Positions 1-64,000 of a stretch of 64,000 bases of DNA are shown here, one piece after another. The DNA lies in the NCBI GenBank assembly GCA_017404335.1, contig JAFRCN010000002.1:165821-229820 (forward strand), read 5' to 3'. The position numbers and the translations under genes are program-made. The notes beneath the pieces are model-generated. The model searched no databases. It was not told the origin of the DNA and saw only the letters and a program-made list of their open reading frames with translations. Each line of letters starts with the position of its first letter. Position 1 is the first letter of the stretch. Source of the stretch: Candidatus Saccharimonadota bacterium (lineage in GTDB: Bacteria; Patescibacteriota; Saccharimonadia; Saccharimonadales; Saccharimonadaceae).

Positions 1-791
1 GATTTGTTGCTAAAGAACAGCCGGATATTCTGTGTTTACAGGAAATAAAGTCGAAGCCGGAGCAGGTGGACTATGATTTTCCTGGATATGAAGTGTTCTG
101 GAATCCGGCTGATAGAATGGGCTACAGCGGGACGGCTATACTTTTTTCTGAGCATATAATTAGATTTGTGAGTCCAAAAATATATATTCCTGACGGTGCC
201 GACAGGTTCGCCCCGTCAGGGGCGGTTCTGCCGGACGCCCAGCGTATGACATTTTTGGCGAACAAGTCCAGCGAAGAAAAGAGTGTAGCGTCCCGCGAGG
301 GCAGGGTTTTGACGTTGGATTGTGAAAAGTTTTATCTCGTAAATGTATACGTGCCGAATTCGAAACCGGATTTATCGAGGCTTAAATTACGAGAGACGGA
401 GTGGGATCCGGAGTTTTTGAAGTATTTGAAGGAGCTCGAGAAGACGAAGCCGGTCGTGGTGTGCGGGGATTTTAACGCGGCGCACGAAGAGATCGACATC
501 GCGAGACCGAAGACCAATCATCATTCGGCGGGATTTACCGACGAGGAGCGGCAGGGGATTACTAATTATCTTAATGCGGGCTTTATCGATACCTTTCGAT
601 TCTTACATCCGGAGGAAGTACGCTATACTTGGTGGAGCCATTGGGGAAAGGCGAGAGAGAACAACGTCGGCTGGCGGATTGATTATTTCTTTATTTCGAA
701 AAGTTTAAAGAAAAATTTAAAGTCAGCGGAGATTTACGAACACTATTTCGGATCGGATCATTGCCCGATTTCGATTGAATTGGAGATTTGA
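1..791 (+). CDS. xth: Exodeoxyribonuclease III, 5' truncated by window edge
   Basis: AP endonuclease / 3'-5' exonuclease of the Mg-dependent exonuclease-phosphatase fold, acting in base excision repair. The reading frame is open from base 3, before any start codon, and already encodes the family's DILCLQEIK metal-binding motif, so the true N-terminus lies upstream of the window. Later motifs are GDFNAAHEEIDIARPK (catalytic D/N), a tryptophan-rich YTWWS stretch, RIDYFF, and the terminal SDHCP with the catalytic D-H pair. All active-site residues visible in this part are intact. Its TGA stop overlaps the ATG of the next gene (TGATG), indicating translational coupling. Confidence 0.95.
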   Translation, partial: FVAKEQPDILCLQEIKSKPEQVDYDFPGYEVFWNPADRMGYSGTAILFSEHIIRFVSPKIYIPDGADRFAPSGAVLPDAQRMTFLANKSSEEKSVASREGRVLTLDCEKFYLVNVYVPNSKPDLSRLKLRETEWDPEFLKYLKELEKTKPVVVCGDFNAAHEEIDIARPKTNHHSAGFTDEERQGITNYLNAGFIDTFRFLHPEEVRYTWWSHWGKARENNVGWRIDYFFISKSLKKNLKSAEIYEHYFGSDHCPISIELEI

Positions 792-1567
792 TGGATTACT
801 TTGAAAGAGTCGAGAAGGCGAATGGGGATTATACTTGGAACTTTCCGGAAAGAAAAACCGGAACCGTAAACGTAATTGGCGGGAATTCGCAAAGTTTTCG
901 GACGGAGATTAAAATTTCGGAATATCTTGCGGGGGAATTTCCGATTGAGAACGTCCGGACGGTGCTTCCGGATGCACTAGAAGGGAAGTTGCCGAATCTA
1001 CCGAATTTCGTGTTTACTCGGTCGACCGAGTCGGGCTCGTTTGCGGAAGATGAAAAACTTTCGGGAGTCCTAAATTCGACGGATTTTAACCTTCTAACAG
1101 GGGATTTTTCGAAAAATTCGATTACCGGGAGGGCGGTTTCGAGCGCGGTTGAAATTGCCGTAAAACCAATGATTATAACGCGCGATAGTGTCGATTTAGT
1201 TACCGAAAACTCTCCGGAAAAACTCTTAATGAATGATAGCCTAATTTGGTTTTTATCGGCTGTGCAGCTGCAAAAGCTTTTAAGAGCGGTGTACTATCCG
1301 AAAATGTTTTTACTTTCTCAATCCCTAGTTCAGGCGGTAGAAGTTTTACATAAGTTCACTTTAAGTTATCCGGTGTCTATTATTACACTATACAACGGCC
1401 AGGTTTTAGTAGCGAAAAATGGTTTGGTGCGGGCGGTAGAAGTTGAGAAGACCGGATATTCACCGATTACGATTTGGAACGGGGAGCTAGCGAGTAGAAT
1501 TCTAGCCTTTAATCTTTTTAACCCGGACAGTTTTTTGGAAGCTAGTATCGCCGCGCTGATTCAATGA
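791..1567 (+). CDS. Ribokinase-fold protein resembling NAD(P)H-hydrate dehydratase, probably degenerate
   Basis: 258 aa. The ATG at 791 overlaps the exonuclease III stop, so I prefer it to the TTG at 788. The N-terminal VNVIGGN, a mid-protein LTGDFSKNS stretch and the later VSIITLYNGQVLVAKNG follow the order of the glycine-rich strand, P-loop-like turn and late strand of YjeF C-terminal (NnrD) domains. However the DADAL and GE/GxGD catalytic signatures of that family are not visible. I infer a ribokinase-like fold that has lost or changed its catalysis. Co-transcribed with xth. Another ribokinase-fold subfamily is possible. Confidence 0.4.
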   Translation: MDYFERVEKANGDYTWNFPERKTGTVNVIGGNSQSFRTEIKISEYLAGEFPIENVRTVLPDALEGKLPNLPNFVFTRSTESGSFAEDEKLSGVLNSTDFNLLTGDFSKNSITGRAVSSAVEIAVKPMIITRDSVDLVTENSPEKLLMNDSLIWFLSAVQLQKLLRAVYYPKMFLLSQSLVQAVEVLHKFTLSYPVSIITLYNGQVLVAKNGLVRAVEVEKTGYSPITIWNGELASRILAFNLFNPDSFLEASIAALIQ

Positions 1568-1573
1568 TATAAT
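1568..1573 (+). promoter_or_regulatory. -10 box, leaderless DUF2207 gene
   Basis: TGATATAAT; box ends 6 nt before the ATG at 1580, so the transcript should start at the ATG. Confidence 0.75.
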
Positions 1574-1579
1574 AAAGCT

Positions 1580-3502
1580 ATGAAGCGTTTGAAAATATTT
1601 TTAGGTTTAATACTAAGTTTTTTGTGTCTGCCGATAGGCAGTTGTTTTGCGGTAACCTCGACACAAGATTTTTATTTTGAAGATTTTACGGCGGATTATT
1701 ATTTAACAAAAGCGGAAGACGGGACGAGCAAATTACATGTTAAAGAGGTTCTGACGGCAGTTTTTCCGGAAACTAACCAAAATCATGGTATTACCAGGAC
1801 GATTCCTTTTACTAATCAAAATGGAAAAAACACCGTGGTAGAGAACGAGGCGGCGCTAAATTTGACGGTGCTACGAAACGGCGTGACGGAGCCGGTTAGC
1901 AAGATTGAAAAAGAAGACGATTATTATATGGTATATATAGGTAGTGCGAGTAGCTATGTGCACGGAAAGCAAATCTATACGTTAGAATATGATTATACCG
2001 ACGTGATTACGGAATTTGACAAAAACGGCAACAACGTTAGCGGGGTGGAAGACGTCGAGAAAGCTTTTCAGGAGCTATATTGGGATACGAACGGGACAGG
2101 TTGGAGCCAAAGGTTCGGATCCATAACTACGAGACTCCATCTTGACAACGACATTCTAGAAAAGACTAGTCCCGATGTTTCTTGTTATGTTGGAAGTTAC
2201 GGAGCGAAAGGAACTGGACGGTGCGCTTTTTCACAGACGGAAGATGGTTTTATCTTTTCGGCGGAAGATTTAAAGTCAAGAGAGAATCTTACTTTCGTTG
2301 TACAGTTTGAGGCGGGAAGTTTCGAGGTTGTCAATACAAAGAATTATCTCCTTATTATAATTCTAATCGTTCTAGCTATCGTCGCGACCATTATTATAAT
2401 ATATAGGATTAAAAAATATAAGAAAACGGCAGAAGAGAAAGATAAGCTTTACAGAGGTACTTTCGTCGCTCCGCAATACCAGCCAATGAGAGACTTAGAT
2501 GTTGCCGAGGCGGAACAGATTTATTTTAAGAAAACAGAAAAGTCGTATGTAGCAACACTTCTAGAACTCGCTGTAAGTAAAAAGATTTCCATTACCAAGG
2601 AGGAGAGCTCGAAAAGAAAAAAGAAATGGTCCGTGACCGTCGAAGTTGAACCGACAGAGTTAACCGAACCCCAAGTCGACATGCTAAAAATACTAAAGGG
2701 TGGTGGAGCGATTAATAAGGGCGACACTTTCCCGATAGAGAAGCATACTGCGACTAGGCATCTCGCCGATATAGCCGAAGACTACAGGAGACACGCTAGG
2801 GCTAGCCTCGGCAAAACGCATTATTTAGAAGAAGTAAAAGACTACACGAAAAAAACGATTATTAGCGCAACTACTGGGAATATTGTTGGTAGCGTTTTTG
2901 GTAAGCTCGTGTTTTGGAGTATTTTTACTGTCGTGATTTTTTATTATCTAGAATCTTTTATAAACTACAATGATTATTTTGTTGGAGGATTGCCTGCCCT
3001 GATTTTAATTATTGTTGTGCTTATAACTACTATCTCAGCCTCGACTTACTACAAGATGAAAACCAATCACTACGAGAGAATTACTGAGAACGGAGTCAAG
3101 GCTGTACGCTACCTAGAGGGGCTAGAACTATATATCGATATGGCGGAAGAGGACAGAATCAAGTTCCTACAATCTGTAGATGGAGCGGACACTACCGGAA
3201 AGGGGATTGTTAGGTTGTACGAAAAATTATTGCCTTGGGCGAGCCTGTTCGGCAACGAGGAGAGTTGGGTGAAGGAGCTCGCAAAATACTATGAGGTAGA
3301 AAATGTTTCGGATGGGTTAGATGCAGATTTTGTGCACGGGATGGTGGCCTCGAGTCTCTTTAGAGATATTAATCGCGCCGTCGTTTCGTCGACTGCCTAT
3401 CACGAGTCGTCTGGAGGTGGAGGAAGTTCTTGGTCGTCTGGCGGAGGCGGTGGCGGATTCTCTGGCGGTGGGGGCGGCGGAGGGGGCGGAGGGGGTTGGT
3501 AA
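1580..3502 (+). CDS. DUF2207 membrane protein with Gly-rich C-terminal tail
   Basis: 640 aa. N-terminal signal peptide (hydrophobic about 5-24, ending CFA) and an extracytoplasmic DUF2207 beta domain (about 30-250), then a membrane span near 255-277 (LLIIILIVLAIVATIIIIY). A cytoplasmic region follows, with two further spans near 435-490. The C-terminus ends in serine/glycine runs (SSGGGGSS, then a long run of Gly closed by Trp), the typical flexible tail of DUF2207/YciQ-like proteins. Function is unknown; the family is widespread in small-genome bacteria and assigned to the envelope. It has its own promoter in the 12-bp gap after the preceding gene. Confidence 0.8.
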   Translation: MKRLKIFLGLILSFLCLPIGSCFAVTSTQDFYFEDFTADYYLTKAEDGTSKLHVKEVLTAVFPETNQNHGITRTIPFTNQNGKNTVVENEAALNLTVLRNGVTEPVSKIEKEDDYYMVYIGSASSYVHGKQIYTLEYDYTDVITEFDKNGNNVSGVEDVEKAFQELYWDTNGTGWSQRFGSITTRLHLDNDILEKTSPDVSCYVGSYGAKGTGRCAFSQTEDGFIFSAEDLKSRENLTFVVQFEAGSFEVVNTKNYLLIIILIVLAIVATIIIIYRIKKYKKTAEEKDKLYRGTFVAPQYQPMRDLDVAEAEQIYFKKTEKSYVATLLELAVSKKISITKEESSKRKKKWSVTVEVEPTELTEPQVDMLKILKGGGAINKGDTFPIEKHTATRHLADIAEDYRRHARASLGKTHYLEEVKDYTKKTIISATTGNIVGSVFGKLVFWSIFTVVIFYYLESFINYNDYFVGGLPALILIIVVLITTISASTYYKMKTNHYERITENGVKAVRYLEGLELYIDMAEEDRIKFLQSVDGADTTGKGIVRLYEKLLPWASLFGNEESWVKELAKYYEVENVSDGLDADFVHGMVASSLFRDINRAVVSSTAYHESSGGGGSSWSSGGGGGGFSGGGGGGGGGGGW

Positions 3503-4135
3503 TTACTTTTTAGACAGTTTCTTTTCGATATCTACGGCGTCGCGGGAAATGTTTTTGCGACGCTGACGGAGAAAGAAAAAGACGAATAAATAGATCGAGC
3601 AGCCGAAGACAAAGAGACCAATTTTTAAAGGCTCCGACCAATTCGTCGCGAAGAGAATCACCGCATTAGTTAGACCGATGCAAAAAGTGTAAATATAGCG
3701 GCGAATGAGAATGATTCTTTTCGCGAGGGGGAAGTTTTTACCCATTAAAGCCTTTTTATTAAAGTCGTCTGGGTGACCAAGAATTCTACCGTAAACTAAT
3801 AAGTCACCGCCGATTGAAGATATTGCGTAATAAGCTATGATTATGACTCCAAGAATCCAATTGACACGACGAGTGACAAAGAGGATTTGGGCGCCGGCGA
3901 GCGCGACGTCGGCAATCATATCGAATTTTGCAGCGTATTTGCGATATTTTGGGGTTTTGTTTTTTGGAAAAGGCCATTTACGCGCGCAAGTGCCATCGAA
4001 AGCATCGGTGAGTTCGGCGACAAGGAAAATTATGAAGGCTGATTCGGCGGAGCCGCTATGAAAAACACAAAAGTAAAACAGAACCAACGCTAAAATAAAT
4101 CTTGTCAAAGTTAATAAGTCTGCTAAATATCTCAT
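3503..4135 (-). CDS. pgsA: CDP-alcohol phosphatidyltransferase (PgsA-like)
   Basis: 210 aa, counted from the ATG at 4135 that follows a -10 box; a longer frame exists upstream but runs through a palindrome and is unlikely to be coding. The family joins CDP-diacylglycerol to an alcohol, usually glycerol-3-phosphate, to make phospholipid head groups in the membrane. The signature DGxxAR...D...D appears as DAFDGTCARKW, then AKFDMIAD, so the conserved Gly before the third Asp is Ala here. Five to six hydrophobic segments fit the family. Preceded on the same strand by a glycosyltransferase, suggesting a lipid or glycolipid function for the pair. The exact alcohol acceptor cannot be told. Confidence 0.75.
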   Translation of the reverse strand: MRYLADLLTLTRFILALVLFYFCVFHSGSAESAFIIFLVAELTDAFDGTCARKWPFPKNKTPKYRKYAAKFDMIADVALAGAQILFVTRRVNWILGVIIIAYYAISSIGGDLLVYGRILGHPDDFNKKALMGKNFPLAKRIILIRRYIYTFCIGLTNAVILFATNWSEPLKIGLFVFGCSIYLFVFFFLRQRRKNISRDAVDIEKKLSKK

Positions 4136-4141
4136 ATTAGT

Positions 4142-4147
4142 ATTATA
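4142..4147 (-). promoter_or_regulatory. -10 box, leaderless pgsA
   Basis: TATAAT on the minus strand, 6 nt before ATG 4135. Confidence 0.75.
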
Positions 4148-4195
4148 ACAAGAAATCTTTAATCTTGTAATTTCGAAGCATATAAAATTACCCAT

Positions 4196-4276
4196 ATAAA
4201 AATTACAACAATTACAGTTTTTGCGAGCAGAGCTCTGCTTCGCGAGCAAAAACATGACTAATGTTGTAATTTTTAT
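4196..4276. repeat. 81-bp cruciform-like inverted repeat
   Basis: Outer arms of 15 bp (ATAAAAATTACAACA at 4196-4210; its exact complement at 4262-4276) enclose a second nested hairpin GTTTTTGC...GCAAAAAC, whose core is the palindrome AGCAGAGCTCTGCT. It overlaps the stop codon of the GT4 gene and may end its transcript before the pgsA promoter. Not clearly a member of repeat families A or B. Confidence 0.8.
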
Positions 4277-5523
4277 CTTGGCGTAATTTTATCGCTGAGA
4301 AATGCAAGATTAAAGATTTCTTCTAGAATCTTAATACGATTTGAGATTAAGACTTCTTCGCGGTGGTTTAACATGGTTTCGGACATTTGTTGGATTTTTT
4401 CGGGGTGAGCGAGGAGGTCATTTAGAGCGTCCGCCATTTTTGCGGAGCTAGGTCCGGCGCTTTCGACGAAACTTCCTTTCGGAACCACTTCTTTCATGTC
4501 AGAATCACAAAAGAAGACTGGGACACCATAAGCTTCGGCTTCAATTAAAGTCATGCCAAAAGTATCGAAATTATAAGACACGAGAACATCGAGATGGGAA
4601 TTCCCGATTGCGTGGATTAGGCTATCAAACGGAACGTTGCCGTGAAAAATAACCCTTAGATTATTGCGGTCGGCGTAGCGTTTTGCGCGGTAAAAGTCTC
4701 CGCCTCCGCCGTAAACATCGAGACGATAGCGACCGCGAACTTTCTTTAAAGCCTTCAAAAACGGCATCATGCGTTTTTCGGCGGAAACCCGCGAATGCCA
4801 AATAATTCTGAGTTCTTCGCCTTCTTTAAGAGTTTTTATGGCTGGATTTTTCGGAAATTTAGCATCTGGGAAACCGTTGGGGAAGACTTTGATTTCTTTT
4901 TTGACACCGTAATGGATGAGTTTTTTGCGAAAATGTTCCGAGGGCGTTAAAACTAGATCCGCAAAATTAGCATGATTGACCATTAGAGTCCACATTTTAG
5001 CCTTCGAAAACTTATCGGCGAGATAATTGTCGCGGTGAACTGTTTTTGTGTGGGGTAAATACCAAGAATGAAACCAATTTAAAAGACAGGCGACGATGGT
5101 GCGAAAACCAAAAGGAATAATGTTCGCTTCTCCCATGTCTTCGCGCCCATGCATAACTTGGATAGTGGGGATATTTAGCTTTTTACCGAGCCGGAGGCCA
5201 GCAATTGAGCAGCCGGATTCGTAGTGTATATAATATATATCAAAGTTTTTAATCTCAGGATGGAATTTTAGAAGCCATTTTTCGATTATCTTGGGTCGGC
5301 GCGAAACCGGGGTTAGTCCACGAAAAGCGAGACGGCAACTCGGGACTGGGAAAATGTTTTCTTTCGCGAGCTCGGCTTTTTCGGCTTTGGATTTAGGGTA
5401 GCTAGTGGTAAAAATGTAGACTGTGTGGCCGTTTTTTTCGAGAGCGGATTTTTGCGCATTAATGGAGCTAGTGATACCGCCGGTCAAATCTAGGTAGCAG
5501 TCGGAAAAGAATGCAATCTTCAT
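4273..5523 (-). CDS. GT4 family glycosyltransferase
   Basis: 416 aa. Retaining GT-B enzyme that moves a sugar from a nucleotide or lipid donor. The N-terminal domain has the glycine-rich FSDCYLDLTGGITSS donor-side loop; the C-terminal domain has the WHSRVSAEKR motif, a VYGGGGDFYRAKR turn and the EAEAYGVPVFF sequence corresponding to the E-x7-E site. No signal peptide; expected to act on the inner membrane face. Closest general likeness is to glycolipid-forming enzymes (alpha-glucosyl-diacylglycerol synthase or PimA type), and the neighbouring pgsA fits a membrane glycolipid role, but the substrate is inferred. Leaderless start. Confidence 0.85.
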   Translation of the reverse strand: MKIAFFSDCYLDLTGGITSSINAQKSALEKNGHTVYIFTTSYPKSKAEKAELAKENIFPVPSCRLAFRGLTPVSRRPKIIEKWLLKFHPEIKNFDIYYIHYESGCSIAGLRLGKKLNIPTIQVMHGREDMGEANIIPFGFRTIVACLLNWFHSWYLPHTKTVHRDNYLADKFSKAKMWTLMVNHANFADLVLTPSEHFRKKLIHYGVKKEIKVFPNGFPDAKFPKNPAIKTLKEGEELRIIWHSRVSAEKRMMPFLKALKKVRGRYRLDVYGGGGDFYRAKRYADRNNLRVIFHGNVPFDSLIHAIGNSHLDVLVSYNFDTFGMTLIEAEAYGVPVFFCDSDMKEVVPKGSFVESAGPSSAKMADALNDLLAHPEKIQQMSETMLNHREEVLISNRIKILEEIFNLAFLSDKITPR

Positions 5524-5529
5524 AGTTTT

Positions 5530-5535
5530 ATTTTA
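5530..5535 (-). promoter_or_regulatory. -10 box, leaderless GT4 gene
   Basis: TAAAAT on the minus strand, 6 nt before ATG 5523. Confidence 0.6.
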
Positions 5536-5548
5536 CCACGCCACGTGT

Positions 5549-5554
5549 TATAAT
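5549..5554 (+). promoter_or_regulatory. -10 box of the metK riboswitch transcript
   Basis: TATAAT; predicted start near 5561, just before the riboswitch, giving a leader of about 100 nt. Confidence 0.7.
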
Positions 5555-5569
5555 CGAAATATTAACAAC

Positions 5570-5663
5570 TAATATCAAGAAGGGGCGAGGGACCGGCCTG
5601 ACGACCCCCTGCCAACCTAGCTAATGCCAAGGTGGTAATTCCGACCAAGAAAGGAAAGATATG
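5570..5663 (+). promoter_or_regulatory. SAM-I clan riboswitch controlling metK
   Basis: S-adenosylmethionine-sensing RNA. The sequence carries the conserved ATCAAGA, the kink-turn GAGGGAC followed by CGGCC, TGACGACCCC, GCCAACC, then AAGGTGGTAATTCC in the same order as the SAM-I consensus. The short closing helix pairs ATATC (5572-5576) with GATAT (5658-5662). The 3' strand of that helix includes the first two bases of the metK start codon and lies next to the AAGG Shine-Dalgarno (5651-5654). There is no terminator before the gene, so control is inferred to be translational: SAM binding closes the helix and hides the start site. Could be a SAM-I/IV subtype. Confidence 0.88.
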
Positions 5664-6626
5664 TTCTATCGAACTGCGGAGAGTGTTTCTCCGAAGCACC
5701 CAGATAAACTTTGTGACCGGATTTCCGACGCAATTTTGGATGCATACTTAAGCGCCGACCCGAATGCGCGCGTGGCGGCGGAGACTTGCGGAGGGCACGG
5801 CGTCGTGTTCGTAACCGGTGAAATTACCTCGACGGCGGACAGTATAGATATCCCGGCAATTGTGAAGCGAATCGCGGGTGAGAACGTCGAGGTTCATACT
5901 AAAATCGTCAAGCAGTCCCCAGAAATTGCGCAAGGTGTCGATACGGGCGGAGCGGGTGACCAGGGAATCATGATTGGCTACGCTTGCGACGAAACCGACG
6001 AAATGTTGCCGAGAGAAGTCGTACTTAGTCGTCGGCTAAATCAGTTTATTTACGAAAAATACCCGTTTGATGGTAAGACCCAAGTCACGATTGCGCCGGA
6101 TGGATCGATTGATTCTATTGTGGCAAGCTTCCAGAATGTTTCGCACGACGAACTAGAGTCTAAAGTGCGAGAATTTATCTCCGCGAATAATTTGAAAGGT
6201 AAGCTCGAGCTCCATATTAACCCGGCGGGAGACTGGAACCAAGGTGGATTTGATGCTGATACGGGGCTAACCGGGCGAAAGCTAATTGTCGACAACTACG
6301 GCCCTCGAGTTGCGATTGGTGGGGGATGTTACTCTGGTAAAGACCCGTCAAAAGTCGACCGTTCGGCCGCTTACATGGCAAGACGCGTAGCGGTAGATTA
6401 TCTAAGAAAGCGCCAGGCGCATGAGGTTTTAGTTCGGCTTGCCTATGCGATTGGCTATGCAGAGCCTCTAGAAAAGACTGTAATTATCGACGGGAAGCCA
6501 GAAGAAATCGAGGACTACGACCTAACTCCTAATGGGATTATTAAATATCTCGATTTGAAGCGACCAATTTACGAAAAAACTGCCGAGTATGGACATTACG
6601 GCGAAGGGTTCGACTGGGATAAATAA
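5661..6626 (+). CDS. metK: S-adenosylmethionine synthetase (short form)
   Basis: 321 aa, shorter than the usual 380-400 aa. Makes SAM from methionine and ATP. The N-terminal ESVSPKHPDKLCDRISDAILDA, the GGAGDQGIMIGYA hexapeptide-type phosphate loop, the active-site lysine region PDG and GGxDxDTGLTGRK, and GGGCYSGKDPSKVDRSAAYMAR are all recognisable and intact. Missing length is in inter-domain loops. It is the only gene here with a riboswitch leader and a clear SD, in contrast to its leaderless neighbours. The stop overlaps the start of a bidirectional terminator. Confidence 0.95.
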   Translation: MFYRTAESVSPKHPDKLCDRISDAILDAYLSADPNARVAAETCGGHGVVFVTGEITSTADSIDIPAIVKRIAGENVEVHTKIVKQSPEIAQGVDTGGAGDQGIMIGYACDETDEMLPREVVLSRRLNQFIYEKYPFDGKTQVTIAPDGSIDSIVASFQNVSHDELESKVREFISANNLKGKLELHINPAGDWNQGGFDADTGLTGRKLIVDNYGPRVAIGGGCYSGKDPSKVDRSAAYMARRVAVDYLRKRQAHEVLVRLAYAIGYAEPLEKTVIIDGKPEEIEDYDLTPNGIIKYLDLKRPIYEKTAEYGHYGEGFDWDK

Positions 6627-6654
6627 AAAATAGGGCCTAAAAAGCCCTATTTTT
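6626..6654. terminator. Bidirectional terminator, metK / DsbA-like
   Basis: Perfect 11-bp stem AAAAATAGGGC...GCCCTATTTTT; T-runs on both strands. The minus-strand stop codon of the DsbA-like gene is inside the stem. Confidence 0.9.
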
Positions 6655-7297
6655 CTTGATTTACTTTCTCTTCGATAGTTTCAGCTAGTTTGTCTAGTTC
6701 GATTTTCTGGCCATCGATTCGAAAGAGCGGAGTACCACGCAAATTCACTTTCTTTCCCATGCTTTTTTCGAAGTCTAGTCTCTTTTTTACCGCATCGCTA
6801 TTTAAATCTTCTTTGAATTTATCAATATCGCCTTTACCGTCAGACACTTTGCTGAAATAATTGACAAATAGCTCTTCAGATTCATCTTCTTCGTGGAGCC
6901 ATTCTGCTTGGTTTTCAAAAAGTAAGTCTTTATATTCTTTAAAAAATCCTTGGAGCTGAGCAGAGGTAGCAGCGCGAGCCGCTAAAGCTCCGTTCTGGAA
7001 GCCTAAATTATAGCTTCGGAACACCAACGCTATTTTCCCGTCATATTTTTCTAACAAGCTATTTATAGTTTTGTTCCAATCTGCACAATGCGCACAACCA
7101 TAATCGGCATACTCGTAGACTATCACCTTCGCTGCGTCGGGATTTCCGACGACCTTCTCCTCAATCCATCCGGTTTCTTCGGAAGCTGGATGGATAGAGT
7201 CAGCCGAATTTACGGTATCGTCTTTTTTTATGCCTATAAAACAAATGATGCCGATTAAGCTTGCGCAAATTACGCCTAGGATGATTTTCTTTTTCAT
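6647..7297 (-). CDS. DsbA-like thiol-disulfide oxidoreductase, membrane anchored
   Basis: 216 aa. A single N-terminal hydrophobic anchor (about 5-23) places the thioredoxin-fold domain outside the membrane. The active site is CAHC at Cys68/Cys71 in YADYGCAHCADW, with the cis-proline loop RGTPLFRI near the C-terminus, as in DsbA/DsbG and Thioredoxin_4 proteins. Expected to form or shuffle disulfides in exported proteins. It follows the XRE regulator by 10 bp and an SD (AAAGGAG), so the two form an operon. No DsbB/VKOR partner lies in the window. The four-cysteine outer domain of its operon mate is a plausible substrate. Confidence 0.9.
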   Translation of the reverse strand: MKKKIILGVICASLIGIICFIGIKKDDTVNSADSIHPASEETGWIEEKVVGNPDAAKVIVYEYADYGCAHCADWNKTINSLLEKYDGKIALVFRSYNLGFQNGALAARAATSAQLQGFFKEYKDLLFENQAEWLHEEDESEELFVNYFSKVSDGKGDIDKFKEDLNSDAVKKRLDFEKSMGKKVNLRGTPLFRIDGQKIELDKLAETIEEKVNQEK

Positions 7298-7307
7298 GTT
7301 TCTCCTT

Positions 7308-7916
7308 TTATCCGACTTTGTAGTATTCGCCGTTTGGAATATACTCGGGATCGTCTAAGTATTGACATTTATACGAATACCCCTCATCGCTGTCGCAAAA
7401 ATAGATTATCGCCGAACAGGGTTCGTCGGAACTATTTCTATACAAATTGCATTTTACAAAAAAGGTCCCGTCACCCTCGGTAACGCCGTAGCCGACAACT
7501 TCATTATTCGTATAGTTATCAAAAGTAAAAGAATCTATAGCGTCATTAAACGAACCGTTAAGAATCTCATCAAACACCGCAATTTTTGAATTATCGATTG
7601 GTGAATTTTGATATTTCTGAGAGAATCCGAGTCCGATTAATATGGCGAGCAGAGTGGCGACAGCTCCGGTTAAATAAAATAGTCTAATATTTTTCTTGTC
7701 GGAAGATTTATGGTTTTTAGAATTATCGTTTATAAGATTGTCAACACTACATTTAAGGATTCTAGATAGCATGAAAATGTGTTTCGTGCTAGGATAGGTG
7801 TCCCCATTTTCCCACTTGGAAACTGTCTGGCGCGAAACCGAAAGTTCATCCGCCAAACTCTCTTGTGAGAGTCTAGCTAAACTTCTATATTTTCTAAGAT
7901 TATCCTTAAATTCCAT
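7308..7916 (-). CDS. Membrane-bound XRE-family regulator with Cys-rich outer domain
   Basis: 202 aa. Residues 1-65 are a Cro/C1 helix-turn-helix (LSQESLADELSVSRQTVSKWENG). A membrane span follows at about 76-97, then an extracytoplasmic domain of about 100 residues. That domain holds four cysteines (156, 167, 174, 184), enough for two disulfides. The segment YGVTEGDGTFFV...IIYF...YIPNGEYYKV is clearly related to the cysteine-free domain of the 53.2-53.7 kb protein. I infer a one-step transmembrane sensor linking outside redox or folding state to gene control, co-transcribed with the DsbA-like enzyme. The target genes are unknown; autoregulation is likely. Confidence 0.75.
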   Translation of the reverse strand: MEFKDNLRKYRSLARLSQESLADELSVSRQTVSKWENGDTYPSTKHIFMLSRILKCSVDNLINDNSKNHKSSDKKNIRLFYLTGAVATLLAILIGLGFSQKYQNSPIDNSKIAVFDEILNGSFNDAIDSFTFDNYTNNEVVGYGVTEGDGTFFVKCNLYRNSSDEPCSAIIYFCDSDEGYSYKCQYLDDPEYIPNGEYYKVG

Positions 7917-8069
7917 GTCGCTTCTTTATTAATTATACAATAGTTTAGGCTTTTGTGATTTTTGATTGGTTTTAGATTTCATAATTATCCTTTCTTTTTG
8001 ATAATTATAAAAATACTTAATAAAAATTCTACCAACTATTAGGTGCGACTTTAATTTTTGCACAAAAAA

Positions 8070-8156
8070 TGGTGGGCGGGAAGGGAATCGAACCCTTACG
8101 ACCTTGCGGTCACCAGATTTTGAGTCTAGCGCGTCTACCAGTTCCGCCACTCGCCC
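8070..8156 (-). tRNA. tRNA-Leu (CAA)
   Basis: Anticodon loop CTCAAAA gives anticodon CAA. Long class II variable arm (GGTGACCGCAAGGTCGT), T-arm GGTTCGATTCC and an encoded CCA end. The acceptor stem GGGCGAG/CCCGCCC has one A-C mismatch. An apparent 73-aa frame over it is the usual false translation of a tRNA-Leu. Confidence 0.95.
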
Positions 8157-8192
8157 ATTAGGTTAATTATATCATGAAATAGCGTTTTATGC

Positions 8193-8198
8193 TATAAT
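8193..8198 (+). promoter_or_regulatory. -10 box, leaderless sortase gene
   Basis: TATAAT, 6 nt before ATG 8205. Confidence 0.75.
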
Positions 8199-8204
8199 GA
8201 TTCT

Positions 8205-9452
8205 ATGAATCCGGAAAACGGTGGGCAAGATTTTAACGTCTCGAAACAAACATCTGATTTACAGAGACAGGCGGCTTCGGCGATTGCGCGGAAGAAGGTT
8301 TTGGCGGCCTACGCGAAGAAAGCGGCGGACGCGGCGCGCGAAGCGAAAAAAGCTGACTCAGCGGAAAACTCCGCTCACTACAAGAACGAACCGATAGCGC
8401 CAAAAATTAACTCCGAATCTTGGAAAAAGTACCACTCAGCTTGGCAAGATTATTATCAAAAATATTATAGTGAATATTATTCGAAAGCGGCGCGAACATA
8501 TATCGAAAAGGAGAGGCTAAAGGACGCGCGCGAAAAGGCCGAGGAAGAAGAGATTTTGATGTCTCTAACTAAGGCAAGCAAAAAAAGCGACAAAAAATCT
8601 GGCTTTAAATTGGAAAAAAATGGCGTTATAGCAAGCGCGTCGGAAATTGCCGTAAACGAGGGCGGTTTCGGGGATAATCTGAAATATCGAATCCGAAAAA
8701 AAGCCACCGAATCGGCAAAAAAATCGCGACGCTCAAGGAGGTTTATTCCGATTTTGGCAGGAGTTTTCGTTACTCTTTTGATTTTGTTCTTACAATATAA
8801 TAGGCTAATTTTCGCACCGATTATGGCGTATGTTTCTCCGGGAAATGCGCCAGCAAGCGAGATTGAGGCGCTCGACCCGACGATCACTAAGGCCGTTTCT
8901 GCCGACCCGAAATTAATCATCCCGAAGTTAAACGTCAATGTGCCACTAAGGTTTGGCGTAGCGCTGTCTGGCGTAATGTCAGCAATGAATAACGGCGTAG
9001 CGCATTATCGAATTGCTGGAGCGAGTGCATATCCAGGTGAAATTGGCAATTTTGTCGTTACGGGTCATTCAGCGGGAGATATTTATAGTTCTAACCCTTA
9101 TAAATATATTTTTTCGGGGCTCGAGCGACTAGAGGACGGAGACTTAATCTATGTCAATTACAATTCGGTGCGTTATACATATCGGGTAGTAAAAAAGGAG
9201 GTGATTGAGCCGACGAATGTCGCGGCGCTAGTCGTAAATACAGATAAACCGTTAATTACTTTAGTTACCTGTACGCCACTCGGAACCTCGAGATACCGAC
9301 TGCTGGTTACCGGCGAGCAAATATCACCAACTTACGAAGGAGCGGAAAAATCCGAAGATTTGCCGACCGTAGATGAAAATAGCTCCGAAAACCTACCGGC
9401 TAACGAACCGTCGTTCTTTGAAGGAATTTGGAATTGGTTAACCGGGAATTAG
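8205..9452 (+). CDS. Sortase with long cytoplasmic N-terminus
   Basis: 415 aa. Residues 1-180 are charged, Ala/Lys-rich and probably helical, with a tyrosine-rich YYQKYYSEYYSKAARTY stretch. One membrane span (about 182-205, ILAGVFVTLLILFLQY) is followed by the sortase barrel. Catalytic residues are visible: His in VVTGHSAG, Cys in TLVTCTP, and Arg in RYRLLVTG. Sortases cleave a C-terminal sorting signal and attach the protein to the envelope. The type II topology and TLVTC suggest class D/E rather than class A. No LPxTG substrate was found in this window. The unusually long N-terminal region is the odd feature. Confidence 0.88.
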   Translation: MNPENGGQDFNVSKQTSDLQRQAASAIARKKVLAAYAKKAADAAREAKKADSAENSAHYKNEPIAPKINSESWKKYHSAWQDYYQKYYSEYYSKAARTYIEKERLKDAREKAEEEEILMSLTKASKKSDKKSGFKLEKNGVIASASEIAVNEGGFGDNLKYRIRKKATESAKKSRRSRRFIPILAGVFVTLLILFLQYNRLIFAPIMAYVSPGNAPASEIEALDPTITKAVSADPKLIIPKLNVNVPLRFGVALSGVMSAMNNGVAHYRIAGASAYPGEIGNFVVTGHSAGDIYSSNPYKYIFSGLERLEDGDLIYVNYNSVRYTYRVVKKEVIEPTNVAALVVNTDKPLITLVTCTPLGTSRYRLLVTGEQISPTYEGAEKSEDLPTVDENSSENLPANEPSFFEGIWNWLTGN

Positions 9453-10561
9453 AGCTTTTCCCGCATCAATTCGCTATCAGAAACATAGTAAAGCCAGCGG
9501 TCGTTTACGATCATGGCAGGGAAGCGCTCGGAAACATTCTTTGCGAGGAGACGACGATTTAGACCGTCGAAATCATAGGTGTAGAGTTCACCGTTTTTAA
9601 TCGAATAAAGCATATCGTTATCGAGCCAACCGTGGTTTTCGCCATCGAGCGACCATTCTTTAACCGACAAAGTCTCCATATCGAGCGTCGCAACTTTTAG
9701 CCCAGAGTACAAGACGATAAATTCGCCATTATGACCTTGATCAATCTTTTCGGGAATAAAAGAAATTTCAGATTCGAGAATTGGCTCGGAAGTGTCTTTT
9801 TTGTAAACTGAAAGAGTCTGGCCACTTACAGCAGTTAAATAATTGTCTTCGTAAAAACGGCTAAAGAATAATTTGTCATCTTTTGTAAACTCCTTTTCGA
9901 GCGCAAAATCTTTTAGAGGGTCTTTTGGTTTTTCGGGCTCGTCGGGGACCTCGAAGAAGTTGTATAGATTTCTCAAGGTCGCTATGCGTGGCTCGGGTTT
10001 ATCAGAATTGAGATTTAAAACTTTCCATCCGGTAGCCTCAGCGGATAAATCAGGCGCTACTTCGGGAATTTTTTGGTAAATTGTAACGTCTAGAATGGTC
10101 GGGTCGCCAGAATAAAGTAGTAATATTTCGTGGTTGTCCGAGAGAAAAGTTTTAGTTACACCAAGAATATCGTAGACCTTCTCGGGCTCACGTTCGAGCG
10201 GAAAAAGGCGCGGATAATGCAAACGGAATAATAATCCTTCGGAAATGCTGACTATCTTCTCCCACGAGTCGTAGCCGTCGCGCTCAATTCTAATCGTATG
10301 CTCGCCGACGGGGAGCATCTTAGAAGTATTCGTTCTTTGAAACCAAGACGGCTCGCTGCCGTCAATCAAGACATACGCACCAGTCGGGACCGAAGAGATC
10401 TGGAGGAGCCCCTGCCTTTCGACCTCAAAATCGGAATTTACCCAATAGCCGGAAACCACGAAAACTAAAATTATTACTGTCAAAATAACCGTAAGAACCA
10501 TCAAGGCCTCGGAAAAAATTACACGCAAGTTTTGGCGACGACGTTTTTCTTCGAAATCCAT
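9449..10561 (-). CDS. Membrane-anchored PEGA-domain surface protein
   Basis: 370 aa from the ATG at 10561, chosen because the -10 box leaves exactly 6 nt; an ATG two codons upstream abuts the box. A short cytoplasmic KRRRQ start and a membrane span (about 12-38) precede a PEGA domain (about 50-105: SVPTGAYVLIDG ... LPVGEHTIRIERDGYDSW). The rest (about 110-370) looks like repeated beta strands, perhaps an incomplete propeller (LYSGLKVATLDMETL). PEGA domains occur in surface proteins and bind or pack against the cell wall. It converges on the sortase gene with a 4-bp overlap of coding ends. Confidence 0.75.
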   Translation of the reverse strand: MDFEEKRRRQNLRVIFSEALMVLTVILTVIILVFVVSGYWVNSDFEVERQGLLQISSVPTGAYVLIDGSEPSWFQRTNTSKMLPVGEHTIRIERDGYDSWEKIVSISEGLLFRLHYPRLFPLEREPEKVYDILGVTKTFLSDNHEILLLYSGDPTILDVTIYQKIPEVAPDLSAEATGWKVLNLNSDKPEPRIATLRNLYNFFEVPDEPEKPKDPLKDFALEKEFTKDDKLFFSRFYEDNYLTAVSGQTLSVYKKDTSEPILESEISFIPEKIDQGHNGEFIVLYSGLKVATLDMETLSVKEWSLDGENHGWLDNDMLYSIKNGELYTYDFDGLNRRLLAKNVSERFPAMIVNDRWLYYVSDSELMREKL

Positions 10562-10567
10562 AATCAT

Positions 10568-10573
10568 ATTATA
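10568..10573 (-). promoter_or_regulatory. -10 box, leaderless PEGA gene
   Basis: TATAAT on the minus strand, 6 nt before ATG 10561. Confidence 0.7.
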
Positions 10574-10655
10574 ACATAATTTTTATCAAAATTAGCTCTT
10601 GCGTTTTCGCGCGCAAAATAGTAATATAGAATAAAAGAATAAGTGAGGTAAGAAA

Positions 10656-11489
10656 ATGCAAAGATCCGATAGTAATCAGAGTTTGAGCGCTCATCGTCAA
10701 GTGAGAAGTTCTACTACTTTGAATCGGAGATATGTTAGGCGGCCGGTTAGCGGAGCCGCTTTAACTTCTGCAGGTTCTGTGACTTCTCGGGACATAAATA
10801 ATGTAGTTAGGGTAAAAATGCAGCCTAAAACAAAGATGGAGCTGAAGGCTGTGCGACCTACTGCCGTAGAGCTGAAGGATCAAGCTATCAGAAAAGCCTT
10901 AGCTGAAGCGAATCGCTTGCCAAGCGTTCAGGAGGAGTCGCAACCCAAAATGGCAGAAGCAATCAAAAAAGCCAACCATCAAAAAAAGGCTAAAAAGTCT
11001 TCTGGGTTAAAAGCCGGTAAGATTCGATTCGGCATAGGAAGAGTCTTACTCGCTCTCGGTTGTGCTGTAGTGGCGGTGTTTGCGATCGTTTATCTGGTTA
11101 ATACTACGATGCCTGACGTTTCTTTAAAAGTCGCAGCGATGCAGACCGGGATTGATAGCCCATACCCTTCTTATGTTCCGAGAGGCTATAGTATTACAGA
11201 TGCGACTTCCGAAAGCAATAAGATTACCTTGACTTTTAAAAATAGTGAGACAAACGGAGCCTTTACTTTGGCTGAAGAAAGATCTTCTTGGGATTCGGCG
11301 GCACTTCTTTCGAATTTTGTTAAAGACGATTACGGAGAAAACTATACCGTCGTACGTGAGCAAGGTTTAACTATATATATAAGTAACAGCGACGCAGCTT
11401 GGGTAAACGGAGGGGTAGTTTATAAGATAAAAACGACCTCCGGGACTTTAACCAAAAAACAAATACAAGCAATCGCGGTATCATTATAA
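10656..11489 (+). CDS. Membrane protein with DUF4367-like outer domain
   Basis: 277 aa. A basic, low-complexity cytoplasmic half (1-130; KKANHQKKAKKSSGLK) leads into one membrane span (about 129-151, VLLALGCAVVAVFAIVYLV). The outer domain (about 160-277) has YPSYVPRGYSITD, AEERSSWDS and AAWVNGGVVYKI, which resemble the DUF4367 pattern known from anti-sigma/sporulation-related proteins. The molecular function is unknown. It uses an SD (GAGGT) and ends at a terminator shared with gltX. Confidence 0.5.
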   Translation: MQRSDSNQSLSAHRQVRSSTTLNRRYVRRPVSGAALTSAGSVTSRDINNVVRVKMQPKTKMELKAVRPTAVELKDQAIRKALAEANRLPSVQEESQPKMAEAIKKANHQKKAKKSSGLKAGKIRFGIGRVLLALGCAVVAVFAIVYLVNTTMPDVSLKVAAMQTGIDSPYPSYVPRGYSITDATSESNKITLTFKNSETNGAFTLAEERSSWDSAALLSNFVKDDYGENYTVVREQGLTIYISNSDAAWVNGGVVYKIKTTSGTLTKKQIQAIAVSL

Positions 11490-11501
11490 AACAGATGCTT
11501 T

Positions 11502-11525
11502 AAAAACGCCCTTTGGGGTGTTTTT
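11502..11525. terminator. Bidirectional terminator
   Basis: AAAAACGCCC TTT GGGGTGTTTTT; serves the DUF4367-like gene and, from the other side, gltX. Confidence 0.8.
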
Positions 11526-12966
11526 AAATCGCGCGGGCTACGGAATTGAGTCGAGAAAGCGAAACTTCGCGACCGAGAACTTCCAAGGTTAGATTTAGGG
11601 CCGGGCTAAACGGAGCGAAGCTTAGGGCGATTCGAATTAGACTGAATAATTCGGCGGGTTTTTTAGAGGTTTCTTCTAATAGCTCATTTAGAGCCCCCTG
11701 TAAGCTATCGGCATCCCATTCGGATAAAGCAGAAAATTTAGCAATAGTTTTTTTCATTAAATCTTCGAGTTCCGATTCGGAAAGTTTCTTTAGGAATTTA
11801 TTATTTTTTAGCATATCAAGGTCGAGCCGGGGAACCTCAAAGAAGTAGCTGGTCATACTTCTTAAGTCAGATAAGACTTTAAGCCGGTCGTAGATAATCG
11901 ATAAAACCTTCTTCTTATATTCGTCGTCGAAATTCGCAGCGGTTCCAGGCCAAAAGCCTGAGGTTTTTTCGTAAAGCGCGTCGACACCTTGCTCGTCGAA
12001 AATGCGACGAATCCACTGGCCATTCATCCAGAGAAGCTTAGTCTCGTCGTAGCGAGCACCGGAGTTTTGGATACGGTCGAGCGAGAAGTTCTTAATTAAC
12101 TCGTCTTTAGTATAGATTTCTTGTTCTGTGCCGTCGTTCCAACCAAGACAAGCGAGGTAGTTTAGCATCGCTTCAGGAAGAACGCCGTCGTCGCGATATT
12201 CGGTAGCGGATTTTGCGCCGTCGCGTTTACCGAGTTTCTTGTTGCCGGTAGGAGCTAAGATGTGTGGTAGGGAAACGAGTTTCGGGCGATCGAGATTCAA
12301 AGCCTCATAGAGCGCGAGGTAATTCGGGGTACTAGAGAGGTATTCGACACCACGCATAACGTGCGTTACGCCCATCTCGGCGTCGTCGACAATGTGCGCG
12401 AAATTATATGTAGGATAGCCGTCTTTTTTGATTAGGATAATATCGTCTAAAACCTCGGGGCCGGCATGCATTTCTCCCATGACTTCGTCAGTCCAAAAGT
12501 ATTCCTTCGGCTCAGATTTAAACCTTAACGGAATGCCCGGCTTCCACTCTGGCGGGTTTTCGGGGCGGAAATTTCGATAGAGGAAAGGAATCTTCTTTTC
12601 ATTGCATTCTTTACGGTATTCGTCAATCTTTTCTGGAGGAGTCGGATCAGCATAGGCGCGGCCAGATTCGATTAACTTCTTCGCCCAAGCGTGATAGATT
12701 TCTTTACGCTCGCTCTGAAAATAAGGCTCCGAAGGACCGCCAACGATTGGGCCCTCATCCCATTCTAAACCGAGCCAATTCAAAGTGTCTTCGATTAGCT
12801 CCGTTGCTCCTTCGACGTAACGCCCACGGTCGGTATCTTCGATGCGAAGAATCATTATGCCGCCATTTTGGCGCGCTAGAAGATAAGGGTAAATTGCTGA
12901 GCGAACATTACCGATGTGAATGTAACCGGTCGGGCTCGGCGCAAAACGCGTAACAATCTTTTTCAT
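11524..12966 (-). CDS. gltX: Glutamyl-tRNA synthetase
   Basis: 480 aa, a normal class Ic length. Charges tRNA-Glu (or both Glu and Gln tRNAs if the genome lacks GlnRS, as is common in bacteria). The HIGH motif is HIGN in RFAPSPTGYIHIGNVRSA, and the KMSKS motif is KLGKR in LAPTGNKKLGKRDGAKS. The C-terminal helical anticodon domain is complete. The HIGH-to-HIGN change is a common GltX variant. Leaderless start: TGATATAAT lies 7 nt before ATG. A tRNA-Glu gene lies 2.3 kb away. Confidence 0.97.
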   Translation of the reverse strand: MKKIVTRFAPSPTGYIHIGNVRSAIYPYLLARQNGGIMILRIEDTDRGRYVEGATELIEDTLNWLGLEWDEGPIVGGPSEPYFQSERKEIYHAWAKKLIESGRAYADPTPPEKIDEYRKECNEKKIPFLYRNFRPENPPEWKPGIPLRFKSEPKEYFWTDEVMGEMHAGPEVLDDIILIKKDGYPTYNFAHIVDDAEMGVTHVMRGVEYLSSTPNYLALYEALNLDRPKLVSLPHILAPTGNKKLGKRDGAKSATEYRDDGVLPEAMLNYLACLGWNDGTEQEIYTKDELIKNFSLDRIQNSGARYDETKLLWMNGQWIRRIFDEQGVDALYEKTSGFWPGTAANFDDEYKKKVLSIIYDRLKVLSDLRSMTSYFFEVPRLDLDMLKNNKFLKKLSESELEDLMKKTIAKFSALSEWDADSLQGALNELLEETSKKPAELFSLIRIALSFAPFSPALNLTLEVLGREVSLSRLNSVARAI

Positions 12967-12973
12967 ATCCTAT

Positions 12974-12979
12974 ATTATA
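12974..12979 (-). promoter_or_regulatory. -10 box, leaderless gltX
   Basis: TGATATAAT on the minus strand, 7 nt before ATG 12966. Confidence 0.75.
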
Positions 12980-12993
12980 TCACAAGTCTAGAG

Positions 12994-14016
12994 TTAGAGT
13001 TCTTCTTCCTCTTCATCATCATCGTCGCGCCTTTTCGCTAAGATGAGGAAGAAAATGCCGGAGGTTGCAGCGATACCAGCGGCAGCGGCAAGACCGAGAG
13101 CCAGCGGAGAACCAGTTGAGACGGAAGCTACCGTGCGCTCGGTTTCGCCTAGCGGATTAGAGTAAGTCGCTGTGGTGTCGCCAGACGAGACGATAGTAGT
13201 CGTGGTCTCTGTATCGGGATTAGGGGCAGTACCGGTAGTGGTCGAAACTGAGGTATAAACCGTTCGATTGTTCGCTGAATCGTAATTATAGGCAATTGGA
13301 TTAGACGGAGTCGTAGGCTGGTCTACGGCCGGGTTGGTCGGAATCGCTGGGTTCGTGGTTTCGTCAATTGTGCCGGTTACAACGTTGATAATAACAGTCC
13401 CAGCATAGGTCCCAGAAGGATTGCTCGGAGAGGCTTTGGCACCAAAAAAGATATTGCGCGTACCGGAGCCTGCAGTGGCACTTTTTAGGACCGTGATTGG
13501 GGAAGAGCTATTTGTCATTGCATAATAATTACTGCTGTTATTGCCAGCAATGGTTTCATTATAGGTGCCTGCGTCTCCCGTATAGGATCCCTCTAAGGAA
13601 TACCCCCATCTACCAGCAGGGAAACTACCACGAGTAGAACTAGAACTTAAAGTTGGAACAGTCACATCAACGCCGCCGTTGATGGTTTTAAGATAATTAT
13701 TGTTAGAGTGAACTAAGTCGGTCGACGAACCTTCCCCGTACATTGTTGCAGTGTAGCCGGCGGCAGAACCGGAACTAGTGTTGGAAAAAACACTGAGCTG
13801 CACCGAATTTCGCAAAAAATCACCCGGATCACCGGTATTATTCGCGACATCATCAATCGGTTTTGTGAGCGACACCGCGAGCGACTCAGCGATATTTACG
13901 GTGAAGTTTACGTTTTCTGCAGAGGCGGTTTTTGCTGGTAGTGTGTATATTGCGACAGCGGCTGCGACGGAAAAGATGCCTGTTGAAACGCATATGACCT
14001 TCTTTTTTGTGTTCAT
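12994..14016 (-). CDS. Secreted, C-terminally anchored surface protein
   Basis: 340 aa. Signal peptide at 1-33 (ending TASA), then a Ser/Thr/Gly/Asn-rich low-cysteine ectodomain with a VNFTVNIAESLAVSLT start resembling WxL or pilin-like surface repeats. A Pro/Thr-rich spacer (about 225-250) and a C-terminal span (LGLAAAAGIAATSGIFFLIL) follow, ending in RRDDDDEEEEEL. The layout matches a wall-sorted protein but no LPxTG motif precedes the span, so sortase dependence is not supported. The strongly acidic tail is unusual next to a normal basic stop-transfer pair. Leaderless. Confidence 0.6.
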   Translation of the reverse strand: MNTKKKVICVSTGIFSVAAAVAIYTLPAKTASAENVNFTVNIAESLAVSLTKPIDDVANNTGDPGDFLRNSVQLSVFSNTSSGSAAGYTATMYGEGSSTDLVHSNNNYLKTINGGVDVTVPTLSSSSTRGSFPAGRWGYSLEGSYTGDAGTYNETIAGNNSSNYYAMTNSSSPITVLKSATAGSGTRNIFFGAKASPSNPSGTYAGTVIINVVTGTIDETTNPAIPTNPAVDQPTTPSNPIAYNYDSANNRTVYTSVSTTTGTAPNPDTETTTTIVSSGDTTATYSNPLGETERTVASVSTGSPLALGLAAAAGIAATSGIFFLILAKRRDDDDEEEEEL

Positions 14017-14022
14017 AATTTT

Positions 14023-14028
14023 ATTATA
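14023..14028 (-). promoter_or_regulatory. -10 box, leaderless surface-protein gene
   Basis: TATAAT on the minus strand, 6 nt before ATG 14016. Confidence 0.75.
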
Positions 14029-14102
14029 GCATAACGATTTTAAATATGTAAAGATTTTATTTATAATTTTTACAAATTGTGGAAAAATGGTAGTGTTTAG
14101 GT

Positions 14103-14108
14103 TATAAT
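14103..14108 (+). promoter_or_regulatory. -10 box, leaderless DUF3048 gene
   Basis: TATAAT, 6 nt before ATG 14115; divergent from the surface-protein gene. Confidence 0.75.
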
Positions 14109-14114
14109 AAAACT

Positions 14115-15281
14115 ATGAAAATGCAAAAATCTTCTTTGGTCTTATTAATTATTGGTACTTTAGGAATAATCGGCGGGGGTGGGTGTTTAGCTGGTGCAAC
14201 TCTGATTCCGGAAAAAATGGGGGCGCGCTTGGAATTGCCGAAAATTCCTTCCTCTATAATTGAAACCGGAAATGTATATAGTACTTTGACTGGCGAGGAA
14301 ATAGCAAGCGCGGATTTAAATTCGACGCCAGTATATTGTGTTCAGACGCCAAACGGCACAGACGGGGCGCGCCCGCAAGTTGGACTGACGAAGGCTGGAG
14401 TAGTGTTTGAAGCGATTGCGGAGGCGGGAATTACGAGATTTGTGGCAATTTACCAAAACCCTTCTAGCGCGGTAATTGGGCCGATTCGGTCGCTACGTTT
14501 GTATTATTTAGAATGGGACACGCCGTTTGATTGCACGATTGTACACGCGGGCGGGGCGGACGACGCCTTGGCGGCGGTACGCGCGGGGGGATACAAGGAT
14601 TTAACTGAAAATTATACCTATATGTACCGTGGGAATGCGGCGACGAGACGGTGGAATAATCTTTTTACAACTTCAGCGAATCTCGCACGGATGAATGCGG
14701 ACAGAGGATATGGCGCTTCGAATCCGAAGGGTTTTTCACGAATGACGCCGGAAGAATCAGAACGAGCGCGAATTGATACGCTTTCTGTTAGTCCTTTAAA
14801 TATCACCCAGGCGACGGAAGCTGATACTTCGGCGCTCGTCGCGAAGGTCGCAGGGGTCAATTTGCATTACGGTTATGCTCCATCTTATAACGTACAGTAT
14901 GATTATGATTTAGCAACCAATAGCTATCGGAGAAGCTATGAGTCGGGCGTGGCACATGAAGTTTATGAGTGCCCTGGCGAGGATTTGGGGCAGAAAAATC
15001 CGGAAGAAATTTGTTCGCTCACAACTTTAGCTCCGAAAGTGGTAATTGCGATGCTAGTTTCGCAAGGGAAAGCGTGGGATGGATACCACGAGTCTATTAA
15101 AACAACTGGGTCGGGAAAGGCATACATTTTTCAGAACGGAACGGCAACGATTGGAACGTGGTCGAAGCCGACTAGAGATGAGCAAATTAGCTTTTTAGAT
15201 TCTGAAGGAAATGTAATTAAGTTAGCGCCGGGGCAAACCTTTATTTCGGCGGTACCAGAATACGGTGGGGTTGATTTTTAG
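14115..15281 (+). CDS. DUF3048 (YerB-like) exported protein
   Basis: 388 aa. N-terminal membrane segment (about 8-28, LLIIGTLGIIGGGGCLAGA) that could be a signal anchor or a lipobox-like site at GGGC. The domain shows the DUF3048 signatures RPQVGLTKAGVVFEAIAEAGITRF, IGPIRSLR and HAGGADDA in the first half, with the C-terminal half giving GKAYIFQNGTATIGTWSKP. The family is found on the outside of Gram-positive cells. Its function is not established. It lies between a surface protein and tRNA-Glu. Confidence 0.85.
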   Translation: MKMQKSSLVLLIIGTLGIIGGGGCLAGATLIPEKMGARLELPKIPSSIIETGNVYSTLTGEEIASADLNSTPVYCVQTPNGTDGARPQVGLTKAGVVFEAIAEAGITRFVAIYQNPSSAVIGPIRSLRLYYLEWDTPFDCTIVHAGGADDALAAVRAGGYKDLTENYTYMYRGNAATRRWNNLFTTSANLARMNADRGYGASNPKGFSRMTPEESERARIDTLSVSPLNITQATEADTSALVAKVAGVNLHYGYAPSYNVQYDYDLATNSYRRSYESGVAHEVYECPGEDLGQKNPEEICSLTTLAPKVVIAMLVSQGKAWDGYHESIKTTGSGKAYIFQNGTATIGTWSKPTRDEQISFLDSEGNVIKLAPGQTFISAVPEYGGVDF

Positions 15282-15307
15282 AGCTAGAAATGTTAAAATT
15301 AGCTTAC

Positions 15308-15384
15308 GGTTCCGTCGTCTAGTGGTCTAGGACGTCTGGTTCTCATCCAGAAAATCGCGGGTTCGACTCCCGCCGGAATCACCA
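15308..15384 (+). tRNA. tRNA-Glu (CTC)
   Basis: Anticodon CTC at 15342-15344 in loop TTCTCAT. Acceptor GGTTCCG/CGGAATC (one G-U), T-arm GGGTTCGACTCCC, and CCA encoded at 15382-15384. Confidence 0.95.
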
Positions 15385-15409
15385 AAATTTGACTTTTTGT
15401 GTGTTTTGT

Positions 15410-15452
15410 GCTATAATTTAATGATAGGCTGGATTTCGGCCGTTTTTTATGT
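15410..15452 (+). promoter_or_regulatory. -10 box followed by a small hairpin upstream of der
   Basis: A first TATAAT (about 15413-15418) is followed by GGCTG-GATTT-CGGCC and six T's, a terminator-like hairpin. A second TATAAT then serves der. The first unit could make only a very short RNA or damp read-through from the tRNA. Confidence 0.4.
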
Positions 15453-15458
15453 TATAAT
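15453..15458 (+). promoter_or_regulatory. -10 box, leaderless der
   Basis: TATAAT, 6 nt before ATG 15465. Confidence 0.75.
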
Positions 15459-15464
15459 TTTGTT

Positions 15465-16871
15465 ATGAAAAAGTTGCCAATCGTAGCGTTAATAGGGCAG
15501 ACAAATGCTGGAAAATCTAGCATTTTGAATCGGATGGCGCGAAAAAACATTGCAATAGTGGCGCGCGAAGAGGGAACGACGCGAGATAATGTCGTCGCGC
15601 GGATTGATGATAGCTTTGTTCTGGTTGACACGGCTGGGCTGAAAGACCCGACAGACGATTTCGAGGCATCGATTCAGGAGCAAATTCAAGACGCAATCGA
15701 ATCGGCGGATATTATTTTGGTGACTTTGGATTCTTCTAAATATTTCAATCATCGAGACGCTAAAATTGCTAAAGATGCACTACGGTCGGGCAAGCCAGTT
15801 TTTTTGGTGCTTAATAAGTGCGATTTAAAAGAGTCGTTGCCGATTACTGAGTTTCGTGCTCTCGGCATCGCGCCGGAAAACATCTTTTACGTATCCGCAA
15901 CAACTGGGCAGGGAATCAGAGAACTTAAAGAGGGGGTCCTGTCCGAACCTATTTTTTCTTCAGAAAGATATCTAACAGAGCGTAAGAACGACGAGTATTC
16001 TCGCGAATCGCTAAAGGTAGCTTTGATTGGGCGGCCGAACGTCGGGAAATCGAGTTTGTTTAATGCGCTCGGGAAGAAGCAACAGGCAATCGTTTCGAGT
16101 CGGCAAGGAACGACGCGAGATGTAAATCGCGTGGAAGTGCGTTATAAGGGACGAGATTTGGAGATATTAGATACCGCGGGTTTACGCAAGCCAGGCAAGC
16201 GCAAAGTGGGGATTGAGAAATTCTCGGCCATACGGACTCTTGCGGCGATAGAGGAAGCGGATGTTTGCTGCCTGCTGGTCGATGCGACGGAGCCGCATTC
16301 GAAGCTTGATCAGGCGCTCGCCGGGCAAATTGTCGAGGCCGGCAAGGGGATTATCATCGTCGTCACGAAGTCTGACCTACTTGAGAATGCTACTCCGACG
16401 AATTACTTCGGAGAGGAAAACGTCGGAAATCGGACAGCAGCGGACTTTCTGCTTGATAGTTTAGAAAAAGATTTTGATTTTCTGCCGTATGCGCCGGTAA
16501 TTATTACCAGCTCGGAGACAGGAGAAAATGTCACGAAGCTGTTTGAACTCGCGATAGAGGTAGAAAATAGCCGACACCAAGAGATAAAAACGTCAGAATT
16601 AAACAAGATTTTGAATGAGGCGATTATTGCACATGCACCAGCGGGGCTAAAAAACACTCGGCCGAAGCCGAAATATATCGTCCAAACCGATACTTGCCCA
16701 CCGTGGTTTGTGGTGCATGGGCATGATTTAGGGCTTCTACATTGGTCTTGGAAGCGATTTTTGGAGCGGAAGATTCGCGAAAAATACCCATTTATGGGTA
16801 CACCGATTATGTTCTCATATCGAAGCGAAGGGAAGCATAGTAGTAGAGATAAACTTGACAATATCTCGTAA
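15465..16871 (+). CDS. der: Ribosome biogenesis GTPase Der (EngA)
   Basis: 468 aa. Two tandem GTPase domains followed by a KH-like domain, the hallmark of Der, which assists 50S subunit assembly. The first P-loop is GQTNAGKSS (about 8-16) with DTAGL and NKCD. The second is GRPNVGKSS (about 190) with TTRDV, DTAGLRKPG and TKSD. The C-terminal KH-like part holds the PPWFVVHG signature. All G-motifs are intact. The first domain has GQTNAGKS where most bacteria have GRPNVGKS. Confidence 0.96.
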   Translation: MKKLPIVALIGQTNAGKSSILNRMARKNIAIVAREEGTTRDNVVARIDDSFVLVDTAGLKDPTDDFEASIQEQIQDAIESADIILVTLDSSKYFNHRDAKIAKDALRSGKPVFLVLNKCDLKESLPITEFRALGIAPENIFYVSATTGQGIRELKEGVLSEPIFSSERYLTERKNDEYSRESLKVALIGRPNVGKSSLFNALGKKQQAIVSSRQGTTRDVNRVEVRYKGRDLEILDTAGLRKPGKRKVGIEKFSAIRTLAAIEEADVCCLLVDATEPHSKLDQALAGQIVEAGKGIIIVVTKSDLLENATPTNYFGEENVGNRTAADFLLDSLEKDFDFLPYAPVIITSSETGENVTKLFELAIEVENSRHQEIKTSELNKILNEAIIAHAPAGLKNTRPKPKYIVQTDTCPPWFVVHGHDLGLLHWSWKRFLERKIREKYPFMGTPIMFSYRSEGKHSSRDKLDNIS

Positions 16872-16877
16872 GTGTGG

Positions 16878-16883
16878 TATAAT
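16878..16883 (+). promoter_or_regulatory. -10 box of the PhoH-remnant transcript
   Basis: TATAAT; predicted start near 16890. An ATG exists at that point but opens an unrelated frame that closes within about 50 codons. Confidence 0.65.
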
Positions 16884-16894
16884 TAGAATATGGG

Positions 16895-16970
16895 GGTCTT
16901 TTTTATTGCAAAAAATTATGCTAGACTAGTTTTAAGTGGGAGATGTCTCCCATTTTTGCATTCCAAGACC
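16895..16970 (+). ncRNA. Structured 5' leader, three nested helices
   Basis: Outer helix GGTCTT (16895-16900)/AAGACC (16965-16970); middle helix TGCAAAAA (16907-16914)/TTTTTGCA (16953-16960); inner hairpin TGGGAG ATGT CTCCCA (16937-16952), stacked directly on the middle one. Begins a few nucleotides after the predicted transcription start and ends 8 nt before ATG 16979. No riboswitch family recognised. Confidence 0.6.
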
Positions 16971-16978
16971 AAAATGCT

Positions 16979-17239
16979 ATGCAGGCCGATACGCTTATCA
17001 AGCGAATTGGCACGAAGGGCAAGATTGTCTTGACCGGCGATATTGAGCAAATCCATGCTCCTTATCTCGATCGAGACAACAATGGTCTGGTTTACGCTTC
17101 ACATCTTCTTATCGATAACCCGATGGTGGCGCAAGTACACTTTACGGAAGATGAAGTCGTGCGTCATCCGCTCGTAAAGATGGTTGCGAAGCGCCAGAAG
17201 GCCGAGAATAGCCAGAAGACCAATTCTAGCTCTACGTAA
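16979..17239 (+). pseudogene. C-terminal fragment of a PhoH-type ATPase
   Basis: 86 aa from ATG 16979; an in-frame ATG at 16943 lies in the loop of the leader hairpin. The text LIKRIGTKGKIVLTGDIEQIHAPYLDRDNNGLVYA and then VVRHPLV matches the end of PhoH/YlaK-like proteins, including the conserved TGD (sensor-like) step and the terminal V-R-H-P-L-V. The Walker A and Walker B parts, normally about 200 residues upstream, are absent; an in-frame TAG at 16922 and the der gene occupy that space. Either a decayed remnant or a short protein kept for another use: the reading frame is clean, and the gene keeps a promoter and terminator. Confidence 0.6.
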
Positions 17240-17252
17240 CATTCCTACAACC

Positions 17253-17277
17253 GCCCCCATTTTAATGGGGGCTTTAT
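17253..17277 (+). terminator. Terminator after PhoH remnant
   Basis: GCCCCCAT-TTTA-ATGGGGGC followed by TTTATT. Confidence 0.85.
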
Positions 17278-17281
17278 TATG

Positions 17282-17358
17282 TTCGACGGGTCCTGTCGTC
17301 GCCTCCTCCCCCGCTCGGCTCTCGCGGGGGACCCCCTCCGGCGACACCACCCGTCGAA
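17282..17358 (+). repeat. Family A palindromic element, copy A1
   Basis: Outer arms TTCGACGGGT/ACCCGTCGAA; inner arm GTCGCC/GGCGAC; core CCCCCGC/GCGGGGG. Carries the family marks CGGGTCCTGTCG near the left end, ACCCCCTCC near the right, and CACCACCCG at the right end. Intergenic, just before the pth promoter. Confidence 0.9.
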
Positions 17359-17366
17359 TATTATGA

Positions 17367-17372
17367 TATAAT
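17367..17372 (+). promoter_or_regulatory. -10 box, leaderless pth
   Basis: TGATATAAT, 6 nt before ATG 17379, 8 bp beyond copy A1. Confidence 0.75.
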
Positions 17373-17378
17373 AATTCC

Positions 17379-17906
17379 ATGAAGTTGGTTGTCGGATTAG
17401 GGAATCCTGGGGGTCGATATAATTTTACGCGGCATAATAGCGGTTTTTTGGCGCTAGATTTTTATTTTAAGGTGAGAGGGATTTCTTGGGAGGCTAAGTC
17501 GAAGTTTGGGGCGATCTATGCCCGGGTCGGAGACGTTTTTTTTGTTAAACCGCAGGATTTTTATAATGATTCGGGGCGAGCGGTTTCCGAATTTATGCGA
17601 TATTATAAGATTCCGATTTCGGATATTTTGGTGATTTGCGATAATTTTGATTTAGAATTTGGTAAAATTAGATTCCGAAGCTCTGGGCTAGCTGGTGGAA
17701 ATAACGGATTAAAGTCGATTGATGCGCATTTATCCTCTTCTGAGTATCCACGAATCCGAATCGGGACAGGTAATGACGAATTAAGGCGGAAGCTCGGAGA
17801 CGTCGAATTTGTTTTGTCTAGATTTACATCTGAGGAAAAAGAGCGGTTACCTAAAATTCTTAACGAAGTAAGCGAGAAAATTGACGAATTATTATCTAGA
17901 GGATAG
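17379..17906 (+). CDS. pth: Peptidyl-tRNA hydrolase
   Basis: 175 aa. Frees tRNA from peptidyl-tRNA dropped during translation; essential in most bacteria. Starts MKLVVGLGNPGGRYNFTRHNSGF, containing the conserved Asn of GLGNPG and the catalytic His of RHNSGF. The Asp of ICDNFDLEFGKIR and GLAGGNNGLKSI are also present. Slightly short of the usual 185-195 aa. The terminal EEKERLPKILNEVSEKI helix is the family's normal end. Confidence 0.96.
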   Translation: MKLVVGLGNPGGRYNFTRHNSGFLALDFYFKVRGISWEAKSKFGAIYARVGDVFFVKPQDFYNDSGRAVSEFMRYYKIPISDILVICDNFDLEFGKIRFRSSGLAGGNNGLKSIDAHLSSSEYPRIRIGTGNDELRRKLGDVEFVLSRFTSEEKERLPKILNEVSEKIDELLSRG

Positions 17907-18013
17907 GGTTGTTATTTTTTTTCAGAGATGCGCCTGGTTTGCAAAACCTAGTAAGATGTGATATAATTTGAGGTGATGGCCTTTTGTCATAGCAAAAAAA
18001 GGGGGTATGATGG

Positions 18014-18454
18014 ATGGTAGGTTTACAACATGGGAACGACGGTATGATTGCGATCGTGGCGGTAGTCATTGTGATGATTTTCGGATTCCTCCTTTGGATG
18101 ATGATTAAGCAGAGGAATGACGAAACATGGCATCACTATAGCTACCAAAAGGTATTAACGATGATAACCACGCACGTTTTACTTCCCGTAAACGAAACTG
18201 CGGTCTCTTACGTTGTTCCCGCAGGCGATGCGTACATCGTTTATATCGATGAGAACGGGAGTATTTCGCGGGCTATGCTACCAATGGAGACGACCACTAT
18301 TTGTCGTCTGCCTTCGGCAAATCAGGCAAGGCTAGAGAAGAGGGAAGAATATTTCCATAGGGTAGAGCACGACCGATACGGCGAGAAACATGTTAAAACA
18401 TGTCAGCCTACAATTAGCTATACAATCTACATTCCTACAAATAAGTCAGATTAA
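18014..18454 (+). CDS. Small membrane protein of unknown function
   Basis: 146 aa. Not recognised. One N-terminal membrane span (about 10-31, MIAIVAVVIVMIFGFLLWMMI) followed by a mixed domain containing YVVPAGDAYIVYIDENGSISRAMLP and two cysteines in the last third. It follows a TATAAT at about 17960 by a leader of about 40 nt, with an AAAGGGGG ribosome site 10 nt before ATG. That makes it one of the few genes here with a real leader. A terminator follows. Confidence 0.6.
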   Translation: MVGLQHGNDGMIAIVAVVIVMIFGFLLWMMIKQRNDETWHHYSYQKVLTMITTHVLLPVNETAVSYVVPAGDAYIVYIDENGSISRAMLPMETTTICRLPSANQARLEKREEYFHRVEHDRYGEKHVKTCQPTISYTIYIPTNKSD

Positions 18455-18465
18455 CCGTACCATCT

Positions 18466-18495
18466 ATAGCCGCTCTCTGCTGGGCGGCTATTTTA
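18466..18495 (+). terminator. Terminator
   Basis: ATAGCCGC...GCGGCTAT followed by TTTTAATT. Confidence 0.75.
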
Positions 18496-18549
18496 ATTAA
18501 TACTTCTAGTTCGGGGCATCGGCGACGTCGCTGATATAATTAACGTTTT

Positions 18550-19629
18550 CTAGCCTAGGGTCCAGTTGTTGGCGCCGAGGGAACGGACGAAGCCTTTGAT
18601 CTCGAGGAGAGTAATCGTTTCGTTAAAAGTCGAGGCGGGGAGATTTAGGGTCTGCATGATTTCTTCGCCATTTCGGAGGCCTTCGGAGAGAGCCTTTAGA
18701 ATATTTGTCTCTTCTTCGGAGTCGCCGAAGAGAAGGGCCTGACCTGGTTTTTTACGTTTTTTGGCTAATTCTTCGGGGAAGAGAATTCTCAAGATATCGT
18801 CCAACTCGGTATAGGGGTTCGCACCTTGACGGATGAGTTTGTTGCAACCTTGAGAAAGTGGACTAGTAATATTGCCCGGAACCGCGAAAACCTCCCTGCC
18901 CTGCTCAATGGCGTGAGCCGCGGTACTAAGAGAACCAGACTTTTCGGCCGCTTCAACCACCACTACGACATCGGCAAGACCAGAAACAAGCCGATTACGA
19001 AAAAGAAAAGAAGTTTTTGAATCAATTCGACGTTTATTAGGATTGTTTATTTCGGATCTATAATCTAACCATTTACCACCGATTAGACCATATTCGCCGG
19101 GCGCGAGTGGAGCGTTTTTAAATTTCGCGGTTCTTGGGGCATATTCAGAGATAATCGCACCGCCTTTATCGACAATCTCTCGGGCGAGGGGCTCATGCTG
19201 TCTCGGGTAGATTTCGTCGATTGGAGTCCCGAGGACTGCGACGGTCGTCCCGCCGGCGTCGAGCGCGGCCCGATGTGCAATCGAATCGATACCAAAAGCC
19301 AACCCCGAGACGATAATTACGCCTCTTTTCGCTAATTCGTAAGAAATTTTGTAGGCCACCTCCTCGCCGTAGCGGGTGTTTTTGCGCGCGCCGACGATAG
19401 CGACGGTTTTGGGGCGGGATGTTCGGGTTTTTGCGGTTGACTTTTTACTTGAATTATTGTTTGAGTTGGATTCTGAGTTTTTGAATTTTACCACATTTTC
19501 TGGCATTTTTCCATAAAAATACAATAATTTAGGCTTAACCGCAATCGACTCTAACACCTCTGTAAAATTGGCCTCTAGAGGTCGAATTTGGTTGAATTTT
19601 TGAAAAAAGTGTGAAAAAAGTGTTGACAT
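18550..19629 (-). CDS. dprA: DNA-processing protein DprA
   Basis: 359 aa from ATG 19629, which has a GGAG site 8 nt upstream; a longer frame would run across the divergent RNA promoter. DprA loads RecA onto incoming single-stranded DNA in natural transformation. The Rossmann-fold core is intact: AIVGARKNTRYGEEVA, VSGLAFGIDSIAHRAAL, AVLGTPIDEIYP, FLFRNRLVSGLADVVVVVEA, and GSLSTAAHAIEQGREVFAVPGN. The C-terminal winged-helix (GEEIMQTLNLP) is present. The N-terminal SAM-like domain is reduced to about 50 residues ending LLYFYGKMP, and a Ser/Asn linker follows. Its presence fits the known competence-based DNA uptake of this lineage. Confidence 0.93.
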   Translation of the reverse strand: MSTLFSHFFQKFNQIRPLEANFTEVLESIAVKPKLLYFYGKMPENVVKFKNSESNSNNNSSKKSTAKTRTSRPKTVAIVGARKNTRYGEEVAYKISYELAKRGVIIVSGLAFGIDSIAHRAALDAGGTTVAVLGTPIDEIYPRQHEPLAREIVDKGGAIISEYAPRTAKFKNAPLAPGEYGLIGGKWLDYRSEINNPNKRRIDSKTSFLFRNRLVSGLADVVVVVEAAEKSGSLSTAAHAIEQGREVFAVPGNITSPLSQGCNKLIRQGANPYTELDDILRILFPEELAKKRKKPGQALLFGDSEEETNILKALSEGLRNGEEIMQTLNLPASTFNETITLLEIKGFVRSLGANNWTLG

Positions 19630-19651
19630 TTTTAACTCCGTGTGATATAAT
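19623..19651 (+). promoter_or_regulatory. Full sigma-70-type promoter of a 300-nt RNA
   Basis: TTGACA (19623-19628), 17-bp spacer, TGTGATATAAT with TATAAT at 19646-19651 and an extended -10. Near-perfect consensus. The -35 box overlaps the dprA start codon on the other strand. Confidence 0.88.
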
Positions 19652-19657
19652 GAAGAC

Positions 19658-19966
19658 AGTTGGGGCACAAAAAGTGTTCCATACCGCACCTAAATAAATT
19701 AATAATTTCGGCTATACGATTTAAGTATAGCAGAAATTGCGAGCTTTTGAAACCCTTTCGGGCTTTAAATTTCTTCATGGTTTAAAGTTTTAAGTATTAC
19801 CTCCACTTAGAAAGGATACTTTCGAAGGCTTAGCAATCCCTCTAACCGGCGGGCCCCAATTTGTGTGAGGTGGGTCGCGCTTCCGGGGTCTCTCCCGGTA
19901 TAGTGAGAAGCGTTAGAGGGCCAAAATACCGTCAGGTGATGCCCACCCTTACCTGACGGTTTTTTG
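19658..19966 (+). ncRNA. Abundantly promoted structured RNA, family not recognised
   Basis: About 305 nt between a consensus promoter and a strong terminator, with no plausible ORF. Visible helices: AATTTC-g-GCTATAC/GTATAGC-a-GAAATT near the 5' end; CCCTCTAAC/GTTAGAGGG enclosing GCGCTTC/GAAGCG and CCGGG/CCCGG near the 3' end. TTGGGGC at the 5' end can pair with GCCCCAA about 190 nt later, next to a competing CACAAA/TTTGTG pair. I looked for RNase P, tmRNA and SRP RNA core motifs and did not see them. A 6S-type RNA or a lineage-specific RNA remains possible. Confidence 0.65.
19928..19966 (+). terminator. Terminator of the 300-nt RNA
   Basis: ACCGTCAGGT...ACCTGACGGT followed by TTTTTTG. Confidence 0.92.
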
Positions 19967-20281
19967 TTATTTGTTTTTCGTAATTAGAATCCCAAAGAGA
20001 ACTACCGCAGTGCAGAAAAGAACACAGCCCTCAACGTAAGCAGATTGTTCGCGCGAAACATGGAGCGGAGCGGCTCTATCGAAACATTCTTGTGTTGCTT
20101 TTACTAAATCTACAATCTCGGAGTCTTCGTAAGACTGAGCCAAATCGCAACCTTTTTCAAGGCGGACGAGTTCATCATTTGCGGTTTTAAAGCGTAGTCC
20201 ACCAAGAATGATAGTCACAATAATCCCGACAATGAGAACTAAGCCGATTATTGTTTTAGGCTTGGACGGGGTCTTCTTCAT
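19967..20281 (-). CDS. Small two-span membrane protein
   Basis: 104 aa. Not recognised. Two hydrophobic segments (about 11-29 IIGLVLIVGIIVTIILGGL and 83-100 GCVLFCTAVVLFGILI) flank an outer or inner loop of about 50 residues with two cysteines. Preceded by AAGGAG 7 nt from ATG and a TGATATAAT further up. It ends within a few bases of the RNA terminator on the opposite strand. Confidence 0.6.
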   Translation of the reverse strand: MKKTPSKPKTIIGLVLIVGIIVTIILGGLRFKTANDELVRLEKGCDLAQSYEDSEIVDLVKATQECFDRAAPLHVSREQSAYVEGCVLFCTAVVLFGILITKNK

Positions 20282-20330
20282 ATTTTTCTCCTTTTTAAAA
20301 TTATATCATACTTATGGTTGACTGGTGTGA

Positions 20331-20336
20331 TATTAT
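20331..20336 (+). promoter_or_regulatory. -10 box, leaderless topA
   Basis: TATTAT, 6 nt before ATG 20343 (an overlapping TATAAT lies 3 nt before it). Confidence 0.65.
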
Positions 20337-20342
20337 AATTAT

Positions 20343-22595
20343 ATGGCGAAAAATCTAGTGATAGTTGAGAGCCCGGCGAAGGCGCATACGATCGAGAAAT
20401 ATCTCGGGTCGGATTTTAAGGTGCTAGCGAGCGTAGGGCATATTCGGAAGGACACGAAAGTCGATAAAGCGACGTTCGACGTGACTTACGAGATAGACCC
20501 GGGGCACAAATCGATTATTGCTGAATTAAAAAAGGAAGCTAAAACGGCTGAGAAGATATGGCTCGCGACCGATGAAGACCGCGAAGGAGAGTCGATTTCT
20601 TGGCATCTTTGTGAGGTTTTAAAGCTACCTAAGGATACGGCGCGGATTACTTTTCATGAGATTACAAAACCGGCATTAGAAAATGCGATTAAAAACCCGC
20701 GGACGGTGGATATGGATATGGTATCGTCGCAACAGGCGAGGCAGACGTTAGATATGTTAGTAGGGTACGATCTATCCGATATGGTGCGGAAGAAAGTCCC
20801 CGGGGCGGTTTCGGCAGGACGGGTACAGAGCCCAGCACTACGTTTAATTGTTGAAAGAGAAAAAGAGATTGAGAAATTTGATAGCAAGTTTACTTTCAAG
20901 GTTTCTGGGAAGTTTTACAAAGATGGTGAATTTGTCGCTAATTTAGAAAAAGATAGTCCATCCGATGAAGAAGAAGCGAAGGGGCTTTTAGAAAAACTTG
21001 CAAAATCGGAATTTTTTATTGAAGATGTCGACGAAACAGAGGGAACGAAGGCGAATCCGGCACCGTTTACGACGGCGGCGCTCCAAATCGAGGCGAACTC
21101 GAAGCTTGGTTTTTCGTCGCGGACGACAATGACGGCGGCGCAGGGACTTTACCAGGCGGGTTTGATTACTTATCACCGAACCGATTCTTTGAATCTATCT
21201 TCGCAAGCGATTGGCGCAATTTCGAAATATATTGAGACGGAATTTGGTAAGAATTACCTCAAGGTGCGACATTTTAAGACTAAAGATGCCTCGGCGCAAG
21301 AGGCACACGAAGCAATTCGGCCGACTGATGTATTTCGAACATCGGCGGGGAAGAATGATTATGAGAAACGGCTTTATAATTTGATTTGGTCGCGGACTGT
21401 GGCGACGCAGATGGCTAACGCGAAAGTCGCGAAAACCACTATTAAACTAAGCCATGATTTTGTGGCGAAGGGCGAAGTGGTGATTTTCGACGGATTTCTC
21501 CGGGTTTACGGGAAGGCGAAAGACTTGGAACTTCCGAAAGTCAAAAAGGGCGATAAGGTTGATTTATTAGAACTTAGCGCGAAACAGACTTTTGCGAAGC
21601 TACCGGCTAGATATACGGAAGGGTCCTTAGTTAAAAAATTGGAGGAGCTAGGAATCGGGCGACCGTCGACGTATGCTTCGATTATGACGGCTATTCAGGC
21701 GCGAGGATATGTAGTTAAAGGCGAATCGGAAGGGGAAGAAAGGGAAATTGTTGAACTTAGAGTGGCGACAGGACCCGTCGAGAGAAGAGTTATTAAAGAA
21801 AAGTTCGGGGCGAACAAAGGGAAACTGGTGCCGACACCGATCGGGGAATTGGTCTCGGGATTTTTGACGGATAATTTTAAAAATATCGTAGACTATAAAT
21901 TCACGGCCAATATTGAAAAGGATTTGGATCTAGTAGCTGAGGCTAAATTAGAACGAGTGAAGATGTTACGGGATTTTTACGGGCCATTTCGAGATACCGT
22001 TTTGGTCGCCAATGGAGTTGAAAGATATAATAATGCAAGACTCTTAGGACACGACCCAGAGACCGGCAAAGCGATTTATGCTAAAGTTGGCAAAAACGGT
22101 GGCTTTATTCAGCTCGGCGACAATGAAAAAGAATCGAACGAGAAGCCGAGATTTGCACCTTTACCTAAACGTAAATCGGTTAAGACTGTAACCTTGGAAC
22201 AAGCTTTAAAACAACTGGCCTTGCCAGCTTTACCGCGCTTACTCGGAAAGGCGCCGGACGGAGCAGAACTGATTGCAGCGAATGGACCGTTTGGACCTTA
22301 CCTCAAGGGTGGAAAATATAATATCCCGATGAAGGATTTAGACCCTTATACGGTAATGTTAGAGGAGGCTTTGCCACTATATCAAAAGAAAATCGATTCG
22401 ATGATTGCCGACTGGGGCGAGATTCAGATTATTAACGGAGCGTATGGGCCCTACGTAAAAGGACCGGGGCGCCGAAATAATGTAAAAATCCCGAAAGAGA
22501 CTGACCCGAAAAAAATTACCCTAGAAGAAGCTAAGAAAATGCTCGAAAACAAGCCGAAAACTAAAAGAAGGGCACCGAGAAGGAAAAAGAAATAA
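20343..22595 (+). CDS. topA: DNA topoisomerase I
   Basis: 750 aa. Type IA enzyme that relaxes negative supercoils. TOPRIM domain at the N-terminus (VIVESPAKAHTIEKYLG ... ATDEDREGESISWHL), catalytic tyrosine in GLITYHRTDSLNLS (about residue 278), then HEAIRPTD. The C-terminus lacks the cysteine zinc fingers of E. coli TopA. It instead has GPFGPYLKGGKYNIP and GAYGPYVKGPGRRNNVKIP TopoC repeats, and a basic end (KRRAPRRKKK). The TYHRTDS has His where TYMRTDS is usual, a common variant. Confidence 0.97.
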   Translation: MAKNLVIVESPAKAHTIEKYLGSDFKVLASVGHIRKDTKVDKATFDVTYEIDPGHKSIIAELKKEAKTAEKIWLATDEDREGESISWHLCEVLKLPKDTARITFHEITKPALENAIKNPRTVDMDMVSSQQARQTLDMLVGYDLSDMVRKKVPGAVSAGRVQSPALRLIVEREKEIEKFDSKFTFKVSGKFYKDGEFVANLEKDSPSDEEEAKGLLEKLAKSEFFIEDVDETEGTKANPAPFTTAALQIEANSKLGFSSRTTMTAAQGLYQAGLITYHRTDSLNLSSQAIGAISKYIETEFGKNYLKVRHFKTKDASAQEAHEAIRPTDVFRTSAGKNDYEKRLYNLIWSRTVATQMANAKVAKTTIKLSHDFVAKGEVVIFDGFLRVYGKAKDLELPKVKKGDKVDLLELSAKQTFAKLPARYTEGSLVKKLEELGIGRPSTYASIMTAIQARGYVVKGESEGEEREIVELRVATGPVERRVIKEKFGANKGKLVPTPIGELVSGFLTDNFKNIVDYKFTANIEKDLDLVAEAKLERVKMLRDFYGPFRDTVLVANGVERYNNARLLGHDPETGKAIYAKVGKNGGFIQLGDNEKESNEKPRFAPLPKRKSVKTVTLEQALKQLALPALPRLLGKAPDGAELIAANGPFGPYLKGGKYNIPMKDLDPYTVMLEEALPLYQKKIDSMIADWGEIQIINGAYGPYVKGPGRRNNVKIPKETDPKKITLEEAKKMLENKPKTKRRAPRRKKK

Positions 22596-22672
22596 AGCTT
22601 ATGCTTTAAAACTATTTTTTGAAATTGTAAAAAATGTGCTACAATAGTAGTTGGAAATGCAGAAATTTACAG

Positions 22673-22701
22673 TTGACATTTCAGAACTCTTATGATATTA
22701 T
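22673..22701 (+). promoter_or_regulatory. Full promoter of the sigma-4/HARE gene
   Basis: TTGACA (22673-22678), 17 bp, TATTAT (22696-22701) preceded by TATGA. Predicted leader about 40 nt ending in an SD-like AAAAGG. Confidence 0.8.
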
Positions 22702-22748
22702 AATATAAATTACTAATACCAACGGGGGTGGATAAAAGGATGATTTGA

Positions 22749-23777
22749 ATGGAGCAAAATGCAGAAATTCTCAAAAAAACAATATCGGGTAGTCTAAAGA
22801 TCATTGAACAAGACCGCGAACGCGAGATTATTTCTCGGCGGTTCGGTCTAAACGGCAGCAAGGAAACCCTTGAACAAATTGGCGAAATGTTGTCGATTAC
22901 GCGTGAACGCGTCCGCCAGCTCGAAAAGGCTATTCTGATTCGTTTGAGAATTTCGGCAGAGGATGACGAGATTCCAGAACTCGCCGCGGCGGAGAAGCTC
23001 CTAGTTCGTAACCTAACCGAGATGGGACGAGTTGCGAAGCTATCTGATTTAGCGGATAAGGTTTACGGGAGAACAGCTAAGGCGCCTGAGAGAGCCGGGA
23101 TTTGCTTCATTGCGACCTTTGCAAAAAATTTGACTGTAGTCGAAGAGAATGACCGCTATAATGCGGCAGTAGGAATTGCCGATTACGGAGACGAGACGAA
23201 GATTCGTGAGCGGGTTGACGAGATTGTCTCGATAATAAAAGCCCATAAATCTCCGATGACATTAGATGAGCTTGACGAAAAGCTAAATTATGAGCATCCT
23301 GACCATATAAAAGCAACTGCGTCAATTTCTAAACTACTCGCTACCTTAAACGAAGTTTGGGGACTCGCGAAATGGCCAGAAGTCAACCCAAAAAACATCC
23401 GCGATAAGATTTTTGTTATTTTAGAAGCCAGAAAAGAGCCGATGCATTTTTCGGATATCGCGAAAGAGATAAAAGAATCAAATTTTAAACGAAAAAATGT
23501 CACAATCCAGGCGATTCACAACGAATTAATTAAGGATTCGCGGTTCGTCTTAATTGGACGCGGAATTTACGCGCTTTCGAGTTGGGGATATAAAAAGGGA
23601 ACGATCTCCGACACTATTAAGCTGATTTTAGAAAAAGCTGGAAAACCGCTCTCGAGAGAGGAAATCGTAAAACAAGTCCTGAAGGTACGAAAAGTGAAGG
23701 AAACGACCATTTTATTAAACCTACAAAACAAGAAATTGTTTAAAAAAGTCGATAAGAACTCTTATACCTTAGCTTAA
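22749..23777 (+). CDS. Sigma region-4 / HARE-HTH fusion transcription protein
   Basis: 342 aa. Residues about 20-70 are a sigma-70 region 4 (DREREIISRRFGLNG...TLEQIGEMLSITRERVRQLEKAIL), the part that reads the -35 box. No region 2 is present. The rest contains helical HTH modules: IRDKIFVILEARKEPMHFSDIAKEI...LIGRGIYALSSWG is a HARE-HTH like that of RNA polymerase delta, and a second copy precedes the end (ISDTIKLILEKAGKPLSREEIVKQVL). It may tune polymerase or -35 use rather than act as a full sigma factor. Its own promoter has a consensus -35, unlike most genes here. Confidence 0.75.
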   Translation: MEQNAEILKKTISGSLKIIEQDREREIISRRFGLNGSKETLEQIGEMLSITRERVRQLEKAILIRLRISAEDDEIPELAAAEKLLVRNLTEMGRVAKLSDLADKVYGRTAKAPERAGICFIATFAKNLTVVEENDRYNAAVGIADYGDETKIRERVDEIVSIIKAHKSPMTLDELDEKLNYEHPDHIKATASISKLLATLNEVWGLAKWPEVNPKNIRDKIFVILEARKEPMHFSDIAKEIKESNFKRKNVTIQAIHNELIKDSRFVLIGRGIYALSSWGYKKGTISDTIKLILEKAGKPLSREEIVKQVLKVRKVKETTILLNLQNKKLFKKVDKNSYTLA

Positions 23778-23782
23778 TATGA

Positions 23783-23788
23783 TATAAT
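23783..23788 (+). promoter_or_regulatory. -10 box, leaderless VirD4/TraD-like gene
   Basis: TGATATAAT, 6 nt before ATG 23795. Confidence 0.75.
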
Positions 23789-23794
23789 AAGCTT

Positions 23795-26752
23795 ATGGAT
23801 GCACTTGTACGATTCATCTTAATGCCGATCTTTTGGATTCCCGTTGTAGGGGGACTGGCATATCTGACTTATCGAAATTACAAGAAGTTAAATAAACTAA
23901 AGGTTTTAAATGTCGATTCGGTGCTTTTGATGCTCGAGATTCCACGCACAAATGACAAAAAGGAGCTCGCGGCGGAACAATTATTCGCGAGTTTGCATGG
24001 TATTTTGAGAGACAAAAGGGAATTAAGAAACTCCGGCGGGGTCCAGGAGCATTTATCATTCGAAATCGTCTCGACCGCAGGACAAATTCGGTTTTATGTT
24101 TGGGTGCCGAAAGTTTTACAGAGTTTTGTTGAGGGGCAAATCTATTCCCAGTATCCAACGGTGCAAATCTACAAAATGAACGAGGACTACGTCGATAACC
24201 GGTCGAAATACCCAGTGCAATATATGTCGGAACTAGGGTTAGTCGATAATGAAGCTTTACCGATTAAAACATTTGATAACTTCGAAGTTGACCCACTCGC
24301 AGGGATTACGGGGACTTTAGCGAAATTGAATCCCGATCGGAGCGAAGAGCTTTGGATTCAGATTTTGACGCGACCAATTGCAGATGATTGGCATAAAAAT
24401 ACAACTGATAGGTGGATAAAGAGAATAAAATCTGGAAAACGACCTTTCCTTTCGGGCGCAATCGACTGGACTTATATAATCGAGATTCTAGGGGCACTAT
24501 TTAGGCCACCGGAAGGCGGAACCGGCTCGGAAGCTAAGGTAGAATTATCTGAACGCGCCAAAACCCAAATCGCTAAAGCCGAGGAAAAGGCAACGAAGTT
24601 AGGTTATGAAGTAAAGATCCGTTTGGCGTACTTAGGACAATCCGACGTCGATGCGAAACTAAACATGCAGGCACTAGTTGGAACTTTTAAGCAATATAAT
24701 TCAACGAATCTAAACGGATTTCGGCAAGTCGGCGGGAGTTTTAATGCTTCTGACCTAGACGCCTATAAACTGCGTCAATTTAGCGACCATGGGTTTATTT
24801 TGAATATTTCAGAGCTAGCTTCGGTTTATCACCTGCCGCATACTTCGGTCGAGACGCCGAATATCGTCTGGGCAAACTCGAAGACAGCAGAGCCACCGGC
24901 TAAGCTTCCGGTTTTAACCGGCGATGCGTCGATTGACGAGAATATTTCGGCGTTTGGTCTGACTAACTTCCGGGGAATTAATCACCAATTCGGTCTACTC
25001 CGACGCGACCGCTCAAGACACGTTTACATCATCGGGCAAACTGGAGCAGGGAAAAGCGGGATGCTTGAGTTATTAGCGCTTTCTGATGTCTTTTATAATC
25101 ATGGGTATTGTATTATCGACCCGCACGGTGATTTTGCGATTGATAACTTAAAATTCGTCCCGGAATCTAGGATTCGAGACGTAGTCTACTTTAACCCGGC
25201 GGATACGGCGTTTCCAGTCGCATTTAACCCGCTCGAGATTACCGACCCGGCAAGAAAACCGAATATCTGCTCGGAGGTAATTGGGGTCTTAAAGCGGATG
25301 TTTGGTGACTCTTGGGGTCCGCGACTTGAGCATATTCTCCGCTATACCCTCCTCGCCCTACTAGACCGCCCTTCGACGACACTACTCGATATTTCTAGAT
25401 TATTAACTGATAAGGATTTTCGCAAAGAAACTTTGGATTATTGTAAGGATGTTACGGTTTTGCAATTTTGGAAACATGAGTTCGGCCAATGGAATGACAA
25501 GCAAGTCAACGAATCGATTGCGCCGGTGTTAAATAAAGTTGGAGCGTTTACGGCGAACCCGATTATTCGAAATATCATTGGGCAGCCAAAGTCGTCGTTT
25601 GATATCCGAAAAATCATGGATGAAGGCAAAATTTTAGTCGTGAATTTGTCTAAGGGTCTAATCGGCGAAGACAACGCTTCGATTCTCGGCGCGTTCTTAG
25701 TCACGAAGGTCCAGCTTGCGGCAATGTCGCGCTCAGATATCCCTTTGATCGAAAACCGTCGCCCATTTTATTTGTATGTCGACGAGTTCCAGAACTTCGC
25801 GACGGATTCTTTCGCCGTGATTCTCTCCGAAGCGCGGAAATACGGACTTAATCTCACCGTGGCGAACCAATACGTTGCCCAGATGACCGAGTCGGTCCGA
25901 GATGCGGTGTTTGGCAACGTCGGGACGACGATTTCTTTCCGAGTTTCGGCGGACGACGCTCCGATTTTAGTTAAACAGTTTGAACCAGCGTTTGAAGAGT
26001 CCGACATTATCCAGCTAAATAACCGCCATTTTGTAATCTCGATGATTATCAATGGCGAGAAAGTGCCAGCGTTTTCGGCGACGACTTTATCGATTCCAGA
26101 GTCACCAAAAGATAATTTAGAGGCAATTATTGCCCATTCGAGAGAATATTTCGCGCGTCCAAGGCTCGAGGTCGAGGCAGAAATTCGCGAGACGATTGAA
26201 CAGTCCGAGAAGTATAAGAAAGAATTAGCTGATTCGGGTAGGCAGGAAAGCCCTAAGTTGGTCATAAATACTAGGGAAGTTCCCTCTGATAATGGAATGC
26301 GGATTTCTCATGCTTCGACCGAACAAAAACCGAACTTAAAAAAGTTGAGTCCGAATACAGCTGAAGGTAAAGTCCGGAACGGGCTGAAGGATTTAAGCCG
26401 AATACTCGAAGAAAACCGCCTAAATCGCGAAAAAGACGCAGAGGGGAAAAGCGAAAAATCAAAAAGCCTGGCAGAACAAAAGGTAATCATTGAGAAAAAG
26501 GGCCCTATGATCGAGAAGAAAGGGAAAAAGAAGCGCTCGAAAAATGCCCGTAAAAACGAGAATAAGGGTAAAAAGCCTGAAAAACAGGAAAAAGCTGAGG
26601 CGGTGAAGCCGGTAATTGAATACAGAGAAAAAACAGAGGTAGAGATCGAGCCTTCGAACACGCCTATTTCCCTGGCTACCCCTGTTAAAAGAACTGATGA
26701 GTTTGCGGATAAAGATAATTCGATTGACGGATTTCTATCTATAAAACACTAA
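23795..26752 (+). CDS. VirD4/TraD-like type IV secretion ATPase
   Basis: 985 aa. N-terminal membrane span (about 5-28), a large domain of about 350 residues with no clear motif, then a HerA/FtsK-type ATPase. Walker A is IGQTGAGKSGM (about 412), followed by IIDPHGD and VVYFNPADTAFPVAFNPLE. Walker B is FYLYVDEFQNFA, followed by SEARKYGLNLTVANQYVAQM (TraM-recognition type). The last 170 residues are Lys/Glu-rich and low in complexity. This class pumps DNA or protein through the envelope. With dprA nearby it may serve DNA transfer or host interaction; no other T4SS part (VirB4, VirB6) is in the window. Confidence 0.8.
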   Translation: MDALVRFILMPIFWIPVVGGLAYLTYRNYKKLNKLKVLNVDSVLLMLEIPRTNDKKELAAEQLFASLHGILRDKRELRNSGGVQEHLSFEIVSTAGQIRFYVWVPKVLQSFVEGQIYSQYPTVQIYKMNEDYVDNRSKYPVQYMSELGLVDNEALPIKTFDNFEVDPLAGITGTLAKLNPDRSEELWIQILTRPIADDWHKNTTDRWIKRIKSGKRPFLSGAIDWTYIIEILGALFRPPEGGTGSEAKVELSERAKTQIAKAEEKATKLGYEVKIRLAYLGQSDVDAKLNMQALVGTFKQYNSTNLNGFRQVGGSFNASDLDAYKLRQFSDHGFILNISELASVYHLPHTSVETPNIVWANSKTAEPPAKLPVLTGDASIDENISAFGLTNFRGINHQFGLLRRDRSRHVYIIGQTGAGKSGMLELLALSDVFYNHGYCIIDPHGDFAIDNLKFVPESRIRDVVYFNPADTAFPVAFNPLEITDPARKPNICSEVIGVLKRMFGDSWGPRLEHILRYTLLALLDRPSTTLLDISRLLTDKDFRKETLDYCKDVTVLQFWKHEFGQWNDKQVNESIAPVLNKVGAFTANPIIRNIIGQPKSSFDIRKIMDEGKILVVNLSKGLIGEDNASILGAFLVTKVQLAAMSRSDIPLIENRRPFYLYVDEFQNFATDSFAVILSEARKYGLNLTVANQYVAQMTESVRDAVFGNVGTTISFRVSADDAPILVKQFEPAFEESDIIQLNNRHFVISMIINGEKVPAFSATTLSIPESPKDNLEAIIAHSREYFARPRLEVEAEIRETIEQSEKYKKELADSGRQESPKLVINTREVPSDNGMRISHASTEQKPNLKKLSPNTAEGKVRNGLKDLSRILEENRLNREKDAEGKSEKSKSLAEQKVIIEKKGPMIEKKGKKKRSKNARKNENKGKKPEKQEKAEAVKPVIEYREKTEVEIEPSNTPISLATPVKRTDEFADKDNSIDGFLSIKH

Positions 26753-26757
26753 CCCTT

Positions 26758-26830
26758 AAACAAAACCATCATATTTTCTTCAGCGTGGACCTGAAATTTT
26801 AAGCTTCACAAAATATGTTGGTTTTGTTTT
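26758..26830. terminator. Long inverted repeat after the VirD4-like gene
   Basis: AAACAAAACCA/TGGTTTTGTTT with an inner CATATTTT/AAAATATG; T-run on the plus strand. Probably a terminator with a 30-nt unpaired loop. Confidence 0.6.
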
Positions 26831-26832
26831 TG

Positions 26833-27066
26833 CTTATGGTTTTAATGTCGCACAATACACATTTTACGACATTGCGGTTATGGTAAAAAGACGGGTAAAC
26901 AATCGTCTTTTAGGGCTCGATAATTCTAGCGGACCGGGAAATAGCCCTGTTTAATGATTCCAAAGCTCGTCCATATGTTCATTTCTAATATTCAGGTCCA
27001 TATGCTTTGAAGGCTTCTACTAAGGTTTTATTCGTGATTGTTTCGCGCCATGTTATTCTTTAAACC
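26833..27066. other. Non-coding stretch with small repeats
   Basis: No gene seen. Holds an AAAAGACG/CGTCTTTT hairpin (about 26888-26913) and a 9-nt direct repeat GTCCATATG twice about 27 nt apart (26970-27005). No promoter or RNA family is recognised. Confidence 0.4.
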
Positions 27067-27240
27067 ATAAAATAATCAAGGAATTCTTCGCGGTTCGCTC
27101 ACGTCCGAAATTTTTCATGAATTTCTTAACGAAAAAATCGCTCGTCTCACGCCGGATGGGGGTCTCGCGAGACGATTTTTCCTAAAATTCATGAAAAATA
27201 TCGGGTTCGCTCAATACTCAGAATTTCTTGATTATTTTAT
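27067..27240 (+). repeat. Family B hairpin element, copy B1
   Basis: 174 bp, nearly all base-paired: outer ATAAAATAATCAAG/CTTGATTATTTTAT, middle TTTTTCATGAATTT/AAATTCATGAAAAA, inner AAAAATCG/CGATTTTT. The apex holds the family core GTCTCACGCCGGATGG then GGGTCTCG, and the right arm has GGGTTCGCTCAATACTCA. Intergenic between convergent genes. Confidence 0.9.
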
Positions 27241-27397
27241 ACATTAAATGACTTTTTGGTCGATTTGGTCAATTTTAACGTTTTTGGGTGGATTTTTCGC
27301 GATTTGACAATTCCCCTTCTTTATTTCCCTTTTTTGTGTTTTTCCCTGTTTTTCGGTAATTTCGACCGCGCTTTGATGTTTTTCACCCTGTTATAAC

Positions 27398-27457
27398 CCG
27401 AACAGAAACCGAACAAAAGGGGGATTAAACGGAATCGAACAAAAACCGAACAGAAAC
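27398..27457. repeat. Cluster of CCGAACA repeats
   Basis: Four near-copies of (C/T)CGAACA(G/A)AAA in 60 bp (27398, 27409, 27435, 27446), right after the end of the ftsQ-like gene. The role is unknown; they could be protein-binding half-sites. Confidence 0.5.
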
Positions 27458-27467
27458 TAATTCCCTC

Positions 27468-28100
27468 CTATTTCCAATAGGCTTTGCCTTCGATGCGGAC
27501 GTCGATATAGGAAAAATCGGTAATTCCCCGCTCCGCGAGATAGCGAATCATACGGTCGATATCTTCGGCGGTAACACCAGAACCGCGGTCGGTTAGAGCC
27601 TTAATAAAGCCGGTGTAGCCGTCGAGATAAATGTCGACCTCGCGGACGGTGCCGGTAGGAATAATGGCTTTCGTCGGAGTATAACCGAGGGCGCGAAGGT
27701 CGACTTCGAGCATACCGATATATTCGGACATCCGGCTAGTCAAAGTGCCGCCGGTCGCAGAGGAATCCTCGTCAACAACTTCGATAGTTGGAGCGTAAGG
27801 AACAGCGACGACGCTTCGGTAGGGGTCGGGAGAGTTGTCTGAGGTAAAAGCGAGAAAAAGTAATACCAAAATCACGGCGCCACCGAGAAAACCGAGCGAA
27901 ATCGAGATAATCCGGAGGCGTCTGGAACGCTCCTCTAACCTGCGATTATTCGCGCGCTCAGAGGCGGTTTCGAGCTTTTCGCGCTCTTCGGCGATGGTAC
28001 GGCCGGCGCGGAAGGTCGACTTTTGGTGCATTTTTCGCCGGACGAGCTCGGGAGCGGGAGACGAAGCAGGCGCGCCTTTAATTGCCGGTTTTTTTCGCAT
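27468..28100 (-). CDS. FtsQ/DivIB-like cell division protein
   Basis: 210 aa. Basic cytoplasmic N-terminus (1-65), one membrane span (about 67-88, ISLGFLGGAVILVLLFLAF), then an outer domain ending DFSYIDVRIEGKAYWK, the usual closing strand pattern of FtsQ. It is the last gene of the division cluster behind murG, the normal place for ftsQ. The POTRA-like part is shorter and poorly conserved. The call rests on topology, ending and position rather than strong sequence likeness. Overlaps neither neighbour; murG stops one base upstream of its start. Confidence 0.65.
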   Translation of the reverse strand: MRKKPAIKGAPASSPAPELVRRKMHQKSTFRAGRTIAEEREKLETASERANNRRLEERSRRLRIISISLGFLGGAVILVLLFLAFTSDNSPDPYRSVVAVPYAPTIEVVDEDSSATGGTLTSRMSEYIGMLEVDLRALGYTPTKAIIPTGTVREVDIYLDGYTGFIKALTDRGSGVTAEDIDRMIRYLAERGITDFSYIDVRIEGKAYWK

Positions 28101-28101
28101 C

Positions 28102-29331
28102 TTAGATTTCTCCTAGAATAATATCGGCAAGGGTCGAGGCGGCATCGGATTTGGCTTCAAGAGCGAGAGCGTCGGCGAGGTCGGCACGCTTTCTCGGACT
28201 ATGAATCAAGGTGCGGATTTTCTCGAGAAGGATAGTCGGGTTATCGGCCATTTCGTAGTCGTCGACGACCACGGCAGCATTTTTTTCTTCGAGGCGGAGA
28301 GCGTTCTTAACTTGATGTTTACCGGGAAGCGGAGCGAACGGGACGAGGATGGTCGCCTTTTTAAGGCGGGCCATTTCGGCGATGGTCGTCGCGCCAGCAC
28401 GCGAGACTACGACATCGGCGGCGCCGAGTAGCTCATCCATCGTGGTGTTAAACTCCCACATACGGAAATTAGATTCTAGACTAGCCTTATCCCAGTTTTC
28501 GTATTCTTTTAAGTCAATCATATCTTCATAGTGCTTGCGCCCGGCGACAAGACCAACAGAGGTGAACTTCAAGAGCTCGGGGAGAATCGCACGGGTGGCA
28601 ATGTTTAGATTCTCGGCACCCTGCGAACCGCCAGTAATCACTACAAGAGGCTTATCGGGATTAAAAGAGAAGGCTTTTTTGAGCGAGAGCTGTTTCGTTG
28701 GCGAGACAGGCTTGAATTCGGGGCCGACGGGGATACCCGTCCAGACGTAGTTAGGGTGCTTCTCCTTCCAATCATCGGGAATCGGCATGCCGAAGGCGAC
28801 GGTTTTAGCCTTTTTCATTAGAATGCGGTTCGCGAGACCAGCAACGACGTCGGACTCGTGGATGATATAGGGGATTTTGAAAAGGCGAGCGACGAGACCG
28901 ACTGGTAAACAGACGTAGCCACCTTTAAGGAAAATAACTTTCGGGCGATTTTTGGGGGGGAGGAGGCGGAAAAAAGCAGTAATAATCCCGGCAATAAAGC
29001 CGAAAAAGCCGAAAATGTTACCAAAAATGAGGTCTTTTAAAGTGTATTCGATATGAATAAAATAATCTTTAAATTTCCAGTTCGCGTAGCGGTGAAATTT
29101 ACCAGAAGGGATTTTGCGAACGCGAATGTAAGGGTCCTTGCGACGACGGACGGTTTTTTCGCCCCATTCGACGCCGATTTCAGTCGTGAGTTTCGTTACA
29201 TTCTTGTAGTATTTATGGTCGGTCCAAAATTCAACCTCGGTACGAGGTTTTTTCGATAAAATCTCACGAACTACGGCGACCGCGGGTGTGATGTGGCCCC
29301 CCGACCCTCCGCCGACTACTAGTATCTTCAT
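28102..29331 (-). CDS. murG: UDP-GlcNAc:lipid I transferase MurG
   Basis: 409 aa from ATG 29331, with GGAAGGA upstream; the longer frame lies inside ftsW. Adds GlcNAc to lipid I at the inner membrane face. Motifs: VVGGGSGGHITPAVAV at the N-terminus, GGYVCLPVGLVARLFKIPYIIHESD, GGSQGAENLN, and SRAGATTIAEMARLKKATILVPFAPLPGKHQ. About 50 aa longer than E. coli MurG owing to inserts near 35-115. The coding start overlaps the end of ftsW by 68 bp, marking tight coupling. Confidence 0.93.
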   Translation of the reverse strand: MKILVVGGGSGGHITPAVAVVREILSKKPRTEVEFWTDHKYYKNVTKLTTEIGVEWGEKTVRRRKDPYIRVRKIPSGKFHRYANWKFKDYFIHIEYTLKDLIFGNIFGFFGFIAGIITAFFRLLPPKNRPKVIFLKGGYVCLPVGLVARLFKIPYIIHESDVVAGLANRILMKKAKTVAFGMPIPDDWKEKHPNYVWTGIPVGPEFKPVSPTKQLSLKKAFSFNPDKPLVVITGGSQGAENLNIATRAILPELLKFTSVGLVAGRKHYEDMIDLKEYENWDKASLESNFRMWEFNTTMDELLGAADVVVSRAGATTIAEMARLKKATILVPFAPLPGKHQVKNALRLEEKNAAVVVDDYEMADNPTILLEKIRTLIHSPRKRADLADALALEAKSDAASTLADIILGEI

Positions 29332-30487
29332 GTTTAGTTCCTTCCCTACTAGTATAACACGAAAGTTGTAAAACGAGACCAATTGCGAAAGAAATAAAGA
29401 GCATACTTGTGCCACCGTAAGAGAGGAGCGGGAGAGTAATGCCAGTCACGGGGACGAGACCAGTCATCGCGGCGATGTTAACGACGACCTGGGCGAGAGT
29501 CCAGGAGAAGACGCCGACGACGAGGAGGCGATTCTCGCTATCTTCGGTATGCTCGGCGACTTTTAGCATATGGGTCAGCATCGCGCCGAAAATAAAAATA
29601 ATCACAAACAGGCCGACGAAGCCGAAGGTTTCGCCCATGACGGCAAAAACGGAGTCGTTAATCGACTCGGGAAGATAGCCAGTCGCCTGGACGGAGTTAC
29701 CAATACCGACGCCGGTAAAACCGCCGGTGCCGATAGCGAGCATGGCGTTGTCAATATGGTAGGTTGAATCGGAGGATTCGCTACCGGTAAGGGTCGCAAT
29801 CCAGGCGTCGACACGCTTCATGCGGTGTGCCGAAGTTGCAACAAGACCGACGGCAACAACAACGGTTGCGACGAGAAAAATGAGATATTGTTTCATCGGG
29901 ACGCCGGAAATCAGGAGCATGCCGAAGACAATGGCGACGAGAGCGACCCCGGTACCGAGATCGCCCTGCGCGACGACGACGAGGAGGAGTGAAAGCCCGG
30001 AAATAAACAGAAGCGGAAGCCAAAATTCTTTGAGGTCGCCGATAGCTCCCTCTTTTTTCTTGCGCGTAAAGAAATCGGCAAGATAAATTACGATGGCGAT
30101 TTTTAAAATCTCGGCGGGCTGGAAGCTAAAACCGCCGAGGTTAAACCAGCGACATTCGCCGAGCTCACATTTCGCGAGCGAAGAACCGGATTTTGCAAGA
30201 ATCCAAAGCAAGACCGAAAGTGAAAGAGCTACGATAAGGAGAGGTTTAGCGAATTTTTGGACAGTTTTGATCGGAATGACTTTAAAAGCTAAGAAAAAAA
30301 CTATTAAGGAAAGGACGACGGAGCGGAGCTGACCGAGGAAAAAATAATTGGGGTCGTAATTGCCGCCATAGGCATTGTTGAGAACGTTGGCACGAAGAGG
30401 ACTTAGAGCGTAGATTACGACAAGACCTAGCGCCATTAACCCGAGCGTCGAGAATAAGATTACTAAATCTGATTTATGCTTTCTCAA
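29264..30487 (-). CDS. ftsW: SEDS glycosyltransferase FtsW
   Basis: 407 aa. I place the start at TTG 30487: it overlaps the mraY stop as TTGA and sits 6 nt after a GGAGG site. An upstream ATG at 30550 lies deep in mraY without such a site. Ten hydrophobic segments; polymerises lipid II into glycan strands with its PBP2/FtsI partner. Family marks include GGFSFQPAEILKIA, AQGDLGTG, GNSVQATGYLPESINDSVFAVMGETFGFVG and PVTGITLPLLSYGGTSML. The tail of 30 residues is polar and overlaps murG. Confidence 0.93.
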   Translation of the reverse strand: MRKHKSDLVILFSTLGLMALGLVVIYALSPLRANVLNNAYGGNYDPNYFFLGQLRSVVLSLIVFFLAFKVIPIKTVQKFAKPLLIVALSLSVLLWILAKSGSSLAKCELGECRWFNLGGFSFQPAEILKIAIVIYLADFFTRKKKEGAIGDLKEFWLPLLFISGLSLLLVVVAQGDLGTGVALVAIVFGMLLISGVPMKQYLIFLVATVVVAVGLVATSAHRMKRVDAWIATLTGSESSDSTYHIDNAMLAIGTGGFTGVGIGNSVQATGYLPESINDSVFAVMGETFGFVGLFVIIFIFGAMLTHMLKVAEHTEDSENRLLVVGVFSWTLAQVVVNIAAMTGLVPVTGITLPLLSYGGTSMLFISFAIGLVLQLSCYTSREGTKHEDTSSRRRVGGPHHTRGRRSS

Positions 30488-31506
30488 ATCGCGCCTCCGG
30501 TCGCGGCGATAAAGATGCCCAAGATCGCACAAACGCCGGCGATAATCCAAAACCGCATGACAATTTTTGCTTCACCCCAACCGATAGCTTCGAGATGATG
30601 ATGAATCGGGGCACAGAGGAAGATTTTGCGGTGGAAGAATTTTTTAGAGGTGAGCTGGAGAAGACTTGAACCGGTATCAATAACGAAAACGAGGCCGATA
30701 ATCGGAAGCAGGAGGAAGGAATTCGTCATCATAGCTACAACACCAAGGCCGGCACCGAGAGCGAATGAACCGGTATCACCCATCATAAAGCGGGCAGGTG
30801 GAACATTAAACCAAATATAGCTAAGAAGCCAGCCGACTATCGTCATGCAGAAGCCGAAGAGATAAATCTGACCCTGAAAAAGAGCGATGACGCCGAAAGC
30901 GCCGTACGCCAACATCGCAAGACCTCCGGAGAGACCGTCGAGACCGTCGGAAATATTGACCGCGTTTGAGGTTGCGACGACGGCGAAGGCAAAAATTAAG
31001 GTCATGATGACCGCACCGAGCTCGAAACTGCCGAAAAACGGCACTAAAATCGAAGTCCAGCCGAGCTTCACAGTAAAAAACCAGCCGAGGAGAAGGCCGA
31101 CGACAGAAATCATGAAAAATTTCATTGGACCTCTTAGCCCAGCTGCACCGCGACCGGAGCCAAAAATGTTAATACAATCGTCCACTACGCCAACGAAAGC
31201 ACCACCGAGAAAACCGGTTAAGGGGAGCCAGGTCTGGCCACGATCGAGGTTGAACGCCCAAGTTACGATAGTTACTGCGGCTACGCCGACGAGGCCGGCC
31301 ATAGTCGGAAAAACGTGCTTGAATTTGTGCGCGTGGAGTTTCGTCATAATCGGGAGAGCTTTGCCGTCGACGGTGGTTTTTTTCTGCTTTTTCCAGAATT
31401 TGTATTTATAAGCAAAATGCGTATAGAAAGGGGTGAGGGCCATCGATAATAAGAAGCTGGCAAGAGCCAGTAAGAGCCCATAGAACATTTCATCATTGAT
31501 TGTCAT
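30484..31506 (-). CDS. mraY: Phospho-MurNAc-pentapeptide transferase MraY
   Basis: 340 aa. Makes lipid I from UDP-MurNAc-pentapeptide and undecaprenyl phosphate. Ten hydrophobic segments with the conserved VDDCINIFG, NAVNISDGLDGLSGG and FMMGDTGSFALGAGLG acidic motifs, and the CAPIHHHLEAIGW histidine motif. It has its own -10 box 6 nt before ATG, so the distal half of the division cluster can be transcribed separately from the PBP gene. Confidence 0.96.
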   Translation of the reverse strand: MTINDEMFYGLLLALASFLLSMALTPFYTHFAYKYKFWKKQKKTTVDGKALPIMTKLHAHKFKHVFPTMAGLVGVAAVTIVTWAFNLDRGQTWLPLTGFLGGAFVGVVDDCINIFGSGRGAAGLRGPMKFFMISVVGLLLGWFFTVKLGWTSILVPFFGSFELGAVIMTLIFAFAVVATSNAVNISDGLDGLSGGLAMLAYGAFGVIALFQGQIYLFGFCMTIVGWLLSYIWFNVPPARFMMGDTGSFALGAGLGVVAMMTNSFLLLPIIGLVFVIDTGSSLLQLTSKKFFHRKIFLCAPIHHHLEAIGWGEAKIVMRFWIIAGVCAILGIFIAATGGAI

Positions 31507-31512
31507 ATATAT

Positions 31513-31518
31513 ATTATA
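31513..31518 (-). promoter_or_regulatory. -10 box, leaderless mraY
   Basis: TATAAT on the minus strand, 6 nt before ATG 31506; overlaps the stop region of the PBP gene. Confidence 0.7.
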
Positions 31519-33313
31519 CCCCAGGTTTTAATTTTGTATAGTTTATTACGAAATTTGAGAGGTCGTCGAAAAGGCTCATGGCGTCACCGCTACCGACGGC
31601 CTGACCTTCGCCCCACATTTTGGTTAAGATGACGTATTCGGGTAGGGCGCCGGTCGGGGCGATGAAGCCGGCGTAGCCACCGACAAGTTCGCTCATCGTA
31701 TCGTCGTAAGCGCCGTTTTTGACGACCTGAGCGGTACCGGATTTACCGCCGATGTCGTAACCGGAACGGTCGATGCCGTAACGGGCTTTGTAATCGCGGT
31801 TATGAATCAGCATTTCGCGCATAGTGGCGGACGTCTCGTCGCTTAGAATCTTACTCTCAGCGGGTCCTGCCGGCGACTCTCCCTCCCCAAAATTTTTGCT
31901 TCGCAAAACATTTTGGGGTCCCCTTCCGTCGCCGTCACCCGCTGATGTAACATACTTAACCACCGAGGGAGTGCGCCAGTAGCCGCCGTTGACGACGGCG
32001 GAGAAGGCGGTGGCGGTTTGGATCATGGTTAGGCTGAGGTTTTGACCAAAAGTCATGTTGGCGTAAGTCGAATCGCGGCCCCAGCCTTCGTTCGGGTCGG
32101 GAATGAAGCCGGTTGCTTCGGAAATCTCGATACCAGTAGGTCGACCTAAGCGGAATTTATTATAATAATAGTCATAGAGTTTTTCGCGACCTTGCTGGGT
32201 GATTGAATTAGGGTTGCCGCCGAGGAGCCGAAGGGCCTGAATCGAGCCGGTATTAAGCGACCAATAGAGCGCGGTGCGCATGTCGATGGTCCCGTAGAGG
32301 CTTGAGCGAGTTTCGGCGTTCCAAATTTTCCAATCATCAACAACAGTGTAATGTTCGTTAAAATAGGTCGTCCAAGGAGTCATGGCGCCTTCTTCGAGGG
32401 CGGCGGAGAAGGCGAAAGTTTTGCAAATCGAAGCCGGCTCATAAGGAACGTCGGTCGTATAGTTTAGATAAATTGAAGCGTCTTCGACGTAAGCGTAATT
32501 GCCCGGATCGTAATTCGGGAGACTAGACATCGCAATGACTTCGCCGGTTTGGGGCTTCATAATAATCACCGACGCATTCGTCGCGACGCTAGAATTAAGG
32601 TGCTCCGCCATGATTTCTTCGGTTCCCTTTTCGAGACCGCGGTCGATACTAAGGACTACATCTTTGCCATCTTCGGCAGGAATTTTAATGTTGTCGTTAC
32701 CGATACTGAGGGCTACGTTATTGATATCGGAAGTGGTTTTTAGAAGACCGTTTTTACCAGACAGAAGCTCATTTAGGGAGCCTTCGACGCCGTATTGGCC
32801 GACGCCGTCCAGATTAACGAACCCGAGAAGCCCTGACGCCATTTCGCCTTCGGGATAGACCCGGCGATTGGTTTTTTGGAACCAGACGGCGCCAATTCCC
32901 TCTTCGGCGATTTTCTCGGCGATTTCGCGCGGAACATTTTTTGCGACAATTGCATATCTTAGACCTTCGGTTCCGTAGATTTTTTCTAGGTCGGCCGTAA
33001 TATAATCTTTGGCGTATGATGAAAGCGCGTCAAAAATTGCCGTTTTTTCGGTCACGGCGGGATCGATGATGATTTGATAAACGGTTTGATTTAAGACGAC
33101 CGGGGTGGGTTCGCCTTGATCCATCATGTAGATTTCGCCACGCCGGGCAGGGATTTCTTCGAGGAGGGTGTGCTTTTCGTCGGCCTTCGCAACCCAGGCG
33201 TCGTGCTCGATAATCTGGATGAAAAAAAGCCGCACCAAAATCACAGCGAGGGCGAAAACAACCACTCGATTTAAGATTTTAATGCGGGAAAATGATTTCT
33301 TATTCTGTGGCAT
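31514..33313 (-). CDS. ftsI: Penicillin-binding protein 2 / FtsI with an in-frame repeat insertion
   Basis: 599 aa from ATG 33313, which overlaps the end of the ftsL-like gene by 14 bp; an ATG at 33373 is possible. Transpeptidase that cross-links septal peptidoglycan. One membrane span (about 14-34), a dimerisation domain (RRGEIYMMD), then the catalytic domain: SxxK in EPASICKTF, SxN in WSLNTGS, KSGT in GGKSGTAQVV. Between SVVKYVTSAG and SKILSDETSATMREM lies about 28 residues (GDGRGPQNVLRSKNFGEGE...) encoded by repeat copy A2 read on its complementary strand. Homologues normally pass directly across this point. Confidence 0.93.
   Translation of the reverse strand: MPQNKKSFSRIKILNRVVVFALAVILVRLFFIQIIEHDAWVAKADEKHTLLEEIPARRGEIYMMDQGEPTPVVLNQTVYQIIIDPAVTEKTAIFDALSSYAKDYITADLEKIYGTEGLRYAIVAKNVPREIAEKIAEEGIGAVWFQKTNRRVYPEGEMASGLLGFVNLDGVGQYGVEGSLNELLSGKNGLLKTTSDINNVALSIGNDNIKIPAEDGKDVVLSIDRGLEKGTEEIMAEHLNSSVATNASVIIMKPQTGEVIAMSSLPNYDPGNYAYVEDASIYLNYTTDVPYEPASICKTFAFSAALEEGAMTPWTTYFNEHYTVVDDWKIWNAETRSSLYGTIDMRTALYWSLNTGSIQALRLLGGNPNSITQQGREKLYDYYYNKFRLGRPTGIEISEATGFIPDPNEGWGRDSTYANMTFGQNLSLTMIQTATAFSAVVNGGYWRTPSVVKYVTSAGDGDGRGPQNVLRSKNFGEGESPAGPAESKILSDETSATMREMLIHNRDYKARYGIDRSGYDIGGKSGTAQVVKNGAYDDTMSELVGGYAGFIAPTGALPEYVILTKMWGEGQAVGSGDAMSLFDDLSNFVINYTKLKPGV
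31857..31945 (+). repeat. Family A palindromic element, copy A2, inside ftsI
   Basis: 89 bp. Arms TCAGCGGGT/ACCCGCTGA, CGGCGAC/GTCGCCG; core CCCCAAAATTTTTGC TTCG plus complement ending TTTTGGGG. Same orientation as the other copies although the host gene runs the other way. It is in frame, with no stop created. Confidence 0.92.
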
Positions 33314-33647
33314 AGCCGGTGACGGTCGCGGCTTCCATGTTGGCGGCAACGGTAGAGGATTTAGCTGTCGCAACGGAGGTCAGACGCGCTTTCTCGACCG
33401 CAAGGTCGTCTTTTCTAGCGTTTAATTCAGTAATTTCAGTTTCAACGGAGGAAATTTCATAATCAAAACTAGTAGCCTTAGTGCCTTCAGCAACATAGAT
33501 GAGCCCAAAGACTAGGGTCAGCATACTGATAATTACAATTTGAGAGATGGAACCTAGACTTTTCGCGGTAAACCGAACAGTGTTCCTATTCCGGGCAAAG
33601 GTCGTCGTAGATACTGCACGTCGGCTGACGTAGGTTTGGTTAATCAT
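33300..33647 (-). CDS. FtsL-like septum protein
   Basis: 115 aa. Short polar N-terminus, one membrane span (about 34-54, QIVIISMLTLVFGLIYVA), then a heptad-rich coiled coil (about 60-95, EISSVETEITELNARKDDLAVEKARL). Its size, topology and position between rsmH and the PBP gene match FtsL/FtsB-type bitopic division proteins, which link FtsQ to FtsW-FtsI. Sequence conservation in this family is always weak. Co-transcribed and overlapping with the PBP gene. Confidence 0.75.
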   Translation of the reverse strand: MINQTYVSRRAVSTTTFARNRNTVRFTAKSLGSISQIVIISMLTLVFGLIYVAEGTKATSFDYEISSVETEITELNARKDDLAVEKARLTSVATAKSSTVAANMEAATVTGYATE

Positions 33648-33707
33648 TTTTATTATTTCCTCGCTATTTTTATGTTTGTTTTAATATGTTTGATATTCTA
33701 ACTTAGT

Positions 33708-33817
33708 CCGAGAGGGCTTTATAGACAGAGCTATAAGTAATCTATAAAGTCCGTCTCGGGAAGGTCATACACTTCACACTCTCTGTGAAAACTCTAATTG
33801 GTAGGCCCTAAAAGGCC
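33708..33817 (-). ncRNA. Structured region between leader peptide and ftsL-like gene
   Basis: A long hairpin pairs 33708-33725 with 33741-33759 (CCGAGA...CTTTATAGA/TCTATAAAG...TCTCGG). Two smaller ones follow: TTCACA-CTCTC-TGTGAA (33773-33789) and GGCC-CTAAAA-GGCC (33804-33817). It lies between the 21-codon ORF and ftsL and has no T-run, so it is not a simple terminator. Confidence 0.55.
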
Positions 33818-33837
33818 CGTATCCCCCCTATTGATTC

Positions 33838-33903
33838 CTACCGGAAATTTACCTTGATGGTTTGTTTGCGCGATTTATTCGCAATCATGATTTGTTTTGG
33901 CAT
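33838..33903 (-). CDS. Possible 21-aa basic leader peptide
   Basis: Encodes MPKQIMIANKSRKQTIKVNF plus Arg. Preceded by AAGGAGG 5 nt before ATG, the best Shine-Dalgarno in the window. Basic (six Lys/Arg) and with no family likeness. It sits between rsmH and the structured RNA before ftsL, the usual place of a regulatory leader ORF. Expression is not proven. Confidence 0.5.
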   Translation of the reverse strand: MPKQIMIANKSRKQTIKVNFR

Positions 33904-33936
33904 GTTGCCTCCTTTTTATGTTTAGTTTTTGTTTTA

Positions 33937-34815
33937 TCAAATCCGCTTCCGCACGACTCTAAACTTTGCGCTGCGAGAACGCGGGTTGATAACTAACTCC
34001 GGTTTTTCCGCAACGAGAGGCTTTTTAGTCAGGATTTCGAGAGGCGATTCCTCGCCGAGCGAGCTTTCCTCTTTGAAAAATGTCTTGACTAGCCGGTCTT
34101 CTAGACTATGGAAGGTGATAATTCCGAGGCGACCGTTTTTATTAAGTAGCTTCGGCAGGAGCGGGAGGGTCTTTTCGATTTGACCCAGCTCGTCGTTTAC
34201 TACTATACGGACCGCTTGGAAGATAGTGGTAGCAGGATGAATCTTCGAATAGCCATGCAACCTTACTCTTACCAATTCGGCTAACTCCAACGTACTATGA
34301 ATCGGTCGATGATGCACGATTATCCTAGCTAGCATTGCAGCACGGCCCGGGCTCTCTTCGCCATACTTTACGAAAATTTCTGTGAGTTCCCTTTCGCTAT
34401 ATTTATTTATAATATCGTCTGCGGTCAATTTTTGGCGCCGGTCCATCCGCATATCGAGAGGAGCATCGTATTTAAACGAGAAGCCCCGACTTCCTATGTC
34501 TAGTTGCGGAGAAGAAACTCCAAAATCGGCGAGTATAATATCAAAAGTCTTTCCACACTCGAAAAGCTGTAGCACCGAATTATAAAAATCTTGATTGATA
34601 ATTTCAGTCTCCGGCGGGAACTTCTGTTTCAAATAATTTACAGCAAATTCGTCGCGATCGACTAAAACTGAGGTTTTATAAGACTGTGTTACATCCAAAA
34701 TCTTACTGGCATGTCCTCCGTAGCCGGCAGTTAAATCTAAATATTTATCTCCGGGGTGCGGGTCCAAAGTCGCCAGGACTTCCGATAATAATACAGGGAT
34801 ATGCAGTTTCTCCAT
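33937..34815 (-). CDS. rsmH: 16S rRNA m4C1402 methyltransferase RsmH
   Basis: 292 aa. SAM-dependent methylation of C1402 in the ribosomal P site. HIPVLLSEVLATL at the start, LDLTAGYGGHASKIL as the SAM loop, ADFGVSSPQLD, GFSFKYDAPLDMRMD, and IITFHSLEDRLVKTFF near the end are all intact. It opens the division cluster, the common bacterial order, but mraZ is missing upstream. Leaderless start. Confidence 0.97.
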   Translation of the reverse strand: MEKLHIPVLLSEVLATLDPHPGDKYLDLTAGYGGHASKILDVTQSYKTSVLVDRDEFAVNYLKQKFPPETEIINQDFYNSVLQLFECGKTFDIILADFGVSSPQLDIGSRGFSFKYDAPLDMRMDRRQKLTADDIINKYSERELTEIFVKYGEESPGRAAMLARIIVHHRPIHSTLELAELVRVRLHGYSKIHPATTIFQAVRIVVNDELGQIEKTLPLLPKLLNKNGRLGIITFHSLEDRLVKTFFKEESSLGEESPLEILTKKPLVAEKPELVINPRSRSAKFRVVRKRI

Positions 34816-34822
34816 ATCTTAT

Positions 34823-34828
34823 ATTATA
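34823..34828 (-). promoter_or_regulatory. -10 box, leaderless rsmH
   Basis: TATAAT on the minus strand, 7 nt before ATG 34815. Confidence 0.75.
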
Positions 34829-35010
34829 CACTGTTTGAGACCGTTCAACTAGAAACTTCGACGGTTTTGTTTTTGTTTGATTTTTGTTTGATTCACAATT
34901 CATCTACCACGATATTGACGAGCGCTAGACTGATCATAGAATCATGGCCGTTGAGAGACTTATTGTGTAAATTTAACCATAGAGTTTAATTGGGAGGTGT
35001 GTTTTAAGGA

Positions 35011-35190
35011 ATGTACGCACGATTATTTTTTCGCATCTCGCTGAGATTTAATGCGCGCGAAGCTCCTAGATGGTCGGTCTCAAACGATTTTAAGGTGCGA
35101 TTTTGTTTAGCGTTTTTGTTTATTTATTCGCTAATTTCAGTTTATTATATTTTTGCGGAAAATGCAAGAGCTTTTTTGAAGATTTTTTAA
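35011..35190 (+). CDS. 59-aa basic membrane peptide
   Basis: Too short for most gene callers. Basic N-terminal half (RLFFRISLRFNAREAPRW) and one hydrophobic span (about 31-50, FCLAFLFIYSLISVYYIFA). A GGGAGGTG site lies about 13 nt upstream and AAGGA directly before ATG. The 190 bp upstream of it show no other gene. Not recognised; a single-span small protein is the most that can be said. Confidence 0.45.
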   Translation: MYARLFFRISLRFNAREAPRWSVSNDFKVRFCLAFLFIYSLISVYYIFAENARAFLKIF

Positions 35191-35293
35191 CTTAGGCTTT
35201 TTCGCAGGTGTGGAAAACTTCTCTGTTATTTTACCGAACATGTGTGATTGATTTTGTTCTTATTTTATTTTATAGAAACCGAACACGTATGGT

Positions 35294-35323
35294 ATTGACT
35301 TTTTATATTATTTGTGCTATAAT
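35294..35323 (+). promoter_or_regulatory. Promoter of the 194-aa gene
   Basis: TTGACT, 18 bp, TATAAT; leader about 37 nt with SD AAGGGGGG. Confidence 0.75.
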
Positions 35324-35366
35324 AGTGGCATATTGGGTTTTTGTGCCTTGAAGGGGGGGTGAAAAT

Positions 35367-35951
35367 ATGCCCAGTGGAACTTTTGAAGAACGGAGCAGAG
35401 AGGTTGATTTCGTCTTAAAGGAGGAGTACAGATTCACTTTTCTGTGCTATCTGAAAATCGCGAAAGTCATGATTGAGCTCGGAACTGAAGCTAAGAATGT
35501 TGCGAGACTGCAATTATTCTTAGGCGGTGGGAGGTGTTGCAAAGATAACTGCGATGAATCGTGGTCTGAAGTAATTAAAGCTGGCGATTCCCTGTTTTTC
35601 CGCTACGGAATGGACTACTCGCTTGAAAGCTTTAATTCTGCCGCTAAGCAGCTATTTGCCGAACTGTCGGTGACACGGCGACAAGAACAGCGGTTGTTTA
35701 AGGATTTGTTGCGCTTGACGCAAGAAATCAACCCCGTAAAAGCTGAGGGAGGGCAGGCGCCGACGTCTTGGTTTTTTGGTGATGCAAAAAAACACCGTCG
35801 GCTCCTGACGATGGACTCTCTGGCGCTAGACCGGATAAAGTACTATGAGGCCGCACTTACGAAGTACGGCGAAAGACCTCTCTTGCCTTATGGGTTAGAG
35901 ATGAGCTTTCGGGTCTTCCATGGGGGTTTGGCGCATCTGGCTCCGTTGTAG
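35367..35951 (+). CDS. Hypothetical soluble helical protein
   Basis: 194 aa. Not recognised. No signal or membrane span; mostly predicted alpha-helical, with a Cys pair pattern GGGRCCKDNC near residues 50-60 that could bind metal. Uses a -35/-10 promoter and a G-rich ribosome site instead of the leaderless mode. Terminator directly after the stop. Confidence 0.6.
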   Translation: MPSGTFEERSREVDFVLKEEYRFTFLCYLKIAKVMIELGTEAKNVARLQLFLGGGRCCKDNCDESWSEVIKAGDSLFFRYGMDYSLESFNSAAKQLFAELSVTRRQEQRLFKDLLRLTQEINPVKAEGGQAPTSWFFGDAKKHRRLLTMDSLALDRIKYYEAALTKYGERPLLPYGLEMSFRVFHGGLAHLAPL

Positions 35952-35959
35952 CACAATAA

Positions 35960-35984
35960 ATGGTCGGTTCGCCGGCCATTTTTT
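35960..35984 (+). terminator. Terminator
   Basis: ATGGTCGG-TTCG-CCGGCCAT followed by TTTTTT. Confidence 0.85.
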
Positions 35985-37299
35985 ATGGCTTAAAAAGTAG
36001 CTCGGAGATGAATCGGGTAGCGCCGGGATGGCAAGAGTGGATAAGATTGATTAGTTTGGCACCTTTAGTGTTTAATTCTAATTTCTGGCTAAAGTGATTG
36101 GCAATTTGGCGGAACTTCTCCTGGATTTCTTCGTATCCGGCTTGATTGCTCCAATATCCTGTCCAGTATCTCGCTTGGGCGTAGATTTCGTAGTTGATTA
36201 AGTCCTGGATATCCTGCGGTGGCATTTTGCCGCTGGCTAGGCTTTCGTTAAAGCTGGCGAATTCGCCTCCGTCCCTAGGCAGACAAAGGATAAAATGGGG
36301 GACGTCTTTCATGGGGCCTAGTCCCCTTTTGTAACAGGTCGAAGGGTATTCTATTTCCGTTAGACCGTGACTTTTGTTAAATTTTTCTTTAATTTTAGAG
36401 ATTTTGTTGCCTCCGTGACCGATAGTTAGATCGAAGCCGATTGGGTAGTAAATTGGGTCGGCAGCTTCTTCGCCGTTTTTGACAGGAAGAAATACTGCGG
36501 TGTCGGCTTTATGATGAAAATCGTCATAGTCGCTAGTTAAAATAGTCGCTGCAGGATGTTTGCCAGTCGGAGCGTCGAAGAAACCGACTCTAGTTAGGGG
36601 ATAAAAGAAGCTTTCGAGAATTCTACCGTCGATTTTGTCTTCAATCTTATCTTCTTCTTTTTCGTCGTTTTGAAGGAATTTCTCTTTCCAGCGATCAACT
36701 TTTGCCGCATGAACAAGAGAGTATCTTTCTGAACCAACGTCTTGGAACCTGCCGACATATTTCGAACGTTCTCGATAATCAAGAGGACCGACAAAATATC
36801 TTGCTAATTCCTTTTGTTTTTCGTAGCTTTTTGGCAGATTGACGGCAAACTCGAATGTGTTGTCTTTTCTTGCTTGTATTTCGTCGGAAACGGCATCCAT
36901 GATTTCTTGGTTTTTGAGACGTTCGGCGAAGACTTGGCTGTAGGTTTCTTCGGTAGTCTCAGGGGCATATTCATTGAACCGGTAGCCGTGAATGGCTGTA
37001 TGAGTGGGTTTGCCATGGTAATCTTCGTAAGGGTAGTACTTTCCGGGCTTGGGAGGAGTTTCTAAGCTAGGATCTTTTTTTATGGCATATTCACCGATTC
37101 TTTTTAATCTTTCTGCGTAAGCTTCGTCGGATTCCGCCTCGCCTTTAGGGTACATTTCTTTTATCGAGCGTTTTCTAAGAGAAGCCTCAGTCCAATAATC
37201 GGGTGCTTTGTTCTCAAGATTATGCCATTTTCCGGGTTCACCCTTTTTGTTGATTTCGGATTCGGCTTCGGTTTTGGTAAAGATTCTTTCATGCTTCAT
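35983..37299 (-). CDS. Hypothetical protein, possible nuclease-like core
   Basis: 438 aa. Not recognised. Long charged N-terminal part (about 1-225). The C-terminal half contains SDYDDFHHKADTAVFLP followed about 20 residues later by YYPIGFDLTIG. An Asp...Ala-Asp...Asp-x-Thr arrangement of this kind is seen in PD-(D/E)XK-like nucleases and in several uncharacterised CPR proteins, but the lysine cannot be placed with confidence. No signal peptide. Leaderless start with TGATAAAAT. It diverges from the KwaB-like gene. Confidence 0.55.
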   Translation of the reverse strand: MKHERIFTKTEAESEINKKGEPGKWHNLENKAPDYWTEASLRKRSIKEMYPKGEAESDEAYAERLKRIGEYAIKKDPSLETPPKPGKYYPYEDYHGKPTHTAIHGYRFNEYAPETTEETYSQVFAERLKNQEIMDAVSDEIQARKDNTFEFAVNLPKSYEKQKELARYFVGPLDYRERSKYVGRFQDVGSERYSLVHAAKVDRWKEKFLQNDEKEEDKIEDKIDGRILESFFYPLTRVGFFDAPTGKHPAATILTSDYDDFHHKADTAVFLPVKNGEEAADPIYYPIGFDLTIGHGGNKISKIKEKFNKSHGLTEIEYPSTCYKRGLGPMKDVPHFILCLPRDGGEFASFNESLASGKMPPQDIQDLINYEIYAQARYWTGYWSNQAGYEEIQEKFRQIANHFSQKLELNTKGAKLINLIHSCHPGATRFISELLFKP

Positions 37300-37305
37300 A
37301 ATTAC

Positions 37306-37311
37306 ATTTTA
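37306..37311 (-). promoter_or_regulatory. -10 box, leaderless
   Basis: TAAAAT on the minus strand, 6 nt before ATG 37299. Confidence 0.55.
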
Positions 37312-37370
37312 TCATATAGCGTTTGGTCTTGAGGGTGTGATATAATAGGTGAAAATAAGTGGAGAAAAAT

Positions 37371-38360
37371 ATGGACAATAATAGTGGCGAGCCGTTTGAT
37401 GTATTCTTGTGGGCGAATGAGGTTGACGAGGTGAAGAATAACGTCTCGGCAGAGCTTTTCTTATTTAATAAAAATTATACGCCGTATAAAATTAAATATT
37501 CCGATAAGCTGACTGGGGCGGTGAAGGCGATGTTTATGCAAGAGGCGATACATTTTGTTATCGAAGAGGCGGACAAGGGGTTAGAAGTGCGCGACTACGA
37601 GAAAGCAGATGGCGAGGAGAAAGTAATCTATCGAACTTCTCTTTCGAAAGTCGGGCGGGCGGAGACATTGATTCATTTGATTGAAAACGAATATAAAGAT
37701 ATCGATTATTTTTCGGAAAACGAATACGACTTTAAGAAAGTTAAAGGTATAATCGCGAAGTTTACCTACCCGGGCGGAGACGAGGGGTCGAAGACTTTTT
37801 ATATCGCAAAGATGATTTCGGCATCATCGGCTCTCAAGGGAGCGCAATCTTGGGAGATTAACGGGGAAAGTTTCGAGCCATTCTCGGCGGAAATTGCCCT
37901 AAAAATGCCCGACGACAACCAAGTCGCGATTGTCGACGGTAATATTGTAGTTTTTAATCAGGCGAAGTTCGAAAATCTGTTTCAGTACGACTACAAATCG
38001 CAGGTAATTGCTGAGGCAAAGGCGAAAGAATTAACCGAAAAATATAAATTGTCGTTTTCGGAAGGGCTGACGCTTGATTCCCTGCTCGCGGATAAGAAGC
38101 CGATTTTGAAAAAAGTGCAAGCGATGGACATTGCGGAAGAGATGCCGCAAGAAAAGCTACTTGAATATGCGGACGAGATGCAACTTGAGCTGATGACGGA
38201 CGACGACGGGTCGATTATCATTATGGACGACAAAGATTTAACGATGTTTGTAAATCTTTTGAACGAAGATTATTATGTATCGCCGGTGAATGGGCGACGA
38301 TACGAAATAAAATCGAAAAAGCTGCTCGGCGAACCGGATGGCGAGCCGCCACGCGGATAA
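37371..38360 (+). CDS. KwaB-like DUF4868 protein without KwaA
   Basis: 329 aa from ATG 37371 with GGAG upstream; a GTG four codons earlier is less likely. The layout follows the DUF4868 domain: an N-terminal mixed region, a central stretch with IVDGNIVVFNQAKFENLFQYD, and near the end VNLLNEDYYVSPVNGRRYEIKSKKLLG. The central part resembles the family's strand-plus-helix step, and the end is close to the family's terminal LNDDY...LTGxxYExxSKxKL pattern. In the Kiwa antiphage system KwaB works with the membrane protein KwaA. No four-span membrane partner lies on either side, so this is a solo copy, perhaps with another role. Recognition is by memory of the family pattern. Confidence 0.6.
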   Translation: MDNNSGEPFDVFLWANEVDEVKNNVSAELFLFNKNYTPYKIKYSDKLTGAVKAMFMQEAIHFVIEEADKGLEVRDYEKADGEEKVIYRTSLSKVGRAETLIHLIENEYKDIDYFSENEYDFKKVKGIIAKFTYPGGDEGSKTFYIAKMISASSALKGAQSWEINGESFEPFSAEIALKMPDDNQVAIVDGNIVVFNQAKFENLFQYDYKSQVIAEAKAKELTEKYKLSFSEGLTLDSLLADKKPILKKVQAMDIAEEMPQEKLLEYADEMQLELMTDDDGSIIIMDDKDLTMFVNLLNEDYYVSPVNGRRYEIKSKKLLGEPDGEPPRG

Positions 38361-38362
38361 GA

Positions 38363-38893
38363 TTATAATTCCGCGTATGGCGCGTCGATAAAGTTCGATT
38401 CGCCGAGGGTTTCGAAGGTTTTTTGAAGGTCGAGGCGAGCGTCGACGGCGGAGTCTTGGTCGGTCAGGACGGATTCGATTTTGGCGTAGTAGCCGGGGAG
38501 ATTCTCGATTTTGTCGAGGTAAATGAAGGTTCCTTCGCCCATCTTTAAATCTTGGCGACGACGGGAGACTTCGGCGGTAGGTCTAAAGCCAAGTTGGAGG
38601 ATGATATTCACGACGGTTTCGTAATCTTTGATCTCGGTCTTTTCGACGATGTCGACGCCGGAGTCTTCGATGTGACGCTTTAAGATAAGGTAATACTTTG
38701 CGGGTTTATCGACGGCTTTCATTTCGGTACGCATGACGAGGCGAGGGTAGTTTGAGTTCTTTTTGTAGTTTCGCGGAAGGTAGATGCGGTCGTGTTGCCA
38801 GTAAATCGCAGAGAAATCGAGATCGATTTCGGAGAGCTTATCTTCGAAATCATCGCGGTTTTTCAACTTCGCCTTCAAGATTACTTTTTTCAT
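38363..38893 (-). CDS. CYTH-domain protein lacking the ExExK motif
   Basis: 176 aa, normal for a stand-alone CYTH (CyaB/thiamine-triphosphatase-like) domain, which binds organic polyphosphates and metal in a beta tunnel. Visible family features are RLVMRTE, KYYLILKR, VEKTEIKDYE, VSRRRQDL and FIYLDKIENLPGYYAKIE. The hallmark N-terminal EIELK (two glutamates for metal) reads ILKAKLK here, so both acidic residues are lost. This suggests altered metal use or a binding-only role. Leaderless start; converges with the KwaB-like gene at a 2-bp gap. Confidence 0.75.
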   Translation of the reverse strand: MKKVILKAKLKNRDDFEDKLSEIDLDFSAIYWQHDRIYLPRNYKKNSNYPRLVMRTEMKAVDKPAKYYLILKRHIEDSGVDIVEKTEIKDYETVVNIILQLGFRPTAEVSRRRQDLKMGEGTFIYLDKIENLPGYYAKIESVLTDQDSAVDARLDLQKTFETLGESNFIDAPYAEL

Positions 38894-38899
38894 AACTAT

Positions 38900-38905
38900 A
38901 TTATA
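38900..38905 (-). promoter_or_regulatory. -10 box, leaderless CYTH gene
   Basis: TGATATAAT on the minus strand, 6 nt before ATG 38893. Confidence 0.75.
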
Positions 38906-40678
38906 TCATTTTTGGAGGGATTGGTAATACGAATTAGATTTTAGGAGTTCTTTCGGGGAGCCTTCACCGACGAGGCGACCTTTGTCGACAACGAGAACGC
39001 GGTCGGCGAGGCGCATCAGCTCGGGTTTATGCGTAATCATGATGACGGTATGGTCCTCTTTTAGCTTCTTTAAGACGGAGACGACCTTCTCGGTTGACTT
39101 CGGGTCGAGGCTCGAGGTCACCTCGTCGAAAAGGAGGACTTCAGATTTAGACAGAAGTGTACGAGCGAGAGAAAGAAGCTGTTTTTGGCCGGTCGAGAGG
39201 TTTTCGGCATCGCGACGAAGTGGAGTATCGTAGCCGTTTTCGAGCTTCATAATATCATTATGAATTCCGACAAGCTTACAGGCGGCAATTTGCTCGTCAA
39301 TGTTATTATTGACTAGGTTGAAATTTTCACGGATGGTCATGTCGAAAACAAATGGCTTTTGGGCGACGAGGCTGACGTTCGAAGCGAATACTTCCTTCGT
39401 ATAATCATAGATACTTTCGCCGTCGAGGAGGATGTCCCCTTTCGTGACTTTATAAAGGCGAAGTAGGAGGCGAAAAATAGTCGACTTACCGGATCCGGAT
39501 TTACCAACAATCGCGGTAAAAGTTTTCGGCTCGATTTTGAAGGAAATATTTTTAAAGCTCGGGGCTTTTTTGACCGGGAATTCGAGTGGAGTGCCATCTG
39601 GGGCTTTTTTGGGAGGCTCGTCGTAGGTAAAGGAAACGTTACTAAATTCTACGACGCCTTTAATGTTGTCGGTTTTATTGTTACCAAATTTAAGCATGTG
39701 TGGAGTTTCGTAGCGGAGGAGGCGGTAGAGACGCTCGACCGCGATAGAGCTTCTTGAGACGTTGTCGATCGAATTACAGATTTTTTCGTAGCGATTCAAA
39801 ATATCATTGAAATAGCCGAGAACGAGAACGAGCATTGAGATAGAATATTCGCCTTTTAAGATTAAGTCGATGCAAATAAAATAGACGATGAACCGGCCGA
39901 TACCGATAAAGACTGGGACTATACCGGTAGCGTAATCACGATGGAGGCGCTGGAGACCGTAGTACTTTTTCCAGGATTGTTTTTCCCTTTCGTGGTATTC
40001 AGAAAGGTTTTCTTTTAGATTCATGACTTGGACTTCTTTATAGCCGTCGATAATTTGGGAATAAAGACCGGAAAGTTCGTCGGCGTGTTCGCGCTGGATA
40101 GCTTGGTAGCGGTCGCGCTTTTTGGTGTGGTGGACAAAAATTACGACTGCGATTAAGAGGAGACCGAGGACGATAAAGCCGATTTTTAGATCGATGAAGC
40201 AAAGGACCACGGCATTCGTCACGACGCCGACGATGTGCGTAATCGTGTCGCAGAAAAAGTCGGGGACTTGGCGAGCTTGATCAATATCACGAAAAGCAGT
40301 GCTGACGAGAGTGGCTTTCGAAATGTTTTTCGTAAAGCTGGCGTCGAACTCGGTGACTTTTTTTAGAATGCGAGCTTGGAGAATATTATGAATATTGTTA
40401 GCATTAATATAATAGGCCCAATAGTTATAATGACGACAAATTAGATAGAAAGTCGCGGTCGCGAGGAACAGAGCGATGTAGGCGAAGGCCAAGCTAAAGT
40501 CGGAGTTTTCGAGAGAGTTGATAATTCTCGAGGCGACAAACGGGACTAAGAGGTAAGACAATACTCCCGAAAGCGCGGAGACAGCGAGGTGGGCGAGATG
40601 ACGCCTTCTCGTTGCTTTAAGGGCGATAAAATGGCGCAAGATGCGAGTATAATAAATCGGAACTTTAAGTTTAGGCAT
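38906..40678 (-). CDS. ABC exporter half-transporter, catalytic subunit
   Basis: 590 aa. Six-span exporter domain (1-310) fused to a nucleotide-binding domain. Walker A VGKSGSGKST, signature LSTGQKQ (usually LSGGQ), Walker B EVLLFDEVTSSLD with the catalytic glutamate, and the switch histidine in VIMITHKP are present. Overlaps the partner gene by 8 bp (both on the minus strand, this one second), so the two are translated together and should form a heterodimer. Substrate unknown; lipid, peptide or drug export are all possible. Confidence 0.9.
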   Translation of the reverse strand: MPKLKVPIYYTRILRHFIALKATRRRHLAHLAVSALSGVLSYLLVPFVASRIINSLENSDFSLAFAYIALFLATATFYLICRHYNYWAYYINANNIHNILQARILKKVTEFDASFTKNISKATLVSTAFRDIDQARQVPDFFCDTITHIVGVVTNAVVLCFIDLKIGFIVLGLLLIAVVIFVHHTKKRDRYQAIQREHADELSGLYSQIIDGYKEVQVMNLKENLSEYHEREKQSWKKYYGLQRLHRDYATGIVPVFIGIGRFIVYFICIDLILKGEYSISMLVLVLGYFNDILNRYEKICNSIDNVSRSSIAVERLYRLLRYETPHMLKFGNNKTDNIKGVVEFSNVSFTYDEPPKKAPDGTPLEFPVKKAPSFKNISFKIEPKTFTAIVGKSGSGKSTIFRLLLRLYKVTKGDILLDGESIYDYTKEVFASNVSLVAQKPFVFDMTIRENFNLVNNNIDEQIAACKLVGIHNDIMKLENGYDTPLRRDAENLSTGQKQLLSLARTLLSKSEVLLFDEVTSSLDPKSTEKVVSVLKKLKEDHTVIMITHKPELMRLADRVLVVDKGRLVGEGSPKELLKSNSYYQSLQK

Positions 40679-42407
40679 TTTCCCCCTTACTGACCGGCGA
40701 GGTAAATTGAAGATCGCGATAAGTTTTACTTTTTTCAGCTAAAGAATTCGGCTTTCCGACGGCTTCGATTTTACCATGATTCAAAACAATTACGCGGTCA
40801 GCGAGATTCATTAGCTCGGGCTTTTTCGTAATCATAATGACGGTATGGTCTTTTTTAAGATTCTTAATTAGTTTTGGGACGAAAGTCGCAGTATCGGGGT
40901 CAAGGGAAGTCGTAATGTCGTCTAAAAGGAGGACTTCGGCGTCGGTTAGAATCGTCCGAGCAATCGAAATCATCTGCCTTTGGCCACCGGAAACGTTCGA
41001 AGCATTTTCGCGCAGGATTGTATTGTAGCCCAGCGGGAGAGTTTCGATAAAATCATGAATCCCGGCGGTTTTACAAGCGGAGATTTGGTTTTTGATATTC
41101 GGGTCGGCAAAGTTTAAGTTATCACGGATGGAGGTGTTGAAAATAAAGGGAGTTTGGTTTGCGACGGCGACAGAACTAGTATAAATTTCGCGCGAAAATT
41201 CCTTAATATCGATATCGTCGAGGAGGATTTCTCCCTTCGTCGGGCGACGAAGGCGAAGGAGAAGGTTAAAAAGCATAGTCTTCCCTGCTCCGGGAAAGCC
41301 GACGATGGCGACGACTTCGCGCGGTTTGACTTTAAAAGAAACGTTTTTTAGAATCGGAGCTTTATTGATAGTTAGTGAAATGTTTTTGAATTCGATTTTG
41401 CCGTTTAAGTCCTCGATACTAACGCGACCGAATTCGTAAGGCTCGGCGGGATTGTATTCGAGGATTCGGCTGATGCGCTCGACCGAGGCGTCAGTTAGGC
41501 GAATCTCGTTCGTGGCGTCGATTAAATCATTGGAATAATTAAAAGCGGTTTCGTAATACGAAATAATCAGAATCAGGACGTCGAGCGCGAAAAGACCCTG
41601 CATGAAGAAAACGACAAGAAGAACATAGAGAAAAGTTTTAAAAATATAATAGGAATAAAAAACGTCGATGTCGCGAAGATTGACCGCGGCGCGTTGGTGT
41701 TTATAGTATTTATCGTAGCGACGATTAATTAACCTTAACTTCTGTTTTAGCTTTGGAAGCATATTAAAAGTCCGGACTTCCTCGAGGCCGTTCGCAACTT
41801 GGCCGATAAAGCTTGAATAGTTATCATCTTCCCTTCTAGTCTTTAGCCAATAATGATTCATTTTTTTATCGGCGTAATTTCGGATGTAGATTTGGACGCC
41901 GAGAGCGAGCATGATAAGTAGAGTGAAAAACGGGCTATATAAGCTTACGATAACAAGAACGGCAATGATTTGGAGAAAAGTCGTAAAAAGCTCGGAGATT
42001 TCATCACTCATTTCGCCGACGGAGATAAAATCGCTGTTAACTGTATTCATAAATTCGCCTTTTTTGATTTCGCGGGTGAAATTGTCGTCGATATTGGTGA
42101 GTTTGTCGAACATTTTGTCGTGCATACGGCGATAGGAATAGCTTACACTCCAAGAATAGACGCGTAAATTTAGAAAATGCGCAACTTGGTAGCCTAGATA
42201 GATAGAAAAAAGGATCGCGACGTGAATGTAGGCGGCCTCGGAATTTCCTTCGGTGAGGTATTTTATAATTAAAGAAGCGACGAAAGGCATGGCGAGGGCG
42301 AAGGTTTTATAAAGAGTCGTGGTAAAAAGATTGAGAGCGAAGAGACCTTTGTGGAGTTCGGCGATACGCCAATAATTCTTTAGATATCTACGGTAGTCTT
42401 TAAACAT
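40671..42407 (-). CDS. ABC exporter half-transporter, degenerate NBD subunit
   Basis: 578 aa from ATG 42407, placed 7 nt after TATAAT; an ATG 10 codons earlier would overlap the promoter. Same six-span plus NBD design as its partner. Walker A GFPGAGKTM and signature VSGGQRQ are normal, but Walker B reads EVLLLDDITTSLD (Asp for the catalytic Glu) and the switch His is Lys (VIMITKKP). This is the classic non-hydrolysing site of heterodimeric exporters, so the pair has one active and one degenerate ATP site. Confidence 0.9.
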   Translation of the reverse strand: MFKDYRRYLKNYWRIAELHKGLFALNLFTTTLYKTFALAMPFVASLIIKYLTEGNSEAAYIHVAILFSIYLGYQVAHFLNLRVYSWSVSYSYRRMHDKMFDKLTNIDDNFTREIKKGEFMNTVNSDFISVGEMSDEISELFTTFLQIIAVLVIVSLYSPFFTLLIMLALGVQIYIRNYADKKMNHYWLKTRREDDNYSSFIGQVANGLEEVRTFNMLPKLKQKLRLINRRYDKYYKHQRAAVNLRDIDVFYSYYIFKTFLYVLLVVFFMQGLFALDVLILIISYYETAFNYSNDLIDATNEIRLTDASVERISRILEYNPAEPYEFGRVSIEDLNGKIEFKNISLTINKAPILKNVSFKVKPREVVAIVGFPGAGKTMLFNLLLRLRRPTKGEILLDDIDIKEFSREIYTSSVAVANQTPFIFNTSIRDNLNFADPNIKNQISACKTAGIHDFIETLPLGYNTILRENASNVSGGQRQMISIARTILTDAEVLLLDDITTSLDPDTATFVPKLIKNLKKDHTVIMITKKPELMNLADRVIVLNHGKIEAVGKPNSLAEKSKTYRDLQFTSPVSKGENA

Positions 42408-42414
42408 TAACACT

Positions 42415-42420
42415 ATTATA
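42415..42420 (-). promoter_or_regulatory. -10 box, leaderless ABC exporter operon
   Basis: TATAAT on the minus strand, 7 nt before ATG 42407. Confidence 0.7.
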
Positions 42421-42438
42421 GCACGGGCGGTTGACAAT

Positions 42439-42564
42439 TACATAATTCGTGCATCTCGGGAGCTCCGCTTTCGTGTAATCAAAGATTATACACGAAAGCT
42501 CCGCCCCTTCGGCGGCAAAATCGAAGATTTTGCCTTAATGTCCCTCGATTGCACGAATTATGTA
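42439..42564. repeat. 126-bp multi-branched inverted repeat
   Basis: Outer arms TACATAATTCGTGCA (42439-42453) and its complement (42550-42564) enclose three hairpins: GCTTTCGTGTAATC-AAA-GATTATACACGAAAGC; CCGCC-CCTTC-GGCGG; GGCAAAATC-GAA-GATTTTGCC. The cloverleaf-like design differs from families A and B. Located between recJ and the ABC exporter promoter; it may end the recJ transcript. Confidence 0.85.
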
Positions 42565-42569
42565 TACAG

Positions 42570-44189
42570 TCACCCGTCGACGATGTCTATTATTCTTGCT
42601 TCTACGGTTTTAATACCATTGAAATCGTTTTCGACGAACTTGACGAGGGGTTCGATGTGGTCGAAAGCGGGGTCTAGTGTGAGCCATTTTTCGGGGGCGT
42701 AGAAGGCGACGAGCTTGAGGGGTCGACCGGATTTGTCTTTGAGGTCGAGCCTTAAATGGTTTCTTTCAGCGCCCATGCGGGTGAGATTTTCGATTTTGAC
42801 GTCTCTTAGGCGAAAAATCGGCTCTTCGTTGCCAGCGCCGTATGGCTCGAGAAGTTTTAGCTCGTCTAGGAAATCTAGGGTTAGACCAGAAAAGTCGCTT
42901 AAATCGAGATCGGCGTGGGGTCTAAAGAAATGGGCTTGGTCGGGGAGGTGGAGATTCTTATAATACTCGTTGATTCTTTCGCGAAAAGTGTAGAGATTGT
43001 TCCCTTCCACCCGTACGCCAGCGGCGCCAGCGTGGCCGCCACCGCCGATGATAATATCTTTAACGGAGTTTAGGGCTTCGGCGAGATTAAAATCGCCGAA
43101 GCTACGACCCGAACCTTTATATATATTATTAGCAGTTTCCGCAAGGACAAAGGCGGGCTTTTTGTATTCTTCAACTAGGCGACCGGCAATAATGCCAAGG
43201 ACGCCCTCATGCCATTTGCCGGTTTCGATAATAACCGGGTCGTCTTTGACGCCGCGCTTGATGATTTCGTTAGTGGCAGAAAGTTGTTCGGTTTTACGTT
43301 TTTTGTTCAGGGTTTCGAGCTTTTCGGCGAGAGGGGCGGCCTCGATCAAATTCTGCGCGCGGAGGAGATTTAAGGATAAATCGGCGGTCTCGAGACGACC
43401 GGCGGCGTTTAGTCTCGGACCAATTTGGAATCCGACCGAATCGGAGTTCAAATTTTTTACTCCGGCTCGCCTCATGAGCTCGATGAGGCCGGGACGGCGA
43501 GTTTTCGCGAGAACTTTCATACCGTAGTAGCCGAGAATGCGATTTTCGTCGGTGAGGAGCATACTGTCGCAGACGGTGCCGATGAGGACGAGGTCGAGTA
43601 GCCACTTTTCTTGGCCGTTTTTAATTAAGTTTTCTTCTACGAGGGCTCTCGCGAGCTCGAAGGCGACGCCGACGCCGGCGAGATTTTTAAGACTATCCGC
43701 TGAGGCGTCCTTTCGCTTAGGGTTTAGAACGGCTATTGCTTCTGGGAGCGTGTCGGCGGTTTCGTGGTGGTCGGTGATAATCGTGTCGATATTTAGATGG
43801 TTTAATTCGTTTACGATTTCGTGGTTTTTTGAGCCACAGTCGACGGTAATCACGAGGTTGATTTTGTTTTTCTCGGCGCGTTTGATCAGCTTCGGGCTCA
43901 TGCCGTAGCCGTCGGCGAAGCGGTCGGGAAGCATGATTTCGAGATTTTCGGGGTTCGCGCCGGCGAGTTTGAGGGTTTCTTCCATAACCGTGCTCGCGGT
44001 GACACCGTCGGCGTCGTAATCGCCGTAAATGAGGATTTTTTCGTGACTTTCTATCGCTTGTTTGATTCTCTTGATGGCTTTTTTGATATCGGGGATTTTT
44101 AAGGGGTCGGATAGGTTTTCGTATTTAGGGTTTAGAAAATCCTCGTTTAGACCGCGCGACTCGAGGAGACGTTTGAACAACTTACTCAT
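42570..44189 (-). CDS. recJ: Single-strand exonuclease RecJ
   Basis: 539 aa. DHH-family 5'-3' exonuclease for recombination and repair. Motif I YGDYDADGVTAST, motif II VITVDCG, motif III ITDHHETADTLPEA, NLAGVGVAFELARAL, and the DHHA1 GGGGHAGAAGV are all intact. The C-terminal OB-like part is present. Translated from an operon with the wHTH protein 7 bp upstream. Confidence 0.95.
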   Translation of the reverse strand: MSKLFKRLLESRGLNEDFLNPKYENLSDPLKIPDIKKAIKRIKQAIESHEKILIYGDYDADGVTASTVMEETLKLAGANPENLEIMLPDRFADGYGMSPKLIKRAEKNKINLVITVDCGSKNHEIVNELNHLNIDTIITDHHETADTLPEAIAVLNPKRKDASADSLKNLAGVGVAFELARALVEENLIKNGQEKWLLDLVLIGTVCDSMLLTDENRILGYYGMKVLAKTRRPGLIELMRRAGVKNLNSDSVGFQIGPRLNAAGRLETADLSLNLLRAQNLIEAAPLAEKLETLNKKRKTEQLSATNEIIKRGVKDDPVIIETGKWHEGVLGIIAGRLVEEYKKPAFVLAETANNIYKGSGRSFGDFNLAEALNSVKDIIIGGGGHAGAAGVRVEGNNLYTFRERINEYYKNLHLPDQAHFFRPHADLDLSDFSGLTLDFLDELKLLEPYGAGNEEPIFRLRDVKIENLTRMGAERNHLRLDLKDKSGRPLKLVAFYAPEKWLTLDPAFDHIEPLVKFVENDFNGIKTVEARIIDIVDG

Positions 44190-44196
44190 TTTCCCC

Positions 44197-44487
44197 CTAA
44201 CCGATAGTTTTACTAGGTTTATTGCCCTTTTGGCTTTTGATCACGATACTCTGGAGTTCTTTTAGAATCGGGAATTGTTTGTTGGTTTGGTAGATTTTAG
44301 TGTTGCCTTTTTTGGTCACAATGAGGAAATTGCCGTTTGCCATGCGTTCGAGCTCGCGTTGGATATTACCTGGGTCTTCTTTGATTAGTTTCGCTAAACC
44401 GCGGACGTGGGTCTTAAAATCGGGATATTTAGCAAAAACAACCAGAATTTTACGGCGCACCCGAGAAGTCACAAATATATCTAACAT
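44197..44487 (-). CDS. Winged-helix regulator upstream of recJ
   Basis: 96 aa from ATG 44487 with GAGGTAAT as ribosome site; a longer frame crosses the -10 box. ArsR-like wHTH: MLDIFVTSRVRRKILVVFAKYP, HVRGLAKLIKEDPGNIQRELERMANGNFLIVTKKGNTKIYQTN, with recognition helix and wing. A metal-binding cysteine pair is absent. Probably a small repressor of its own operon with recJ. Confidence 0.75.
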   Translation of the reverse strand: MLDIFVTSRVRRKILVVFAKYPDFKTHVRGLAKLIKEDPGNIQRELERMANGNFLIVTKKGNTKIYQTNKQFPILKELQSIVIKSQKGNKPSKTIG

Positions 44488-44546
44488 ATTACCTCGCTTA
44501 ATTATCCCCATTATAACACAACTTTTGTAAAAATTACAACAATAAA

Positions 44547-44722
44547 AGAGCAAGCCCCATTTTTTGTTCGCTTTACGCTACGCGCCAGGATGATTTTGTG
44601 TCATTTTTTTACGGAAATTTTCGCGTCTCACGCCGGATGGGGGTCTCGCTGCGAAAATTTCCTAAAATGACCCAAGATCATCTTGGGCTTGCTTTATGCT
44701 CACAAAAATTGGAGCCTGCTCT
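44547..44722 (+). repeat. Family B hairpin element, copy B2
   Basis: 176 bp: outer AGAGCAAGCCCCATTTTTTGT pairing with ACAAAAATTGGAGCCTGCTCT, middle TCATTTT/AAAATGA, inner CGGAAATTTTCGC/GCGAAAATTTCC. Core GTCTCACGCCGGATGG then GGGTCTCG identical to B1; right arm GGGCTTGCTTTATGCTCAC. Lies between divergent genes. Confidence 0.9.
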
Positions 44723-44747
44723 GTGGTTTACGTAGTAACTCCCATGG

Positions 44748-44753
44748 TATAAT
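44748..44753 (+). promoter_or_regulatory. -10 box, leaderless priA
   Basis: TATAAT, 6 nt before ATG 44760, about 25 bp beyond copy B2. Confidence 0.75.
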
Positions 44754-44759
44754 AAAGGT

Positions 44760-46793
44760 ATGTATTATGAGGTGATACCGGGGGGAAGGGTAGAGAGGTT
44801 GACGTATGATTTTGATGGCGATTCCCTGGTACCGGGGCAAATTGTTTTGGTGCCGGTCGGGAAAAGGGTCGTTCCGGGAGTAGTTGTTAAAAAAGTTGCG
44901 CAACCGGAATTTAAGACTCGGACGATTTTGAAAGTTTTGTATTCAAAGGTGTTGCCGACACATCTTTTGAAAACAATTGAGTTTATCCATGAATATTATA
45001 ATGTCCCTTCGGGGTTGGCGGTGTCTTTAGTTTTGCCCAAAGGAGTCGAAAAGAAACGGAGGAAAACCGAACAAATGTTCGGTATCAATCTGTCGACGGG
45101 TCCTGTCGCGCCCTCCTCCCCCAAAATTTTGCAAAGCAAACATTTTGGGGGTCCCCCTCCGGGCGCACCACCCGTCGACGAAATTTATAAAACCGAACAG
45201 GGTTCGAGTTTTCCGGAAATTCGTCTTAATGTGGCGCAGAAAAAGGCGCTAGAAGGCCTCTACAAGGCGCCGGGAGCCACGCGACTGCTTCATGGCGTGA
45301 CCGGAAGCGGAAAGACTAATATATACCTTAAAATGGCTTCTAGGGCCCTTTCCGAGCAAAAATCCACGATACTTTTAGTGCCGGAAATCGCTTTAACAGG
45401 CCAACTTGTTCGGGTTTTTCGGGAGGTTTTTGGCGGAAAAGTGGTTTTAATTCATTCTCGACAGACTGAAGCGGAAAGACATTTGATTTTTAATTCCCTA
45501 CTTGAAACAGAGGAGCCGAGAATTGTGGTCGGGCCACGATCGGCGTTGTTTGCGCCGGTTTCGAACCTCGGGCTGATTTTAATCGACGAGGAGCATGAGT
45601 CGACCTACTATCAGGAGAATGCGCCGAAGTATTCGGCGATTCGGGTAGCGAGTTTTATGGCGAAAACTGGGGGATTTCCGCTGATTCTAGGGTCGGCGAC
45701 GCCGACTTTGGAGGATTATTATTTAGCTTCGAGGGCAGGGTCGGTGGTGGAGCTAACAGAAAAGGCGAAGGAGGAGGCGATTCGGCCGGAAATTCGGATA
45801 ATTGACTTTAAAAACAGGGATAATTATACGAAAAATAAGTATTTTTCTAATTCCCTTTTATCGGCGATTTCGGCGAATTTAGAACAGGGGCGACAGACAT
45901 TGATTTTTCATAATCGACGGGGATCATCGCCTCTTACGATCTGCGAAAACTGCGGTGAGGAGATTCTCTGCCCGAATTGTTATTTACCTCTGACTTTGCA
46001 CGCCGATGAATATGTATTACATTGTCATACATGCGGTTTTTCGCTTAAGGTGCCGGTCGCTTGCCCAAAGTGTGGGACGCCGGGGCTGGTTCATAAGGGG
46101 TTTGGGACAAAGTTGCTAGAGTCGGAGCTTCTTAAGCTTTTCCCGAAGGCGAGGATAAGGAGATTCGACGCCGATAATAAGAAAGGCGAGGGGCTAGAAG
46201 CGGTTTATACTTCCGTAAGAGACGGAGAGGTAGATATTCTCGTTGGGACGCAGACGCTCGCGAAGGGGTTGGATTTGCCGAGGCTTGCGACGGTCGGGGT
46301 GGTACAGGCGGACGCGGGGCTGTCGCTACCAGATTTTGCGGCGGAGGAGCGGACTTTTCAGCTACTCACTCAGGTAATCGGGCGGGTCGGGAGGGGACAT
46401 CTCGACTCGGCGGAGGTGTTTATCCAGACTTTTCGGCCGGAACATCCGGTCCTCGGGTTTGCGGTCCAAGAGGATTATCGAGGTTTTTATGAATATGCCT
46501 TAAAAATGCGGCAAAAATCAGGCTTTCCGCCGTTTAAATTTATTATGAGGCTGGAGATTACCATGAAAACAGAAGCAACTACGCTTCGAAAAGTACGAGA
46601 AACGGCGAAAGAACTGAGCTTAGACAGCCGGCTTCTAGTTTCGTCGCCACTACCGGCTTTTCATGAGCGGACGGCGGCGGGGTTTACTTGGCAGATTATC
46701 GTCCGGAGTCGGTCGCGGAAGGCACTTTTAGAGGCTTGTGAGGGGCTAGACGCTAGTTTTAAGGTTACTCTGGACCCGCCTTCTCTGTTATAG
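44760..46793 (+). CDS. priA: Primosomal helicase PriA with an in-frame repeat insertion
   Basis: 677 aa. Restarts stalled replication forks. N-terminal 3'-DNA binding domain (about 1-105), then a 30-residue segment (STGPVAPSSPKILQ ... GAPPVDE) encoded by repeat copy A3. The helicase follows: HGVTGSGKTNIYL Walker A, LIDEEHESTYYQ, LGSATPTLED, and the zinc module CENCGEEILCPNC...CHTCG...CPKCG with all eight cysteines. LVGTQTLAKGLDLPR and QVIGRVGRG complete it. The insertion falls exactly in the inter-domain linker, so function is probably kept. Confidence 0.95.
   Translation: MYYEVIPGGRVERLTYDFDGDSLVPGQIVLVPVGKRVVPGVVVKKVAQPEFKTRTILKVLYSKVLPTHLLKTIEFIHEYYNVPSGLAVSLVLPKGVEKKRRKTEQMFGINLSTGPVAPSSPKILQSKHFGGPPPGAPPVDEIYKTEQGSSFPEIRLNVAQKKALEGLYKAPGATRLLHGVTGSGKTNIYLKMASRALSEQKSTILLVPEIALTGQLVRVFREVFGGKVVLIHSRQTEAERHLIFNSLLETEEPRIVVGPRSALFAPVSNLGLILIDEEHESTYYQENAPKYSAIRVASFMAKTGGFPLILGSATPTLEDYYLASRAGSVVELTEKAKEEAIRPEIRIIDFKNRDNYTKNKYFSNSLLSAISANLEQGRQTLIFHNRRGSSPLTICENCGEEILCPNCYLPLTLHADEYVLHCHTCGFSLKVPVACPKCGTPGLVHKGFGTKLLESELLKLFPKARIRRFDADNKKGEGLEAVYTSVRDGEVDILVGTQTLAKGLDLPRLATVGVVQADAGLSLPDFAAEERTFQLLTQVIGRVGRGHLDSAEVFIQTFRPEHPVLGFAVQEDYRGFYEYALKMRQKSGFPPFKFIMRLEITMKTEATTLRKVRETAKELSLDSRLLVSSPLPAFHERTAAGFTWQIIVRSRSRKALLEACEGLDASFKVTLDPPSLL
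45066..45083. repeat. Perfect palindrome inside priA
   Basis: ACCGAAC-AAAT-GTTCGGT, 8 bp before copy A3. Resembles a Gram-positive LexA/DinR box, but it lies in coding sequence. The flanking AAAACCGAACA recurs at 45189-45199 on the other side of A3. Confidence 0.5.
45092..45179 (+). repeat. Family A palindromic element, copy A3, inside priA
   Basis: 88 bp. Arms GTCGACGGGT/ACCCGTCGAC, GCGCCC/GGGCGC; core CCCCCAAAATTTTGC/...CATTTTGGGGG. Flanked by an 11-nt direct repeat AAAACCGAACA (45063-45073 and 45189-45199). Confidence 0.93.
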
Positions 46794-47141
46794 ACGACCG
46801 GGGCGAAGCCTCTCCATCATAGCAAAGCCGTCATAATATTTTTGCATCTTTACAGAGTCGGTCTGCCAGGAATTGTTGGCGAAAAAATAGTCACAAAATT
46901 CCTCGCGGGCTTTTAAAATTTCCGTAAGACAGGGGTGATTTTTAAGATTGGCTGAGATGGTAAGGTCGAAAAGCTCGAGAGCGCGATCGATAGCCTTGTC
47001 GGCCCGAGCTTGATTCCCTTTTTCGGTCCATTTGAGCGCGCGCGAGACTTCGCTACCGATGTTTCCCATTTGATAAGCAAGCGAACGAGTTAGCCAATCT
47101 TGACGAGTTTCTAGACTATGAATATAGGTTAAAGTAGCCAT
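46788..47141 (-). CDS. Conserved helical protein of unknown function
   Basis: 117 aa. Helical with a HEPN-like feel: QDWLTRSLAYQMGNIGSEVSRALKW, ADKAIDRALELFDLTI, and EILKAREEFCDYFFANN. The pattern recalls short uncharacterised proteins of many Firmicutes and CPR genomes, but I cannot name a function. Follows a 51-aa gene by 15 bp on the same strand, so the two are likely co-expressed. Its end overlaps the priA stop by 6 bp. Confidence 0.6.
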   Translation of the reverse strand: MATLTYIHSLETRQDWLTRSLAYQMGNIGSEVSRALKWTEKGNQARADKAIDRALELFDLTISANLKNHPCLTEILKAREEFCDYFFANNSWQTDSVKMQKYYDGFAMMERLRPGRL

Positions 47142-47156
47142 TTTGAGACGATAGAT

Positions 47157-47312
47157 TTATAATAGCTGCTCGCATTCGTAGTGCATGCCGGAGTCGACCG
47201 CGATAATTTCGCGAGCGACATCAACGACGGCCTTAATTGCATTTTCGTCGATAAAGTTAGAGGAAGAATTGATTAAATCGAGCTTTTTAATTGGGGTCTC
47301 TAGGATTCTCAT
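47157..47312 (-). CDS. 51-aa small protein, operon partner of the 117-aa protein
   Basis: Reads MRILETPIKKLDLINSS, later IDENAIKAVVDVAREIIAV and a Cys-containing end MHYECEQLL. Codon use is like its neighbours, and it has its own TACAAT box 6 nt before ATG (the local leaderless pattern). This supports a real gene despite its length. Two acidic-helical segments, no membrane span. The pairing with a helical 117-aa protein suggests a small complex; a toxin-antitoxin role is only a possibility. Confidence 0.6.
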   Translation of the reverse strand: MRILETPIKKLDLINSSSNFIDENAIKAVVDVAREIIAVDSGMHYECEQLL

Positions 47313-47318
47313 AATTCT

Positions 47319-47324
47319 ATTGTA
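47319..47324 (-). promoter_or_regulatory. -10 box, leaderless 51-aa gene
   Basis: TGATACAAT on the minus strand, 6 nt before ATG 47312; divergent from def. Confidence 0.6.
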
Positions 47325-47332
47325 TCATATGA

Positions 47333-47338
47333 TATAAT
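47333..47338 (+). promoter_or_regulatory. -10 box, leaderless def
   Basis: TGATATAAT, 6 nt before ATG 47345. Confidence 0.75.
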
Positions 47339-47344
47339 TAAGGT

Positions 47345-47920
47345 ATGAAAATAATTACGACGCCGGATAAGCGGCTACGGGAGAAATCAGAAAAAGTTCG
47401 CGTGATTGACGACGAAATTTTGGGTATTATTGATGAGATGCGGAAGTTGTCGCTGGATTGGGAGAAAGAGCACCCGTTTGAGCTTTCGGCGGCGATGGCG
47501 GCGCCCCAGATGGGGGTTTTGAAGCGGATTATTATTATTCGCGACGATATGGAGAATAAGAAAAATGCGACTTTTACGGCGCTGATTAATCCAGAGGTGA
47601 TTCGAGCCGAGGGCAAGGAGGCGACTGATTTCGAGGGATGCCTTTCGGTCCCCTCAATTTACGGAAAAGTTCCGAGGAAGACCAAGGTACGAGTAAAAGC
47701 GAAACTCGAAGACGGAACAGAGGTACGGATTAAAGCGACGGACGAGCTCGCGAGGACGCTCCTACACGAAATTGACCATCTTAACGGAGTTTTGTTTATT
47801 GACCATATTAAAGGGGTGGAAGATGCATTTTACCGAATGAATGAAAAAGGCGATTTAGAGCCGGTTTTGGACTACGAGAAGGAAATTTGGGACAATAAAG
47901 AGCTTTGGGGAAATGAGTAA
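47345..47920 (+). CDS. def: Peptide deformylase
   Basis: 191 aa. Removes the formyl group from new proteins. Motif 1 reads AAMAAPQMGV (usually GxGxAAPQ, so the first Gly is changed), motif 2 EGCLSVPSIYG with the metal Cys, motif 3 LLHEIDHLNGVLF with the two metal His and catalytic Glu. Followed 55 bp later by fmt, the enzyme that adds the formyl group. Confidence 0.95.
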   Translation: MKIITTPDKRLREKSEKVRVIDDEILGIIDEMRKLSLDWEKEHPFELSAAMAAPQMGVLKRIIIIRDDMENKKNATFTALINPEVIRAEGKEATDFEGCLSVPSIYGKVPRKTKVRVKAKLEDGTEVRIKATDELARTLLHEIDHLNGVLFIDHIKGVEDAFYRMNEKGDLEPVLDYEKEIWDNKELWGNE

Positions 47921-47975
47921 AAACAGAGGTGGCGTCTGAATAAAAATTTTATTCAATGAGGTAGAAATAACAGAC

Positions 47976-48800
47976 ATGAACAGAGAGAAGATTATCTTTT
48001 TCGGAAATGGAGCGTTGGCGGAGTATGCGTTAGCAGTTTTGGAGCGCGAGTGCGAGGTGATTTTTCAAGCGCATGAGAAGAGTGATTTAGAGGAGGCTTG
48101 CCGGTTAAAGCGAGAGAGCCCAGAGGCACACGGAGTTTTGGCGTCGTTTGGAGTGTTGATTCCTGGGTCGGTTCTAGAAGTGTTTGAGCCGGAGGGGATT
48201 TTAAATATTCACCCTTCCCTTTTGCCAGCTTATCGGGGAGCGTCGCCGATTGAGAGTGCGATTATAGATGGCGCGGTTGACTTTTCTGTTTCGGTCATGA
48301 AGCTTGTTAAGGCGATGGACGCGGGGCCGGTTTATTACCAGGCGACGCTAACGGGGACAGAAATAGCGAAGAGAACGGATTCCGAGTTGGTTTCTGGGTT
48401 GATTCCGCCGAAACTTGCGATTTATCAAGCGCTAGCAGAGGCGGGGGCGGAGTGGATTGTATCACACCTGACAGAACTACCAGAGCCGACTTTGCAAGAT
48501 GATTCGAAAGCGACGTTTTGCGGGAAAATGACGAAGGAAATGGGGGTTTTAACGCCAGAAAAAGAGCCGGCGGAGACTATTTTAAGGAAAATCATTGCTT
48601 TTCAGGGCTACCCTAAGCCGAAATTTACGTTCTACGGTGTTTCTTGCATCATTTTAGACGCTCATGCTTTAAAGGAGGATGAGACAGCGGTTTTAACTTT
48701 GAAGGGCTCTGACGGAGCTCTAGTGGCCGTAGACAGGCTTCAGCCTGAGGGGCGGAAAGCGATGGATGCGAAGAGCTTTGTGAATGGATATAGGAAATAA
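47976..48800 (+). CDS. fmt: Methionyl-tRNA formyltransferase
   Basis: 274 aa, short against about 310. Formylates initiator Met-tRNA using 10-formyl-THF. IIFFGNGALAEYAL replaces the usual FxGTxxFA start, LASFGVLIPGSVLEVF, then NIHPSLLPAYRGASPIESAI with the catalytic N-x-H, MDAGPVYYQ. The C-terminal tRNA-binding domain is abbreviated. Paired with def. Confidence 0.93.
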   Translation: MNREKIIFFGNGALAEYALAVLERECEVIFQAHEKSDLEEACRLKRESPEAHGVLASFGVLIPGSVLEVFEPEGILNIHPSLLPAYRGASPIESAIIDGAVDFSVSVMKLVKAMDAGPVYYQATLTGTEIAKRTDSELVSGLIPPKLAIYQALAEAGAEWIVSHLTELPEPTLQDDSKATFCGKMTKEMGVLTPEKEPAETILRKIIAFQGYPKPKFTFYGVSCIILDAHALKEDETAVLTLKGSDGALVAVDRLQPEGRKAMDAKSFVNGYRK

Positions 48801-48812
48801 ATTTAGACTAGA

Positions 48813-49109
48813 TTACTGAGCGGGTACGAGTTTCGCGCGGTTGGCACGGATTTCGTCTTTCATTTCTTCGATTGTGCGAGTAACGATTTCGCGGTAATCG
48901 GGGCGGTTTTTCTCGAGCCATTTCGCGGCTTCGGCGGGATCGGTAATGGCATCAAACTCAGCGAGTTGCATTTCGGTCAATCCTCTAGAGATGCGCTCGC
49001 CGATACGGACTTCGACTTCTTCTTGAATATAGTCAAGGAATTTTTGTTTTTCGGGCTCTGGCATGGCGGAGAGACCCATCTCTTGTAGAAATTTTTCGTC
49101 AAAATTCAT
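48813..49109 (-). CDS. DUF5663-type protein
   Basis: 98 aa. Acidic, helical, cytoplasmic. FLDYIQEEVEVRIGERISRGLTEMQLAEFDAITDPAEAAKWLEKNRPDYREIV is the DUF5663 pattern. A paralogue with the same L-T-E-x-x-x-x-E-F steps lies at 59.7-60.0 kb. Function unknown. AAGGAG 7 nt before ATG. Confidence 0.75.
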   Translation of the reverse strand: MNFDEKFLQEMGLSAMPEPEKQKFLDYIQEEVEVRIGERISRGLTEMQLAEFDAITDPAEAAKWLEKNRPDYREIVTRTIEEMKDEIRANRAKLVPAQ

Positions 49110-49163
49110 ATAATCTCCTTATGGTTATTATAGCTTATTTTTAGGCGGGCGACAACATTTTCC

Positions 49164-49189
49164 ATAAAAAAGCGGAGATTTCTCCGCTT
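49164..49189 (-). terminator. Terminator of the VanY-like gene
   Basis: On the minus strand AAGCGGAGA-AA-TCTCCGCTT followed by T's. Confidence 0.8.
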
Positions 49190-49225
49190 AGACTATTTAC
49201 TTCTTTTTGACGATTTTGCTTCTTT

Positions 49226-49975
49226 TTATCTAGAAGCGAGATATTCCTCGAGACAGAGGCCGTTATCCATGATTTCGTGGGCAATCTTGGAAGAGCCAAC
49301 GAAACGGATTTCGTAGGGCTCCGGCATCACGCCGGTGATGTCTTCCTTGCCGGCCGGATAGCGGTCGATGAAACCGAAATCGGCCAGAGCTTCATGGATT
49401 TGCCTAAGCTCCGGGTATTTGGCTTGGACTTCGGCGGTCTCTTCGGTCCAGACGTCAGTGCCAGGATACTCTTCGCTGGGCCATAAAACCACGAAACTCA
49501 GCGTCAGACCGGTATGGTGTTCAGAGAAACCTGGCCGCATAACCGTATTAGCCTCAGACCAGTCCTTGAGATTATTGTAATGTTCGTAAACCCACTCCTG
49601 GTCATCTTTAGTACGGAAGCAACTGTAAAGTTCAATAGTAAAACCCTCGGTAAACAAATGTTGCTTCAATAAAGAGAAGGCGGCATTGGTTGCTTTCTCA
49701 ATTGGCGTAAGGAAGCCGTCGCAATCAGAAGCGTAAACGATATCCGGCTGGAGCAGGCGATCGTAATCGCCACCAAACTCGTATTCATGGCCATCGTTGA
49801 CGACGATAAGATAGTCGCGCTCTGGGTTCATGGCTACCGCGAACTGATCCTCTTCTTCGAGAGTTGCCATCTCGTCGGTAAGGGCTCCAGCGGTAAAGAC
49901 GAGCAAGAGCGCCAGGATGAGCGACAGGACGAGGAAGAAACGACGAAGGAAAAAGAAAGAATTACTGAACGGCAT
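49226..49975 (-). CDS. VanY-like D-Ala-D-Ala carboxypeptidase homologue, zinc site lost
   Basis: 249 aa. N-terminal signal anchor (about 8-30, FFLRRFFLVLSLILALLLVFTAG) followed by a LAS/VanY fold. SCFRTKDDQEWVYEHY, RPGFSEHHTGLTLSF, ADFGFIDRYPAGKEDITGVMPEPYEIRFVG and LCLEEYL align step by step with VanY. The zinc Asp (family SEHxTGxAxD) is Ser in GLTLS, and the last zinc His (family EPWHxRYVG) is Glu in EPYEIRFVG. Only one of three ligands remains, so a pseudoenzyme or wall-binding role is inferred. SD AAAAGGGGG. Confidence 0.85.
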   Translation of the reverse strand: MPFSNSFFFLRRFFLVLSLILALLLVFTAGALTDEMATLEEEDQFAVAMNPERDYLIVVNDGHEYEFGGDYDRLLQPDIVYASDCDGFLTPIEKATNAAFSLLKQHLFTEGFTIELYSCFRTKDDQEWVYEHYNNLKDWSEANTVMRPGFSEHHTGLTLSFVVLWPSEEYPGTDVWTEETAEVQAKYPELRQIHEALADFGFIDRYPAGKEDITGVMPEPYEIRFVGSSKIAHEIMDNGLCLEEYLASR

Positions 49976-50091
49976 TTCGGTACCCCCTTTTCGTTAATGT
50001 GCAAGTAAATAGTCTAGAGGTATTTTACGATATTTTATGAAAAACTGCAAGCATAAGCAAATTGGAGGTAGAACTATTAGTAACCTTGGGG

Positions 50092-51861
50092 CTAGTCGAG
50101 TTTGCGTTTTCTGGTTTCACGGATGAAGAATTTGAGACGGTCGTTTATTTGGAGGTCGATTTTTTGCTTGGTTTTTAGGGCGAGGCCGCCGGTTTCGCCG
50201 GCCGTGAGCTCTTTGACGTCCATTTTTTCTTTTTGGACGCTAGTCACTTCGGCTTCGCCGAGGTATTTTTTATCACGAACAACGCGAGCGAGAAAGCCAG
50301 GCTTCACGTCGCCTTTCAGGACTTCGCCACCGGCAATAATATTAGTCTTTTCGGTGCGGAAAACGCCGAGGACCTTTAATTCCCCTTTGTCTTCTTCGAT
50401 AATTTCGGCGTCTAATAAGTTCTCCATTTCGGATTTGGCGTCATCTAATAACTCGTAAATAACTTTATAAGTTTTAATCGGGACATTGTCGCGGGCGGCC
50501 ATCTTGGAGATATTAATCGGGACGGAGACATTAAAACCATAGATTACGGTATTTTCGCCAGCGGCCATGTAGACGTCGTTTTCGTTAATATCGCCGACGC
50601 CGGTGGAAACGATATTTAGGGTAATTTCGCCTTTGGTGTCAATTAGCTTTAGAGAATCAACCACGCTAGTGACTGAGCCGAGAACGTCGCCTTTAATAAT
50701 CACGTTAAATACTTTTGAATTGTCGGCAACATTCATCATGCGAAGAAGGTCGGAACTCGTGACATTCGCGCTAGCGGATTCGTTCGCGAGAGCTTGGGCG
50801 TTAAGAAGCGCCATTTTACGGGCGGTTTTTTCGTCTTTCGCCTCTATAAAGCGGTCGCCGAAGCTCGGAAGCTCCTTAAAACCGGTAATCGTCACAGGGG
50901 TAGAAGGCGTAGCTTTGCCTTTAGGCTTGCCCTTCCAATCGAGCATCGTACGAATCTTGCCATAAGTGCTACCAGCGACGATAAACTCGCCAGTTTTTAG
51001 TTCCCCGCCGGTAACGAGGAGGTTCACAACCGAGCCTTTGCCGGTCTCCATGTGCGACTCGATCACGAGACCCTCGGCCGGGATTTCGACATCGGCTTTT
51101 AATTCTTCGATATCGGCAGTGAGGAGAATCATGTCGAGGAGCTTATCGAGATTTTGGTTCATTTTCGCGGAAATCGGGACCACTACGGTATCGCCACCCC
51201 ATTCTTCGGGTTGGAGACCGTTTTGACTTAGGTCGGCCATCGTACGCGGAATATCGGCGCCTTCGCGGTCGATTTTATTGATTGCAACAATTATTTTTGC
51301 ATTCGCGGATTTCGCGAATTTGATTGCTTCGATGGTCTGGGGTTTAACGCCATCGTCGGCAGCAACAACGATAACAACAATATCAGTCAGCATCGCGCCG
51401 TGTTGGCGAATGGCAGCGAAAGCTTCGTGACCGGGTGTATCGAGGAAGGTAATTAATCTATCTTCGTGTTTTAGCTGGTAGGCGGAAATATGCTGAGTAA
51501 TACCGCCGGCTTCTTTTTCGACGGTTTTCTTGTTTAATAGAGTATCGAGGAGAGTAGTTTTACCGTGGTCGACGTGACCCATAACGGCGACGACAGGGGG
51601 ACGCTCGACGGCTTTATCGGATAGTTCCCTATGGAAATCGGAAGTTTTAGTCGAGGTGTTTTTCTTTTCGAGCTTGACATTCTCGAGGCCGAGCTCGTCG
51701 ATAATAATGCTCGCGGTTTCGTAGTCGAGGCGCTGGTTAATCGTCGCGACGATGCCGTTTTTGAAAAGAGTACCGATTAGCTCGGTCACAGAAAGACCGA
51801 GGGCTTTACTTAGCTCGTCGACAGTGATAGAACCAGCAATTTGAATCGTTTTTTCTTCCAT
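50092..51861 (-). CDS. infB: Translation initiation factor IF-2 (short form)
   Basis: 589 aa from ATG 51861 with AAGGAG 7 nt upstream; the long frame upstream crosses repeat A4 and tRNA-Asn and is not coding. IF-2 delivers fMet-tRNA to the 30S subunit. Short IF2_N ([25 protein letters not shown]), G domain [21 protein letters not shown], then domains II-IV with the KGDVKPGF and ETRKRKLD end. The long variable N-terminus of larger IF-2s is missing. Its leader contains copy A4. Confidence 0.96.
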
Positions 51862-51892
51862 CGTACTCCTTCCTGTGTTTAATTTAAATTTG

Positions 51893-51983
51893 GTCGACGG
51901 GTCCTGCCGGCTCCTCTCCCTCCCCAAAATTTTTGCTTCGCAAAACATTTTGGGGTCCCCTTCCGGAGCCGTCACCCGTCGAC
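51893..51983 (+). repeat. Family A palindromic element, copy A4, in infB leader
   Basis: 91 bp. Arms GTCGACGGGT/ACCCGTCGAC, CGGCTCC/GGAGCCG; core nearly identical to A2. In the 5' leader of infB, which reads through it from the other strand. Confidence 0.93.
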
Positions 51984-52022
51984 GATATTTATTTAATTTT
52001 ATCACATTTTGGAAAAATATGC

Positions 52023-52028
52023 TATAAT
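52023..52028 (+). promoter_or_regulatory. -10 box of tRNA-Asn
   Basis: TATAAT 18 nt before the tRNA start. Confidence 0.7.
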
Positions 52029-52046
52029 AGGGATACACTTTAAGAT

Positions 52047-52121
52047 TCCCGGGTAGCTCAATGGTGGAGCAAGAAGCTGTTAACTTCGAGGTTGCCGGTT
52101 CGAGCCCGGCCCCGGGAGCCA
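52047..52121 (+). tRNA. tRNA-Asn (GTT)
   Basis: Anticodon loop CTGTTAA. Acceptor TCCCGGG/CCCGGGA, T-arm GCCGGTTCGAGCCCGGC, CCA encoded at 52119-52121. Its 3' end is repeated 228 bp downstream. Confidence 0.95.
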
Positions 52122-52347
52122 AAATTTGTTGCTAGAATCGCCTATCTGGGCGATTTTTCGCTTTCGCTCGTCCATTAGACGCGCTTCAAGCGAAGAAATC
52201 ACCCATCTAAGCGATTCTAGCTAACAAATTCCACTTAGAGAGGTGCACTTCGCACGAAGAAAACACCAATCTGGCGCCTTTCAATCTTGAATAATCCAGT
52301 TACTCAGGAAGGCGTGCGAAGCACGCCTGACGCCCGGCCCCGGGAGC
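52104..52347 (+). mobile_element. Possible integrated mini-element at tRNA-Asn
   Basis: The 16 nt GCCCGGCCCCGGGAGC at the tRNA 3' end (52104-52119) recurs exactly at 52332-52347, as after site-specific integration at a tRNA. The 212 bp between hold no gene: an inverted repeat (52123-52141 with 52211-52230, inner arms GGGCGATTTTTCGCTT/AAGCGAAGAAATCACCC) and a hairpin AGGCGTGC-GAA-GCACGCCT. Probably a remnant or a non-autonomous element. Confidence 0.5.
52123..52230. repeat. 108-bp inverted repeat after tRNA-Asn
   Basis: AATTTGTT(A)GCTAGAATCGC arms, one-base bulge; may serve as terminator for the tRNA. Confidence 0.8.
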
Positions 52348-52353
52348 ATGAAA

Positions 52354-53175
52354 TTATCGCTCAGGCCTAGAATTCATATCTAGCGCTTGATCAAATTCTG
52401 GCTGTTCTGATTGCTCAGTTTCTTCTTTTTGCTCTTCTTGCTTTGGTTGTTCTAGCTCTGTTTGTTCGGATTCTTTTGGTTCTTCTTCCTGCTTTTCCTT
52501 TTTTTCTTTCTGGTCGGCGAGGACGGAAAAGAGTTCGGTTAAGCCTCTTAGCCCATAGTTTTTAACCGCATATTCGAAATAGCCCTTGCCGTAAGCTTTA
52601 GCGGCGGTTCTAAGCTCTTCGTAGCGTGGGTCGGCGCTCTCGACTTCGGCGATTAATTCCTTCATGTCGGCGATGGCTTTAAGCATGCCTTCGCGAGACC
52701 TTTTCTCAGTCTTTGGCATATTATATTCATCGCGAAATCGCATTCTTTGGGCTTTTGAAGCCATCGATTCTTCGCGGACATCTTTGAACTCTTCTTTCGT
52801 ATCGATACCGAGATGGTTGTATAAATCTCTCAGTGGGTTTTCGGAACCGGTAGTATCGAAGCTTTTAATTCCCTGTACGATCGCCTCGACACCCTTCTCT
52901 CTTGCAACAGCGTCTAAACCGTAGTTAATTAGCGAAGCGGCGCTGGCTACACCTTCGTTGTAGTCGGATTCGTTCTCGTCGGCTTCGGATTCTGAATTGT
53001 CGACCGACTCGCCATAGTAATTATTGTCTTCGTGCGCCGTGCCAAAGTTTTCGCCGGCGAAGGGCGGTACGCCACTTTCGAAATTTTTAGCGAAATCCTG
53101 CTCCGGTGGGAGTTCTCGCTCGACGGAAATTTCGGGACTAGCTCCCGGTAGTTTTTCAATGCTGTTGCTATCCAT
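52354..53175 (-). CDS. Hypothetical acidic protein with Glu/Gln-rich tail
   Basis: 273 aa. Not recognised. Low-complexity acidic N-terminus (about 1-75), a helical core (about 75-215, with REGMLKAIADMKELIAEVESADPRYEEL and YFEYAVKNYGLRGLTELF), and a 55-residue tail of E, Q, K, P repeats. No membrane span or signal. Leaderless, with TATAAT 7 nt before ATG. Possibly a cytoplasmic scaffold. Confidence 0.6.
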   Translation of the reverse strand: MDSNSIEKLPGASPEISVERELPPEQDFAKNFESGVPPFAGENFGTAHEDNNYYGESVDNSESEADENESDYNEGVASAASLINYGLDAVAREKGVEAIVQGIKSFDTTGSENPLRDLYNHLGIDTKEEFKDVREESMASKAQRMRFRDEYNMPKTEKRSREGMLKAIADMKELIAEVESADPRYEELRTAAKAYGKGYFEYAVKNYGLRGLTELFSVLADQKEKKEKQEEEPKESEQTELEQPKQEEQKEETEQSEQPEFDQALDMNSRPER

Positions 53176-53182
53176 ATTTTAC

Positions 53183-53188
53183 ATTATA
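53183..53188 (-). promoter_or_regulatory. -10 box, leaderless
   Basis: TATAAT on the minus strand, 7 nt before ATG 53175. Confidence 0.7.
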
Positions 53189-53200
53189 GCATGGTAGTTT

Positions 53201-53695
53201 TTAGAATTTGACGTAAGTACCATCCGGATGGTAAGAGGCGTCATCGTGGTAAGAGAAGGCGTGTCCGTAAGTGTCGCGCTCAGCGTCGTATTGAAAGTAG
53301 ATGATACCGTGGCGGGGATTGAGGTCTTCGAGGCTCGAGTAAGACGTTCCGCTCGTCGGATATACTGCGAAGTCAAAGGTAATATAGAGAACTCCGTCTT
53401 CGTCGGAGACACCGTAGCCGGTGGCTTCCTTAATCGTCGGCTGGTCGCTGACTTCGAATTCCATATCTTTAATATACGTTTTTGCGATATGCCCGAAGGT
53501 CTTAAGTTCAGCGGCTTCGAGACTGGTTCTCTTCCCTAGCGTTTTAAAACCGTACATCGAAATGCCGTAAATAACGAAAAGGGCGAGCGCAAGGACAGCG
53601 ACGATCCAGGTTGACGGGCGACAAAAGACACTGCGTGGGTCGTCGTAGACGCAGGATTTTTTAGTCTTTTTGGGTTTGATGGTTTTCTTTGGCAT
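53201..53695 (-). CDS. Membrane protein sharing the outer domain of the XRE regulator
   Basis: 164 aa. Basic N-terminus, membrane span (about 30-50, TWIVAVLALALFVIYGISMYGF), outer domain of about 100 residues. Its ATGYGVSDEDGVLYITFDF, HGIIYFQYDAERDTYGHAF and YHPDGTYVKF match in order the outer domain of the XRE regulator at 7.3 kb, but no cysteine is present. This is an unnamed small extracytoplasmic domain, found twice here on different cytoplasmic parts. SD AAGGAG. Confidence 0.65.
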   Translation of the reverse strand: MPKKTIKPKKTKKSCVYDDPRSVFCRPSTWIVAVLALALFVIYGISMYGFKTLGKRTSLEAAELKTFGHIAKTYIKDMEFEVSDQPTIKEATGYGVSDEDGVLYITFDFAVYPTSGTSYSSLEDLNPRHGIIYFQYDAERDTYGHAFSYHDDASYHPDGTYVKF

Positions 53696-53707
53696 ATTAT
53701 TAACTCC

Positions 53708-54211
53708 TTATGGTTTTATTATAGCATAGTTACCGGTGACTATCCCAAAAAGCCCGAGAGAGACGGCAAGCATGATGAGACCGGCAGTCAGGACACCGAG
53801 GGTGATGGCGAGAACTGTTTTCTTGAAGTTTAAATTAAGGATACTAGCTGCGAGAGTGCCGGTCCAGGCGCCGGTACCGGGAATAGGGATAGCGACGAAG
53901 AGATAAAGCGCTAAGTAAACACCGCCCTTAGTCTTTTTGAGGAGTTTTTCACCGGCTTTTTCGCCTTTTTTGAGACAAAAATTGCAAAATTTCTTGAATG
54001 GTTTCCAGTTTTTTTGACTACCCCAAGCGAGGATTTTGCGGGCGAAGAAATAGATGAGCGGAACCGGAATAATATTACCGATGGTTGCGATAATGAGAAT
54101 TGCCCATTCGGGAAGCTCGAGACCCATGGCGACAGCGATCGGGATAGCGCCCCGGAGCTCGATCAAAGGAACCATTGAAACGAAGAAAACGACAAGGATT
54201 TTCCAAAACAT
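53708..54211 (-). CDS. COG2426 small-multidrug-export-type membrane protein
   Basis: 167 aa. Four to five hydrophobic segments with the COG2426 marks PLIELRGAIPIAVAMG, NIIPVPLIYFFARKI and FVAIPIPGTGAWTGTLAAS. The family is annotated as export proteins but without firm biochemistry; it is related to the DedA/VTT group. Leaderless, from a 20-bp palindrome shared with the GT2 gene. Confidence 0.85.
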   Translation of the reverse strand: MFWKILVVFFVSMVPLIELRGAIPIAVAMGLELPEWAILIIATIGNIIPVPLIYFFARKILAWGSQKNWKPFKKFCNFCLKKGEKAGEKLLKKTKGGVYLALYLFVAIPIPGTGAWTGTLAASILNLNFKKTVLAITLGVLTAGLIMLAVSLGLFGIVTGNYAIIKP

Positions 54212-54228
54212 GCTATTATTATAGCATG
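54209..54228. promoter_or_regulatory. 20-bp palindromic bidirectional promoter-start
   Basis: CATGCTAT-TATT-ATAGCATG. Each half-site ends in ATG of one gene (minus 54211, plus 54226). Overlapping -10 boxes (TATAAT on minus at 54218-54223, TATTAT on plus at 54214-54219) lie 6 nt from the opposite ATG. Confidence 0.75.
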
Positions 54229-55149
54229 GAGATTTCGATTATCGTGCCGGTTTTTAACGCGGAAAAATATCTAGAGAGATGTCTTGATTCAATTTTAAAG
54301 TCTTTAGAGGGGATTTCAGGGGAAATTTTGGCAGTAGATAATGGTTCGACGGATAGTTCCCTTTCGATTCTAGAGAAGTATAAGAGGAAATTTCCGAAGT
54401 TGGTGTATGTATTACATTGTCATACACCTGGAGCGGCGGCGGTAAGAAATTATGGAGTCTTAAAGTCTCATGGTAAATATATTTGGTTTATTGATGCGGA
54501 TGATGAGATTTCTGAAGACGCAGTCGAAAAACTACTAGAGACGGCTAAGACTCATGATGCTGATATGGTAATGCTAGGGGCGAAGCGGGTTTTTCCGGAT
54601 CACGAGGACTATCTTTCCCCTGTTTCTGCGGATAAAACTGATTATAAGAGTCGTTTTATTCGGTACGGGATGGGGCCGTGGCAAGTACTGATTCGGCGCA
54701 AATGGTGGGAGAAACATGGTTTTAAGCTCAGAGAAGGAATAATTCACGAGGATATGGAGCTGATGTCGGCTTTAATACTATATACCGATAAGTTTTCGTT
54801 CGTTGATGAGCCGTTATATACTTATTACCAGAATACAGATTCGGTTCTACATAAACGCGAGTTTAGTCCGCATATTTTTGATATTTTTCCGGCGCTAGAG
54901 GGGCTGTATGGGAGATTTATGGAAGCTAAAGCGGAAAAGAAATATCATGATGAGTTAGAGTGGTTTTTTATTTGGAATCTTTTAATCGATTCGGCGAAAG
55001 ATTTTGTGAAGTTTCCGGAAGGTAAGCCTGGGTTTTCGCACTCGCGAGAAATGTTGAAAAAGTATTTTCCGAAGTGGAGGAAAAACCGATTTTTAAAGGA
55101 AAAACCGTTAAGATTAAAAGTAAGAGTAAGATTAAATTATTTTAAGTAA
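54226..55149 (+). CDS. GT2 family glycosyltransferase
   Basis: 307 aa from ATG 54226; a longer frame overlaps the divergent gene. Inverting GT-A enzyme: MEISIIVPVFNAEKYLERCLDSIL, the DNGSTDSS nucleotide-binding stretch, IWFIDADDEIS (the DxD metal site) and an HEDMELM catalytic-base region. Cytoplasmic; likely builds envelope polysaccharide or glycolipid. Substrate unknown. Confidence 0.88.
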   Translation: MEISIIVPVFNAEKYLERCLDSILKSLEGISGEILAVDNGSTDSSLSILEKYKRKFPKLVYVLHCHTPGAAAVRNYGVLKSHGKYIWFIDADDEISEDAVEKLLETAKTHDADMVMLGAKRVFPDHEDYLSPVSADKTDYKSRFIRYGMGPWQVLIRRKWWEKHGFKLREGIIHEDMELMSALILYTDKFSFVDEPLYTYYQNTDSVLHKREFSPHIFDIFPALEGLYGRFMEAKAEKKYHDELEWFFIWNLLIDSAKDFVKFPEGKPGFSHSREMLKKYFPKWRKNRFLKEKPLRLKVRVRLNYFK

Positions 55150-55319
55150 TAAACTTAAGACTCGTTCGCGCTTCACTTCGCACCGGGACAAGTTTTTGTG
55201 AAATTTTTAACGGAAAATTTGCCGTCTCACGCCGGATGGTGGTCTCGCGGACAAATTTTCCTAAATTTCACAAAAACTTTCTCGGGCTCGTTCAATGCTC
55301 ACTCGCTCTTAAGTTTATT
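55148..55319 (+). repeat. Family B hairpin element, copy B3
   Basis: 172 bp: outer AATAAACTTAAGA/TCTTAAGTTTATT, middle GTGAAATTT/AAATTTCAC, inner GAAAATTTG/CAAATTTTC. Core GTCTCACGCCGGATGG then TGGTCTCG (one base changed from B1/B2); right arm GGGCTCGTTCAATGCTCAC. Between convergent genes, overlapping the GT2 stop. Confidence 0.9.
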
Positions 55320-55327
55320 CCTGTTGA

Positions 55328-57040
55328 TTATTTTTTCTTTTTTTCTTCTTCTTCAAGTTTCTTGAAGGCGACTTTGCCGACGAGGGTGGTCGGGAGTTTG
55401 TCGCGGAATTCGTAGGCGGTCGGGAGGGCGTAGATTGGGACGTTGCGGCCGAGGAGCTCGCGAATTTCGCGCTCGATCTTCTTCCCTGCTTTATAACCAG
55501 GTTTTAAGACGATAAAGGCTTTCGGGACTTGACCTTTATAAGGGTGGTCGATACCGATGACAGTAGAAGTAAGGACGGCCTCGTGGGAGTTAATGACGGA
55601 CTCGAGATGGGTTGGATAGATATTGTAGCCGGAGGAAATAATCATTCGCTTCAGGCGCTGACCGAAATAGATTAGGCCGTCTTTTCCGAGGTGACCTATG
55701 TCGCCGGTATGAAGCCAGGCACGACCGTCTTCGTGGACCTTAATCGCTTGCGCGGTTTCGGCGTCGTCGTTTAAATAACCCATCATGACCAGAGGCCCGC
55801 TGATACAGATTTCGCCGTCTTCGTCGATCGGCTGAACGTTAAACGTATCAGGTTTCACTATCTTGAAGTACATATCTGGCATCGGAGCGCCAATGATACC
55901 GTCGGAAAAGGCGTTTTCGGGCGACAAGCAGACTGCACCGGAGCCTTCGGTGAGACCGTAACCGACGCGGATTTTGGCGCTAGAACCATGCGCTTTAAGA
56001 TAGCTATTGACTTTATCGCGAAGGGTTTGGGTAAGGGCGTCGCCACCGCAGATTACCGCTGTGACTGAGGACAAGTCGCTCGGTTTTAGCTTCGTATTAA
56101 TGAGCGCCTCGAACAGAGTCGGAACGCCAACGATGAAATTCGGCTCGTTTTTCTTGATAATATCGGCGAACTGCTTATGCGAAAACGCCGGGATCAAGAT
56201 ACAGCCCATACCTTTACAGAGAGGGGTGTGAATACAGACGCCGAGGCCGAAGCAATGGAAAAGCGGAAGAATCGAAAGGACGGTTGCGCCGGGGGTAACC
56301 TGGCGAATTACTGTCGCGTCGCAAAGCGACTCGGCGTTGATGTTAAGATTTGAAAGGAGGACAGGCTTCGGAGCGCCGGTCGTCCCACCGGAATACATGA
56401 TGACGGCTGGATCGGTAGCGTTACGCTCTTCGTGATAGTTCCCCTGATAAAACAATGAGTTGGCGATAAAATCTTCCCATAAAACGACGCGGTTGTCGTT
56501 TGCTGGGAGGCGAACTTTCTTAATGTGAAGGGTATTGTAAAGCTTCTTTTTAAGAAAGCCGAGACCATCGGAAGGGCGAACGACGATAATACGCTCCAGA
56601 GAGTCACGGAGACGATAAATTTTATCAAAAACTGCGTCGATAACAAGAACGTATTTCGATTCGGCGACCTTGATGTAGTATTCAAGCTCTTTTTCAGAGC
56701 TTAGCGGATGGACCATGTTACAAACGGCACCAACCATATTAACGGCGTAGACCATCGTAATTCCCTCTGGGGTATTCGGCATACAAATCGTAACTCTATC
56801 GCCTTCTTTCACACCATAATTTTTTAAGGCGCGGGCGGTTTTTTCGATTTTCTTCACGAAATTCTTAAAGGTTACCTTATGGCCGTAGTAGCTATAAGCG
56901 ACATTATCGGGATATTTCTCGGCAGATTGGATAATCATATCAACCATCGAGCAATCGGGATATTCTAGGTTGGCAGGGAGCCCTTCTTCGTCATAAAATT
57001 CGAGCCAAGGGCGCTCTTTGTATTCTTTTTTCTTATTCAC
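55328..57040 (-). CDS. Long-chain acyl-CoA synthetase-like (AMP-binding) enzyme
   Basis: 570 aa from GTG 57040 with AAGGAG 6 nt upstream. Adenylate-forming enzyme that activates a carboxylic acid, usually fatty acid. Motifs: P-loop VIMYSGGTTGAPKP, VGYGLTEGSGAVCLSP, WLHTGDIGHLGKDGLIYFGQRLKRMI, and the C-terminal lysine in PTTLVGKVAFK. In a lineage with no fatty-acid synthesis this suggests use of host fatty acids. The substrate is inferred. Confidence 0.9.
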   Translation of the reverse strand: MNKKKEYKERPWLEFYDEEGLPANLEYPDCSMVDMIIQSAEKYPDNVAYSYYGHKVTFKNFVKKIEKTARALKNYGVKEGDRVTICMPNTPEGITMVYAVNMVGAVCNMVHPLSSEKELEYYIKVAESKYVLVIDAVFDKIYRLRDSLERIIVVRPSDGLGFLKKKLYNTLHIKKVRLPANDNRVVLWEDFIANSLFYQGNYHEERNATDPAVIMYSGGTTGAPKPVLLSNLNINAESLCDATVIRQVTPGATVLSILPLFHCFGLGVCIHTPLCKGMGCILIPAFSHKQFADIIKKNEPNFIVGVPTLFEALINTKLKPSDLSSVTAVICGGDALTQTLRDKVNSYLKAHGSSAKIRVGYGLTEGSGAVCLSPENAFSDGIIGAPMPDMYFKIVKPDTFNVQPIDEDGEICISGPLVMMGYLNDDAETAQAIKVHEDGRAWLHTGDIGHLGKDGLIYFGQRLKRMIISSGYNIYPTHLESVINSHEAVLTSTVIGIDHPYKGQVPKAFIVLKPGYKAGKKIEREIRELLGRNVPIYALPTAYEFRDKLPTTLVGKVAFKKLEEEEKKKK

Positions 57041-57090
57041 AAAAATCTCCTTACGCTAATTATAGCATAAGGAGAAGTTTTTGAGAAATT

Positions 57091-59682
57091 TTAAATATTT
57101 TCTTCGCCCAATCTTCTGATAATTGAATAGAGGGCGCTTCGACCAGGATCTTCGGATCCAAGATTCTCATTGAAGAATTCTACAATCTTAGCTTTGTTTT
57201 CTGGATTTAGTCTTCTAAACCATTCGCGCGTAGCCATAATAAAAGCGTCCCCTCTTGTGGTTTGGCTAAGAGGGCGTCTCAGCGCCTCTAGACTTGTTGC
57301 GTCGCCGCCAATTTCCTCATTGAGCCTTGATAGCCGATCATAATATTCTTGGTTTGTCGACTCCTGAGATTCAGCAGTATCTTCTGTCGAAGGTGTAGAT
57401 GGGGCTTCTGGTGCAGATTCAGTTGGTGCAGCCTCTGCGGGGGGCGTCTCAGTAGAGGCTTCAGGAGATTCGTTCCCTCGACTATTCAGCCAATCTAGGA
57501 AGGATTTCGCAGTGCGACCATCCATTCCATTGCCTTCGTATGCCATATATTCGCTAATAGCGGTTCTAGTGTCATTATCTAGCCTTCCCCACAGGGCTTC
57601 AAGCTGAGCACTTTCGGCGTCGCTGTAAGGACGCTCATTGCCTCTTATAATAAGACCTAAGTCGCCATCTGAAATATTTTGTCCGAGCGCGCCAAGCAGT
57701 CGCGATATTGCTTCTCTAGCATTTTTGACGTTCGCCTGTGGAATTTCGACATTTTGTTCAAAATCTGAGGTGTCGCTCATAAATAGATCTTCCTCTGGAG
57801 CTTCTGTGCGGGAAACAGTTGAAGTATTTGATGCAGATTGGTTGGCCCGGTTATTTCTGCCCACTAGCCCACCCGCTAGCCCGCCGATTGCACCAGCGGC
57901 AACGGTAGCTGAGCCTTGTGCGAAGTTGCTAAATATTCCGTCCTTGACGGTTTCAGTTACCGTTTCAGTGATTGCTTTGGATACCAAGTTGAAAGCTGGC
58001 TCTCCGCTCACGACAACAGATTGACTAGGAATAAGCCCTTGCTTGGCCCATTCTTCAGCTACTTCTCTTGCCATGCCTTGAGCGGCAGACGGCCATTCGC
58101 TAATATGTCCGGGATGAGTCCAACCTGATTTACCTGGAGTTAGGCCATATTTTTTACCAATTTCGAGAAGCATCTTATGCGCACCACTGGAATAATACTT
58201 TTCCGAAGATTCGCCGCCAAGCTCTAAGAATAGTTTTTCAGTACCTTTCCCTCTTGCATGACTAATACTGTCGATGTCGATTTCTGGACGCATTTCAGTA
58301 TGAGTATTTGCTTGTAATTCTGTTCTTTGAACAACCTTCTCACTCGTGATAGTTTTATTGAGTTGTACACCACCCATAATCCCGCCAATAGCGGCGCCAA
58401 TGCCAGCAGAGATAAGCGTACGTTTACGGTTATTGCTCCTATCGGTTTCGTTTGCGCTTTCATAACGCCCGACGAGAAAACTCGCTACATTGTTAATGTC
58501 TACATCACCTTTGCTAGTTATAGCGATTTCTTCAAACTGTTTCTTTAGATCTTCTTCGGTTGCAAGTCTATGGACGGCGCTATTTTTAGAGTCTTGCCTC
58601 GACATAATAGCGCCAGAGAGAGCGCCTCTTGCCGCGCCAGAAGCGACTCCAGCCCAGCCGGCAAAACTAACTGAGGCGATTCCCCCAGTCGCAATAATGC
58701 TAGCGGCAAATCCGGCGACACCTAGAACTGCAAGAGCGGTTTTAACATTTTTGTTGTCAATAACTTTGTGCGTAAACCTGCGCCAAATTGTGCCATTGTC
58801 GAGGGCATCGACAGTGGCTTCTTCGAGGGCGCCTTTTTGCTTTAAATACTCGCTCAGAAAAGCTGCGCTGGCTTTTTCTTTGGTATTCTCAAAACCAAGA
58901 AGTTTAGCCGTGATATCGTTTTTTAAGCGTTCTTCTTCGGCTTTTAATTCTTCTTTAGTGGCGTCCGGATGAGTGCTTTTAAAGGTTTCTAGACCTTTTT
59001 TCAAATCACTATGAGCTTTAGAGACGTCTTCGTTGGACAATCTACTCCATTTCTCAGATTGCTCTTTTTTGTATGCCTGCTCAGTTTTTAGACTTAATAA
59101 TTCGTTTAATAGCTTATTGTATTGAGTTTGGGCGTTTTGGAATAACTCGCGATTCTTATGAGTAACGAAGAGTCGACGATTTCTGGCATACAATTCAGCT
59201 AATCCTCCACGCAAACTGGCAAGTTTTTCTTGGATATTTTTAATCCTTTCGGTTTTCTCATCGTCAAATTTTTCTACCAATTCTTCTGCTTTGTGCCTAA
59301 ATTCCTCGACTTCGGCTTCAGTCTCCGCTTCGATTTCCGCCTCTTCCTCGGCCTCCATTTCGGCTTCAGCTTCCATCTCCTCTTCTAGTGCTGGTTCTGT
59401 TGCTATCGCCCGTGGTTCTCTAACTGGCGGCTTTAAAGGTGATCCGACGTTTTCAGATGCTTGACGAATATGCGGACGATTTTCTGGTTTTGAAACTGGA
59501 CGCCCGCCATTTTGCATGGTTTCCACCCAGGAGCTAGTGTTATTTGCCCTTACTGCTTCATTCGTTTTTTCGCCACGGCTTTCCTGAATCGCTCTTAAAA
59601 CTAAAGCATCGGTTCTTCTTTTGTCGAGCTCGCCACCAGTAGTTCCGTATATAGATTTCCAGGCTTCATATTCTCCGTTCAT
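57091..59682 (-). CDS. Large coiled-coil and glycine-zipper membrane protein
   Basis: 863 aa. Not recognised. Long Glu-rich coiled coil (about 95-300), a hydrophobic Ala/Gly segment (about 315-365, ALAVLGVAGFAASIIATGGIA), glycine-zipper segments (AGIGAAIGGIMGGV near 430; AAGAIGGLAGGLVG near 610), and a C-terminal half with two helical domains around a Pro/Glu/Thr-rich linker. The design resembles proteins that insert in or cross membranes. Starts 1 bp after the stop of the DUF5663 gene, so the two are one operon. May be a surface or contact-related effector; this is conjecture. Confidence 0.6.
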   Translation of the reverse strand: MNGEYEAWKSIYGTTGGELDKRRTDALVLRAIQESRGEKTNEAVRANNTSSWVETMQNGGRPVSKPENRPHIRQASENVGSPLKPPVREPRAIATEPALEEEMEAEAEMEAEEEAEIEAETEAEVEEFRHKAEELVEKFDDEKTERIKNIQEKLASLRGGLAELYARNRRLFVTHKNRELFQNAQTQYNKLLNELLSLKTEQAYKKEQSEKWSRLSNEDVSKAHSDLKKGLETFKSTHPDATKEELKAEEERLKNDITAKLLGFENTKEKASAAFLSEYLKQKGALEEATVDALDNGTIWRRFTHKVIDNKNVKTALAVLGVAGFAASIIATGGIASVSFAGWAGVASGAARGALSGAIMSRQDSKNSAVHRLATEEDLKKQFEEIAITSKGDVDINNVASFLVGRYESANETDRSNNRKRTLISAGIGAAIGGIMGGVQLNKTITSEKVVQRTELQANTHTEMRPEIDIDSISHARGKGTEKLFLELGGESSEKYYSSGAHKMLLEIGKKYGLTPGKSGWTHPGHISEWPSAAQGMAREVAEEWAKQGLIPSQSVVVSGEPAFNLVSKAITETVTETVKDGIFSNFAQGSATVAAGAIGGLAGGLVGRNNRANQSASNTSTVSRTEAPEEDLFMSDTSDFEQNVEIPQANVKNAREAISRLLGALGQNISDGDLGLIIRGNERPYSDAESAQLEALWGRLDNDTRTAISEYMAYEGNGMDGRTAKSFLDWLNSRGNESPEASTETPPAEAAPTESAPEAPSTPSTEDTAESQESTNQEYYDRLSRLNEEIGGDATSLEALRRPLSQTTRGDAFIMATREWFRRLNPENKAKIVEFFNENLGSEDPGRSALYSIIRRLGEENI

Positions 59683-59683
59683 G

Positions 59684-59986
59684 TTAGACCCCCATCGCTT
59701 CGGCTTTATGCTTCAATATGTCATATTGAACATCACCGATGATCTTTTTAACGATGTCATTAAAGTCCGGCACGTGAGCATTTAGCCAATTGTAGGCCTG
59801 GTCTTCGTCAGCTATGTTACCGAATTCTTCGGCTTCGGCTTCGGTCAACCGGTTCGACATCTCGGTGATTAGTTTATTTTTGATTAGCTCCTCAATCCCG
59901 GTGATTAAGGTTGCCTTAGTTTCTTCCGGCGCATCGTTAATCCCGATGGCGGTGAGGAATTCTGTATTATTTGCGATGCCGAACAT
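59684..59986 (-). CDS. DUF5663-type protein, operon partner of the 863-aa protein
   Basis: 100 aa. Helical and acidic: KNKLITEMSNRLTEAEAEEFGNIADEDQAYNWLNAHVPDFNDIVKKI follows the same steps as the paralogue at 48.8 kb. Small size, acidity and position just before a giant membrane protein recall a chaperone or adaptor, but this is not shown. AAAGGAG before ATG. Confidence 0.7.
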   Translation of the reverse strand: MFGIANNTEFLTAIGINDAPEETKATLITGIEELIKNKLITEMSNRLTEAEAEEFGNIADEDQAYNWLNAHVPDFNDIVKKIIGDVQYDILKHKAEAMGV

Positions 59987-60114
59987 TTAATTTTTCTCCT
60001 TTTTTTAATTTTGTTAATGCATGACACTACTTATGCTTTTATAATAATACCGCAATTTAAAAAAGTCAACAAAAAATACCGGTGAATATTCAATTCATCG
60101 GTATTTTTGCGAAT

Positions 60115-61182
60115 TTATTTCGCGATAGAAAGCGAAATTTTGCGGTTTTCCTTGTCGATATCGAGGACTTTGAAATCTTTACGTTCGTTTAAAGTAAAGA
60201 TTTTTTCCGGGTCGACATCGGAACCCTCGCCAAGCTCAGAGACGTGGACCAAAGCTTCGATGGCTGGAGAAATTTGGACAAAAGCGCCGAACGGAGTAAT
60301 CCGAGTCACGGTGCCTTCGACTTTCGCGCCTTTCTTTAAGGCTTCGACTTCGGTAAGCCATGGGTCTTCGACGAGCTGCTTCATCGAGAGAGAGAGGCGT
60401 TCCTTATCAATAGCAATAATCTTGGCTTCGATGATTTCACCAACTTTAACGTAATCCGAAGGATTGCTGACGCGTTCCCAAGAAATCTCGGAGATATGAA
60501 CGAGCCCTTCGATACCCTCGATATTGACAAATACGCCGAAATCTACAACGCCAGTCACGACGCCTTTGATTTTGTCGCCAATTTTAAGTTCAGCGAAACG
60601 TTCAGCGAGGCCATCTTTTATGGCTTCTTTTTCGGAGAAGATAAGCTTGTTTTCTTTCTTATTGGCGTCGAGGATACGAGCGCGGATGGTTTTTCCGACT
60701 AACGAATTAAGGCGCTGGAGGATTTCATCTTTATCGGAGCTACCGACGCGCGGATAATGCTCGGCGGAAAGTTGCGAAACTGGAAGAAAGCCACGAATTC
60801 CTTCGTAGTCAACTAAAAGTCCGCCGCGATTTGCGTCGCATGGCGTAACGTTGACCGTCTCGGCACTGTCGAGTTTGGCTTGGATTTCATCCCAACCTTT
60901 GTCTTTGACTGCTTTGCGAAGCGACAGTAGTACATAACCGTCGTTCATTTCGGCTTCGATTACCGACGCGGTTACTTCGTCGCCGACGTTAAGGTTTTTG
61001 GCGAATGAGGCCTCACGGCGCGGAACTAACCCGACACCTTGAGCTCCAAGATCGATTAGGATCTCATGTTTTTTGACTGAGAGGATTTTACCATCTACGG
61101 TATCTCCTGCTACTGCTTTTTTGAAAGAACTTTCGTTATTGTTTAAAAGTTCATCCATGGTGATTTTTTTGGCATCTGCCAT
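60115..61182 (-). CDS. rpsA: Ribosomal protein S1-like, four S1 domains
   Basis: 355 aa from ATG 61182 with AAGGA about 11 nt upstream; upstream in-frame ATGs fall in or near repeat A5. Four OB-fold S1 motifs in tandem (starting near GDTVDGKILSV, ETVNVTPCDANRGGLLVDY, GDKIKGVVTGVVDFGVFVNIEGIEGLVHISEISW, GAKVEGTVTRITPFGAFVQI). Short, Firmicutes-like form; binds mRNA on the 30S subunit. In a cell dominated by leaderless mRNAs its role may differ from that in E. coli. Confidence 0.93.
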   Translation of the reverse strand: MADAKKITMDELLNNNESSFKKAVAGDTVDGKILSVKKHEILIDLGAQGVGLVPRREASFAKNLNVGDEVTASVIEAEMNDGYVLLSLRKAVKDKGWDEIQAKLDSAETVNVTPCDANRGGLLVDYEGIRGFLPVSQLSAEHYPRVGSSDKDEILQRLNSLVGKTIRARILDANKKENKLIFSEKEAIKDGLAERFAELKIGDKIKGVVTGVVDFGVFVNIEGIEGLVHISEISWERVSNPSDYVKVGEIIEAKIIAIDKERLSLSMKQLVEDPWLTEVEALKKGAKVEGTVTRITPFGAFVQISPAIEALVHVSELGEGSDVDPEKIFTLNERKDFKVLDIDKENRKISLSIAK

Positions 61183-61224
61183 CTTTAATTTATTCCTTCC
61201 TTTAGACTCATTCATAGGAGTTCT

Positions 61225-61301
61225 CGCAACGGGTCCTGTCGTCGCCTCCTTCCCCGCGAAGATGTCGCGGGGGACCCCCTCCGGCGACACCACCCGTTGC
61301 G
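61225..61301 (+). repeat. Family A palindromic element, copy A5, in rpsA leader
   Basis: 77 bp. Arms CGCAACGGGT/ACCCGTTGCG, GTCGCC/GGCGAC; core CCCCGCG/CGCGGGG. Between the rpsA promoter (TATAAT on the minus strand near 61339) and its start codon. Confidence 0.93.
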
Positions 61302-61360
61302 GATTTTAAACTTCTGTGAATGAGCCTAAATATAGTGTATATTATAGCAAAAATGTATGA

Positions 61361-61366
61361 TATAAT
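61361..61366 (+). promoter_or_regulatory. -10 box, leaderless ROK gene
   Basis: TGATATAAT, 6 nt before ATG 61373. Confidence 0.75.
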
Positions 61367-61372
61367 CAAGAT

Positions 61373-62149
61373 ATGTATTTAGCGGTAGATATTGGAGGAA
61401 CAAAAACTTTAATCGCAGTGTTTTCTAAGCGTGGGAGGGTGGTTCGGAAGCGGAAGTTTAAGACGGCACAGGGTTCGCGGACGTTTATTTCAGATTTAGA
61501 GCGAAACCTAAAAGATTTTCAGCGGTTTAGGATTAAATCTGTGGTAGTAGCAATCCCGGGAGTTGTACAAAAAAATTATTCAGTCCGATTTGGCAATCGG
61601 AATTGGAATGAAATAGACCTGTTAAGTCCGATAAATAACTTGTTCGATGTGCCAATTTATTTTGAAAACGATGCGAATTTAGCTACACTCTATGAATCGT
61701 ATCGGCTACCCGGACGGACGGTTTTTCTGACTTTTTCGACCGGGATTGGCGGAGGCGTAGTCGAGAACGGTGAAATTTTAAAGCCGGAATCTGACGAATT
61801 TGAACCGGGGCATGTTATCTATACGTATAATGGAGCAACCAAGGAGTGGGAGGATTTAGCGGCGGCAAGTGCGCTAGAAAAGGTTTATCACGTCGATTAT
61901 GCAACTGATTTAAGAAAAAAGGCAGAGCTACAAGACGTAGCTAAAAGGGTTTATTTAGGACTTCCGGATGTCGTAAAAAAATTAAGGCCGAATACAATCG
62001 TACTCGGAGGTCCGCTTGGCAAGATCTTTAAGCTTTATTCTAAATATTTACCAGAAATATCGGGGGTGAAATATCGAAGACCGAAGCGCCCAAATGAGTC
62101 GGTTATTTACGGATGTTATTTGTATGCAAAGCAAAAAGGGGCAAAATAA
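61373..62149 (+). CDS. ROK-family sugar kinase-like protein
   Basis: 258 aa. MYLAVDIGGTKTLIAVF phosphate loop, ENDANLATLYE with the catalytic Asp, FLTFSTGIGGGVVENG, and the EPGHVIY step. The ROK zinc motif (CxCGxxGCxE) is absent and the protein is about 40 aa shorter than usual glucokinases. Probably a hexose kinase; could also be a regulatory relative, though it has no HTH. Its end overlaps the next gene by 26 bp. Confidence 0.85.
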   Translation: MYLAVDIGGTKTLIAVFSKRGRVVRKRKFKTAQGSRTFISDLERNLKDFQRFRIKSVVVAIPGVVQKNYSVRFGNRNWNEIDLLSPINNLFDVPIYFENDANLATLYESYRLPGRTVFLTFSTGIGGGVVENGEILKPESDEFEPGHVIYTYNGATKEWEDLAAASALEKVYHVDYATDLRKKAELQDVAKRVYLGLPDVVKKLRPNTIVLGGPLGKIFKLYSKYLPEISGVKYRRPKRPNESVIYGCYLYAKQKGAK

Positions 62150-62564
62150 GCCTAGCGCCGTTCCCTTTTCTTGGGCTGAGTTTTTGAGCCAGTTGGAAAA
62201 AAAATATTCAGGCTTTAGGTTCGTTGAAGGTAGGAAATTTGCCTTTAGGCCGCCGAGGACGATTGTTTTTAATTCTTCGGAAAAATCGGGAGATTTACTG
62301 ATTTTACACGAGATCGGTCACGCTTTATCGGGCCATCGGTTTTTCGGAACAGACGTGGAGCGGATTAAAATAGAAGTAGAAGCTTGGGAAAAGGCGCGAG
62401 AGTTAGCAAAATTATACGGGGTTGAATTTAACGAAGATTTAGTTCAAGAAGAATTAGATACATATAGAGATTGGCTACACAAAAAATCGCGTTGTCCAAA
62501 TTGTGGACTAACGCGATTTCAGACGCAAGACTCCGTCTATCATTGCCCTAATTGTGATAATTAG
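62124..62564 (+). CDS. HExxH metallopeptidase-like protein with zinc ribbon
   Basis: 146 aa from ATG 62124. LLILHEIGHALSGH is a gluzincin HExxH helix; the downstream EVEAWEKARELA supplies a candidate third-ligand Glu, as in ImmA/IrrE and related M78-type proteins. The C-terminus is a zinc ribbon CPNCG...CPNC. Cytoplasmic. ImmA-type proteins often cleave repressors; here no phage or ICE repressor is adjacent, so the target is unknown. Confidence 0.7.
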   Translation: MQSKKGQNKPSAVPFSWAEFLSQLEKKYSGFRFVEGRKFAFRPPRTIVFNSSEKSGDLLILHEIGHALSGHRFFGTDVERIKIEVEAWEKARELAKLYGVEFNEDLVQEELDTYRDWLHKKSRCPNCGLTRFQTQDSVYHCPNCDN

Positions 62565-62761
62565 GCTTTTTTCGCCGGGCCACGACGAGAGATACGACCA
62601 CCTTTAGCGCCAGCGATGCGGGCTAAAGCCGGGTTAGCGGCGAAACCGCCAGTGTGGCCGTTTTCGCCACCTTTTTTACCGATGCGAGCGTAAAACTCTT
62701 TACCGTATTTGGCTTTGTTGGTTGCGGCGGCTTTCATGCCACCAGCTTTGGTTCCTGACAT
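62561..62761 (-). CDS. KGG-repeat (Con-10/GsiB-like) small basic protein
   Basis: 66 aa. Repeats of the KGG type: ARIGKKGGENGHTGGFAANP, ARIAGAKGGRISRRG. Family members are stress- or desiccation-induced, disordered and highly expressed. Its long leader contains copy A6 and starts from TGATATAAT near 62942 on the minus strand. Confidence 0.85.
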   Translation of the reverse strand: MSGTKAGGMKAAATNKAKYGKEFYARIGKKGGENGHTGGFAANPALARIAGAKGGRISRRGPAKKA

Positions 62762-62817
62762 TGTCGAAACTCCATTCTGCCCACCGAATTAATTAATAAC
62801 ACACCACCATTATTTCT

Positions 62818-62918
62818 CCTAGCGGGTCCTGCCGGATGCTTCCCTCCCGCGGCATCCTCTCGGCGCTAAAGCGCCTGCGAGCTCCGCGGGAGCCCTTCCA
62901 CATCCGTCACCCGCTAGG
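62818..62918 (+). repeat. Family A palindromic element, copy A6, in KGG-gene leader
   Basis: 101 bp, the longest copy. Arms CCTAGCGGGT/ACCCGCTAGG, CGGATG/CATCCG; core TCCCGCGG/CCGCGGGA carrying a further GGCGC-TAAA-GCGCC hairpin. Confidence 0.93.
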
Positions 62919-63058
62919 GATATAAATGAATGTATGACTCCATTATATCATACTGCTTTAGTTTTGTCAATATGCTAATTCTAAAAAATATGTTTTAATA
63001 TTTTTTTATTTCCCGAACAAATTTTTTTATTCTTTTGCACAAATTGTGGAAAAAAGTA

Positions 63059-63087
63059 TTGACAATATGCACTACGTGAGATAAAAT
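63059..63087 (+). promoter_or_regulatory. Full promoter of a short RNA
   Basis: TTGACA (63059-63064), 17 bp, TAAAAT (63082-63087). Confidence 0.75.
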
Positions 63088-63093
63088 TGGGAT

Positions 63094-63175
63094 AGTTTAA
63101 GTAGAGGCAACTGCGAGGCTACTTAAATACATGTATGACCTGGAAAATCACCCCCGTAAAGGGGTGATTTTCTTT
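63094..63175 (+). ncRNA. Small RNA, about 80 nt
   Basis: Starts after a 17-bp-spaced promoter. Hairpin 1 TTTAAGTAG...CTACTTAAA with a 14-nt loop, then a short linker and a terminator hairpin. No ORF and no family recognised. The next gene has its own -10 box 50 bp later. Confidence 0.6.
63143..63175 (+). terminator. Terminator of the small RNA
   Basis: GAAAATCACCCC...GGGGTGATTTTC then TTT. Confidence 0.88.
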
Positions 63176-63228
63176 GTGGTTAATTCCCTTTTATTCCGCG
63201 GTTCGCCAAGATAAATCTTTTGACGTGC

Positions 63229-63234
63229 TATAAT
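63229..63234 (+). promoter_or_regulatory. -10 box, leaderless ABC gene
   Basis: TATAAT, 7 nt before ATG 63242. Confidence 0.75.
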
Positions 63235-63241
63235 AAAAAAT

Positions 63242-63952
63242 ATGATTGTGATAAAAAATGTCAGTAAAAGGTTTGGTGAAAAAAAGGCATTAGATAAGGT
63301 CTCCTTTGAAGTCAAAGATGGGGAGATTTTTGGGTTTATCGGGCATAATGGAGCCGGAAAAACGACTTTAATTAAATCGATTTGCGGGATTATGGACTTT
63401 GATGAGGGGCGGATTCTGATAAACGGAAAATCGATTAAGACTGAGCCGATTGCCTGCAAGAGAGAGATGGCGTACGTGCCAGACGACCCGGAGCTATATG
63501 AAGATATGAAAGCAATTTCGTTTATTAACTTCGTGTGCGATATGTATGATACCTCGGAGGAGGTGCGCGAGCGAAATATCAAACGCTACGCGAAGATGTT
63601 TGAGATTGAAAACGAGCTTCAGAACGAAATTCGGTCGTTTTCGCACGGGATGAAGCAAAAAATTGCATTGATTGCGGCACTTTCGCACGAGCCGAAGGTG
63701 CTAATTATGGATGAACCGTTTGTCGGACTAGATCCGAAGGCGATTTTTGATATGAAAGAGGTGATGCGGGAGATAGCGAAGCGGGGCGGGACCATCTTTT
63801 TCTCAACCCATATTCTAGATGTGGCCGAAAAACTGTGCGACAGGGTGGCGATTGTAAAAAATGGCCAGATTGTAGAGGTGGGCGACATGAAGAAAATTCG
63901 GGGCGATAAGTCGCTCGAAAAAGTATTTTTGGAACTCGAGGCCAATGAGTAA
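63242..63952 (+). CDS. ABC transporter ATP-binding subunit
   Basis: 236 aa. Walker A GHNGAGKTT, signature FSHGMKQK (degenerate LSGGQ, typical of CcmA/NatA-like families), Walker B VLIMDEPFVGLD and switch His FSTHILD. Energises a two-component transporter with the membrane protein encoded directly after it (ATGA-type overlap). Substrate unknown. Confidence 0.93.
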   Translation: MIVIKNVSKRFGEKKALDKVSFEVKDGEIFGFIGHNGAGKTTLIKSICGIMDFDEGRILINGKSIKTEPIACKREMAYVPDDPELYEDMKAISFINFVCDMYDTSEEVRERNIKRYAKMFEIENELQNEIRSFSHGMKQKIALIAALSHEPKVLIMDEPFVGLDPKAIFDMKEVMREIAKRGGTIFFSTHILDVAEKLCDRVAIVKNGQIVEVGDMKKIRGDKSLEKVFLELEANE

Positions 63953-64000
63953 GCTAACTTCTCTTCTAAACGCGACGATGTCGGGGGGAATTCAGATTTT
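63945..64000 (+). CDS. ABC transporter permease, 3' truncated by window edge
   Basis: Only 18 codons visible (MSKLTSLLNATMSGGIQI). Start overlaps the ATPase stop by 8 bp. The role is inferred from position. Confidence 0.5.
   Translation, partial: MSKLTSLLNATMSGGIQI

What the first reader, a model, noticed from the sequence alone, without database searches (positions are those of the whole stretch)
45063..45199. Repeat copy A3 is inserted in frame inside priA
The 88-bp element encodes about 30 residues between the DNA-binding and helicase domains of PriA, with no stop or frameshift. It is bordered by an 11-nt direct repeat AAAACCGAACA (45063-45073, 45189-45199), giving the repeated residues KTEQ on both sides, as expected if a target was duplicated. 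This parallels Rickettsia palindromic elements, which also enter essential genes in frame.
Basis: partly seen in the sequence, partly recalled or inferred. Interest (0 to 1): 0.8.

Follow-up and report, generated by a model that had tools for sequence, protein, structure and literature searches.

The report
Mobile hairpin inserted in frame in PriA
A short mobile DNA hairpin has jumped into an essential DNA-repair gene of a gut Saccharibacteria species without breaking it, adding about 32 amino acids to a floppy linker, and it belongs to a little-noticed family that has done the same in many genes, many related species and at least one other phylum.

Summary
The in-frame insertion is real. Window 45090-45181 is a 92-nt imperfect palindrome inside priA (44760-46793). 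It adds 96 nt (32 residues) to the linker between the 3'-DNA-binding and helicase domains. Many same-genus relatives lack it. The target duplication is wrong: five insert-free relatives already carry both AAAACCGAACA copies, 30 nt apart, because the linker ancestrally encodes KTEQMFG...KTEQ/H.

The element has about 25 copies in this 686-kb genome and occurs in 53 of 100 same-genus genomes. Copies sit in frame inside cysS, queA, tgt, an rRNA pseudouridine synthase gene, ftsI, a cysteine desulfurase gene and others, in both orientations and several frames. Relatives have empty sites or other palindromic inserts there.

All copies share a base, CGGGT-CCTGYC...RYC-ACCCG, around variable but Watson-Crick-paired stems (347 double changes, almost no G-U). 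Copies with an identical apical half can have entirely different stems. The same base marks multicopy elements in Solirubrobacterales, other Patescibacteria and one Bacillota-labelled genome. No Y1 transposase, phage, plasmid or Rfam match was found.

Verdict: an apparently undescribed, multi-lineage class of protein-coding palindromic elements that works like Rickettsia palindromic elements. Membership in that family was not shown. The mobilising enzyme is unknown.

The parts
44760..46793 (+). priA, 677 aa, host gene
   Evidence: ORF; Pfam PriA_3primeBD 15-93, DEAD 159-318, Helicase_C, PriA_C, Zn_ribbon_PriA
45090..45181 (+). the palindromic element, about 92 nt (ends +/- 2 nt), translated as LSTGPVAPSSPKILQSKHFGGPPPGAPPVDE
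   Evidence: 99%-identical copy C5:65247-65337 shares exactly this stretch; flank conservation over 163 copies stops 8 nt outside GGGT/ACCC
45093..45101 (+). outer stem, left arm (TCGAC, variable part, plus GGGT, fixed part)
   Evidence: pairs with 45170-45178; 80-96% Watson-Crick in 163 copies with double changes
45102..45107 (+). conserved internal loop CCTGYC, left side of the signature
   Evidence: nearly invariant in all copies including other lineages
45108..45113 (+). inner stem, left arm (GCGCCC), variable
   Evidence: pairs with 45161-45166; 893/978 cells Watson-Crick, 8 G-T
45114..45160 (+). apical half: TCCT-CCCCC-hairpin-GGGGG-TCCCCCTCC
   Evidence: sequence; C/G/C run lengths change together (5/5/5, 4/4/4 or 3/3/3) between subfamilies
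45161..45166 (+). inner stem, right arm (GGGCGC)
45167..45169 (+). conserved internal loop RYC, right side of the signature
45170..45178 (+). outer stem, right arm (ACCC fixed plus GTCGA variable)
45063..45073 (+). AAAACCGAACA, first host copy (KTEQ); not part of the element
   Evidence: present in insert-free relatives
45189..45199 (+). AAAACCGAACA, second host copy (KTEQ); not a target duplication
   Evidence: present in insert-free relatives L043, L044, L047, L053, L054
31862..31940 (+). another family copy, in frame and antisense inside a penicillin-binding protein (ftsI-like) gene at about 31517-33373 (-)
17288..17352 (+). family copy between genes
51899..51977 (+). family copy upstream of an infB-like gene
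61231..61295 (+). family copy near the 5' end of an S1-domain gene
62824..62912 (+). family copy with a longer apical hairpin

Best explanation
This is one copy of a non-autonomous mobile hairpin element. Shown by sequence comparison: it was inserted into the disordered PriA linker, is absent from many relatives, keeps the frame, and belongs to a dispersed family with a fixed base (CGGGT-CCTGYC...RYC-ACCCG) and variable, Watson-Crick-paired stems. Inferred: it is translated with priA and tolerated because the linker is floppy; genes hit out of frame or in structured regions are lost by selection. Inferred: it spreads at the DNA level, where an unidentified protein recognises the asymmetric base of the hairpin in single-stranded or extruded DNA. 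The stems are rewritten with both arms changing together, for example by fold-back (template-switch) copying of one arm from the other. It has no evident benefit to the host.
For: Dispersed copies. Absent from many PriA relatives, net +96 nt, both 11-mers ancestral. In-frame copies in other housekeeping genes with insert-free orthologues. 62 of 161 copies lie inside ORFs of at least 180 aa, on both strands. Structure: 94.9% of cells paired, 347 double changes against a shuffle mean of 102, covariation score 0.385 against 0.137. Few G-T (8) or A-C (17) cells in 978, and many G-C to C-G flips, which points to DNA-level pairing. Six copies with an identical apical half carry four different inner stems and four outer stems. 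The linker is predicted disordered (residues 96-149 below pLDDT 50, flanking domains about 80-93). Patchy range across species and lineages.
Against: No mobilising enzyme was identified, and no transposition or polymorphic site within a species was seen, since each species is represented by one genome. No target duplication was found. Translation is inferred from the open frame only. Stem rewriting could instead reflect old lineages whose apical halves were homogenised by gene conversion.
Confidence: 0.78

Rival explanations
1. The element is a functional structured RNA (regulator, processing site or ribozyme) kept by selection in transcripts, and its spread is secondary.
For: Strong conserved fold and conserved internal loops.
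Against: Only 8 G-T cells in 978, no more than A-C (17), where RNA stems usually tolerate G-U. Copies lie in both orientations relative to genes. No Rfam match. Absent from 47% of same-genus genomes.
Confidence: 0.08
2. The insert is removed from the mRNA (self-splicing) or skipped by the ribosome (bypassing hairpin), so the peptide is never made.
For: A very stable hairpin inside coding sequence; bypassing hairpins are known from other systems (own knowledge).
Against: Coding copies are open and keep frame with their genes, which splicing or bypassing would not require. Core lengths vary without a fixed remainder modulo 3, while the genes stay in frame.
Confidence: 0.05
3. It is a REP/REPIN-like element moved by a Y1 (RAYT or IS200-type) transposase.
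For: Short dispersed asymmetric hairpins with a fixed base resemble REP sequences (own knowledge; structure).
Against: No Y1_Tnp match in G000 or in 19 other element-rich genomes; two element-free genomes have it, and positive controls rang.
Confidence: 0.08
4. The linker is simply hypervariable and this is an unrelated, lineage-specific linker rather than an insertion.
For: PriA linkers in the genus vary widely in length with many unrelated sequences.
Against: The same DNA repeat occurs elsewhere in the genome, one copy at 99% identity, and in other genes whose orthologues lack it.
Confidence: 0.02

Closest known systems
Rickettsia palindromic elements (RPE) and the similar Wolbachia elements
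   Same: Short dispersed palindromes that enter conserved protein genes in frame; several families per genome; no known mobilising enzyme. Properties taken from PMC2229807 and PMC10969869.
   Different: RPEs are reported to encode a conserved peptide, while these copies are read in both orientations and several frames. Here the signature is CGGGT-CCTGYC...RYC-ACCCG with hypervariable Watson-Crick stems, in Patescibacteria, Solirubrobacterales and a Bacillota-labelled genome. Sequence relation to RPEs was not tested.
REP/REPIN/BIME sequences with RAYT transposases
   Same: Short asymmetric hairpins, many copies.
   Different: No Y1 transposase in 20 element-rich genomes; often inside genes rather than extragenic.
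Bacterial MITEs (ERIC, Correia/NEMIS, RUP)
   Same: Small non-autonomous repeats, some intragenic (PMC2229807).
   Different: No target duplication seen; no shared transposon ends or parent transposon found; the base is an asymmetric hairpin rather than symmetric terminal inverted repeats.
Coding palindromes of nematomorph mitochondria
   Same: Inverted repeats in frame in genes with near-perfect arms; the authors suggest template switching keeps the arms matched (PMC6649704).
   Different: Those are perfect repeats without a dispersed conserved core; these are mobile copies with a fixed signature.

Membership tests
Rickettsia palindromic elements | Dispersed palindromic repeat found inside protein genes in frame | tested here: met
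   Nine coding or coding-end copies in G000 with insert-free orthologues at several sites
Rickettsia palindromic elements | Sequence relationship to a described RPE family | not tested
   No RPE reference sequence was available in the tools used
Rickettsia palindromic elements | A conserved peptide read from one preferred frame | tested here: not met
   Several sense frames (GPVA..., GSCR...) and antisense frames are used; open frames do not exceed shuffles (3.92 against 3.86 of 6)
REP/REPIN with RAYT | Y1 transposase gene in the same genome | tested here: not met
   Absent from all 20 element-rich genomes tested
MITE | Target-site duplication | tested here: not met
   The only candidate repeat is ancestral host sequence; flanks of 163 copies are unconserved beyond about 8 nt; duplications of 2-4 nt cannot be excluded
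MITE | Parent autonomous transposon sharing the ends | tested here: inconclusive
   None seen near the copies; not searched systematically. Copies similar to the window copy absent from phages and plasmids; viral-contig pattern matches lack the hairpin
Rfam structured RNA families | Match to a covariance model | tested here: not met

The most novel reading that the evidence does not exclude
A multi-phylum class of mobile DNA hairpins is defined only by the structure and sequence of its base (CGGGT-CCTGYC/RYC-ACCCG). An unknown, non-Y1 enzyme recognises it as a single-stranded hairpin, and its stems are re-templated with perfect complementarity during copying, so that each copy carries new stems and new coding sequence that hosts absorb into protein linkers.
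Probability: 0.35. Interest if true: 0.88.

Novelty: new variant of a known kind. Interest (0 to 1): 0.72.

Why it matters
In-frame coding palindromes have been presented mainly as a Rickettsia and Wolbachia peculiarity. Here a signature-defined class does the same in reduced Saccharibacteria genomes and reaches Actinomycetota and possibly other phyla. That gives many independent systems in which to find the mobilising enzyme. It also makes two questions testable: how new protein segments arise from mobile DNA, and whether hairpin arms are copied from each other. Practically, gene annotation and protein modelling in these genomes should expect such linker inserts.

Tried and rejected
Target-site duplication: rejected, since both 11-mers are in insert-free relatives. 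REP/RAYT: no Y1_Tnp in element-rich genomes. Known RNA family: none. Phage or plasmid carriage: no blastn match to the window copy; 46 viral-contig stretches match the pattern, and of 42 re-found matches only 1 has outer pairing and none has the inner stem, so these are chance. Weak hits in Streptomyces and most other high-GC genomes are chance; the full signature has reversed-pattern controls of about zero. Selection for stop-free sequence: not seen. Literature: no Saccharibacteria or Solirubrobacterales report found, but the library lacks most subscription journals.

Full report
Observation. The window lies at G000:C6:165821-229820 of a 686-kb genome. priA is window 44760-46793 (+), 677 aa, with Pfam PriA domains. 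A 92-nt imperfect palindrome at 45090-45181 lies in the reading frame and folds far better than shuffles (z about -8). Residues 111-141 fall between the 3'BD (15-93) and DEAD (159-318) domains. An AlphaFold model made with 25 relatives puts them in a stretch predicted disordered (96-149 below pLDDT 50), while neighbouring domains score about 80-93.

Insertion, but no target duplication. PriA was compared over 100 same-genus genomes. Relatives such as L043, L044, L047, L053 and L054 have only about 10 nt where the window has 106, a net gain of 96 nt or 32 codons. They already carry both AAAACCGAACA copies, 30 nt apart, because the linker encodes KTEQMFG...KTEQ/H. The 11-nt direct repeat is therefore ancestral host sequence.

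A family. The same genome has about two dozen copies; one on another contig is 99% identical over exactly the element. A covariance model (R1) finds copies in 53 of 100 same-genus genomes, 1 to 26 each. Named records with strong matches are Candidatus Saccharibacteria metagenome assemblies, many from ruminant gut.

Coding copies. In G000, copies lie in frame within priA, cysS, queA, tgt, an rRNA pseudouridine synthase gene, an ftsI-like gene, a cysteine desulfurase gene and the 5' part of a tlyA-like gene, and at the 3' end of an nrdR-like gene, in both orientations and several frames (gene names other than priA are my reading of the translations). Orthologues in six relatives show either clean empty sites (for example nifS in G023 and G059, rluB in G023 and G059, cysS in G036) or different palindromic inserts at the same loop. 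Over 161 genus copies, 62 lie inside ORFs of at least 180 aa; open frames are no commoner than in shuffles (3.92 against 3.86 of 6), so coding capacity follows from composition and selection on the host gene.

Structure. All copies share CGGGT-CCTGYC, a variable inner stem, an apical half, the complementary stem, and RYC-ACCCG, plus about 4-5 variable paired bases outside; conservation ends about 8 nt beyond GGGT/ACCC. On 115 distinct sequences 94.9% of cells pair, with 347 double changes (shuffle mean 102) and covariation 0.385 (shuffle mean 0.137) (the alignment was fitted to the structure, so counts lean towards it). In 163 regex-found copies the inner stem has 893 Watson-Crick, 8 G-T and 17 A-C cells in 978, and G-C to C-G flips are common. 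RNA-level selection would be expected to leave G-U pairs, so I infer that pairing matters in DNA. Six G000 copies have an identical apical half but four different inner stems and four outer stems. I infer that the arms are rewritten together, for example by fold-back copying. Template switching has been proposed to keep coding palindromes matched in nematomorph mitochondria (PMC6649704).

Range. R1 also hits Solirubrobacterales genomes (9 and 16 matches at E up to 0.1) and a Bacillota-labelled assembly (11). The signature pattern CGGGTCCTGYC-N40-70-RYCACCCG is in 29 of 151 genomes of the Solirubrobacterales order, up to 24 exact matches, with near-zero reversed-pattern controls, and in 13 of 380 Patescibacteria genomes with zero controls. 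Of 40 genomes from other groups only the Bacillota-labelled one is multicopy. Among fetched loci 19 of 20 Solirubrobacterales-order matches and 47 of 48 Saccharibacteria matches pass a simple stem test, against 1 of 42 in viral contigs; the Bacillota-labelled copies mostly fail that strict test, and only 7 of 12 Patescibacteria matches pass, so those lineages are less certain. In Solirubrobacterales two copies lie in frame in linkers of a protein I read as a 2-oxoacid dehydrogenase E2, and a Patescibacteria copy lies in a DNA-ligase-like protein.

Mechanism. Copy number, patchy range and empty sites indicate mobility. No Y1 transposase was found in 20 element-rich genomes, so the REP/RAYT model is not supported. 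The asymmetric, invariant base is the best candidate recognition site. The enzyme is unknown.

Comparison with known systems. RPEs enter conserved genes in frame (PMC2229807) and are described as encoding a conserved peptide (PMC10969869). The present elements behave alike but use several frames and both strands, have their own signature, and range wider; sequence relation to RPEs was not tested. I found no earlier description in the searchable library, which lacks most subscription journals. I therefore rate it a new variant of a known kind.

Noticed in passing
window 44605-44703 and 55204-55302: A second, unrelated palindromic repeat family (GAAATTTTCGC...GCGAAAATTTC with a conserved interior), 77% identical between the two copies; one copy sits just upstream of priA.
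   Followed up: no
L210 (queA of G000, residues 111-137) and L408/L419 (cysteine desulfurase gene of G036): The peptide SERSLAPVVTG.GRSVF appears in two different genes of two species: another mobile in-frame insert family.
   Followed up: partly
L029, L030, L040, L049, L050, L055 priA linkers; L403, L407, L412 cysteine desulfurase gene: Several further palindromic families occupy the same protein loops in relatives, so these linkers are shared insertion hot spots for different element families.
   Followed up: partly
L030 priA linker: The base of this family (GGGTCCTGACG...CGTCACCC) encloses a different hairpin family, as if one element had nested in another.
   Followed up: no
L123 2770-2823 and L253 61-116: Deletion derivatives that keep the base and inner stem but have lost the apical hairpin.
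   Followed up: no
all Saccharibacteria copies, e.g. window 45118-45156: The apical C run, G run and second C run change length together (5/5/5, 4/4/4, 3/3/3), although the two C runs cannot both pair with the G run at once.
   Followed up: no
L013 around 3339-3400 (queA): A fragment GGCAGGACCCGC next to the sense copy looks like the end of an older antisense copy at the same queA site, which G080 and G054 still carry.
   Followed up: partly
window 4150-4322: Inverted repeat with 61-nt arms, 74% complementary, 51 nt apart; not identified.
   Followed up: no
window 5569-5665: SAM riboswitch (RF00162, 56 bits) in a reduced Saccharibacteria genome.
   Followed up: no
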